Of a DNA stretch of 39,118 nt, positions 1-39,118 are shown piece after piece. Position numbers and translations under genes: made by a program. Position 1 is the first letter of the stretch, and every line of letters starts with the position of its first letter. Source of the stretch: Chloroflexota bacterium (GTDB lineage: Bacteria; Chloroflexota; Anaerolineae; UBA1429); assembly GCA_021372475.1 (NCBI GenBank), contig JAJFUJ010000083.1:1-39118 (forward strand), given 5' to 3'. Below the pieces are notes generated by a model. That model made no database searches. It saw nothing but the letters and a program-made list of their open reading frames with translations, and was not told the origin of the DNA.

Positions 1-899
1 CCAGCAGAGCCGCTAGTATCGCCTTCCATCGTCGGCATATGGTCAGGGCGCATAGGCCCATCAAAACCAACCTCGAGGTAGGTCTTCATGGCCTGCACCA
101 TATCGGTATTCCCTTCTTGATCATGGAACAACTCGTGAAAATGGGTTGCGCTGCCTTGGACGTTTCTGAAATGAGCAAAGAAAAGCTTTTTCTGAGCGGC
201 GAAAGACTTGATGAGGGGAATCACGTCGATTCCCATCTCGCTAAAGCAGCCCTGACAAAACGTCAATCCGTTCATTGGGCTGGGCACAAGAGCAAATAGC
301 CGCTGAAAGCTCTCGGAGCTGGTCATGATGCGCCCGATGCCGCGAGTGGGCGAAAGAGGTGGATCGTCAGGATGCATCGCTAACTGCACATTGGCTTCCT
401 CAGCCACAGGGATAACGGCCCGCAGGAAATACTCCAGCGCACCCCAAAGCTGCTCCTCGGTCACAATCCCAGCTTCCGTGGGTCCGCCGCGTTCCATATC
501 CGCATGGTCGTAACTCGTGGCCAGCGCCTCGCCGCGCACACGCGTCGTCAGTGAAGTGCGCTGCCACCCCAGGACGGCCATCCAGTTGTAGCACAGCGTC
601 GGGATGCCGGCATGCCCCATATTGCGCAATGACTTGCAAAACTTGTCGATATCCTCATCCCGCCCGGGCAGCCCCAGCTTTACCCGGTCCGGGATGGGAA
701 TCCCTTCGCTCACCAACCATTTAAGCCCGGCATCCTCGATGCGCTTGCGGGTGTACAGCCATCCTTGATACTGCCAGACGCCGTCCTGGTAATAGTCCTT
801 AGGCACACCATAAACGATGCCGGTTGCACTCATCTGAACGGTCAGACGCAGATAAGATTCGCTTAGGTCAGGCGGAAAGATACAGATCTGGATGGGCAT
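1..899 (-). CDS. uxuA: Mannonate dehydratase-like protein (UxuA family), 3' end cut by window edge
   Basis: The reading frame opens at an ATG at 899 behind a purine-rich ribosome site (AGGGGG) and stays open to the window edge, so about 299 residues are visible and the C-terminus is missing. UxuA dehydrates D-mannonate to 2-keto-3-deoxygluconate in the cytoplasmic uronate pathway. Visible family marks are the HPDDPP motif in the middle of the protein, an FAHFRNVQG stretch, and a MRPDHMPTMEGD block near the visible end, all typical of this TIM-barrel family. It is the last visible gene of a leftward operon, 26 bases after the M20 hydrolase gene. The association with a short-chain dehydrogenase fits uronate chemistry. 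The superfamily call is firm. Exact substrate is less sure, because UxuA-like paralogues of unknown substrate are common. Confidence 0.82.
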   Translation of the reverse strand, partial: MPIQICIFPPDLSESYLRLTVQMSATGIVYGVPKDYYQDGVWQYQGWLYTRKRIEDAGLKWLVSEGIPIPDRVKLGLPGRDEDIDKFCKSLRNMGHAGIPTLCYNWMAVLGWQRTSLTTRVRGEALATSYDHADMERGGPTEAGIVTEEQLWGALEYFLRAVIPVAEEANVQLAMHPDDPPLSPTRGIGRIMTSSESFQRLFALVPSPMNGLTFCQGCFSEMGIDVIPLIKSFAAQKKLFFAHFRNVQGSATHFHELFHDQEGNTDMVQAMKTYLEVGFDGPMRPDHMPTMEGDTSGSA

Positions 900-925
900 A
901 TGTTTCCCCCTATTCCTGGCGATGC

Positions 926-2104
926 TCAGCCTTGCACGCCCAGGTAAGTAATGACCGTTGCCAAGTAAACTTGCGTACTGCGTACAATGTCGCTAACGTT
1001 AACCCATTCCACATCCGCATGGGCAGTAGTACTGCCGGTGCCATGCGCCACAACCGGTATCCCACCTTCGCGTGCGATGACATTGACATCGCTCACGCTG
1101 AGCGCTCCCACGAGCTGCAACGCTTCGCCGACCACCGTTTGATAGGCGCTGCGCAGCGCGCTAACAATCTGTTCATCTGGGTTCACCTCGTATCCAAGGC
1201 CGTTGCCGAACAGCTTGGTATCGATTTGCAGCCCGGCTGGCTTTTCAACAGAAGCAATAAGCTGGTTGAACATGCGCTCCACATCTTCCCATGACTTGTC
1301 AGGCCAGTAACGGTGCACGCCGTTCATGAACGCTTTGGCTGGCACACGGTTATAGAAATCACCGCTGTGAATCTGGCCAAGAAAGAATGTCTCCGGTCCC
1401 AGCAGCGGGTCGGGCTTCTGAGCCCAGGCAGCGTTGTATTCAAGCATACGGCCTGCCAGCTTTACCGCATAGTCAAGCGGATTGGGAATGCCGAGCGGAC
1501 GGGCTTCATTTTCGTGCAGGGCTTTGCCTTCACGCGTGATTTCACACTCATACAACGCCTGGCCTTTGCCCCGTATCGGCAGGGCGTCGCATTGGCCTTC
1601 GGTAACAAGGGCCGCATCGACGAACACATCGCCCCGCGCCAGCAGCGCCTTGAGCCCCTGCATATGCCCAACCGGCGCCTCATGCAGGGAATGCGTGGCC
1701 AATATCAGGTTGCCGTTGAGCCGTACATCGTTTTCCAGCAGCACACGTGCAGTCTCGACCATCGCGGCGATGCCGGACTTCATATCGCCCGCGCCCCGCC
1801 CGACGATGCGGTCACCCTCAATGTAAGGAGCCGCGTGCGATGTGTGTATCGTATCCAGATGGCCGTCCAGGGTCAGGGTGAGACCACCGGGCTTGCCCAA
1901 CAAGCGCGTGACCGTCGAGGGGCTGCGCGGGAAATCGTTCAGCACCTGCACCTCGAGGCCAAGTGCGCGCAGTTGCTGGACATAATAGGCAGTGACATCC
2001 TCCGCATCGCCCGTTGGGCTGGGGATGCGCACCATTTCGTAGGTCAGGTCGCGTAGGTGTTCCGCGCTGATTGAAGCAAACAACCGATTGAGTAAGTCGT
2101 CCAT
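926..2104 (-). CDS. M20-family metallohydrolase (ArgE/DapE/YgeY-like)
   Basis: This is a 392-residue cytoplasmic metallohydrolase of the M20 family, which hydrolyses amide bonds in N-acyl amino acids, small peptides and similar compounds using a two-metal centre. Visible motifs are DGHLDTI (first ligand His82), GRGAGDMKSG (Asp107 bridging) and a C-terminal HGTGSTTAHADVEWV with the last His ligand. The usual Glu-Glu pair that supplies the general base is replaced by His141-Glu142 in SLHEAPVGH. A lid/dimerisation domain with EGKALHENE lies in the middle. The ATG at 2104 follows an AAGGAA site and comes 9 bases after the dehydrogenase gene, so the two are probably co-transcribed. In this operon it may deacylate an N-acylated intermediate before or after transamination. 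That role is inference. Confidence 0.8.
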   Translation of the reverse strand: MDDLLNRLFASISAEHLRDLTYEMVRIPSPTGDAEDVTAYYVQQLRALGLEVQVLNDFPRSPSTVTRLLGKPGGLTLTLDGHLDTIHTSHAAPYIEGDRIVGRGAGDMKSGIAAMVETARVLLENDVRLNGNLILATHSLHEAPVGHMQGLKALLARGDVFVDAALVTEGQCDALPIRGKGQALYECEITREGKALHENEARPLGIPNPLDYAVKLAGRMLEYNAAWAQKPDPLLGPETFFLGQIHSGDFYNRVPAKAFMNGVHRYWPDKSWEDVERMFNQLIASVEKPAGLQIDTKLFGNGLGYEVNPDEQIVSALRSAYQTVVGEALQLVGALSVSDVNVIAREGGIPVVAHGTGSTTAHADVEWVNVSDIVRSTQVYLATVITYLGVQG

Positions 2105-2113
2105 GCCTATTCC

Positions 2114-2887
2114 TTAGAGGATCGTATAACCGCCGTCAATCACGACGGTGGCGCCGGTAACATAGCTGGAAGCTTCCGAGGCTAAAAATACTGCCAGGGG
2201 GCCTAGTTCCTCCGGTGAGCCAGGGCGTTTGAGCGGGATTGCGGGAATCCAAACACCACCGTATTGGGGATCGTCGAAAAACGGCTTGGCCATTGCCGTG
2301 CCCATATAGCCCGGGGCAATAGCGTTGACGCGAATGCCGTACTCGGCCCATTCCGCCGCCAGCGACTTAGTCAGGTGCATCACCGCCGCCTTGGAGGTAT
2401 TATAGGATGCCTGCTCCTGAGGATAGTTAACGATCATCCCCGACATAGAGGCAATGTTGGTAATGACGCCCCCGCCGCCGCGCGCGAGCATATGTTTGGC
2501 CGCTGCCTGGCAGCCGTAAAACACGCCGTTGAGGTTAACATCCATCACCTCGCGCCAGTCTTCCTCGGATACATCCTCGGCGGGGCACCATTTGGTTATC
2601 CCGGCGTTGTTCATCAAGATATCGATGCGTCCGAAAGCCTGCACCGCCTGTTCGATCATCGCATAGACGCTGGCGCGCTGGCGCACATCGGTAGGGATAT
2701 AGACGGAGCGCCTGCCAAGCATCTGCACTTCGCGCACGGTTTGTCGGCCGGTTTCAGGATTCAGCTCAGCAACCACCACATCCGCTCCGGCCTCGGCATA
2801 TGCCAGGCAAAATACCTTGCCTAACCCCTGTCCGCCGCCTGTCACGACCGCGACCTTGCCTTGCAGTGAGAATTTGTCCAGTATCAT
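2114..2887 (-). CDS. Short-chain dehydrogenase/reductase (mannonate/gluconate dehydrogenase type)
   Basis: This 257-residue classical SDR oxidises or reduces a secondary alcohol or ketone with NAD(H). The Rossmann signature TGGGQGLG is at residues 16-23. An acidic residue (Glu41) ends the second strand, which favours NAD over NADP. NNAG is at 93-96, and the catalytic Tyr162-x3-Lys166 pair lies in SYNTSKAAV. Length is standard. The start ATG at 2887 follows a GGGGG ribosome site 15 bases after the aminotransferase gene. Some Firmicutes use an SDR as D-mannonate oxidoreductase next to UxuA, so fructuronate/mannonate interconversion is a reasonable guess here. A gluconate-5-dehydrogenase or KduD-like role is the alternative. 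The fold assignment is certain; the substrate is inferred from context only. Confidence 0.88.
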   Translation of the reverse strand: MILDKFSLQGKVAVVTGGGQGLGKVFCLAYAEAGADVVVAELNPETGRQTVREVQMLGRRSVYIPTDVRQRASVYAMIEQAVQAFGRIDILMNNAGITKWCPAEDVSEEDWREVMDVNLNGVFYGCQAAAKHMLARGGGGVITNIASMSGMIVNYPQEQASYNTSKAAVMHLTKSLAAEWAEYGIRVNAIAPGYMGTAMAKPFFDDPQYGGVWIPAIPLKRPGSPEELGPLAVFLASEASSYVTGATVVIDGGYTIL

Positions 2888-2902
2888 GTAAGCCCCCTTT
2901 GC

Positions 2903-4261
2903 CTAGAGACTCGACAATGTGTCGGCCACACAGCCATCAAGGATAGCGAGCATCTCTTCCAGCTCTTCGGCCGTAACGATGAGCGGCGGAGCCAGCGCAA
3001 TCCACTGTGGGTCAAAGCGAATAATCAAGCCGCGCTCCTGCGCCAGCAGACCAATGCGCTTGCCGATCGCGGTTTCATCTGAGAAAGGCTCTTTTGTGCG
3101 CGAATCGCGTACAAGCTCGATGCCCCACAGCAAGCCCTTGCCGCGCACCTCGCCAAAGATGCCGTAGTGCTGCCCCATTTCGAGCAGCTTGCGCTGCAGA
3201 AGCGCGCCCATCGCGCGGGCATTGGCCGGCAGGTCGCGCTCGATAATCTCCCTGGTGGAGGCAATGCCGGCCGTTGCGCTGAGAGGATTGCCAGCGAACG
3301 TATGGCCGTGGCCGAACTCGATGCCGGCTTCCTCCGGCCCCCAGAAGGCAGAATTAACGCGGTCGTTCCAGATGGTAGCGGCCAGAGGCGCATATCCGCT
3401 GGAAAGTCCTTTACCCAGGCACAGAATATCCGGAGTTACGCCAAAGGTCTGCGCACCGAACATCTGACCGGTGCGCCCCATGCCGGTTATCATCTCGTCC
3501 AAGATGAGCAGCACGTCGAATTCATCGCAGATTTGGCGCAGCCTGGGCAGATATTCCGGCGGGGGAACCAGTATTCCGCCCGTATTGCCGATAGGCTCAA
3601 CAATCACAGCGGATACTGTCTGCGGTCCTTCCAAGGCGATAACCTGCCGCAGGTACTCGGCGCAGAAAATACCACAGTCGGGATAAGTCTTTTGATAGGG
3701 GCAGCGATAGCAGTGCACCGTCGGGATATGGATAAATCCCTCCGGCAGCGGCTCAAACGGAACACGCCGTTTGGGCGTGCCTGTGGCCGCCATCGCGCCG
3801 AGGGTCGCACCATGGTATCCCCAATAGCGTGAGATAACCTTGTACTTGGTCGGGTGGCCGGCCTGCTTCCAGTACTGGCGGGCCAGCTTCATCGCCGTCT
3901 CGGTGGCTTCAGAGCCGGAGGAAAGCAGCTTGACGGTGTTCAGCTCCCCGGGGGCTAGGCTGGCCAGCAGCTCGCAACATTCGATCGCCGGGGCATTTGT
4001 GCCGTGCAACGGGGCTGCGAAAGTGAGTTTATCGAGCTGGTCGTGCATCGCCTTGAGCACGCGGGGATTGTGGTGGCCGACCGCCACGACAAAAATGCCC
4101 GAGAGAGCGTCCCAGTAGTGCTTGCCATCGATATCCCAACAGTGCACGCCCTCAGCATGGTCGAAAATCAACGGCTGCTTTACGAATGTACTCATCTGGC
4201 GGAAATCCAGCATACTGTGCTTTAATACATCCGGATCCCTGACTTGATCGTGATCGAGCAT
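2903..4261 (-). CDS. Class III (omega) aminotransferase, PLP-dependent, with four-Cys insertion
   Basis: This 452-residue fold-type I aminotransferase moves an amino group between a primary amine or omega-amino acid and a keto acid such as pyruvate. PLP-site residues are visible: GSEAT at 116-120 (phosphate binding), Asp255 in ILDEM, and the Schiff-base Lys284 in LCLGKGLSSG. An insertion at 184-200 carries Cys184-x2-Cys187 and Cys196-x3-Cys200, a pattern I associate with taurine-pyruvate and related aminotransferases. The ATG at 4261 sits behind a strong GGGAGG site 23 bases after the glycyl radical enzyme gene. It probably supplies a keto or aldehyde intermediate to its operon partners. Substrate cannot be read from the sequence. 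Confidence 0.88.
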   Translation of the reverse strand: MLDHDQVRDPDVLKHSMLDFRQMSTFVKQPLIFDHAEGVHCWDIDGKHYWDALSGIFVVAVGHHNPRVLKAMHDQLDKLTFAAPLHGTNAPAIECCELLASLAPGELNTVKLLSSGSEATETAMKLARQYWKQAGHPTKYKVISRYWGYHGATLGAMAATGTPKRRVPFEPLPEGFIHIPTVHCYRCPYQKTYPDCGIFCAEYLRQVIALEGPQTVSAVIVEPIGNTGGILVPPPEYLPRLRQICDEFDVLLILDEMITGMGRTGQMFGAQTFGVTPDILCLGKGLSSGYAPLAATIWNDRVNSAFWGPEEAGIEFGHGHTFAGNPLSATAGIASTREIIERDLPANARAMGALLQRKLLEMGQHYGIFGEVRGKGLLWGIELVRDSRTKEPFSDETAIGKRIGLLAQERGLIIRFDPQWIALAPPLIVTAEELEEMLAILDGCVADTLSSL

Positions 4262-4284
4262 TCACGACCTCCCAATAATCGTCT

Positions 4285-6387
4285 TCACTCCATAGCCTGG
4301 GTTGAGCGGTTGATAATCATCTCCTGCCAGTCTTTGCTCAAGGTAACAAAGCGCGCCGACCAGCCGGAGACGCGCACGGCCAAAGTAGCGTAGTGCTCGG
4401 GGTGAGCCTGCGCCTCGCGCAATACAGCGTTATCGATGACATCGATATGCATAAAGATGCCCCCGAGGCGGATAAAAGTTCTGAGCAGCCCGACGAGCGA
4501 ATCCACACCCTCTTGCCCGCTGACAGCGCTGGGGTGGAGCTTGAGCTCCAGCGCCGTCCCATTGGGCAGGCGCACCAGGTCCATCGCACAGTGCGAGGCA
4601 ATCACCGCGGTTGGCCCCTGGCGGTCTGAGCCGGGGGACGGTGAAAAGTTCGTAGCCAGGATATCGCCGGCATGATGCCCGGCCGCACTGGCGCCGCGCT
4701 GCGGACGCCATTCGATCTCACGGCCAAAAGTGCTGACCCCTGCCGGACGCAACACACCGCAGCGCTCGTGGACCGCCTCAACCGCGGCCAGGAAATCATC
4801 GAAGACGCGCTTGGTCATCGCGTCGGCCTCGGCATCGCCATTGCCGTAAGTCGGGTAACGGTTCTTGATGTGCAGGCGCAGCGTTTCCTGCCCCGCCCAG
4901 TCGCTGCGCAGGCATTCCACAAAAGCGGGCAGCGTCAACGCACGCTCATCGTATACTAGGCGCTTGATCGCGAGCAGGGCATTGCCCGCATCCGGCAGCC
5001 CACCGGCATGCGGGGAGTAGACGTTATAATGGGCGCCGCGGTCGGTATAGCCGCGTCCGCGCTCGATGCAGTCCTCGGTGAGTAAGGAAACAAGCGCGCT
5101 GGGCGCGCCGTCGGTAGCAAACTTATCCCCTTCGGCATGTATAGCCCGCACTTGGTCAGCCAGCGCTGTACGGAAAGCAGTGTACAGTTCCTCGAAATCC
5201 GCATAATCGGCGGTATGGCCGTTGCACACCCCCAGCACCTGTTGCAGGATGGCCAGGGTGTCAAAAGGTCGGTAAGCAAAATGCGTCTTGCCGGGAATCT
5301 GAATCTCCCAACAGCCATCATTCGCAAAGCCGCGCGCCTCGACCAGGTCATAACCAAAGCGCTGCAGCGCAGCGATGATCAAGTCTTCGTTGTAAACGGC
5401 CACCATCCCGCCCCCGCGGCGCTGCACCTCGGCGATGCGCCTGAGCAGCTTCTCCGGGCTGCGAGAACTGATGCGTACGGCAATCGGGTAATCGCTGATG
5501 CCCAGTTCCTCCACAATATCCAGAACCAGGTAGGTAAGCTCGTTGGTCAGGTCGCGCCCGGCAGCATCGCAGCCGGAGAGCACGATATTCTGGTAATATT
5601 GGCCATCTCCTGAAACTCCGCTAAAAGTATCGCGGCTGCCGACCCACTCGCAGCCTTTGATCCAGAAATGCGCCAAAAGCTCGCGCGCCTCATCGAGCGA
5701 AATGATGCCGGCGGCGAGATCGCTCTGGAGCAAAGGGCCCAACATCTCATCGATGCGCCCGATGCCGGGCCAGTTGCCGCACAGGCGTTGAAAGTCGAAC
5801 AACAACCATAGCGCCTGGATAGCCTCGCGGAAGGTGCGCGGGGGGTTTCCCGGCACACTGCGAAGGGCTTCCAGCACCGCGGCATAATGAACACGCTGCT
5901 CGCCAGTAGATGTAGACACGAGCTGTTCCAGGGCTTGCACATAGCGCCACTGCCAGAGGCAAGCCGCATCGATGCAGGAGCGCATCGCCTGCAGGGTATC
6001 TACGCCGCGCTCGTCCAGACCGCCGCGTGCCAAACGTTCATCGATTTGCAGGCGCAGGCCGCGGTAGCCCAGCTTGAGTGCGCTGGCGAAACCAAGTGTC
6101 ACGTGGCTAATGCTGCTATAGGCCGGCTTGCCCTGGACATATACGGGCAGCCGATGGAAGGTAGCCTGCTGCAGCGTCGCCGCGCCGACCAGCAGTTCAT
6201 GCGGGTCAATGCGCAGGGGCGCATTGGCCGCAATCAGACCGACTGCGCGGGCATAACGCTGCTCTGCGCTGGCATCCTGCAGGCCGGGAATGTCATCCAG
6301 CGTCAACGGCAGATCGACGAGTGAACGGCCCCATTCGCCATGTAAAACGCACTCATTAAGCTGCCGGGTTGACAGGCATAACTTCAT
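4285..6387 (-). CDS. Glycyl radical enzyme, pyruvate-formate-lyase superfamily, short divergent type
   Basis: This is a 700-residue oxygen-sensitive radical enzyme. The C-terminal glycyl radical box reads VRVSGWSARF with Gly675, followed by the usual tail (SKDWQEMIINRS). The thiyl-radical Cys359 lies in GCWEIQIPGK. The Cys-x-Glu361 arrangement is the one found in dehydratase-type members (glycerol, choline, propanediol, hydroxyproline enzymes) rather than in pyruvate formate-lyase. A conserved DCIERGRG block is at 439-446. At 700 residues it is shorter than well-studied members (about 760-900). It is the first gene of a leftward five-gene operon with a promoter-like element at 6521-6549. Such enzymes need a radical-SAM activase, and none is encoded in the window. 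A C-C, C-O or C-N lyase/dehydratase on an operon-specific substrate is likely, but the substrate is unknown. Confidence 0.88.
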   Translation of the reverse strand: MKLCLSTRQLNECVLHGEWGRSLVDLPLTLDDIPGLQDASAEQRYARAVGLIAANAPLRIDPHELLVGAATLQQATFHRLPVYVQGKPAYSSISHVTLGFASALKLGYRGLRLQIDERLARGGLDERGVDTLQAMRSCIDAACLWQWRYVQALEQLVSTSTGEQRVHYAAVLEALRSVPGNPPRTFREAIQALWLLFDFQRLCGNWPGIGRIDEMLGPLLQSDLAAGIISLDEARELLAHFWIKGCEWVGSRDTFSGVSGDGQYYQNIVLSGCDAAGRDLTNELTYLVLDIVEELGISDYPIAVRISSRSPEKLLRRIAEVQRRGGGMVAVYNEDLIIAALQRFGYDLVEARGFANDGCWEIQIPGKTHFAYRPFDTLAILQQVLGVCNGHTADYADFEELYTAFRTALADQVRAIHAEGDKFATDGAPSALVSLLTEDCIERGRGYTDRGAHYNVYSPHAGGLPDAGNALLAIKRLVYDERALTLPAFVECLRSDWAGQETLRLHIKNRYPTYGNGDAEADAMTKRVFDDFLAAVEAVHERCGVLRPAGVSTFGREIEWRPQRGASAAGHHAGDILATNFSPSPGSDRQGPTAVIASHCAMDLVRLPNGTALELKLHPSAVSGQEGVDSLVGLLRTFIRLGGIFMHIDVIDNAVLREAQAHPEHYATLAVRVSGWSARFVTLSKDWQEMIINRSTQAME

Positions 6388-6488
6388 AATAATCTCTTTT
6401 GCTCCATGAAATCAGGCGCTAAACTGATTCTGGTGCCAGCCCGACACCATATCATCAGGTTGCGCTGATTCAGGTATATCTCTCACAC

Positions 6489-6526
6489 TATAATGGCAGG
6501 CTATTCTTTAACGCTGTCCCATTATA
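6489..6526. repeat. Inverted repeat with opposing TATAAT boxes between two divergent operons
   Basis: TATAATGG at 6489-6496 is mirrored by CCATTATA at 6519-6526, and the similarity extends imperfectly inward (CAG against CTG). Each arm contains a perfect -10-like TATAAT on its own strand, pointing inward, so rightward and leftward transcripts would start facing each other and overlap by a few bases. It could equally be an operator for a dimeric regulator. The rest of this 249-base gap shows no gene. Confidence 0.45.
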
Positions 6527-6549
6527 TCAAAGGCTTTGGCTAAAGTGAA
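6521..6549 (-). promoter_or_regulatory. Probable sigma-70-type promoter of the glycyl radical enzyme operon
   Basis: Read leftward, TTCACT (6549-6544) is followed by a 17-base spacer and TATAAT (6526-6521). The -10 is perfect and the -35 matches TTGACA at four of six positions. Transcription would start near 6514 and give a leader of about 130 bases before the ATG at 6387. Confidence 0.5.
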
Positions 6550-6636
6550 AGCTGATAGTTGGCTTGCATGCTGCTCGGCTCCTATCTACAATGCATGAAA
6601 CTAGCCCGTTGCTGGCTGGGTATTTAAGGAGGCACG

Positions 6637-7869
6637 ATGGCTTATCCTGTGCATTGGTACCAGTTTACAGAACACCCGAGCTCGGACTCATGCTGGTCTC
6701 TTTCGGTTGGCCCGGATGGGAGGATATATGCTTCGGCATGCGATGAGCACTCTCCCGGCGGTTTTGTAAAGGTTGTACGCTACAATGAACAAACCGATTC
6801 TCTCGATTATTTGTTTAATCTGGATGAGCTTGTAGAAGACCCGCACAATTCGGGACGCGCTACGCAGTGCAAGATTCACTATTCATTCGCGCCGTCGATG
6901 CACGACGGGATTATGTTTATGGCGACGCACCTTTCCGGGCCGCCGATTGACCAGCCGGCTTATTCTCCATGGCGTTCCTGGCATGACCCCAAACGCTGCT
7001 TCCGTGGTTCCGCGCTACTAGCTTGGGATACGCATACCGACCAGATGTTGTGGTGGGATACCATCATTCCCAAAGAGGGCTGCCGCTGCCTGGCGCTGGA
7101 TGAGGAGCGCAGCTTGCTCTATGCTCTCGGCTACCCGCGCGACCACATGTACCAGTATAACCTGGCCACCCGCGAACGCCGCGACCTGGGACGCATCGGC
7201 TCGATCAACTCGCAGGTGTTGGTGCTGGATAAGCTCCATCGCGTATGGACCACAAGCGACTATGGACGCCTGGTGCGTTATGACCCGCAAAAGGACCGCC
7301 TTGAATCTGGGCTGGAACCTTTGCCGCATAATCCGCAATTCCAAACCGGCTGGCACTCGGTGTTTTATGATGCCGTGTTCGCACCTGACAGCCAATCCAT
7401 CTTTGCCTGCTCCTGGATCGCCCAGCCACGCCTGATGCGCATCTGGCTGTACGAGGGCGAATGGGGTCGGGTCGAGGATTTGGGCCCGGCTACCCAGGAC
7501 CGCGATTTGACTATTCCCATCGATACCTTCAAAGACCACTGCGGCGGCATGACTCTCGGCGGCGACGGGATGATTTATTATGTCGCCTCACGCTGGCGCG
7601 ACGAAAAATATAACCCGATGTCCCCTGACCACGCTGAGCGCGAGGGCGTCGTCTGGCGTCTAAACCCGGATACCTACGAAAAAACCGAGGTTGCGGTACT
7701 GCAGCGGCCGGGCGAGTTCGCGCAGTACGTCTCGCGAGGCGCTGTGGACCATAACGGCAATTTATTCTTCGGCCATGTGGGACCGATGCCCGTGGGTATT
7801 TTCAGAGTCGATATGCCTGCCGACCATAGACGGCGTGACGCCCATCTGCCCATCCGCGTATGGGGATAA
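6637..7869 (+). CDS. Predicted cytoplasmic beta-propeller protein, possible lyase-like role
   Basis: This 410-residue protein has no signal peptide and no membrane segments. It shows repeated short beta-blade patterns, with recurring units such as GPDGRIYAS, LDEERSLLYALGY, GGDGMIYYVAS and DHNGNLFFGHVG at roughly 40-60 residue spacing, as in SMP-30/YVTN-like propellers. The middle holds a Trp/His/Asp-rich stretch (SPWRSWHDPKRCFRGS) that looks like a conserved surface patch. The start is well fixed by AAGGAGG seven bases upstream. It heads a three-gene operon with a second propeller protein and a GH106-like glycosidase, which suggests a role on the same saccharide. Several polysaccharide lyase families are propellers, so a lyase is possible. 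I do not recognise the exact family. Confidence 0.7.
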   Translation: MAYPVHWYQFTEHPSSDSCWSLSVGPDGRIYASACDEHSPGGFVKVVRYNEQTDSLDYLFNLDELVEDPHNSGRATQCKIHYSFAPSMHDGIMFMATHLSGPPIDQPAYSPWRSWHDPKRCFRGSALLAWDTHTDQMLWWDTIIPKEGCRCLALDEERSLLYALGYPRDHMYQYNLATRERRDLGRIGSINSQVLVLDKLHRVWTTSDYGRLVRYDPQKDRLESGLEPLPHNPQFQTGWHSVFYDAVFAPDSQSIFACSWIAQPRLMRIWLYEGEWGRVEDLGPATQDRDLTIPIDTFKDHCGGMTLGGDGMIYYVASRWRDEKYNPMSPDHAEREGVVWRLNPDTYEKTEVAVLQRPGEFAQYVSRGAVDHNGNLFFGHVGPMPVGIFRVDMPADHRRRDAHLPIRVWG

Positions 7870-7879
7870 GGAGTTTATC

Positions 7880-8965
7880 ATGACAGATAAGCCTATATTC
7901 GACGAGGAAGCTCGCCGCAAGGCAATAGATGAGATTGTGCATGGCACCTTTCTGATGGAAGGCACGATGGTAGCCTTTCCCACCTGCTTTCCCGGAACCA
8001 CTACGGCAATCCCAGCCGACGAGAGCCTGTTTACCGCGCTCGCGCTCGGCCCGGATGCGCTGGTGTACGGCTGCACCAGCGGCAGGCAAGCACATCTGGT
8101 AGTAGGGATGTTTCACGGATTGACAGGGATTATTTATGACCTGGGCACGCCTGCAGGTATGACGAAGGGCATTGCCGTCGGCTGCAGCGACAAGTTCGTT
8201 GTTGCGGCGTTTAATGGACCAACCGGGGGCTGCCTGGTACGCCGCGAAGTGCATTATCTGCCCTTCGATTTGCTCCAGGAATGGGGCTTTAGCCGCCCCG
8301 ACCTGGATACCCTGCCCAGCGTGGCCGGTGGCGAAGCTATTACGGATGGCATGATGCTGGATGACAATACGTTTGTCGTTGCCACCCGCAGGCACCTAGC
8401 AGCAGTAAACATTATAACGGGTGAATCCACTATATTAGCCAAGCTGCTCCAACCAACTCGTCTAGCCCGCGCGGCCGATGGCAGTATTCTGGGCATCGGC
8501 GGTCAAGGTATGTGGCGTTACAGCCCGGCAAAAGGCTTTGAGCCCGCTGCGCTCGCTCTGCCAACTGGCGCTTGGGACAGCTACGCATGGCAGCGAGCTC
8601 AAGATCCATCTAGCGGCTTGCTCTATCTGACGGACTCCGCGGGACGGCTGTATAGTTACGAACCAACTGCAGGATTCAGCCCATTGCTGGCCACTACGCC
8701 GCTCACCCCTATCGGGGCGATGGCGGTCACCTTTGACGGGCGCTTGTTCGGGGCTTGCGGTGAAGGGATTGCCAACCTTTTCTGCTACGATCCCGCCGAC
8801 AAGACCATGCGCAACCTGGGCGTTGCTGCTTCGGTGATAGAACGCCGGCGTTACGGTTACACCTTCGGAGCGGCCATCGTCGGCCGTGATGGAGAGATTG
8901 TCTTCGGTGAAAATGACAACCTCGGCCACATCTGGCTGTATTTCCCGCGCTTGAAAAAACATTAA
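7880..8965 (+). CDS. Second predicted cytoplasmic beta-propeller protein
   Basis: The gene encodes 361 residues from an ATG at 7880 that follows AAGGAG and begins MTDKPIFDEEARRK. The frame is open further upstream, but that part overlaps the previous gene and lacks a ribosome site. There is no signal peptide. Blade-like repeats are visible (GPDALVYGCTSG, GSILGIGGQGMWRYSP, SSGLLYLTDSAGRLYSYEP, DGRLFGACGEG, DGEIVFGENDN). It is not closely similar by eye to its upstream neighbour, although both are probably propellers of comparable size. Its stop codon overlaps the next start by one base (TAATG), which indicates translational coupling with the glycosidase. The function is unknown. Sugar binding or a lyase-like role is inferred from the operon only. 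Confidence 0.68.
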   Translation: MTDKPIFDEEARRKAIDEIVHGTFLMEGTMVAFPTCFPGTTTAIPADESLFTALALGPDALVYGCTSGRQAHLVVGMFHGLTGIIYDLGTPAGMTKGIAVGCSDKFVVAAFNGPTGGCLVRREVHYLPFDLLQEWGFSRPDLDTLPSVAGGEAITDGMMLDDNTFVVATRRHLAAVNIITGESTILAKLLQPTRLARAADGSILGIGGQGMWRYSPAKGFEPAALALPTGAWDSYAWQRAQDPSSGLLYLTDSAGRLYSYEPTAGFSPLLATTPLTPIGAMAVTFDGRLFGACGEGIANLFCYDPADKTMRNLGVAASVIERRRYGYTFGAAIVGRDGEIVFGENDNLGHIWLYFPRLKKH

Positions 8966-11874
8966 TGGGTGAATTAATGGACACGTATGACCAACTGGTA
9001 AGCGCTTTTCAGCGCCCGCCGCTCGAATACGGCCCACTGCCGTTCTGGTTCCTCAACGAGGTGCTCGAGCCCGAGCGGTTAACCTGGCAGATGCAGCAGA
9101 TGCACGCCCAGCACGTGGATGCCGTCATCCTGCACCCGCGACCGGGGATGGTGACCGAGTATCTCTCGCCCGACTTTTGGAAGGCTATCGCAGCCTGCGT
9201 GGACACCGCACGCGAGCTAGGCATGCGTGTCTGGCTGTATGATGAATATCCATGGGCCAGTGGCATCGCCGGCGGTAGAGTGCCCGAGGCAAATTACGAT
9301 TATGTCATGAAGAACATGGATCTCATCGCCAATGAGGTGGCTGGTCCCCAGGAAATACACTGGCCTCTTCCCAGGCAGGTTGTGAGTCTGACGGCTGCGC
9401 CGGTCATCTCCTCGAATACCATCGATGGCTCTCAGATAGCGGACCTCCTGCCGTATGTGCACGATAAGCAGCTTGCCTGGCAAGTTCCGGCCGGAACATG
9501 GCGCATTATGGCGGTATTCGTGCGCAACGGCCTGACCACCTTTGATGACCCGTACGGCGTTCAACGCTGGGCTGATCTCACCAACCCGGAAGGGGTGGAT
9601 CTCTTTATCAAGCTGACGCATGAAGAATATAAAGCTCGCTTTGGCAGCGAGTTCGGCAAAACCATCTGGGGAGTATTTACCGACGAGCCGCCATCCACCT
9701 TCCCCGCCTGGGGCGTCCACGTGCCCGAACGTTTTCGCGAGTTGAAGGGCTATGAGCTGAGCTCTATTCTGCCCTTTCTGTGGTTCGACGGCGGTCCCAG
9801 GACTGCCGTGGCGCGCTGCGATTATTTCGATGTGCTCTCCAAGTGCTATGAAGAAGCTTTCTTTGCGCGCATCGGCCGTTGGTGTGAGCAGAACAATCTC
9901 GAGCTGGGCGGACATCTACTGCTGGAAGAGAACCTCGTATTGAACACGCGCTTCATGACCCATTCCTTCCGTCAATTGCGGCATTTGCAGATACCCGGTG
10001 TGGACTGGATTTTCCCGGGAACGATTCCAGCGTATGTACCACGCTTTGCAGCCTCTATAGCGCACGATTACGGCCGCCAGCGCTCGCTGTGCGAAACCTA
10101 TGCACTGGCTGGTTGGGCTAAAGAGATGCAGTGGATGCGCTGGCAGATGCAGTGGGAGTTCGTGCACGGCGTGAACCTGCTGGTGCCGCATGCGTTTTTC
10201 TATTCCATCAGCGACACGGTGCCCATCCCGCCGGCACCGGATAATATCGGCTACCGCTGGTATGACTGTCCGCCTTCGATGTTTTACCAGCAGCCTTATT
10301 GGCGGCATTATCACTGTTTTGCGGACCTGACCGCCCGTTCGAGCTATCTGCTGACACGTGGAACGCATGTCGCCCAGGCAGCTATCTTTTACCCGATAAA
10401 CAGCGTTTGGGCGGATTTTGCGCTTTCCGATGGCTGGCTGCGCGGTGTACACGCGAACGCCCTCGATATGCCCGGCTCCTGGATGACGGCCGACAAGCTG
10501 GAGGAAGGACCTGCCGCAGTGGTTACCGATTCCTGCTACCGCTCCATCATCGACGGCTTGCGCGAACACAACCTGGATGTGGACATCCTGGATGACGACA
10601 CGCTACAACGAGCTGATATAGCCGATAGCTCACTGAAGGTAAACCAGGAGTCGTTCAACGTCTTTATCCTGCCGGCTGTGCATACCATTTCGCGTGCAAC
10701 TATGACCAAACTCACCGAGTTTTGGCGCCAGGGCGGCACTATCGTTGCGCTGCGCAGCCTGCCCAGCGCTTCGCCCGAATACGGCGCAGACGACCCGCAA
10801 ATTGCAGTTTTGGTAGAAGAAATCTGGGGCAGCGCGCCTGCAGCCAACCTACCGGAGCGCCGGGCATCCTTTTACGCCGGTGGGCTAGAGCCTGAGCTGG
10901 AGGGAGTCATTTCCAGACTTACGCCGGGTATCATCGTCTCAGAAAAGGGAATTTACAGCCAGCAGCGTCACTTGCCGGAGTTGGAGTTATTTTACCTGGT
11001 CAGCATGCATCCCGAGGCGTGTTCAGCGCAGGTGCAGCTCAACCAGGTTGGGATACCCGAGCTTTTAGACCCCCAAACCGGTCGCGTAGCAGCAATAAGC
11101 ACGTTTCGTTACGAAGGAGCCACGACAGTTATACCGCTCTCATTTGAGCCGTACGGCGCGGTATTTATCGCCATGCGCCAAGGCAGAGCGTCTGCCAGCA
11201 TCTCGGCTACAAACCTCGAGCAGGCTGTCCTAGAATTCGTGGACGGTAAGCCTGCGGTGAGCGGTTTAGTCGCAGAAGCGGGCATTCCATGGGCAGAGGT
11301 GCAGTTGGAATCCGGCAGCGTTCGCCTGGCTGGAGCGCCCCAGGCAGGGCTTGAAACCATGCAAGGCGGGGATACCTGGCACTTTGAGGTGCTGCCTGCT
11401 CCGTCAGAGCCGCTTTGGCATGCCGATATGGATCGCCTCGAGTTGATGATTCCGTATGAGGGTGTGCCGCGGCAGATGCGTACCGGCTCTTGGACGGTGC
11501 AGGGACTGCCGGGATTCTCAGGTATCGGACGCTACAGCCAGGAGATCGATATCCCGGCTTTCTGGGCAAACAAAACGCTTTCTCTGAACCTGGGGGAAGT
11601 CAAGGTGGCAGCCAAGGTCTTCTGGGACGGACAGGATATCGGCGAACGCACCTGGGCGCCGTATACATTTGTACTAGGCGAGGTGAAACCGGGCAAACAT
11701 CTGCTGGTAGTTGAAGTTGCCAACACCCTGGCAAACTATATCTCGGTGCGCCATGCGGATTCGCCGTTGCAATGGGCGCACTTTAGCGCAGCACAGTTGG
11801 AATCCGGGTTATTAGGGCCAGTGCGCCTCTCCGCAACTCAACGGGTTACTCTCGAACCAGCAGCTGCTTTCTAG
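8965..11874 (+). CDS. GH106-like glycoside hydrolase (putative alpha-L-rhamnosidase)
   Basis: This is a 969-residue glycosidase without a signal peptide, so probably cytoplasmic. The N-terminal half is a TIM barrel with the hallmark opening of the rhamnosidase-like GH106 group: PLPFWFLNEVL near residue 25, HPRPGMVTEYLS near 57, and WLYDEYPWASG near 90. Candidate acidic catalytic residues are Glu241 in VFTDEPP and Glu377 in LCETYALAGW, which is followed by HGVNLLVPHAFFYS. The C-terminal 150 residues form a GH2-like sugar-binding jelly roll (GRYSQEIDIPAFW, then LGEVKVAAKVFWDGQDIG). Start is ATG 8965, overlapping the previous stop by one base; an in-frame ATG at 8977 (MDTYDQ) is an alternative. 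It likely removes terminal rhamnose or a similar sugar from imported oligosaccharides. Confidence 0.78.
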   Translation: MGELMDTYDQLVSAFQRPPLEYGPLPFWFLNEVLEPERLTWQMQQMHAQHVDAVILHPRPGMVTEYLSPDFWKAIAACVDTARELGMRVWLYDEYPWASGIAGGRVPEANYDYVMKNMDLIANEVAGPQEIHWPLPRQVVSLTAAPVISSNTIDGSQIADLLPYVHDKQLAWQVPAGTWRIMAVFVRNGLTTFDDPYGVQRWADLTNPEGVDLFIKLTHEEYKARFGSEFGKTIWGVFTDEPPSTFPAWGVHVPERFRELKGYELSSILPFLWFDGGPRTAVARCDYFDVLSKCYEEAFFARIGRWCEQNNLELGGHLLLEENLVLNTRFMTHSFRQLRHLQIPGVDWIFPGTIPAYVPRFAASIAHDYGRQRSLCETYALAGWAKEMQWMRWQMQWEFVHGVNLLVPHAFFYSISDTVPIPPAPDNIGYRWYDCPPSMFYQQPYWRHYHCFADLTARSSYLLTRGTHVAQAAIFYPINSVWADFALSDGWLRGVHANALDMPGSWMTADKLEEGPAAVVTDSCYRSIIDGLREHNLDVDILDDDTLQRADIADSSLKVNQESFNVFILPAVHTISRATMTKLTEFWRQGGTIVALRSLPSASPEYGADDPQIAVLVEEIWGSAPAANLPERRASFYAGGLEPELEGVISRLTPGIIVSEKGIYSQQRHLPELELFYLVSMHPEACSAQVQLNQVGIPELLDPQTGRVAAISTFRYEGATTVIPLSFEPYGAVFIAMRQGRASASISATNLEQAVLEFVDGKPAVSGLVAEAGIPWAEVQLESGSVRLAGAPQAGLETMQGGDTWHFEVLPAPSEPLWHADMDRLELMIPYEGVPRQMRTGSWTVQGLPGFSGIGRYSQEIDIPAFWANKTLSLNLGEVKVAAKVFWDGQDIGERTWAPYTFVLGEVKPGKHLLVVEVANTLANYISVRHADSPLQWAHFSAAQLESGLLGPVRLSATQRVTLEPAAAF

Positions 11875-11900
11875 CTTGAATTGTGCCGCTGTATTGTCTG

Positions 11901-11927
11901 ACAGTACTAAAGGAAGTACTGTACAGT
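11901..11927. repeat. Nested palindromes after the glycosidase gene
   Basis: ACAGTACT (11901-11908), six bases, then AGTACTGT (11915-11922) form a perfect inverted repeat. The right arm also begins a second perfect palindrome, TACTGTACAGTA (11916-11927). Three copies of the ACAGTA/TACTGT half-site therefore lie in 27 bases. No T-run follows, so it is a poor intrinsic terminator and more like a multi-site operator. The remaining 130 bases up to the lipoprotein gene hold a TTGACA at 11963 without a convincing -10. Confidence 0.4.
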
Positions 11928-12057
11928 AATCCAAAAGAATGAGAATTGAACGTGCCTTGGTCTTGACAATAAGACAAGCCAGCTAATTGCTATTGCGCAG
12001 TGCAGGACTAATTTGTATATTGCATTATAACTGTTCATTTTTGCCGAAAGGAGTTTG

Positions 12058-12648
12058 ATGCTAAAGAGAATTATCTGTATTGCCATTTCTTTTTGCTTGC
12101 TGCTTCTCACAGCCTGTTCACAGCCCACTGCGATTCCAATTCCAACTGAAGAACCATTTCCAACCGCCACGCCCACATTGAGACCAACAGAATCACCTAA
12201 AGCCACCCAGGCAGCTCGGGAAACCACCACGGGTAATGAAGCCCTGGATACGCTAATCGCGGGCAATTTGCCAGCCGGCTGCTATGAATACGGCGTAAAG
12301 TACACCAAGTCCAATGACAGTGGAGCACAATTGGAGATATTCTACCCGATATCCGACTTTTGGACCCTATTAGGGATGATAAAGGCCGGTTTCACTACCT
12401 TTTATGCAGAGGCACCACTCCTGTTTGAGGCAGATCCGGATCTGGAATTTGTAACCTTTATTTTCCAAAAACCGGCAGATTCCGAGAAGGCAGATGTCGG
12501 CCCCCAACCCGTTGTGACGATGGGCGTGAGTCGCGAAAATATAGCCAAGGTTAACAGTGATGTGCGCTGGTGCGATCTGGTTACCGTCATTGACAGGCTT
12601 GAGATGTCCCCAGAAGGGGCTAGCAGTTGGACAGATTTCTGCCATTAG
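12058..12648 (+). CDS. Small secreted lipoprotein of unknown function
   Basis: The protein has 196 residues from ATG 12058, preceded by AAAGGAG. An in-frame TTG just upstream is not needed. The N-terminus is a lipoprotein signal: Lys-Arg, a hydrophobic core, then LLTAC with the lipidated Cys at residue 20. A Pro/Thr-rich linker of about 40 residues follows (repeats of PTEEPFPTATPTLRPTES), then a globular domain that contains three more Cys (AGCYEYG, RWCDLV, TDFCH). Such a linker is common in surface lipoproteins of Gram-positive-like and Chloroflexota cells. It stands alone, between the palindrome at 11901-11927 and a hairpin terminator. I do not recognise the globular domain. Surface anchoring is the only safe statement. 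Confidence 0.78.
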   Translation: MLKRIICIAISFCLLLLTACSQPTAIPIPTEEPFPTATPTLRPTESPKATQAARETTTGNEALDTLIAGNLPAGCYEYGVKYTKSNDSGAQLEIFYPISDFWTLLGMIKAGFTTFYAEAPLLFEADPDLEFVTFIFQKPADSEKADVGPQPVVTMGVSRENIAKVNSDVRWCDLVTVIDRLEMSPEGASSWTDFCH

Positions 12649-12675
12649 AATCATATCAACACATTTTACACATAA

Positions 12676-12719
12676 AACCAGGCTGGTGCAGAGGCAGAGT
12701 ATGCCGCGCCAGCCTGGTT
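12676..12719. terminator. Hairpin terminator between lipoprotein and SGNH genes (convergent)
   Basis: AACCAGGCTGG (12676-12686) and CCAGCCTGGTT (12709-12719) are perfect 11-base complements around a 22-base loop. A-rich sequence lies to the left and GATTTTA to the right, so it could stop transcription from both converging genes. The loop is longer than usual. Confidence 0.6.
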
Positions 12720-12733
12720 GATTTTAGTGCCCT

Positions 12734-13690
12734 TTAACCAGGGAATGCGGCCAATAAGGCCTGCAGGTATAGCCAGTGGCCAAAGTTGTTCGGGTGGTTG
12801 ATGTTGTTGCCCAATAGACTCGGTAAATCCTTACGCAGCAGCACTCTGGTCCAAACAGAGTGAACATCCGCGTAAGCGCAATGTGCCTCGTGCGCGGCAG
12901 CCTCAGTTGCCTCGGCGATCTCATCCGAGTTGCCGCTGGCGTAAATCCAATCCGGATTAGGCGGGAAGGTTGAAATCAGCATCACTTCTGCCGGTGTTCT
13001 GGAGCGAATCTGGCTAATCATCTCAATCAGGTTCTTGATAAAGACCGCGCGCGGAGTACGTAAATCGTTCATACCAAAAGCAATCAGCACCAGGTCGGGG
13101 GAGCGTGTCAGCACCTTTTCCTCAAGACGCTCGATCCCCTGGAAGCTGGCATCCCCGCCGGTGGCGCCGTTTTCTGAAAGCAGTTCTGCTTTCGGATACA
13201 GCTTGCCGAGTTCGGTGACCCAACGCTCCTGGTAGCGCAGGCGCACTTCAGCAGCCTCCCCGCCGGCAGTGATGCTATCCCCATAGGCGATGACCTTGAA
13301 GGGACCGCCGGCCTGCAAGCGCTGCACGGTCCGGGGCAGGAGATATGCCTGGGAGTGTGCATCAGCCAGGGCGCTAGCTACCGGTGCCTCATAATCGACC
13401 CAGATGAAATACTCGTGGTTGCCGTATTGCGGATACTTGGTATGGTCGAACCCCTTCACCCCAAAGAGGATATTGGTGCGAAAGTTGGGGATGCGCGAAC
13501 TCGCCGTGCGCCGCAGGGTTCCCTGTTGATAATCCACGAGGTAATCTTTTCCCTCAGTGTAGCTTTCGCAGCCTTCCATAGCTTCCTCATAACGGCTGCG
13601 CACCTGCACACTGCCGGGCAAGAGATCCCCAAAACAAAGCAGCCCTGGTTGTTCATCCACCAGGACCAGGCTATCACCTAAAATGTGCAT
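12734..13690 (-). CDS. SGNH/GDSL-family hydrolase (esterase)
   Basis: The protein has 318 residues if it starts at the ATG at 13690, which has AGGAAGG at proper spacing; an ATG two codons earlier has none. The first 100 residues form a beta-rich accessory domain. The SGNH hydrolase domain follows: block I YGDSITAG with the nucleophile Ser, a Gly block GATGGDAS, block III GMND with the oxyanion Asn, and a terminal HPNNFGHW carrying the catalytic His. No signal peptide is visible. Enzymes with this layout often remove acetyl esters from carbohydrates, which would fit the saccharide clusters nearby. It lies 46 bases downstream of gyrB on the same strand and may be read from the gyrB transcript. 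Substrate is not determinable. Confidence 0.85.
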   Translation of the reverse strand: MHILGDSLVLVDEQPGLLCFGDLLPGSVQVRSRYEEAMEGCESYTEGKDYLVDYQQGTLRRTASSRIPNFRTNILFGVKGFDHTKYPQYGNHEYFIWVDYEAPVASALADAHSQAYLLPRTVQRLQAGGPFKVIAYGDSITAGGEAAEVRLRYQERWVTELGKLYPKAELLSENGATGGDASFQGIERLEEKVLTRSPDLVLIAFGMNDLRTPRAVFIKNLIEMISQIRSRTPAEVMLISTFPPNPDWIYASGNSDEIAEATEAAAHEAHCAYADVHSVWTRVLLRKDLPSLLGNNINHPNNFGHWLYLQALLAAFPG

Positions 13691-13736
13691 CGTCATCCCT
13701 TCCTATATGGGTTGAGTTCAACAGCCAAACTGCTGA

Positions 13737-16563
<2,827 letters not shown>

Positions 16564-16671
16564 AGAACTCCTTAATTCGAATGATATCTATTATTCATTA
16601 AATAATGACCCAAAAGTTGCCTCAGGGTGATACTGCTCAAGCTGGTCAAACGGTAGATGGCTTGTATTATT

Positions 16672-17700
16672 TTAGTTAACCAGTTGGTGCCATCGGGCGA
16701 CACGTCTCGGCAGGTCGCCGATATCGGTTTCCTTCAGGCTGGAGGGACCAAGCGTATCGCGGTAAGGCAGGCCAAGGAGCGCGCTAATGGTCGCGGCAAC
16801 GCCACTCGCAAGAGATCCCAGGTGATAGCCCCCTTCCAAACAGTATACCTGTCTGCCGGCGCATAGCGTATCTGCCCAATCCGATATCATTGCACACAGC
16901 TCACGATAAGCGGCTGCCGAAAGCAGCATATCGCCCAGCGGGTCCGCCCAATGTGCGTCATACCCTGCCGAAACCAGCACAAGCTCCGGGGCGAAACGGT
17001 ATAAGGCAGGCTTGATCAGCTCGTCGAATACCCGCAGATAGCCAGCATCTCCCGTATGAGGCGGTAAGGGGATATTCAAAGTGCAGCCCCGCCCTGCGCC
17101 GATACCTGTCTCTCGCCAATCTCCGGTGCCTGGATACAAAGGCCATTGGTGAACCGAGGTGTATAAAACCCGCGGCTCCTCCGCGAACGAATTCGCGGTG
17201 CCATTGCCATGATGCACATCAAAATCGATAATCGCCAGCTTCTTAACCCACCCCTGCCGCAAGGCAGTGCGTGCGGCGATGGCAACATTGTTAAAAAGAC
17301 AAAAGCCCATCGCTCTTCGCGCTGTAGCGTGATGCCCGGGAGGTCTGCCTAATACATACACCTGGCGAAAGCTGCTCTGGCAGACGGCCTCGACAGCGCT
17401 GATTGCGGAGCCGGCCGCATAGGCAGCCGCTCGGAAGGAACCAGCGCTGACAAAAGTATCACCGTCGAACTCCCCCCCGCCATTGGCTGCCAACTCTTCA
17501 ATCATGTCGACTAGAGCAGGGGTATGGTTGCTCAACAATTCCTCACGTGAAGCAGCGCGCCCGGGCAGGATTTGCAGATGGGCCAGCAACCCGGTTTCCT
17601 GAAGATGGGCAATAATCGCCAGCAAACGGTCGGGCCGCTCTGGGCAATCATACATAACGTGTTCCAGGAAAACCGGGTCGTAAATTAAGCCAACGGACAC
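16672..17700 (-). CDS. Histone-deacetylase-superfamily enzyme (AcuC/acetylpolyamine deacetylase type)
   Basis: This 342-residue zinc deacetylase removes acetyl groups from lysine side chains or polyamines. Signature residues are all present: RPPGHHA with the charge-relay His123-His124, zinc ligands Asp161 and His163 in DFDVHHGNG, Asp248 in SAGYDAHWADPLG, and the transition-state Tyr292 in EGGYH. Length is typical of bacterial class II-like members. The start is GTG at 17700, with AAGGAG upstream. It follows the tandem GNAT acetyltransferase gene by 23 bases on the same strand, a pairing like acuA/acuC in Bacillus. This supports a reversible protein-acetylation function, although a metabolic deacetylase acting on small amines cannot be excluded. 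Confidence 0.9.
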   Translation of the reverse strand: MSVGLIYDPVFLEHVMYDCPERPDRLLAIIAHLQETGLLAHLQILPGRAASREELLSNHTPALVDMIEELAANGGGEFDGDTFVSAGSFRAAAYAAGSAISAVEAVCQSSFRQVYVLGRPPGHHATARRAMGFCLFNNVAIAARTALRQGWVKKLAIIDFDVHHGNGTANSFAEEPRVLYTSVHQWPLYPGTGDWRETGIGAGRGCTLNIPLPPHTGDAGYLRVFDELIKPALYRFAPELVLVSAGYDAHWADPLGDMLLSAAAYRELCAMISDWADTLCAGRQVYCLEGGYHLGSLASGVAATISALLGLPYRDTLGPSSLKETDIGDLPRRVARWHQLVN

Positions 17701-17723
17701 ACGTCTGTCTCCTTATCGAAGGC

Positions 17724-18659
17724 TCAGGCAGTTGGCCTTGAGCTAATATTCTTGCGGAAACCCCAGTAGGCGCGGTGTATCTGAGCTCCCACCTCCTTCA
17801 GGTAGAAGCTAACCGGGCCGGCCCAGGCAATTTCTGCGGTCGCATCTCCCCTCTCTCGCATCTGCCGGCAGCATTCCTTGAGCAGGACTGCGCCTATCCC
17901 TCTTTTACGCATATCGGGCCTGGTTCCAGTCGGTCCAAAGCGCCCATAGCCGGTGACATCATAAACCGCGAAACCCACAATTGCATCATTCGCAAGCGCG
18001 ATGTTCACCGGAGGATTAGGGAAACGTTTCGCTTCCTCCACCTCGAGCTGCCATCCTCGACTAAAGTGCTGTAGCGCAAAAGCAGCCGTAGCCGGGATAT
18101 CCTCCTGCGTTGCGCGCCGCACCTGAACGCCGGTATCCGCCAGCGCTTTTATTACCGAAGCGGTAGCCAGGTTGGCAGTACGTAAATCCACAAGCATATC
18201 AACACGCGCTACTCGGTCGGTTTCGTATCCCTGCTTGAACAGGAAAGCAAGACTTTCACCTCGGCCAAGCTCGACACCAGGCCAATAATAACCGGGACCA
18301 ATACCCTCTACCATCGCTTGCGTGATACCGTATGCACTGAAACGTGCTTCCAGCTCTTTAAAGAGTGCGGTTGCGATACCCCGACGGCGGAACTCTGGGG
18401 CTACCCCAAACAGCATGACCACACCTCGCCCTTCACGGATACACCCAAGACAGAACCCCGCCAAATGTCCATCCACCACAGCCCCTAGCTGCAATTCGGG
18501 GAGCATACTCATATCGTCCCAGATACGGTGACGCAACTCGTCGAGATCCAGCCGACGCTCATAGGCAGTACATTGGATGAGCGTATATAATGAAGGTAAC
18601 CAGTGCGAGCCCAGAGTGATTAATTCCACAGTGGTTCCTCTGCTTTGGGGATTATTCAC
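17724..18659 (-). CDS. Tandem GNAT-family N-acetyltransferase
   Basis: The 311-residue protein contains two GNAT folds. Domain one (about 10-160) has the acetyl-CoA loop in FRRRGIATALFKELE. Domain two (about 180-305) has RKRGIGAVLLKECCRQM and ends with a KEVGAQIHRAYWGF strand-helix. Both keep the Arg/Gln-x-x-Gly-x-Gly/Ala pyrophosphate-binding pattern, so both may bind acetyl-CoA. The start is GTG at 18659 with TAGG eight bases upstream. A perfect TATAAT lies at 18680-18675 on this strand, implying a very short leader. It is the first gene of a two-gene operon with the deacetylase. Tandem GNATs include mycothiol synthase and several antibiotic-modifying enzymes. The neighbouring deacetylase makes protein or amine acetylation the better guess. 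Confidence 0.82.
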   Translation of the reverse strand: MNNPQSRGTTVELITLGSHWLPSLYTLIQCTAYERRLDLDELRHRIWDDMSMLPELQLGAVVDGHLAGFCLGCIREGRGVVMLFGVAPEFRRRGIATALFKELEARFSAYGITQAMVEGIGPGYYWPGVELGRGESLAFLFKQGYETDRVARVDMLVDLRTANLATASVIKALADTGVQVRRATQEDIPATAAFALQHFSRGWQLEVEEAKRFPNPPVNIALANDAIVGFAVYDVTGYGRFGPTGTRPDMRKRGIGAVLLKECCRQMRERGDATAEIAWAGPVSFYLKEVGAQIHRAYWGFRKNISSRPTA

Positions 18660-18674
18660 GCACCATTCCTACCT

Positions 18675-18680
18675 ATTATA
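18675..18680 (-). promoter_or_regulatory. -10 element for the GNAT-deacetylase operon
   Basis: TATAAT on the minus strand ends 15 bases before the GTG start, so the transcript leader would be about ten bases and nearly leaderless. No good -35 box is found at the usual distance. Confidence 0.35.
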
Positions 18681-18713
18681 CACAAAAACACTTTCGCTAC
18701 GATGTCCGAAGGA

Positions 18714-18742
18714 TTGACAATCGGCGGCGGATATGGCATAAC
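18714..18742 (+). promoter_or_regulatory. Sigma-70-type promoter of the pfkA operon
   Basis: Perfect TTGACA (18714-18719), a 17-base spacer, then CATAAC (18737-18742, four of six). The predicted start near 18749 lies about 22 bases before the pfkA ATG. Confidence 0.6.
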
Positions 18743-18770
18743 CTGAGTATTAACGTCGTATGGTGGCCTT

Positions 18771-19742
18771 ATGAAGCGAATCGCAGTCTTAACCAGCGGT
18801 GGCGATGCGCCCGGAATGAATGCTGCTATCCGGGCGGTCGTACGCACCGGAATTGATGCCGGCTTGGAAGTCTACGGCGTACACAATGGTTATGCAGGCC
18901 TCATCACATCAGATTTCGCTTATCTGGCCAGGCGCGATGTTGGTAACATCATGCAGCAGGGTGGCACTTTTTTAGGGAGCGCCCGTTGCCTTGAGTTTAT
19001 GACCGTTGAAGGCCGTCAGCAGGCAATCACCAACCTAAACTCACAACACATTGAGGCTCTGGTTGTCATCGGCGGTAATGGGTCGCAAACTGGCTCACAC
19101 GCGCTGGCACAAATGGGCTACCCAGTTGTCGGGATTGCCTCCACAATCGATAACGATCTGGAAGGCAGCGATGTCACGATAGGCGTTGATACAGCAATCA
19201 ACGTCGCTCTGGAGGCCATCGACCGCCTGAAGGTAACCGCGTCGTCGCATCGCAGGGCATTTCTCGTTGAGGTCATGGGACGCAAGTGCGGATATGTTGC
19301 GCTGATGGCTGGCATCGCCGGCGGGGCAGAGGTGGTGGTTATCCCCGAACGTGAACTCACCCCAGAAGAGGTAGCCCAACAACTGCGTGCAACTTATGAC
19401 CGTGGGAAAAACCACGGATTGGTGGTTGTAGCGGAAGGTGCTGTCAATAACGCCCAAAAGCTAATCGAACATTTTGAAGCTAATCCCGGTGCCACCGGCT
19501 TCAGCCTGCGCGCTACAATCCTTGGACACGTGCAGCGGGGAGCTCAACCTTCCGCGTCGGATCGCATGTTGGCCACACGGCTTGGCGAAGGCGCCGTGCG
19601 GGCATTGGTTGACGGACAGGCAGCGGTACTCGTCGGCATCCGCAATAATCATATTGTGACGACACCGCTTGCCGATATCGTTGGCCGACAGAAACCTCTT
19701 GATATGCATCTATTTGAGATTGCCCAGATAATGGCGCAGTAG
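18771..19742 (+). CDS. pfkA: 6-phosphofructokinase with Asn at the usual Mg-binding Asp103
   Basis: This 323-residue enzyme phosphorylates fructose 6-phosphate in glycolysis. The numbering matches E. coli PfkA almost exactly: GGDAPGMNAA at 10-19, TIDND at 125-129 with the catalytic Asp127 and Asp129, Arg162, MGRKCG at 169-174, and LGHVQRGAQPSASDR near 250. Gly104, which marks ATP rather than pyrophosphate use, is present. Position 103, normally the Mg-ligand Asp of GGDGS, is Asn (codon AAT at 19077-19079). The overall family is certain, and the effect of Asn103 on activity is open. It is the first gene of a rightward run. The RNase HI gene follows after 12 bases. Confidence 0.93.
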   Translation: MKRIAVLTSGGDAPGMNAAIRAVVRTGIDAGLEVYGVHNGYAGLITSDFAYLARRDVGNIMQQGGTFLGSARCLEFMTVEGRQQAITNLNSQHIEALVVIGGNGSQTGSHALAQMGYPVVGIASTIDNDLEGSDVTIGVDTAINVALEAIDRLKVTASSHRRAFLVEVMGRKCGYVALMAGIAGGAEVVVIPERELTPEEVAQQLRATYDRGKNHGLVVVAEGAVNNAQKLIEHFEANPGATGFSLRATILGHVQRGAQPSASDRMLATRLGEGAVRALVDGQAAVLVGIRNNHIVTTPLADIVGRQKPLDMHLFEIAQIMAQ

Positions 19743-19754
19743 GCAGCGCGCACT

Positions 19755-20711
19755 ATGACCGAGTTTACCGCTAACGATTCTGTTCAAATCTACACCGACG
19801 GCGCTTGCGACCCTAACCCGGGCCCGGGAGGGTGGGGCGCTGTATTGATATATGGCTTAAAGACGCTGGAACTCTCGGGCGCGGATGCAGCAACGACCAA
19901 CAACCGTATGGAACTCACCGCCGCTATTCAGGCGTTGAGCGCGCTCAAGCGTCCATGCAGCATTACATTGCACACGGATTCCCGTTATCTCCAAAGAGGG
20001 ATCAGTGAGTGGATTCCATCCTGGAAAAGGCACAACTGGCATAAAGCAAACGGCCAGCCGGTCGAAAACCAGGACCTGTGGCAGGCTCTGGACAGCCAGG
20101 TGAATCGACATCAAGTAGAGTGGCGCTGGGTCAAAGGACATCACGGGCATCTGCTAAACGAACGCGCCGACCAACTTGCGACAGAAGCCCGCCTAAAGGG
20201 TGGAAGGCAGCGGCCTGCACCATCTTCTGCCAAAGTGATGCCAGCGCCTGCAACAGCGCTGCCGCAGGTGGCCGTATATTGCCGAGCTTGTGCGTTGGGC
20301 GTGCCCGGACCTGCCGGCTACGCCGCTACCCTGGTAATGCCGGGGGATAAAGCAAGCACTGTCTCTGGCGGCTGGAGCTTGGCGTCCAGCAACGCGATGG
20401 AGCTGTGGGCGGCTATCGCCGGCCTGCGCTCGCTCAAACAGCGTAGCAAGGTGACGTTGTTTACCAGCTCCAAGTATGTTTACGATAACGCGACCAAACG
20501 CCTGGTCGAGTGGGAACACAACCGCTGGCACACGAAGGATGGCCAACCGGTGAAAAACCAGGAAATGTGGCGCGAATTGGCCATCGTTCTGGGCGACCAC
20601 GATATCACCTGGAGATATATGCCAGGTGACACAGCGGACGAATTCAGCCAACGTGCTGCCCGAGTTGCACGCCAGGAGGCAGAAAGACAAGCCGGACAGC
20701 GTACTAGTTAA
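19755..20711 (+). CDS. rnhA: Double-domain RNase HI with inactive-looking second domain
   Basis: This 318-residue protein is about twice the usual RNase HI length. Domain one (10-150) is complete: Asp15 in YTDGAC, Glu53 in NNRMEL, Asp75 in HTDSRYL, His129 in VKGHHGH and Asp139 in NERADQLA, so it should cut RNA in RNA:DNA hybrids. After a Pro/Ala linker (150-170) comes a second RNase H-like domain (172-310) that keeps the handle-like [20 protein letters not shown] and Glu216. By alignment the other catalytic positions have changed: Asp to Arg177, Asp to Ser238, His to Asp292, Asp to Ala302. The second copy probably binds or shapes substrate, or mediates dimerisation. It lies between pfkA and archease with short gaps, so co-transcription is likely. 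Confidence 0.92.
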
Positions 20712-20722
20712 AGGCGACCGTG

Positions 20723-21136
20723 ATGTCCGATAATAAAGGCTATTATGAGCTTCCTCACACGGCGGATTTGGCGCTGCATGTGGAAGGCAACTCGCCTGCC
20801 GACCTGCTGTTGCATGCCGCCCAGGGATTGACCGAGCTGATGCAGTGCCAGCTCATACGCGAATCCAAGCCGGCACTCTACCAGGTAGTGTTGGCATCTC
20901 TCGATTTAGAAAGCCTACTCATCGACTGGCTCAACGAACTTGTGTACCTGATTACGGTCAAGACGTTTTTCCCCGCCAATTTTGATATTCCAGCCATCCG
21001 AAACTACACCGTGAAGGCTACTCTGAACGGGAGCTCTCCCATGCAATTCTGCCGATATATCAAGGCCGCCACATTTGGCGACTTGGCAATATCCAAGGAA
21101 GCCGGATACCAGGCTACAATTATTTTTGACGTCTGA
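20723..21136 (+). CDS. Archease (RtcB ligase cofactor)
   Basis: This protein of about 137 residues activates the RNA ligase RtcB by helping its guanylylation and allowing several turnovers. Visible marks are the N-terminal ELPHTADLALHVEG with the metal-binding Asp, the central LESLLIDWLNELVYL helix, and the C-terminal IKAATFGDLAISKEAGYQ followed by a final Asp-Val. The usual KA-x-T-Tyr/Phe-His has Gly in place of His (ATFGDL). The ATG at 20723 follows AAAGG; a GTG directly before it in frame is an alternative. The rtcB gene begins 24 bases downstream, the classical partnership, so the family call is safe. Confidence 0.9.
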   Translation: MSDNKGYYELPHTADLALHVEGNSPADLLLHAAQGLTELMQCQLIRESKPALYQVVLASLDLESLLIDWLNELVYLITVKTFFPANFDIPAIRNYTVKATLNGSSPMQFCRYIKAATFGDLAISKEAGYQATIIFDV

Positions 21137-21160
21137 TTTATCCAGCGAAAGGAGAGCCAT

Positions 21161-22606
21161 ATGGCGGACAAGGGTTTTACCAGAATTGCTCCTTTCCTTT
21201 ATGAGGCTCCCGCAAGCCTGCGCAGCGATATGCGCGTGCCTGCACACCTGTATGCGGACGAGATACTTTTCAAGCAAGCAGCCGACGACCGGTCGCTTAG
21301 CCAACTCATCAACACGGCAACATTGCCGGGCATTGTGGGATACGCGCTGGCTATGCCGGATATCCACGAAGGCTACGGCTTCCCAATTGGCGGCGTGGTA
21401 GCGACTTCCTGGAGCGATGGGATTGTATCGCCCGGCGGAGTCGGTTACGACATCAACTGCGGTGTACGTCTGCTAACCAGCCACTTGAGCGTGAGCGACA
21501 TCCGTCCTGTGCTGGAAGATTTATTACGGCTGCTGTATCAAACGATCCCCAGTGGTGTTGGTGAGACTGGCAAAGTGCATCTCAAGCAGAGCGACCTGAA
21601 GCTGGTGCTGGAACAGGGGGCAGAATGGGCGTTGCGCCGCGGTCTGGCAACGGAGTCGGATCTGGCGCATACCGAGGATTACGGAAAGCTTGACGGCGCC
21701 GATATAGATGCGCTTAGTGCGCGAGCACGCGAAAGAGGTCTTGGACAACTCGGCACTCTCGGTTCGGGCAACCACTTTGTTGAGATCGATGAAATTACCG
21801 AAGTGTATGATCAAGCTGCCGCATCCGCTCTCGGGATCTTTAGGGGGCAGGTATGTATCTGGCTGCACAGTGGTTCGCGCGGCCTGGGCCACCAAGTATG
21901 CACTGACGCCGTCAGCAGTATGCAGCGCGGTGTAGCAAAATCCGGCATCAAACTGGCCGACCGGGAGCTGGTCTATGTTCAATGCAATTCTGCCGAAGGG
22001 CGCAGGTATTGGACGGCCATGAACGGTGCGGCTAATTATGCCTGGGCCAACCGGCAGGTGATGACGCAGCAGGTGCGCGAATGCCTGGCGCGGGTGTTGG
22101 GCCGAGAGACGGATGGCGCTGAACTGCGTGTTCTTTATGACGTATGCCACAATATCGCCAAACGTGAGGTGCATCAATTCGAGGGGCGGCGTATTGAGCT
22201 ATGTGTACACCGCAAGGGCGCCACCAGAGCATTCGGCCCCGGGCAACAGCAACTACCGGAGGATTACCGTTCACTCGGGCAACCGGTATTGGTTCCAGGC
22301 AGTATGGGCACATCCTCATATATCTGTCTGGGCACACAGGCTGCGATGGAGCAGACCTTTGGCAGCGCCTGTCACGGTGCCGGCCGCCAGCTCAGCCGCA
22401 CAGAGGCACGTAAGCGTATCCAGGGAGAGCAGTTGCGCGCGCAACTTGCAGAGCACAACATTCTTCTTCAAGCCGGAAGTATGGAGGTTACCGAAGAGGC
22501 TCCCCAGGCATATAAGGACGTGGACGGCGTGGTAAACGTGGTGCACCAGGCCGGGTTAGTGCGTAAAGTAGCCCGCACCCAACCGTTGGCCGTGATGAAA
22601 GGATGA
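21161..22606 (+). CDS. rtcB: RNA-splicing ligase RtcB
   Basis: This 481-residue GTP- and manganese-dependent ligase joins RNA 2',3'-cyclic phosphate or 3'-phosphate to 5'-OH ends, in tRNA splicing or RNA repair. Motifs are complete: PDIHEGYGFPIGGV, the metal site GVGYDINCGV (Asp97, Cys100), GSGNHFVEI, HSGSRGLGH, CHNIAKRE, the guanylylated His in VHRKGATRAFGPG, GSMGTSSY, and a closing GLVRKVARTQP. The start is well set by AAAGGAG. It follows archease directly and is followed after 63 bases by recJ, which has its own promoter. No intron-containing tRNA or toxin is nearby, so the repair substrate is unknown. Confidence 0.96.
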   Translation: MADKGFTRIAPFLYEAPASLRSDMRVPAHLYADEILFKQAADDRSLSQLINTATLPGIVGYALAMPDIHEGYGFPIGGVVATSWSDGIVSPGGVGYDINCGVRLLTSHLSVSDIRPVLEDLLRLLYQTIPSGVGETGKVHLKQSDLKLVLEQGAEWALRRGLATESDLAHTEDYGKLDGADIDALSARARERGLGQLGTLGSGNHFVEIDEITEVYDQAAASALGIFRGQVCIWLHSGSRGLGHQVCTDAVSSMQRGVAKSGIKLADRELVYVQCNSAEGRRYWTAMNGAANYAWANRQVMTQQVRECLARVLGRETDGAELRVLYDVCHNIAKREVHQFEGRRIELCVHRKGATRAFGPGQQQLPEDYRSLGQPVLVPGSMGTSSYICLGTQAAMEQTFGSACHGAGRQLSRTEARKRIQGEQLRAQLAEHNILLQAGSMEVTEEAPQAYKDVDGVVNVVHQAGLVRKVARTQPLAVMKG

Positions 22607-22611
22607 TGTGC

Positions 22612-22640
22612 TTGGCTGGATGAGAGCGATTTGTTATAAT
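22612..22640 (+). promoter_or_regulatory. Promoter of recJ
   Basis: TTGGCT (22612-22617, four of six), a 17-base spacer, and perfect TATAAT (22635-22640). The start would be near 22647, 23 bases before the recJ ATG. No strong ribosome site is seen in the short leader. Confidence 0.55.
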
Positions 22641-22669
22641 CGGCCAATACTTTCAATATGTGATGCCTG

Positions 22670-25081
22670 ATGCGAGTGTGGAGCACTCCTCCCAGTATAC
22701 CTGTCAGCAGCGAACTGCGAACGGCAGTCGGCGGCCACCCGCTGATTGCCCGTTTGCTGGCTCAGCGCGGCATCACCGAACCGCAGCGCGCGCAAGCCTT
22801 TCTTGATCCTGCTCAGTATCACCCTGCCGATGCTCGGGCTTTGCCGGGATTGGAGGCTGCCAGCGAGTTCATTCGTCAGGCCATCGCTAAAGGTGAACCC
22901 ATACGCGTTTGGGGCGACTTTGATGTTGACGGCCAAAGCGCCACCGCCCTGCTCCTTGAAGCGCTGGGTGCCGCAGGAGCCTTGGTATCCTACGACCTGC
23001 CCGCACGTAAAGAAGGCCATGGCCTAAACATGCGGGCTATCCGCCAGGCGACGGATGACGGCATTCGGCTGATGATTACCTGTGATACCGGCACCAGCGA
23101 TGTTGACCTGGTCAACCAGGCCAATAAACTTGGGTTGGGGATCATCATCACTGACCACCACGACCTACCTGATATCCTTCCGCCGGCCCTTTATATCGTA
23201 AATCCCAAACTACTACCACAGGAACATCCCAGCTACCAGCTTTCCGGCGCCGGAGTAGCCTATTACCTGGCGCGCGGCCTGCTTGAAAACACTCCTGCTG
23301 CTGGCAAGCTCAACGGCCTGCTTGAGCTGGCCGTGCTCGGGCTTGTTGCTGATGTCGCCTACCAGGTTGACGATGTACGCTACCTCATCCAGTTGGGGAT
23401 GCAGGCGCTGCGTCAGACACAGCGCCCGGGGCTGCGTGCGCTGTATGCGGCTGCCGAAGTGGATGCCGTTCACCTGAGCGAAGACGACATCGGGTTCAAA
23501 ATCGCGCCGCGCCTGAATGCGGCTGGACGATTGGCGGACGCCTCTCTCGCACTTCGCTTGCTCTTGACACAGGATGCCCAGGAAGCGCTTGCGCTCGCCG
23601 AACAGCTCGAGATGCTCAACCGCGACCGACAAGCGCTCACGGAAGCTACTGTAAATGCCGCTGAACACCGTTTGCAGCAGGATTCTGAGCTTTTGCGCCA
23701 ATCAGTGCTTGTCATTGACGGCGATAGCTGGGAAGAAGGCATCCTGGGATTGGCTGCCTCAGCGCTAGTGCAGCGCTACAACCGGCCGTCGATCGTTATC
23801 TCCCATCTCGGCGCTCGCAGTGTGGGTTCTGCGCGTTCCGTAGCTGGGATCGATATACACCAGGCAATCGCCAGCCAGCAGCATCTGCTCGAACGCGAAG
23901 GCGGCCATCCGATGGCAGCCGGTTTTTCGCTCAAGCGAGAGAACCTGAGTCAGTTCAGACAGGGCGTAGTTGAATGGGTTAGTTCACAGGCAAGAGTTGA
24001 ACAGCTCGGCAAGGCGCTCAACATTGAGGCCCAGATACCCTGGCTTGACCTCTCATTACCATTGGCGGAACAGGTTGGGCGCCTGGCGCCTTTTGGCGCT
24101 GGGAATCCCAAGCCGGTGCTAAGCACCAACGCTGCGATGTTTTTGCGCAGCGAAGATATTTCGAGGCGCCAGATCACGCCGCATCGGCGCTTGTATTGCG
24201 CCGACGAGACAGGACGCCAACTTGCGTTCACCTGGTTCAATTCTGCCACTGAAACAATGCCCGAGCCAGGGCAGATCCTCGATCTCGCGTTTACGATCCA
24301 GTCGAGTTATTGGTCACAAAAAGCGCGCCTAAACCTGGAAGTGGTTGATTGGCGCAGCCATGTGCGCGATGCCGAGGTTGGCGCAGAGAGCATCACCGCC
24401 GGCTTTGAACTGGTTGATTGGCGGCAGGCAGGCAATCGCGAACAGTTGCTAGCGAAGGTTCGAGCCGATTACGGCGATAACGGCGTGGTCTGGGCAGAGG
24501 GCATTCGTGGCTCGCCGGATGCGGCATATACCCGCTGCCAACTCTATGCGTTGAGCACACACCCCATTGCCCTGGCCGTTCTGACGCCGCCCCCGAGCCC
24601 CGAGACTTTCCAGCAGGTGCTTAACGAGTTAAAGCCGCAGGTGCTCATCCTGCTGCCGCCGCTCGAACCGGCTAATTTATCAGCGCAGGAGTTTATCGCC
24701 ACTGTGGCCGGGATGGTGAGGGCTGCATTAGAAGATAACAAACGCCAGGGAGTGCTCGACATCGAGCGTATGGCCGCAAGATTGGGTGCCCGCACTGAGG
24801 CTGTCGTTGCCGCGTTGCGAGGGCTGGAGGCTAGTCGCGTATTTGATCTTGTCGAAGAGAATGCAAGCCTACGCGCTCAAGCTATCGCTGATAATATTCC
24901 TTATGGCGCAGAAGAGAATTCGGACGAGCAGCCCGATACCGTATTCTTAAAACGCGCCAGTGAGCAAGCCCGCGATGCGCTGCTGTATCAACTGCGCGAG
25001 ACGCGTGCCTATCGCTCCGCTTATCGGGAGATGAGTGCACAAGCGCTGGTGCGAAGCGAACCCTCGCCATCTGCCAGGTAG
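22670..25081 (+). CDS. recJ: Single-stranded-DNA exonuclease RecJ, long form
   Basis: This 803-residue DHH-superfamily nuclease degrades single-stranded DNA 5' to 3' in recombination and mismatch repair. Core motifs are visible: WGDFDVDGQSATALL (82-95, Mn ligands), CDTGTSD (motif II, near 138), TDHHDLP (161-167), SGAGVAYY, GFKIAPRLNAAGRL, the DHHA1 signature SVGSARSVAGID, and GGHPMAAGFSL. After an OB-like domain (about 450-570) there is a C-terminal extension of roughly 230 residues with winged-helix-like sequence (LDIERMAARLGARTEAVVAAL). Long RecJ proteins with such tails occur in Firmicutes. Motif II is CDTGTS rather than the common VDCGI type, a modest divergence. Confidence 0.88.
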   Translation: MRVWSTPPSIPVSSELRTAVGGHPLIARLLAQRGITEPQRAQAFLDPAQYHPADARALPGLEAASEFIRQAIAKGEPIRVWGDFDVDGQSATALLLEALGAAGALVSYDLPARKEGHGLNMRAIRQATDDGIRLMITCDTGTSDVDLVNQANKLGLGIIITDHHDLPDILPPALYIVNPKLLPQEHPSYQLSGAGVAYYLARGLLENTPAAGKLNGLLELAVLGLVADVAYQVDDVRYLIQLGMQALRQTQRPGLRALYAAAEVDAVHLSEDDIGFKIAPRLNAAGRLADASLALRLLLTQDAQEALALAEQLEMLNRDRQALTEATVNAAEHRLQQDSELLRQSVLVIDGDSWEEGILGLAASALVQRYNRPSIVISHLGARSVGSARSVAGIDIHQAIASQQHLLEREGGHPMAAGFSLKRENLSQFRQGVVEWVSSQARVEQLGKALNIEAQIPWLDLSLPLAEQVGRLAPFGAGNPKPVLSTNAAMFLRSEDISRRQITPHRRLYCADETGRQLAFTWFNSATETMPEPGQILDLAFTIQSSYWSQKARLNLEVVDWRSHVRDAEVGAESITAGFELVDWRQAGNREQLLAKVRADYGDNGVVWAEGIRGSPDAAYTRCQLYALSTHPIALAVLTPPPSPETFQQVLNELKPQVLILLPPLEPANLSAQEFIATVAGMVRAALEDNKRQGVLDIERMAARLGARTEAVVAALRGLEASRVFDLVEENASLRAQAIADNIPYGAEENSDEQPDTVFLKRASEQARDALLYQLRETRAYRSAYREMSAQALVRSEPSPSAR

Positions 25082-25088
25082 CTAAACC

Positions 25089-25157
25089 ATGAGCAATCTA
25101 TATGCTGATGTAATTGTTCTGGGTGCTGGGCCGTCCGGCTCGGTTGCTGTGCGCTAG
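25089..25157 (+). pseudogene. Truncated start of an FAD-dependent oxidoreductase
   Basis: A 22-codon frame begins MSNLYADVIVLGAGPSGS, which is the beta-alpha-beta FAD-binding start (Gly-x-Gly-x-x-Gly) of flavoprotein reductases such as the geranylgeranyl-reductase group, and it stops at TAG 25155-25157. The family signature is intact only to about 25150. Beyond that the sequence belongs to an insertion-sequence remnant on the other strand. No matching remainder is seen elsewhere in the window. It begins 7 bases after recJ and was probably the next gene of that operon before the insertion and deletion. Confidence 0.6.
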
Positions 25158-25328
25158 TCCTGGCGCTCCTTTCATTCGGTAGGTTTTGATGAGACGCCTA
25201 ATCTGGCGCACAGATAGCTGGAGTTCCCGCGAGGCTTGTAGCACAGTCTTCTTTCCATCCTCTACTTGCTGTATTATTTCAGCACGCTCGAGTTCCTCGA
25301 TAGTCATGGTCACCATCTTTGTTTTCAT
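25150..25328 (-). pseudogene. N-terminal fragment of a helix-turn-helix transposase
   Basis: From ATG 25328 leftward the frame gives MTIEELERAEIIQQVEDGKK, then VLQASRELQLSVRQIRRLIK and KGAPGLAHSNR. This is the N-terminal helix-turn-helix of the transposase group usually filed under ISNCY/IS481-like elements. The DDE catalytic domain is absent, because transposase-like sequence ends at about 25150 where the flavoprotein fragment begins. The downstream codons read antisense through that fragment, and the frame closes at 25098. Confidence 0.6.
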
Positions 25329-25329
25329 A

Positions 25330-25380
25330 TGGTGACATTTTCACTGAATAATTAACTGGTGACCTTTCACTTGATAATAA
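25330..25380 (+). repeat. Two tandem terminal repeats of the insertion-sequence remnant
   Basis: TGGTGACATTTTCACTGAAT (first 20 bases of copy 1, 25330-25354) and TGGTGACCTTTCACTTGATA (first 20 bases of copy 2, 25357-25380) are near-identical and in the same orientation. Both lie just upstream of the transposase start, the expected place for transposase-binding sites. Confidence 0.55.
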
Positions 25381-25392
25381 CAGATAATAACA
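25373..25392 (+). repeat. Perfect 10-base tandem duplication at the IS edge
   Basis: GATAATAACA occurs twice in a row (25373-25382 and 25383-25392) at the outer border of the insertion-sequence remnant. It may be a trace of target duplication or replication slippage. Confidence 0.4.
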
Positions 25393-25398
25393 TAGGGC

Positions 25399-25453
25399 TT
25401 GCACCGCATTGTTGTCGGTATTATGATTAATCAGCTCGAACGTTATGGGTTCG
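25399..25453 (+). promoter_or_regulatory. Possible promoter and operators of the Gfo/Idh-UroD operon
   Basis: TTGCAC (25399-25404), a 17-base spacer and TATGAT (25422-25427) resemble a sigma-70 promoter. The -10 overlaps a perfect palindrome TGATTAATCA (25424-25433), and a second inverted repeat CGAAC-N7-GTTCG follows at 25437-25453. Sites placed over and after the -10 would suit repression by a sugar-responsive regulator. No regulator gene is adjacent. Confidence 0.35.
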
Positions 25454-25478
25454 TCAATTGACCCTACTGGGAGGAAGC

Positions 25479-26465
25479 ATGAGCGATCAAGTACGTCTTG
25501 GTTTTATCGGTATGGGGGGTATCGCACGCCATCATTTGCGCCAGCTAGCCGACATACCCGAGGCGGTCATCGTCGGTATCGCTGAGCCCAGCGAGACCGC
25601 ATTGACCCAGATGCGTAAAGAGTTCCCTTACCTGGCCGATGTGCCCGCGTTTGCCGATTACCATGAGCTGCTCGATAAAGTACCCATGGACGCAGTAGAG
25701 ATTCATACGCCCCACACGCAGCACTTTCAACAGGCACTGGATGTTTTTGCTGCCGGCAAGCATCTGCTGCTGGAGAAACCGATGGTATGCAGCACCATCG
25801 ACGCCCACAAGCTCATAGAAGCAGGCAAGAATCAGGTTTTTATGGTCTCTTACCAGCGCCACTTTGAGGGGACCTATATCTATATCCGCGACCAGGTACG
25901 CGCCGGCGCTTTGGGGAAAATCCAGTATGTGCAATTGCTGCTTTCGCAAAATTGGTACCGCGCCACGATGGGCAGTTGGCGTCAGTGCAAGGCGCTTTCT
26001 GGCGGTGGCCAGTTCAATGATTCCGGCAGTCACATCGTCGATATCATGCTCTGGACGACCGGGTTAACGGCAGAGAGCGTCTTTGCCTTTATGAAGAATT
26101 ACGATTCGGAGGTCGACATCGACTCGGCTGCTTCGATTCGCTTCACCAACGGTGCTCAAGGCACCATCTCAATCATCGGCGACAGCCCGCTCTGGTGGGA
26201 AGAATTCTCGATCTGGGGCAACGAAGGGATGATGTTGATTCGCCAAGGCAAGTTGATGCAGGCGCGCTTTGGCGATAAAGAGCCGCAGCCCGTCGCAGAG
26301 CTGCCAACCAACTCGAATCCCGATCGCAACTTTATCGATGCGGTGCTGGGCCGGGATACCATCAAGGTACCCCCTGAGTGCGGGCTGCGCGTCATCGAAC
26401 TGACCGAAGCCGCCTGGAAATCGGCCGAGTTGGGACGTCCGGTTAAAGTTACAGAGTTAGCCTAG
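25479..26465 (+). CDS. Gfo/Idh/MocA-family NAD(P)-dependent oxidoreductase
   Basis: This 328-residue protein acts on sugar-ring hydroxyls or cyclitols. The Rossmann start is RLGFIGMGGIARHH, the Glu-Lys-Pro motif is LLLEKPMVC near residue 95, and the catalytic C-terminal block is GGGQFNDSGSHIVDIMLW. The start at 25479 is chosen because GGGAGGAAGC precedes it and the Rossmann strand begins a few residues later. The frame runs seven codons further upstream without support. It is the first of three closely spaced rightward genes with two UroD-superfamily proteins, a grouping found in sugar-catabolic clusters. The substrate (inositol, glucoside or aminosugar) cannot be told. Confidence 0.88.
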   Translation: MSDQVRLGFIGMGGIARHHLRQLADIPEAVIVGIAEPSETALTQMRKEFPYLADVPAFADYHELLDKVPMDAVEIHTPHTQHFQQALDVFAAGKHLLLEKPMVCSTIDAHKLIEAGKNQVFMVSYQRHFEGTYIYIRDQVRAGALGKIQYVQLLLSQNWYRATMGSWRQCKALSGGGQFNDSGSHIVDIMLWTTGLTAESVFAFMKNYDSEVDIDSAASIRFTNGAQGTISIIGDSPLWWEEFSIWGNEGMMLIRQGKLMQARFGDKEPQPVAELPTNSNPDRNFIDAVLGRDTIKVPPECGLRVIELTEAAWKSAELGRPVKVTELA

Positions 26466-26490
26466 TTTTCATCAACGAAGGAGTGCCAAC

Positions 26491-27555
26491 ATGAACTCAC
26501 GTCAACGCGTCTTGAGCGCGCTTGCTCGCCAAGGCTATGATCGTATTCCTGTCCATCATGAGGGTACTCCTGAAGTCAATACCCTGTTGAAGCAGCATTT
26601 CGGCATCACGGACGACCTCGAACTGGCCGTGCGGCTGGGAGATGACTTGCGCAATGTAGCCGGCAGCTATATTGGGCCGGAACGCCGGCACTTTCCGGAT
26701 GGCAGCGTCGAAGGGCTGTGGGGCGAACGCTATAACGATATCCCCTATGGGGATGGGATAGGCACCTATCCGGAGGCAGTGTATCTGCCCTTTGCAGAGA
26801 TCGATGATGCCGCTCAACTAAAAGATTACCCGTTCCCGAGCGCAGACTGGTACGATTTTAGTTCCATCCCCGCCCAATGCACAAAATACGCCGACTATGC
26901 TATTGTCTTTGGCGGAGCTGGTTCGCTGGACTTTATGAACAGCATCGCCCGTTGCCGAGGTGTGGAGAAGGTTCTGTATGACGTTGCCACCGAGGAGCCG
27001 GTTTACCAGCTCCTGGTAGAACAGCGGTTTCAGTTCTTTTACGACATCGCTGAACGCGCGCTGCAGGCAGCTAATGGACAGATCGCAATCCTTCACTGTG
27101 GTGAGGACCTGGGCACACAGCGCGGACCGATTATCTCGATGCGCTCCTTCAACCGGCTGTTTGCCCCTTATTACCAGCGTTACTTTGAGTTAGCTCATCG
27201 CTACGGTGCCAAGTCGATGATGCACGTTTGCGGCAGCGCGCGCTTTTTTATCCCGCGCTTAATCGAGCTCGGCCTGGATATCCTGGATGTGGTGCAGGTA
27301 GCGGCGGAAGGGATGGAGCTGGGCGGGCTCAAACGGGATTTCGGGCGCGACCTGAACTTCTGCGGCTCGATGTGCGTCCAGACCATCCTGCCTTTCGGCA
27401 CCCGAGAGGACGTTATCCGCGAGACGCGCTACCGGATGGAGTTGTTCGCACAAGGCGGGTTGATTCTGGGACCTACCCATGCCATCCAGGTGTTTACCCC
27501 GCTCGAGAATATCCTGGCGATGTACCGCACCGCCGGCAGCCTGGTAGGGAACTAA
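26491..27555 (+). CDS. UroD-superfamily protein (cobalamin methyltransferase/decarboxylase-like)
   Basis: The 354-residue TIM barrel opens with MNSRQRVLSALARQGYDRIP, a close match to the start of MtaA/UroD-like proteins, and contains HVCGSARFFIPRLIELGLD (His245, Cys247) and FCGSMCVQTILPFGTREDV (Cys291, Cys295), ending GPTHAIQVFTPLENIL. True uroporphyrinogen decarboxylases differ and sit with haem genes, which are not here. His-x-Cys plus a later Cys recalls the zinc site of corrinoid methyltransferases, but the exact ligands cannot be assigned. Start ATG follows GAAGGAG. It lies 26 bases after the Gfo/Idh gene. The real activity of this sugar-cluster branch is not known to me. Confidence 0.8.
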   Translation: MNSRQRVLSALARQGYDRIPVHHEGTPEVNTLLKQHFGITDDLELAVRLGDDLRNVAGSYIGPERRHFPDGSVEGLWGERYNDIPYGDGIGTYPEAVYLPFAEIDDAAQLKDYPFPSADWYDFSSIPAQCTKYADYAIVFGGAGSLDFMNSIARCRGVEKVLYDVATEEPVYQLLVEQRFQFFYDIAERALQAANGQIAILHCGEDLGTQRGPIISMRSFNRLFAPYYQRYFELAHRYGAKSMMHVCGSARFFIPRLIELGLDILDVVQVAAEGMELGGLKRDFGRDLNFCGSMCVQTILPFGTREDVIRETRYRMELFAQGGLILGPTHAIQVFTPLENILAMYRTAGSLVGN

Positions 27556-27559
27556 CGAT

Positions 27560-28627
27560 ATGCAAAAAGCGAGCCAGCCCGTTGACGAGACACCTCCTGC
27601 GCTGCGCGCGTTATTAGCGCGCCACGCTGCCTGGTGGCGCAAGAGTGGCCTGTTGTATGCGGAGACGCCCGACAGCGGGCTTGGCAGCCTGTGGCTGCCC
27701 CTGGCGGACGGCTCGACCGCCCAGCAGGATATTACGCTCACGCCGGAGATGCTCGATGTAGAACGCCTGGTCGGCCCAGCTTTGGCCAAAGGGGATCTGC
27801 GCACCTGGGGCGATATCATCCAGACGCGTGACGCGTACCTGCGCATACCATGGGTGGAAGCCATCCTCGGCTGCCCTATCCGCACCAGCATCCAGGGCGG
27901 GGCGATGCGCGCCGGCCACTTGTCGTATCCGTGGAAAGCACTTACAGATGATTCCACCGGCACAGCCTGGCTCGAACTGCTGCAACGTATGGTCAGGTTG
28001 CTGGTGGAGCGCTCCGGCGGGCAATTTGCGATTACCCATACGTTGATGCGCGGTACTTCGGACCTGGCTGAGGCTGCCTTGGGACCCGAACTGATGTGCC
28101 TCTCGCAGTACGACCACCCGGCAGAGCTGCGCGTGTTTCTAGAGCGTGCTGCCCAACGTTTTATCGCCATCTGGCGGGCGCAGTGCGAGCTGATACCTCA
28201 GCTCGAACGTGGTTATGTAAACTGGTTTGGCATTTGGGCGCCGGGCACGACCGTGCGTACGCAGTGCGACGCGTCTGCCCTGCTATCGCCGGAGCAGTAC
28301 CGCGATTGGTATCTGCCTTATGATAACATGCTCGCAGAAGCCGCCGATTACGCTGTAATCCATCTGCATTCCGGTTCGCTGCATACGGTGGAAGCCCTGC
28401 TTCAAATGGAAAAGCCCCAGGCGATACAGATCTCGCTGGATCCGCAGCCCAGCGGTCCCCCGCTGGAAAAGCTTCTGCCGGTATTCCGGCACATCCTGCA
28501 GGTGAAATCGCTCATTATAGACGGTGCGCTCAGTGCCGCTCAGGTCGCGCAGCTACTCGATAAACTGCCAAGCGATGGATTGTGTATCATCGTGCGCGGG
28601 AATCCGGAGCAGCTTCCAGGGCTATAA
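27560..28627 (+). CDS. Divergent second UroD-superfamily protein
   Basis: This 355-residue protein sits four bases after the previous gene. It keeps the general UroD/MtaA layout: an N-terminal helical part, GGAMRAGHLSYPWK, a central PAELRVFLERAAQRFIAIW, VNWFGIWAPGTTVRTQCDAS, and a C-terminal barrel strand series (AVIHLHSGSLHTVEALLQM, AIQISLDPQ, LIIDGALS). The opening RxRxLxAL signature of the family is missing, and the end differs from its neighbour, so it may be a paralogue acting as partner subunit or with altered substrate. No zinc-type His-x-Cys pair is seen. Superfamily membership is likely from these features, but function is unknown. It converges on the phosphatase-like gene with a 6-base gap and no terminator. 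Confidence 0.68.
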   Translation: MQKASQPVDETPPALRALLARHAAWWRKSGLLYAETPDSGLGSLWLPLADGSTAQQDITLTPEMLDVERLVGPALAKGDLRTWGDIIQTRDAYLRIPWVEAILGCPIRTSIQGGAMRAGHLSYPWKALTDDSTGTAWLELLQRMVRLLVERSGGQFAITHTLMRGTSDLAEAALGPELMCLSQYDHPAELRVFLERAAQRFIAIWRAQCELIPQLERGYVNWFGIWAPGTTVRTQCDASALLSPEQYRDWYLPYDNMLAEAADYAVIHLHSGSLHTVEALLQMEKPQAIQISLDPQPSGPPLEKLLPVFRHILQVKSLIIDGALSAAQVAQLLDKLPSDGLCIIVRGNPEQLPGL

Positions 28628-28633
28628 GTGCAT

Positions 28634-29929
28634 CTAGTCGTCCAGGCGGAGCGCCAACCAAGGAACCAGCATCTCATCCGGGCTCATCCCGCCATGGCGG
28701 CCGCGTTGGCGGAAGCGTTTGCCCTGGCGGTCAAGGTAGTGGTGGCCGCGCGAGAGCACCAGCACGTGCCCAAGACGGGCTAACGCCTCCGACATCGGCT
28801 CGGCGCTGCCCCACAGGCCTGCTTGAACCGCCTCCGCAGTAGGCACCAGCACATAGTCATCCCCTAACGCAGCCTGAATACGCCTAACCACACCAGGATC
28901 TTGGGCCAGGCAGTGCAGATAGGCCGTCCGCGCCTCACCGGTGGCCGGGCCAAGCAGTTCGCTGCGCAGCACGGCATCCGCTTCGACATCGTGCGCCTGG
29001 TCTATCGGAGTCTCCACCCAGCCGTGGTCGGCCATCATCACAAACAATACCCCTTGCTTTTGATGCAATGTTAACCGTTCTAGGAAGTGCTCCTGCATCG
29101 CGCGGCTCACGCTTTGCAATTCCGCCTGCCAATAGCCTCCCTGAGAGCCGTAACGGTGTATAGCAGTATCAATTGTGCTCCAATAAGCAAAATAGTAGCT
29201 GGGCGCATCATCATCTAGAGCTACCAGATTGTATAGATTCTGCCACATATCCTCAGCACTGGAGTAGCCAATCTTGCGTTGGTAACCGCGGTATATCATA
29301 CGGCTGAGGGAGCTGGCCAAGTATTGGGCCGATATTAGGCAGGTGGTACGAATCCCCAAATGACCGAAGCGCTCACCTACGCCCGGGACCGGTAGAAAAG
29401 TCTCCGGATTCAATCCCCAATCCACCAGCGTCTCGCGTCCGGCGCCATAAGAAGGTTTAGGAGTTATCATGTCGGCCACAACCCCGTATTCACGCAGCCA
29501 TAACTCATAACCGACCAGTCCGTGGCTAATGGGCTCTACACCGGTACCCAGGCTGGCCAGGGCTGTCGTCGTAGTGGATGGGCAGGTTGAGGTCATCGGC
29601 AGAAGAATCCCACGCCGTGCCAAATCGCGCCAGATACACGGCGCATTTTCGCGCAGCATCTCTTGCAGATTCAAGTAACCAAGCGCATCAAGCAGCAGTA
29701 CGACAACCTTGGTGATCCCAGAGGTATAATCGCGCCAGTAAAGGGGCGCCAAAGGCTGCCCTCCCGGCAGCGATTTGCCGAGGATAGCTGCGGCCGTTGC
29801 CGGCACATTAACCAGCGAGTAACCATCATAGCGCGGTGCTAAAAACTCCTGCGCCAGTTCCTCCGGCCAAACAGCAGCGGATGAGCGCTGGCGTAGAAGC
29901 TGCTCCAACTCCTGTGCAGACTGCTTCAT
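28634..29929 (-). CDS. Alkaline-phosphatase-superfamily phosphodiesterase/pyrophosphatase-like enzyme
   Basis: The 431-residue protein uses the metal core of the alkaline phosphatase superfamily, which hydrolyses phosphoesters or nucleotide pyrophosphates. Visible are VVVLLLDALGY (first metal Asp), the nucleophile Thr in CPSTTTTALASLGTG, HGLVGYELWL, MMADHGW (Asp-His pair), and a C-terminal RHGGMSPDEMLVPW with another metal His. There is no signal peptide, so cytoplasmic action is likely. Start ATG at 29929 has AGAGG seven bases upstream; the frame continues two codons to a GTG. It faces the UroD-like gene and is transcribed away from the Gfo/Idh gene at 30058. Exact substrate is open. Related enzymes include nucleotide pyrophosphatases and phosphonoacetate hydrolase. 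Confidence 0.82.
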   Translation of the reverse strand: MKQSAQELEQLLRQRSSAAVWPEELAQEFLAPRYDGYSLVNVPATAAAILGKSLPGGQPLAPLYWRDYTSGITKVVVLLLDALGYLNLQEMLRENAPCIWRDLARRGILLPMTSTCPSTTTTALASLGTGVEPISHGLVGYELWLREYGVVADMITPKPSYGAGRETLVDWGLNPETFLPVPGVGERFGHLGIRTTCLISAQYLASSLSRMIYRGYQRKIGYSSAEDMWQNLYNLVALDDDAPSYYFAYWSTIDTAIHRYGSQGGYWQAELQSVSRAMQEHFLERLTLHQKQGVLFVMMADHGWVETPIDQAHDVEADAVLRSELLGPATGEARTAYLHCLAQDPGVVRRIQAALGDDYVLVPTAEAVQAGLWGSAEPMSEALARLGHVLVLSRGHHYLDRQGKRFRQRGRHGGMSPDEMLVPWLALRLDD

Positions 29930-29992
29930 GCACACGCCTCTTGTGTAGAATTAATCAAGCATAACACAGGCGCGATATGCTGCCAAAACTGC

Positions 29993-30020
29993 TGGACAGT
30001 AGTGTTGGCCCGCTTATAAT
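29993..30020 (+). promoter_or_regulatory. Promoter of the second Gfo/Idh/MocA gene
   Basis: TGGACA (29993-29998, five of six), a 16-base spacer and perfect TATAAT (30015-30020). The start near 30027 gives a leader of about 31 bases that contains a good AGGAGG ribosome site. Confidence 0.6.
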
Positions 30021-30057
30021 GATGCCAGTTTGCAAGGAGATTATCAGGAGGACACTC

Positions 30058-31194
30058 ATGAAAATCCGCTACGGTATTGTAGGTGTGGGAGGTATGGGCT
30101 CTGGACACGCTCAGGCGCTGCAGACTATCGAGGAAGCTGGATTAGCGGCTGTATGCGATATTATCCCCGAAGTTGCCGAACGAGTCGGCACACAATACAG
30201 TATCCCATGGTGCACCGATTATCACGAGCTGATCGACCGCAAGGATGTTGATGCTGTGATGGTGGCCACACCGCATTACTTTCATCCAGAGATTGCGATA
30301 TACGCGATGGAAAAGGGCAAACCGGTCATCTCTGAGAAGCCCATCTCTGTGACGGTATCTGCTGCCGATGCGATGGTAGCCACGGCCAAACGCACCGGAG
30401 TGCCCTTCGGCGTGATGTTCCAGACGCGTGCGGAGCCGATCTGGCGGGCAGCGCGCGAAATTGTCGATTCCGGCCGTCTGGGCGAGATCTACCGCACAAT
30501 GCTGGTATATGCGGATTTCCGCTCGCAGGCTTATTACAATTCTGCCGGCTGGCGCGCCACCTGGAACGGTGAAGGAGGAGGAGTGCTCATCAACCAGGCG
30601 CCACACGCCCTGGACCGCTTCTCTTTGCTAGGCGGGCTGCCGAACAAGGTAAGCGCCTTTACCGCCACCCGCAACCACAGCATCGAGGTCGAGGATACTG
30701 CGGCAGCTATGCTCGAATACCCTAACGGCGCGGTTGGCTATATTTACTGCTCCACTACCGAATCACCCGGCACCAATATCATGGAGTTTGCCGGCGAACA
30801 CGGTAAGTTACAGATTGTCGGCAAGCAGATTCGTTTATGGGACGTTCCTGAGGGCGTCAAGGGCTACAGCGACACTTGCACCCAGATGTGGGGCGATCCT
30901 TCATTCGTTGAAGTGCCGGTGACTTTGCCCGAATGTGAGACTGGCCATGCGGTTATTTTGCGTAATATGGCCAGACATATCCTCTACGGTGAAAAGTTGA
31001 TTGCCCCGGGTGTAGAGGGCATCCGCACGGTTGAGCTTATCAACGCGATCATCTTGTCCGGTAAAACTGGCAAACCTGTCAGCGTTCCGGTCGACCGCGA
31101 CCAATACGATGCATTCCTGAAAAGCATGATTCAGGAATCAAAACCGAAGGAATCCACAGGCCCGGACTTGCGCATCACCGATAGCGTGCACTGA
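30058..31194 (+). CDS. Gfo/Idh/MocA-family oxidoreductase (second)
   Basis: This 378-residue enzyme starts with the nucleotide-binding KIRYGIVGVGGMGSGH. It shows the Glu-Lys-Pro motif in VISEKPISVTVS near residue 100, and the catalytic block GGGVLINQAPHALDRF. The ATG at 30058 follows AGGAGG. The frame runs 27 codons further upstream, but that part lies over the promoter. It is a single-gene unit bounded by a promoter and a hairpin terminator. It acts on an unknown sugar or cyclitol with NAD(P). By eye it is not a close duplicate of the family member at 25479. Confidence 0.9.
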   Translation: MKIRYGIVGVGGMGSGHAQALQTIEEAGLAAVCDIIPEVAERVGTQYSIPWCTDYHELIDRKDVDAVMVATPHYFHPEIAIYAMEKGKPVISEKPISVTVSAADAMVATAKRTGVPFGVMFQTRAEPIWRAAREIVDSGRLGEIYRTMLVYADFRSQAYYNSAGWRATWNGEGGGVLINQAPHALDRFSLLGGLPNKVSAFTATRNHSIEVEDTAAAMLEYPNGAVGYIYCSTTESPGTNIMEFAGEHGKLQIVGKQIRLWDVPEGVKGYSDTCTQMWGDPSFVEVPVTLPECETGHAVILRNMARHILYGEKLIAPGVEGIRTVELINAIILSGKTGKPVSVPVDRDQYDAFLKSMIQESKPKESTGPDLRITDSVH

Positions 31195-31200
31195 CTACAA

Positions 31201-31230
31201 AAAGACGCCGACTATGAAGTCGGCGTCTTT
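31201..31230. terminator. Strong bidirectional hairpin terminator
   Basis: AAAGACGCCGACT (31201-31213) and its perfect complement (31218-31230) enclose a four-base loop, ending in TTT on the right and, read leftward, in a similar T-run. It lies between two converging genes and fits termination in both directions. Confidence 0.85.
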
Positions 31231-31232
31231 GC

Positions 31233-32309
31233 TTAACGAGAGCTCGCATCGGGCTCGCGCTGCCAAACGCGCAGGCCCATGCGGCTGAGATAAATCGGGA
31301 TATTCTGATATAAGGGATTTGCCTCCTCGATAGCGCGCAGCATGGCGCGTTTCTCGGGCATGCGCGGACCACACAACAAAGTAATAGAACCGCCTTCGCC
31401 ACCCGCTCCGTTCACCTTCCATCCCAACGCCCCAAAGGAACGGGCAATATCGATGACCTGCTGTGCATCCTTGCTCACAAGATTGGGATGCAGATTGCGC
31501 TGCCCCTCGGTATTGGCAACCATTGCAGCACCCAGGGCGCTGAAATCGCCGGCGTAAATTGCATCTCGCGAAGCTACGGCAGTCTGGCGCAGCGCCTCGA
31601 GCTTAGGGCTATCTGGACCAGCGTTTTCCAGATTACGGATCACCATCTCATGAACTTCGGATGAACTGTGCGATTTACCCAGGAAAATTAACGCCAGCCG
31701 GCTTTCCAGCTCCCACCAGGTAGAGTTGCCCACATAGATGGGCGACACCGCCGCGTAGGGGTATTTGAACATCTCGATAAAGTTGATGCCGCCGTACGCC
31801 GAGCAGAGCTGATCCTGGATGCCGCTCTGCTGCCCGAGCACTTTGGTCTCGATGGTATGTGCCGTATATGCCACCTCGACCGGGCTAAGGCGCGAGGGCG
31901 TAAGCTGGTCCAGCGCCGCTATCAAGGCGACGGTCACAGCAGCCGAAGTACCGGTCGAGCAGCCCGCAGGCGCCTCAGAATAAATCGATATCTGCACAGC
32001 CAAATCTTCCGGGACATCAGTATAATCTATACACGCTTCCAGCAGCGGATGGTGAATCCATTCGTGCTTTTCATTGCGGGGAAATACTGCATATTTTTGG
32101 CCAAAGTTTTCAGCATGCAAGAGCACCCTGTCGCTGACCTGATCGCGGCGGTAAACTTCGATTTGCACTTCGACATACGGGTAAACAGCAATGTTGAATA
32201 TCTTGCCATATTCTGCGAACCAGGTATCCGTCCAGCCGCCGTTATCGCAGATACGAATCGGAGCTACACTGTTGATAATGCGAACCGGATTAGTGTTTGG
32301 TGCTGACAT
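31233..32309 (-). CDS. GHMP-family sugar kinase (HddA/fucokinase-like)
   Basis: This 358-residue ATP-dependent kinase phosphorylates the sugar C1 or C7 position depending on subgroup. The N-terminal motif is APIRICDNGGWTD. The ATP-binding motif is EAPAGCSTGTSAAVTVAL near 110, and the C-terminal GHMP motif 3 is NGAGGEGGSITLL near 315. The pattern GG-x-TD with a following insertion is that of D-glycero-D-manno-heptose 7-phosphate kinase and L-fucose kinase relatives. The start at 32309 follows AAGGAGT. No heptose or nucleotide-sugar genes are seen in the window, so a salvage kinase for a free sugar such as fucose or a heptose is a reasonable guess only. Confidence 0.85.
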   Translation of the reverse strand: MSAPNTNPVRIINSVAPIRICDNGGWTDTWFAEYGKIFNIAVYPYVEVQIEVYRRDQVSDRVLLHAENFGQKYAVFPRNEKHEWIHHPLLEACIDYTDVPEDLAVQISIYSEAPAGCSTGTSAAVTVALIAALDQLTPSRLSPVEVAYTAHTIETKVLGQQSGIQDQLCSAYGGINFIEMFKYPYAAVSPIYVGNSTWWELESRLALIFLGKSHSSSEVHEMVIRNLENAGPDSPKLEALRQTAVASRDAIYAGDFSALGAAMVANTEGQRNLHPNLVSKDAQQVIDIARSFGALGWKVNGAGGEGGSITLLCGPRMPEKRAMLRAIEEANPLYQNIPIYLSRMGLRVWQREPDASSR

Positions 32310-32339
32310 AACCGCACTCCTTAAGCATATGCGTAGTAT

Positions 32340-32367
32340 ATTTTAGCAGTTCATCCACGGTTGTCCA
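32340..32367 (-). promoter_or_regulatory. Promoter of the GHMP kinase gene
   Basis: Read leftward, TGGACA (32367-32362), a 16-base spacer and TAAAAT (32345-32340). The -35 and spacing are identical to those of the promoter at 29993-30020. The leader is about 25 bases. Confidence 0.5.
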
Positions 32368-32432
32368 ATGATATAACGCAACTCTAGCCAGCTAATTGCG
32401 TATAATTAACAGTATTGATCGGAGGAACGAGT

Positions 32433-32852
32433 ATGGCAGATCAAACCAATAAAACGGGCGGTACAAATGCTTCTAGTGCGGAAGAGTGGAAGGAAATCTG
32501 GAGCCAGTTTGCGCAGCAAGTCAGACGCGATGCAGCCAGAGTTGTGGGCGAAGCCCCTGATGCTAGTTGGTCGATAATTGGGCGCAAAGCTGGCGAGGCC
32601 ACTCGCCAAGAGGCGGCCAAACTAGTGAATGCGCCAAAGGATGCTGACTGGGAAACCATCGGGCGCCATATCGAGATGAACGTGCGCACTGGAGTAGCCG
32701 GTGTGGTGGGCGCTTCGCCGGATGCTGATTGGTCAACCGTTGGACAAACGGTTGATCACAAGGTGCGGAGCTTTTTACAGTCGCTGCTCCAAACCAAGCC
32801 CAATCCACCCAGCCAGCCTAAGGACGACGAATTGGTTGATCCCTGGAAATAG
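32433..32852 (+). CDS. Small protein of four exact-period 27-residue repeats
   Basis: The protein has 139 residues, without signal peptide, Cys or membrane segment, and I do not recognise it. After a short polar start it holds four consecutive units of exactly 27 residues, each opening with Trp (W19, W46, W73, W100). The consensus is roughly Trp-x2-Ile/Val-Gly, six to seven residues, Val-Arg, then Ala-x-Val-Val-x-Ala-Pro-x-Asp-Ala-Asp. The tail is Pro/Lys/Asp-rich (QTKPNPPSQPKDDELVDPWK). Helical repeats with buried Trp are suggested. ATG 32433 follows GGAGGAACG, and a TATAAT lies at 32401-32406 without a clear -35. Function is unknown; a scaffold or stress-related helical protein is possible but unsupported. 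Confidence 0.72.
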   Translation: MADQTNKTGGTNASSAEEWKEIWSQFAQQVRRDAARVVGEAPDASWSIIGRKAGEATRQEAAKLVNAPKDADWETIGRHIEMNVRTGVAGVVGASPDADWSTVGQTVDHKVRSFLQSLLQTKPNPPSQPKDDELVDPWK

Positions 32853-32860
32853 CCTATGCT

Positions 32861-32888
32861 GGCTCGCACCAGGCGAGGTTAGCGAGCC
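32861..32888. terminator. Weak hairpin between convergent genes
   Basis: GGCTCGC (32861-32867) pairs with GCGAGCC (32882-32888) around a 14-base loop; an alternative hairpin uses CTCGC-N5-GCGAG. It overlaps the stop of the sugar isomerase-like gene. No T-run follows, so termination is doubtful. Confidence 0.35.
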
Positions 32889-33661
32889 GCCAAAGGCCGC
32901 AGGAAGCGCAGCGCCCGGGCAGTCTCGTCGGTGAAATTTTCTCCCCATCCGCATTCCACCGAGACTTTGCCCGTATATTCGATATCGTGCAGGATGGCGA
33001 ACAAGCGCTCCAGGGGATACATACCGCTGCCTGGGAACCTGCGGCCTGTATCCGCCAGGTGGACGTGTGCGAGCCAATCCGGCTCCTCGGCTATATCTTC
33101 GATCGGTTCGTTTTCCATCATAAAGTGGTATATATCGGCCAGGACGCGAACTTCGTCGCGCCCAACATCTCGCGCTAGCTGGACGCCCTCGCGATAGGTA
33201 TTAATGATATTTGTCTCACTACGGTTAAGCGGCTCGATAGCGATTTTCAAGCCGTACTTGAACGCTTCGTTTGAACACAATTCCAGAAAGTGCACCAGTT
33301 GACCCCAGGCAGCAGCTCGATTGCACCCTTCGGGGATAGTCCGAGCTCCTCCGCTGCCGAAGACCACCACTTCACCGCCCAGGTCGCTTACCCGCTTCAG
33401 AGCATGCTGCACGTACACGGTAACCAGGTTGAAATCGACTTGCGGGCCAACCAACTTGACTTGAGGCGCAACAAACACATTAAAGGTGCGAACGGGCGGA
33501 CGCAAGGCAGCCAACGCCGGCTTGGTCTCCGCAAAGACAGCATCATCTTCCAAGGGAATAAGTACGGATGATACACCGAGCTCGATAAACTCATAACCCG
33601 CTGCTAACTGAGAAACCTTTTCCGGGCTTGTGCATATCCCGATCGGTATCGAGATTCCCAT
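32879..33661 (-). CDS. Xylose-isomerase-like TIM barrel sugar isomerase/epimerase
   Basis: This 260-residue metalloenzyme of the AP-endonuclease-2/xylose-isomerase-like fold isomerises or epimerises keto sugars or hydroxy acids. Metal and acid residues are visible in order: IAIEPLNRSETN (Glu), LADIYHFMMEN (Asp, His), HVHLADTGRRFPG (His), and KVSVECGWG (Glu). The ATG at 33661 is preferred because AGGAGGG precedes it; the frame continues 12 codons upstream into the space before the next gene. It is 17 bases downstream of the Gfo/Idh-like gene on the same strand, so the two probably act together on one sugar. The sugar cannot be named. Confidence 0.85.
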   Translation of the reverse strand: MGISIPIGICTSPEKVSQLAAGYEFIELGVSSVLIPLEDDAVFAETKPALAALRPPVRTFNVFVAPQVKLVGPQVDFNLVTVYVQHALKRVSDLGGEVVVFGSGGARTIPEGCNRAAAWGQLVHFLELCSNEAFKYGLKIAIEPLNRSETNIINTYREGVQLARDVGRDEVRVLADIYHFMMENEPIEDIAEEPDWLAHVHLADTGRRFPGSGMYPLERLFAILHDIEYTGKVSVECGWGENFTDETARALRFLRPLAAR

Positions 33662-33678
33662 GGTACACTCCCTCCTGA

Positions 33679-34761
33679 TTAGAAGAGCGAGAGCCAACTC
33701 TTTTCTGCGCCATCGCGCAGCTTTTCATAGACAATCATCATATGCATAAGGTCAGAGATGTTGCCGTGTCTGGGAGGCTCTTTCGCCAGAATTTTATTTG
33801 CAAACTGCAGCACACTGCCAACATTTCCCTGCACAAAAAGCGATTTGTTATAATATGCCCCGAGCGACATATCGGGTTCCCATACCAGCGGAGCATTTTC
33901 GTCTGAGCCAATGAACGATGTCGCGCGCTCCTCCTCTGGTTCACCTGGAGCGCAATTCGATCGGTAGTAGGTCAACTTGACGCCGTTCTCTACAACGAGA
34001 TTGGCGCCGTTGCCGACAATCTCCAGGCGCTCCGTTGGGCTGGTCAGAGCTTGAGAACCAGTCAGGTGCATATTGCCGACTAAGCCTGAACGATAGTGCA
34101 GGGTGACGCTCACATCACCAAGGGAGCTGCGTAGATAGAATAAACCATCGCATTCCCCGAAAAGGCGCAGTAGAATCGAATACGCTTGCAGGAAATCAGC
34201 CAGGAAGGGAGCCATCGCGAGCGTGTTTGCGCGCACTTCAGCGGGAGGAAGAGCAGCAGGATAGCGCAGTGCAAAGCTGGAAAGGTTGCCAAAAGGTTCT
34301 GAATGGATGATATCATTCGCCTTTAGATAAGCCGGCGCAAACATCTTGGGGAAATTGGCCTGCATCCATTTGCCCCGGCTGGTCAACCCGTATGTAAACT
34401 GTTTCACTTCCGCCAACGAAGCACAAGGAGGCGAATCGACCCACACATGCACGCCCTGGCGCAACGCATACTCCGCCAACTCGGCATAGCGCGGTTTTCC
34501 TTGCACATCTGGTCCTACTACCATAAACACGGCATCGAGTTTTTCCTGGGCAAGCATCGCTTTATGGTTCGGATAAAAATGACGTGCGCCGAACTGCCTG
34601 GCGACTGCCAATCCACGGGTGGTATTGTGGTCGGCAAAAGCCACTAGTTCCACCGGCGCATATTGAAAACAAGGGAGAATGTTGCTTAATGATTGTTCAC
34701 CAGTCCCGATATACCCCGCTTTAAGCCGGGCGGGGTATTCGTGGTTAAATACCGCTTGCAT
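33679..34761 (-). CDS. Gfo/Idh/MocA-family protein lacking the Glu-Lys-Pro motif
   Basis: The 360-residue protein has the Rossmann opening LKAGYIGTGEQSLSNILP and the standard two-domain layout. Where the family normally reads Glu-Lys-Pro after the fourth strand, this one has VWVDSPPCASLAEVKQF, so the conserved catalytic Lys is replaced. The C-terminal domain has FALRYPAALPP and a run of beta strands, but the catalytic Asp-x-Gly-x-His block is not obvious. It may bind the dinucleotide or a sugar without oxidising it. Start ATG 34761 is behind GCAGGAGG; nine extra codons upstream have no support. It is followed 17 bases later by the isomerase/epimerase-like gene. Confidence 0.8.
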   Translation of the reverse strand: MQAVFNHEYPARLKAGYIGTGEQSLSNILPCFQYAPVELVAFADHNTTRGLAVARQFGARHFYPNHKAMLAQEKLDAVFMVVGPDVQGKPRYAELAEYALRQGVHVWVDSPPCASLAEVKQFTYGLTSRGKWMQANFPKMFAPAYLKANDIIHSEPFGNLSSFALRYPAALPPAEVRANTLAMAPFLADFLQAYSILLRLFGECDGLFYLRSSLGDVSVTLHYRSGLVGNMHLTGSQALTSPTERLEIVGNGANLVVENGVKLTYYRSNCAPGEPEEERATSFIGSDENAPLVWEPDMSLGAYYNKSLFVQGNVGSVLQFANKILAKEPPRHGNISDLMHMMIVYEKLRDGAEKSWLSLF

Positions 34762-34798
34762 CTGAGCCTCCTGCCCATGTGTGGGCATTCACATATGC

Positions 34799-35755
34799 TT
34801 ATACTTCCTGCCTGGATTCTGGACGGGAGCCGGCAAACAACGTGATGGCCAGACCGATGGCAAAAAACAGAACAATAAGGGCTACATCCATTGGCTTCAC
34901 GGCAATGCCAACCGGCCATAATGGTGCGCTGGTCTCTGCTACACCTGGAGTAGTCGGCCACAAGCCGTACACAGAAGCGACAACCAATCCTAGAATAAAA
35001 TAATAGGTCCCTGAAGGCTTCTTTTTTAGCGCTATATCTATTAATTTGGAAAAGAAAATGATCCCGATTACGGCACCGAAACCGGTAGCCAACAATACCG
35101 CCCAGTGTACAGAGCCGAAAGCCGCCCCCATATTGCCGCCAGCAGAGAAAATCGTCTTGAGTTCGGTAACAGAAGAGATTGCTTCCATAACAGGCGCAAA
35201 GATGCCTGTAAGCATCCAGATATAGGAACCATCCATGCCAGGAGTTACGCTTGCGCCGCCAGCCAGTAAATTACAGACAAAGTAATATAAAAACCCGCCA
35301 AGCGACTTGGCATCCGCGCTCCAGCCTGCCTGGAAACTTTGGCGTTCGGCATACTTGAAGAGGACAACTACTAGAACGCCGACCAACATCGCAATCGCCC
35401 TTTTGAAGGTCAGCCGCATATCCTGTGTTTGTTTACGAACAGATGGTATAGTTCCAATCACCAGCCCCATGAAAAAAAACATCGATATAACCGTGTATTT
35501 CTCCATGACAAAGGTTACACTTTTAGCGAAGACGACCATCCCAATAGCGGCACCCACCAGCATTGGCACAAGGAATGCCAAGTTTTTACGCCAGTTCTTT
35601 AAATCAAGGAAAAAGTTGCCCACAGAATTCACGAACTGTTGGTAGATGCCAAGTATAATCAATATCAGCCCGCCGCCGATACCAGGAAGCAAGTTGGTTA
35701 CCCCATAGACAATTCCCTTGAGCACCAGTATGAGGTAACGAAGGAACTGCTTCAT
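34799..35755 (-). CDS. DUF368-family membrane protein (PopT-like polyprenyl-phosphate translocase family)
   Basis: This 318-residue polytopic membrane protein has about eight hydrophobic helices. The family signature is recognisable near the start: KGIVYGVTNLLPGIGGG, then LILIILGIYQQFVNS. A second copy of a similar loop is ASVTPGMDGSYIWMLTG in the middle, an internal-repeat arrangement. Members of DUF368, named PopT in Gram-positive and Gram-negative work, are implicated in returning undecaprenyl phosphate across the membrane for cell-wall synthesis. Start ATG 35755 follows AAGGAG, with a promoter at 35792-35819. It is its own transcription unit, ending 37 bases before the Gfo/Idh-like gene on the same strand. 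The link to the sugar genes may be accidental. Confidence 0.85.
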   Translation of the reverse strand: MKQFLRYLILVLKGIVYGVTNLLPGIGGGLILIILGIYQQFVNSVGNFFLDLKNWRKNLAFLVPMLVGAAIGMVVFAKSVTFVMEKYTVISMFFFMGLVIGTIPSVRKQTQDMRLTFKRAIAMLVGVLVVVLFKYAERQSFQAGWSADAKSLGGFLYYFVCNLLAGGASVTPGMDGSYIWMLTGIFAPVMEAISSVTELKTIFSAGGNMGAAFGSVHWAVLLATGFGAVIGIIFFSKLIDIALKKKPSGTYYFILGLVVASVYGLWPTTPGVAETSAPLWPVGIAVKPMDVALIVLFFAIGLAITLFAGSRPESRQEV

Positions 35756-35791
35756 TCTGTGGTCTCCTTGTTTTTTATTATTGCATCGCCA

Positions 35792-35819
35792 ATTATACCC
35801 AAGCAGCCCAAAGACACAA
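35792..35819 (-). promoter_or_regulatory. Promoter of the DUF368 gene
   Basis: Read leftward, TTGTGT (35819-35814), a 16-base spacer and perfect TATAAT (35797-35792). The leader of about 30 bases contains the AAGGAG site. Confidence 0.5.
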
Positions 35820-35904
35820 CACCTTGACCGGTATGGTAAAACATGTCCATCGTGAAGTTGCATCGCGCAATTACTCAACGTTTTCTGCATCCGAATAACC
35901 GTGC

Positions 35905-35920
35905 TATAATCACAACCATG
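35905..35920 (+). promoter_or_regulatory. Extended -10 promoter that suggests leaderless pdtaS translation
   Basis: TGCTATAAT (TATAAT at 35905-35910) is an extended -10 box. Seven bases downstream is the ATG at 35918, so transcription would start at or beside the start codon. No ribosome site is seen before this ATG. Confidence 0.45.
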
Positions 35921-37396
35921 GGTGCAGGGAATATAGACCATTGCCTCACTATGCCGGATGAGGACGTGGCGTTACTAGACAAGATCGTTGGCGATCTGCC
36001 GATTTTGGCTGACTTGAGTCGTGCGGACGTGTTGTTGTGTTGCCAAAACCTAAACGGCGGCCTGACCGTTATTGCCCAGGCCGCTCCCCATTCTGTAGCG
36101 CCGATATATGCAAGGGGTGAGCTGGAGGGGACACAACTGGACAAGGGAAAGGTAAGGGTATTCTCTATCTTTGCCCGGCTTCCAACCTCTAGGGTTGTAT
36201 ATACCCTGCAGATCCGCGGCGGCATGGTAGCTCGCCAATATTATCCACTGCGGAATGCCAAAGGAACCGTCGTCGGAGTATTAGTTAAGGATTCGTATTG
36301 GCTTGCTTACGAACGGCAGAAAAGACGAGCCAGAGTGTTTCAGAACGCACTAGATGCGTTTATCAAGATGGTGCTGCGGGGCGAATTGGTAGATGGGGAT
36401 ACGCTCAGCCCCTTTGGTGAACATGATGGTATCGTCTATATTGACACAACGCGTACGATACTATATATGAGTGGTGTAGCAGCCGGGCTATATCGGCATA
36501 TCGGTTATCGCGACAGCATCATCGGCCATAGGGTCAATGAATTATCACCAAGTGACCAGGAGCTGTTTAACCTAGCATCTAACCAACAACGCTGCATCGA
36601 ACGCCAGGATGAACAGGATGGCATAACCTGGATCCGTAAAGCGCTGCCAGTATTGCGTCCCAAATCAACCTGGCTAGGCCAGTTTGGCCTGGGCAAACCG
36701 AGGCAAAACAGCGAAATACAAGGCATCTTTTTACTGGTTCATGACGCAACCGAGTCTGTGCAGACTCAGCGTGAAATCGAAAGCAAGATGTCTTTAATCC
36801 GCGAGGTGCATCACCGAGTTAAGAATAACTTGCAGGTGATCGCCTCCCTTATGCGGATGCAGGCCAGACGTGTTAGCTCTATCGAAGCCAAAGAAGCGCT
36901 GGAGGAAAGCGTCAACCGCATCCTGAGCGTAGCAGTAGTCCACGAATACCTTTCACAAAATGCAAACGGGGCTATCAACCTACAGGAAGTCGCCCACCGT
37001 ATCGTATTACAGATGCATCAGGGTTTGATCGATCCCAGCCGGAACATAAACTTTACAGTATCCGGCGATGCAATTTGGCTGCCGGCTGAGCGTGCTACCC
37101 AGTGCGCGCTTGTCATCAATGAGCTTGTGCAAAATGCCCTGGAACATGGACTCGAACACCGCGACCAGGGGAACGTTGCCGTCCAGTTGAGTGATCTGGG
37201 CGACCAGGTAAAGATTACCGTCAATGACAATGGCGAGGGTTTACCTACAGGCTTTGATTTGGAATCCTCTGCGAACCTGGGATTACGCATAGTTCGCAGT
37301 CTGGTTGAACGTGACCTCCGTGGTCACTTTGCGCTCGATAGCGACAATGGTACTCAGGCTGTAGTAGTATTCGAGAAATCGATCATGGGAGGTTAA
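35918..37396 (+). CDS. Sensor histidine kinase, PdtaS-like (HisKA_2 type)
   Basis: This cytoplasmic kinase of about 492 residues has no membrane helix. The N-terminus (MPDEDVALLDKIVGDLPILADLSRADV) matches the GAF-like sensor found in PdtaS kinases. A PAS-like domain follows (about 170-280). The HisKA_2 phosphorylation site is REVHHRVKNNLQ, with the phospho-His near residue 298, then a helix ending AVVHEYLS. The ATP-binding domain has NELVQNALEHG (N-box) and VNDNGEGLP, then NLGLRIVRSLV. It should phosphorylate the ANTAR regulator encoded one base downstream. The start at 35918 is chosen for family fit and the extended -10 box. An in-frame ATG at 35843 would add 25 poorly conserved residues. 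Confidence 0.9.
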   Translation: MGAGNIDHCLTMPDEDVALLDKIVGDLPILADLSRADVLLCCQNLNGGLTVIAQAAPHSVAPIYARGELEGTQLDKGKVRVFSIFARLPTSRVVYTLQIRGGMVARQYYPLRNAKGTVVGVLVKDSYWLAYERQKRRARVFQNALDAFIKMVLRGELVDGDTLSPFGEHDGIVYIDTTRTILYMSGVAAGLYRHIGYRDSIIGHRVNELSPSDQELFNLASNQQRCIERQDEQDGITWIRKALPVLRPKSTWLGQFGLGKPRQNSEIQGIFLLVHDATESVQTQREIESKMSLIREVHHRVKNNLQVIASLMRMQARRVSSIEAKEALEESVNRILSVAVVHEYLSQNANGAINLQEVAHRIVLQMHQGLIDPSRNINFTVSGDAIWLPAERATQCALVINELVQNALEHGLEHRDQGNVAVQLSDLGDQVKITVNDNGEGLPTGFDLESSANLGLRIVRSLVERDLRGHFALDSDNGTQAVVVFEKSIMGG

Positions 37397-37397
37397 G

Positions 37398-37979
37398 TTG
37401 GAACGTACACGCGTTATAATCGCCGATGATGAATCAATTATCTGCATGGATTTGCGGGAGATGCTTAATAATCTTGGTTACCTGGTAGTCGGCGAGGCGG
37501 GCGATGGCCAGAGCGCCGTTAACCTGGCCCGCGAGCTTAAACCTGATGTAGTGTTAATGGATATCAAAATGCCGGATATGGACGGCATCGAGGCAGCCAA
37601 GATATTGACCAACGAACGAATTTCACCAGTAGTATTGCTGACAGCTTTTAGTCAGCGCGACCTGGTTGAGCGAGCCAAAGAGGCTGGCGTAGTCGGATAC
37701 CTGGTAAAACCAATCCAGGAAGCGGACCTGGCGCCGGCTATCGAAATAGCGCTCTCGCGCTTTCGTGAGTTCCGTGAGCTGGAAAAAGAAGTGGATAATC
37801 TGCAGGATCAGCTCGAGACGCGCAAACTAGTTGACCATGCCAAGGGGATCCTGATGGACACGCAAGGATTGACCGAGGCAGCCGCCTTTCGGCGTATTCA
37901 AAAGATGTCGATGAATACGCGTAAGGCGATGCGTGAGATCGCACAGGCTATCATCCTCACGCACGAGGCTGGTAATTAA
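37398..37979 (+). CDS. ANTAR-domain response regulator (PdtaR/NasR-like)
   Basis: This 193-residue regulator couples a receiver domain to an RNA-binding ANTAR domain, which works by antitermination rather than by DNA binding. The receiver has the acidic pair in ADDES, the phospho-acceptor Asp55 in LMDIKMP, Thr82 and Lys104 (LVKPIQ). A coiled linker (125-140) leads to ANTAR at about 140-187, with KLVDHAKGILMDTQGLTEAA and FRRIQKMSMNTRKAMREIAQ. The start is TTG at 37398 behind GGGAGG, one base after the kinase stop, so translation is coupled. Targets would be mRNAs with paired stem-loops in their leaders. None is identified with confidence in the window. Confidence 0.95.
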   Translation: MERTRVIIADDESIICMDLREMLNNLGYLVVGEAGDGQSAVNLARELKPDVVLMDIKMPDMDGIEAAKILTNERISPVVLLTAFSQRDLVERAKEAGVVGYLVKPIQEADLAPAIEIALSRFREFRELEKEVDNLQDQLETRKLVDHAKGILMDTQGLTEAAAFRRIQKMSMNTRKAMREIAQAIILTHEAGN

Positions 37980-37981
37980 AA

Positions 37982-38012
37982 AAAGGCCACGCATAAATTA
38001 TGCGTGGCCTTT
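37982..38012. terminator. Strong bidirectional hairpin terminator
   Basis: AAAGGCCACGCATAA (37982-37996) pairs perfectly with the right arm at 37998-38012. A-run on the left and TTT on the right suit termination of the response regulator gene and the converging small gene. Confidence 0.85.
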
Positions 38013-38028
38013 CAACTTTATGAAAACC

Positions 38029-38385
38029 TTAGGAAGCCGGTGTGGGGGGTATTTGAGCTGCTTTATATTCTTCCTCCGTGATCAAGCTTCCACCGCGTAC
38101 ATTCGCCTGCACGATGCCGTAACTGACGTCCAACCATATTTCAGCTTTCATCATTTGAAAGCATTTGGAATCCATAACATCTTTACGAACCACATAATAG
38201 CCAGGACCGTCTTCGCTGTTTAGGTCATTACGACGGTCGACGCGAACACGCACAAGTGAACCGCATTTATTACAGCGAAAGTAAAGCATAATGCCATTCG
38301 GGTCTCCCATACTCTTGGCAGTGTCAGCCTTCTTTGCTGGCTCATCGCCAGTGAACGCTTTGCGCAGCTTGTCTAGAAAACCCAT
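38029..38385 (-). CDS. Small Cys-containing (zinc-ribbon-like) protein of unknown function
   Basis: The 118-residue protein begins MGFLDKLRKAFTGDEPAKK, an amphipathic basic helix followed by a polar linker. It has a half-ribbon RCNKCGSLVRVRVDRRND (Cys38-x2-Cys41) and one further Cys75 in MDSKCFQMMK, so a full four-Cys zinc site is not present. The C-terminus is IVQANVRGGSLITEEEYKAA. The start at 38385 has GAGGTG six bases upstream. I do not recognise a named family. A small metal- or nucleic-acid-binding protein is the most that can be said. It is transcribed away from groES, and its upstream region overlaps the groES promoter zone. Confidence 0.72.
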   Translation of the reverse strand: MGFLDKLRKAFTGDEPAKKADTAKSMGDPNGIMLYFRCNKCGSLVRVRVDRRNDLNSEDGPGYYVVRKDVMDSKCFQMMKAEIWLDVSYGIVQANVRGGSLITEEEYKAAQIPPTPAS

Positions 38386-38415
38386 TTCTTCACCTCATTT
38401 ATGTTTGCAGCCATC

Positions 38416-38444
38416 TTGACAATAGCAATCCGATATGCTATTAT
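38416..38444 (+). promoter_or_regulatory. groES-groEL promoter (sigma-70 type)
   Basis: Perfect TTGACA (38416-38421), a 17-base spacer ending in TGC, and TATTAT (38439-38444). Initiation near 38451 falls inside the CIRCE operator, so a bound repressor would block it. Confidence 0.85.
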
Positions 38445-38445
38445 T

Positions 38446-38472
38446 TTAGCACTCAAATCTGATGAGTGCTAA
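38446..38472. promoter_or_regulatory. CIRCE operator (HrcA binding site)
   Basis: TTAGCACTC (38446-38454), nine bases, and GAGTGCTAA (38464-38472) are a perfect match to the CIRCE consensus. It controls groES-groEL through the heat-shock repressor HrcA, whose gene is not in the window. Confidence 0.97.
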
Positions 38473-38509
38473 TTAACATCAATTTTGGTATAGGCTTGGT
38501 TTCAAAGAG

Positions 38510-38537
38510 CAAAGGGCATACCGCCATTGGCCTTTTG
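38510..38537 (+). promoter_or_regulatory. Leader hairpin upstream of groES
   Basis: CAAAGGGC (38510-38517) and GCCTTTTG (38530-38537) form an eight-base stem with one G-T pair around a 12-base loop in the groES leader. A few T and A follow. It could be a weak attenuator or an mRNA-stability element. Confidence 0.35.
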
Positions 38538-38572
38538 TTCACTATTATAGTCATAACGAGGAGGTTTGAGAA

Positions 38573-38872
38573 ATGGCAGAAGTTACCTTGAAGCCTTTGG
38601 CTGACCGTGTAGTGATCGAGCCGCTAGCTCAGGAAGAAGTAACTGCTTTTGGTATTATTCTTCCTGAAACAGCCAAGGAAAAACCGCAGAAGGGTACTGT
38701 GATTGCGGCCGGTCCGGGAAAGCGCGATGACAAAGGTACTCTGATACCGATGGAAGTTAAAGTCGGTGATGTGGTGCTATACGCCAAGTACGCCGGAACA
38801 GAGCTTAAACTTGAAGGCGGAAAGCAGGTTCTTGTTTTACGTGAGAGTGATATTCTAGCGATCGTGCAATAA
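38573..38872 (+). CDS. groES: Co-chaperonin GroES
   Basis: This 99-residue cap protein of the GroEL chaperonin forms a heptameric lid for protein folding. Typical blocks are [13 protein letters not shown] at the start, the mobile-loop region [45 protein letters not shown], and a closing ESDILAIV. The ATG is preceded by GAGGAGG. The gene is under a CIRCE site and followed after 21 bases by groEL. Confidence 0.98.
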
Positions 38873-38893
38873 TTACCTGGAGGAATTACTATT

Positions 38894-39118
38894 ATGCCAA
38901 AGCAATTGCAGTTCTCTGAAGAAGCGCGCCGGTCACTGAAAAAAGGGCTTGATGTCCTGGCTTCAGCAGTGGGATCTACCCTCGGCCCCAAGGGGCGCAA
39001 CGTAGCTCTCGACAAGAAGTGGGGGGCGCCCACCGTCACCCATGACGGCGTCACCGTCGCCAAAGAAATCGAGCTGGAAGACCCATTTGAGAATATGGGC
39101 GCCCAGTTGCTCAAGGAA
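38894..39118 (+). CDS. groEL: Chaperonin GroEL, 5' part only
   Basis: The first 75 codons are visible, beginning [20 protein letters not shown] and containing [20 protein letters not shown] (nucleotide-binding loop) and [20 protein letters not shown]. The window ends inside the gene. The ATG at 38894 is behind GGAGGAA. It is co-transcribed with groES. Confidence 0.98.

Follow-up and report, generated by a model that had tools for sequence, protein, structure and literature searches.

A block of three linked genes, all on the forward strand, is located at positions 6637 to 11874 of a 39,118-nucleotide stretch of Chloroflexota DNA, here called the window. The first gene, prop1 (6637..7869), encodes a predicted seven-bladed beta-propeller of 410 aa. 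The second gene, prop2 (7880..8965), encodes a paralogous seven-bladed propeller of 361 aa, counted from its ATG; the mechanical open reading frame is longer (7691-8965). The third gene (8965..11874, with a start at 8965 or 8977) encodes a GH106-related glycosidase of 969 aa. The genes were found to be real and positioned as claimed in the initial annotation. Good ribosome-binding sites were observed upstream of prop1 and prop2, and the gap between these two genes is 10 bases. The one-base overlap reported for the second and third genes holds for the start at 8965, but depends on that start: an alternative ATG at 8977 is preceded by GGGTGA, and 2 bases separate the prop2 and glycosidase frames of the sister genome G136. 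The reported absence of signal peptides was supported by a simple hydropathy test, in which none of the three proteins had a hydrophobic N-terminus or a Tat motif. The block is kept in a second genome, with identities of 83, 67 and 66% for prop1, prop2 and the glycosidase, respectively. Because of this conservation, and because the propeller pair is also present in another phylum, the three-gene block was considered more than a chance arrangement.

A divergent operon is located on the reverse strand. It is headed by a dehydratase-like glycyl radical enzyme (4285..6387), followed by a class III aminotransferase (2903..4261), an SDR oxidoreductase (2114..2887), an M20 family hydrolase (926..2104) and a UxuA-type (mannonate) dehydratase (3..899), which is cut by the contig end. 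The UxuA-type dehydratase passed NF003027 (225 vs 191 bits) and failed TIGR00695. Uronate-type enzymes had been proposed for this operon, which fits the UxuA-type dehydratase but not the other four genes. A shared operator or promoter for both operons was considered and rejected, as the intergenic regions of the window and G136 hardly align. The seven promoter-like sites of the intergenic region hardly exceed the chance expectation of 4.9, and one short inverted repeat of this region was not seen in G136.

The two propellers are paralogues, as judged by sequence comparison (probability 99.8, 311 columns), and the pair recurs in distant bacteria; both observations are new here. prop2 was found immediately 3' of prop1 in all six genomes with a readable flank (Chloroflexota and Latescibacterota), a count that leaves out two further genomes in which the contig ends at this place. 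In a seventh genome, G831, prop1 and prop2 form one open reading frame, a natural fusion that was first found with queries not including G831 itself. The pair from another phylum shares 71 and 50% identity with prop1 and prop2 of the window. In 5/5 split close pairs, each compared with the window, prop1 was more conserved than prop2. K79, H81 and Y162 of prop1 were invariant in 12/12 aligned relatives, down to 21% identity, and Y215 was likewise listed as invariant in 12 relatives. The prop1 copies of the Acidobacteriota genomes G315 and G621 carry Tat-type leaders, which fit an extracellular glycan. Among the distant relatives, many are single genes. prop1 had no match in plasmids or viral contigs, and no open-licence PMC paper describing such a propeller pair was found.

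Models of prop1 and prop2 consisted of seven four-stranded blades in a ring; one or two strands were shortened or absent, and the ends of the prop2 model were weak. No Pfam or NCBIfam family was matched above cut-off, in agreement with the earlier description of two propellers without a known family. The suggested kinship with known propeller lyases was not borne out. PF14583 (PL22) and BNR_4 gave no Pfam match to either protein up to E = 1, the Asp-box repeat SxDxGxTW was absent from both, and hhalign probabilities against known propeller lyases were 6.1 or lower (2.1 and 0.2 against one BNR_4-type PL24/PL25/PL42/GH145 member, 0.5 and 2.6 against one PL22 sequence). PL11 enzymes are eight-bladed propellers with calcium sites, compared to the seven blades of the models, a comparison of blade number only. 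Towards the SMP-30/gluconolactonase family PF08450 (SGL), prop2 scored below the threshold (14.9 bits vs a cut-off of 26.3), and its profile gave a marginal match to the carboxy-cis,cis-muconate cyclase 1jof (E 0.26). Profile searches of PDB sequences with the propellers resulted in marginal or designed-propeller matches only, and PHROGs gave nothing useful.

Fold comparison did not discriminate between families, both models matching hundreds of propellers with tied scores. WD40 scaffolds and propeller-type sensors, tied in rank, made up most of the top matches. PL families were absent among the best 50 fold matches listed, which proves nothing as to lower-ranked matches. The streptogramin/virginiamycin B lyases 2qc5 and 2z2o were among the best single-propeller hits for both models (Z 28.6 with an rmsd of 2.5 over 291 residues, and Z 24.7 with an rmsd of 2.9 over 284), but with identities of only 13% and 8% and in ties with many unrelated propellers. 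PL22 oligogalacturonate lyase is a cytoplasmic propeller enzyme acting on uronides, and a PL22-family gene adjoins a distant single relative in G313; the window propellers differ in their lack of a Pfam match. PL24, PL25, PL42 and GH145 are described as seven-bladed propellers acting on uronate glycosides (PMC8377490). The window pair shares the seven blades and possibly the action on uronate glycosides with these enzymes, whereas they are single propellers with BNR_4 repeats and the window holds a tandem of paralogues without BNR_4 or Asp-box repeats.

Loop conservation was compared between the two faces of the propellers. In the close set of prop1, 44/142 loop residues were invariant on the presumed active face and 20/63 on the other face (Fisher p = 1.0), and the invariant charged loop residues numbered 13 and 10, respectively (p = 0.23). 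The same comparison for prop2 gave p = 0.83 for invariant and p = 0.16 for invariant charged residues. The absence of a conserved-charge excess on the presumed active face may thus count, weakly, against a charged central pocket; the test is a weak one, since structural constraints also conserve turns on the opposite face and the faces were assigned from model strands only.

The third gene product passed the GH106 profile PF17132 with 73.3 bits (cut-off 29, 2e-20), which upholds the claim of a coupled GH106-related glycosidase. A jelly-roll-like C-terminal part is shared with GH106, for which 6q2f is the solved relative. E644 of 6q2f, which we take to be the second catalytic Glu of GH106, is equivalent to E377 of the window enzyme and was kept in 40/45 related rows. 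The general acid of GH106, presumably E506 of 6q2f, in contrast aligned with a proline, P243. A TDEP motif is found at 239-242, with D240-E241 shifted to just before the acid position, and a D-E two residues before this position was kept in 41 of the 42 related rows with residues there. The score towards the NCBIfam rhamnosidase equivalog was far too low (94 vs 1300 bits), and the glycosidase was placed by its sequence in a sister clade to GH106. Rhamnose had been named as the sugar, but because of the proline and the sister-clade placement this specificity is unsupported. In these genomes, a GH106 profile match does not necessarily indicate a rhamnosidase. A close orthologue of the glycosidase was found only in G000 and G136, and beside the pair only in the window genome and one sister. 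Since the other readable flanks show the pair without an adjoining glycosidase, the proposal of the propellers and the glycosidase as a single module also lacks support.

Sugar-acid genes were found near the pair in three settings, a UxuA type in the window, a KDPG aldolase in G314 and a UxaA type (altronate-dehydratase type) in G831. The surroundings in G831 also include a sugar-binding ABC protein and dehydratase and dehydrogenase genes. The distant pair of G315 lies next to a gene for a TIM-barrel protein that resembles glycosidases and weakly matches GH42M. No sugar-acid genes were seen next to the pair in G332, G333 and G370. The mannonate-dehydratase-type, altronate-dehydratase-type and KDPG-aldolase neighbours in three settings suggest sugar-acid catabolism, although this neighbourhood argument is post hoc and without a control.

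The best explanation, which is held tentatively, is that prop1 and prop2 form one unit, an enzyme of sugar-acid (hexuronate/hexonate) breakdown acting on a uronic- or aldonic-acid glycoside. We infer that the two paralogous seven-bladed propellers bind each other and would act as one functional unit, with prop1, the more constrained, as the probable catalytic half. An imported glycoside with a uronic or aldonic acid would be cleaved, most likely by elimination and otherwise by hydrolysis. In Chloroflexota and Latescibacterota cleavage would be cytoplasmic, in Acidobacteriota extracytoplasmic. In the lineage of the window genome, the GH106-related glycosidase may trim a sugar off the same glycoside, and the released acid would be passed on to UxuA-type, UxaA-type or KDPG-aldolase enzymes. 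Lyase chemistry of the pair is unproven, and a rhamnosyl-uronate substrate is unsupported. Counted in favour of the explanation were the paralogy, the constant adjacency and the fusion, the stronger conservation of prop1 with its invariant residues, the sugar-acid genes in three settings, the glycosidase-like and PL22 neighbours and the Tat-type leaders. Observations counted against the explanation were the lack of an enzyme-family link by sequence, the generic fold matches and the lack of an excess of conserved charge on one face, as well as the three genomes without adjoining sugar-acid genes and the many single-gene distant relatives.

An unlikely alternative is that the propellers are non-enzymatic and instead serve the neighbouring metabolic enzymes as a scaffolding or ligand-sensing pair. 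The predominance of WD40 scaffolds and sensors among the tied top fold matches and the lack of an excess of conserved charge on one face would fit such a role, but the partner genes are wholly different between genomes, which is odd for a scaffold, and the 71% identity of prop1 between phyla and its residues K79, H81 and Y162, invariant in all 12 aligned relatives, speak against it. The pair could also be a lactonase in an oxidative pathway for sugar acids, in which dehydrogenases form an aldonolactone that is opened by the propellers and passed to a UxuA/UxaA-type dehydratase and an aldolase. Propeller folds occur among known lactonases and in muconate cyclase, and the SDR and UxuA genes of the divergent operon, the dehydratase and dehydrogenase genes in G831 and the KDPG aldolase in G314 agree with this route. 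The SGL and 1jof matches of prop2 point the same way, but are within noise, and the exported Acidobacteriota copies and the glycosidase and PL22 neighbours are more in keeping with a glycan than with a lactone, making a lactonase distinctly unlikely.

The reading of the propellers as PL22/24/25/42-like lyases on rhamnosyl-uronate oligosaccharides, with the third gene as a GH106 alpha-L-rhamnosidase, is very doubtful. It draws on the propeller fold, the GH106 profile match and the UxuA-type gene, and in prop1 the spacings of H81/H98 and Y166/R182 resemble those of the His-His and Tyr-Arg pairs in PL24/25/42. This similarity is superficial and was judged coincidental, because R182 sits on an outer strand in the prop1 model. 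The missing lyase-family matches and Asp-box, the proline at the acid position and the absence of the glycosidase gene beside the pair elsewhere also argue against it. That the glycosidase adjacency is a local accident, with the pair serving an unrelated role and the glycosidase part of another pathway, is suggested by the restricted occurrence of the close orthologue, as elsewhere the pair stands alone or with other genes. However, both genomes have the three genes tightly spaced in one direction, and this arrangement persists at 66-83% identity, so that an accident appears very unlikely.

To our knowledge, propeller enzymes acting on acidic glycans act as single propellers. The recurrence of the pair in distant bacteria, together with one fusion, suggests an undescribed two-part enzyme for acidic-sugar breakdown, and such a pair, conserved, tightly spaced, fused in one case and assigned to no family, points to a two-propeller enzyme of poorly cultured phyla. 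An unlikely extension of this is that the pair founds a new family of carbohydrate-active proteins, its two paralogous propellers jointly forming a composite active site that cleaves uronate-containing glycosides, with close members in Chloroflexota and Latescibacterota, the first subunit also in Acidobacteriota, and a fused form in one genome. As leaderless proteins, prop1 and prop2 make a small, testable pair.

The aminotransferase, SDR and glycyl radical enzyme of the divergent operon were also considered as a taurine-type pathway. This was dropped because the best solved match of the glycyl radical enzyme was a diol dehydratase (271.7 bits), with isethionate lyase scoring lower (196.9 bits). 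Compared to the glycyl radical diol dehydratase 5i2a, the window enzyme is shorter (700 aa) and its cluster has no activase gene. The dehydratase motifs GCxE and RVxGxS are common to both enzymes, GCWE and RVSGWS of the window enzyme aligning with GCVE and RVAGYS of 5i2a.

The window is one complete contig of 39,118 bases (C112) from a 3.26-Mb assembly of 250 contigs. The two adjacent propeller genes prop1 (6637-7869) and prop2 (7880-8965), both with strong ribosome-binding sites, and the GH106-related glycosidase gene (gene 3, 8965-11874) were found on the plus strand where the initial annotation had placed them. The one-base overlap reported for prop2 and gene 3 is uncertain, since gene 3 may start at 8965 or 8977. 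The same arrangement is present in G136, the sister genome of the window. A simple test detected no hydrophobic or Tat-type N-terminus in any of the three proteins, in agreement with the proposed lack of signal peptides.

The AlphaFold2 models of prop1 (pTM 0.81, mean pLDDT 74.2, alignment of four sequences) and prop2 (pTM 0.68, mean pLDDT 63.1, weak ends, alignment of three sequences) support the earlier prediction that both proteins are beta-propellers. By strand count, each model has seven four-stranded blades and a closing N-terminal strand; one or two strands are short or absent. More than 1,400 fold matches with E < 0.001 were obtained for prop1, and likewise for prop2. WD40 proteins, YncE, BT4673, Lp49 and virginiamycin/streptogramin B lyase were near the top in tied order; as the top matches were tied among many propellers, the fold is fixed but the family is not. 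Neither protein scored above any Pfam family's cut-off, and NCBIfam gave nothing up to E = 0.1. The prop1 and prop2 families are paralogous, judging from their profile alignment (311 columns, probability 99.8). In 5/5 close pairs that are split, meaning encoded by two separate genes, prop1 was more conserved than prop2 relative to the window, and its K79, H81, G91, D131, Y162, G185, Y215 and P230 were invariant in 12 aligned relatives.

A prop1 search of 301 genomes from the window's phylum detected it in two. Three close loci were found in public genome contigs, from Chloroflexi (83% identity), Candidatus Latescibacterota (71%) and Bryobacterales (73%). With a four-sequence profile, 18 of the 64 Latescibacterota-group genomes matched at E <= 0.001, four strongly (G314, G332, G333, G370; about 1e-148 or better) and the remainder distantly. 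Matches were also obtained at 1e-20 in 2/297 genomes of the Bryobacterales phylum and at 1e-10 in 4/396 of the window's class, where two were distant. Eight genomes carry a split close prop1, namely the window's, G136, the four strong ones, G621 and G315. prop2 directly followed prop1 in all six readable flanks (window, G136, G314, G332, G333, G370); in G621 and G315 the contig end coincides with the end of prop1, leaving the flank unreadable. In G831, prop1-like (residues 122-529) and prop2-like (552-918) parts share one uninterrupted frame, a fusion first picked up by queries without the G831 sequence. The distant pairs of G315 (contig 650), G366, G323 and G324 have the same prop1-prop2 order, and many further distant relatives are single genes. 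Sec-like leaders were seen by eye on the contig 650 pair, and two Acidobacteriota prop1 copies (G315, G621) begin with RRDF-type Tat leaders. The Latescibacterota-group loci (L038, L039, L021, L020-L045 generally) hold a large superfamily of distant propeller relatives, single or paired, with up to seven matches per genome; by eye, several adjoin apparent amidohydrolases, cyclases or Gfo/Idh oxidoreductases.

In the Latescibacterota genome G314 (L009, 7134-12331), aldehyde ferredoxin oxidoreductase, prop1 and prop2 form a run beside a divergent KDPG aldolase. The G831 fusion is surrounded by a UxaA-type dehydratase, a Cgl0159-like protein, a PFK-family kinase, a DeoR regulator, a 2-hydroxyacid dehydrogenase, a 2-oxoacid:ferredoxin oxidoreductase and a solute-binding ABC protein. 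In the window, the divergent minus-strand operon left of prop1 encodes, in order, a glycyl radical enzyme, a class III aminotransferase, an SDR, an M20 hydrolase and a UxuA-type dehydratase. Three different hexuronate/hexonate catabolism steps in three settings, a pattern noticed post hoc and without control, suggest sugar acids; by eye, no such genes surround the pair in G332, G333 and G370.

Gene 3 passed PF17132 with 73.3 bits (cut-off 29) and reached 94 bits against the NCBIfam rhamnosidase equivalog (cut-off 1300). In the alignment with 6q2f, E506 within TDSIE, which we take to be the GH106 general acid, falls on P243 of gene 3, where the window reads TDEPP (its Asp-Glu being D240-E241); E377 is the counterpart of the second Glu, E644. 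Of 47 aligned loci, two are gene 3 itself and the orthologue from G136; the counts cover the other 45 rows, a few being two pieces of one gene and three lacking residues at the acid position. Asp-Glu was conserved in 41 of the 42 related rows with residues there (fuller DEP in 34/42) and E377 in 40/45; the exception to Asp-Glu, L079, has the GH106-type motif VDSLE. The proline at the acid position and the Asp-Glu/DEP conserved in relatives place gene 3, by sequence, in a sister clade of GH106, so that the GH106-like assignment stands while rhamnose specificity is not proven.

The best-supported reading, though a tentative one, is that the two propellers form one unit serving sugar-acid catabolism and most likely act as an enzyme on uronate-containing glycosides. 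Pairing, fusion, paralogy and setting are observed; binding, catalysis and substrate are predicted. The pair could instead be a non-enzymatic scaffold or sensor, which we consider rather unlikely, or a lactonase, which appears somewhat less likely again. That the pair adjoins the glycosidase by chance is improbable. A close gene 3 orthologue was found in the window's genome and G136 only; more distant relatives occur in 31/199 genomes of the class at 1e-30, these two included, and no propeller pair was detected within the short flanks of the other relatives.

An intracellular module of rhamnosyl-uronate lyases, as initially proposed, is just as improbable. PMC8377490 describes PL24, PL25, PL42 and GH145 as seven-bladed, like the models of the window propellers, and places the PL42 enzyme FoRham1 in BNR_4. 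Against such a module, the window propellers have no Pfam match to BNR_4 or PL22 and no Asp-box motif. Compared by hhalign with four other propeller proteins, namely a BNR_4 member, a PL22 member, a BNR-like protein and a frame around the G313 PL22-family gene, they reached probabilities no higher than 6.1; each of the four is a single sequence, so the window propellers may still be distantly related to such families. A His/His and Tyr/Arg spacing in prop1 resembling propeller lyases is probably coincidental. In G313 (L059, 2871-5226, plus strand), a distant propeller relative with a KIH motif is directly followed by the PL22-family gene (PF14583, 46.5 bits, cut-off 30).

The glycyl radical enzyme (4285-6387, minus strand) has only 700 aa and a GCWE active-site motif. 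Its best alignment was to the diol dehydratase 5i2a, whose Cys, Glu and Gly motifs it retains. No activase was found in the cluster; the window's genome and G136 each have one activase-like gene above cut-off at another locus. In G136 the divergent operon continues with a second SDR. Further along are a zinc alcohol dehydrogenase and, on the strand of the glycyl radical operon, a TPP-dependent E1 enzyme (L060, 14457-16655, minus strand) whose single chain comprises both the alpha and the beta part. Elsewhere in the window, a 355-aa ORF (27560-28627, plus strand) without Pfam match at E <= 0.01 directly follows a URO-D-like gene.
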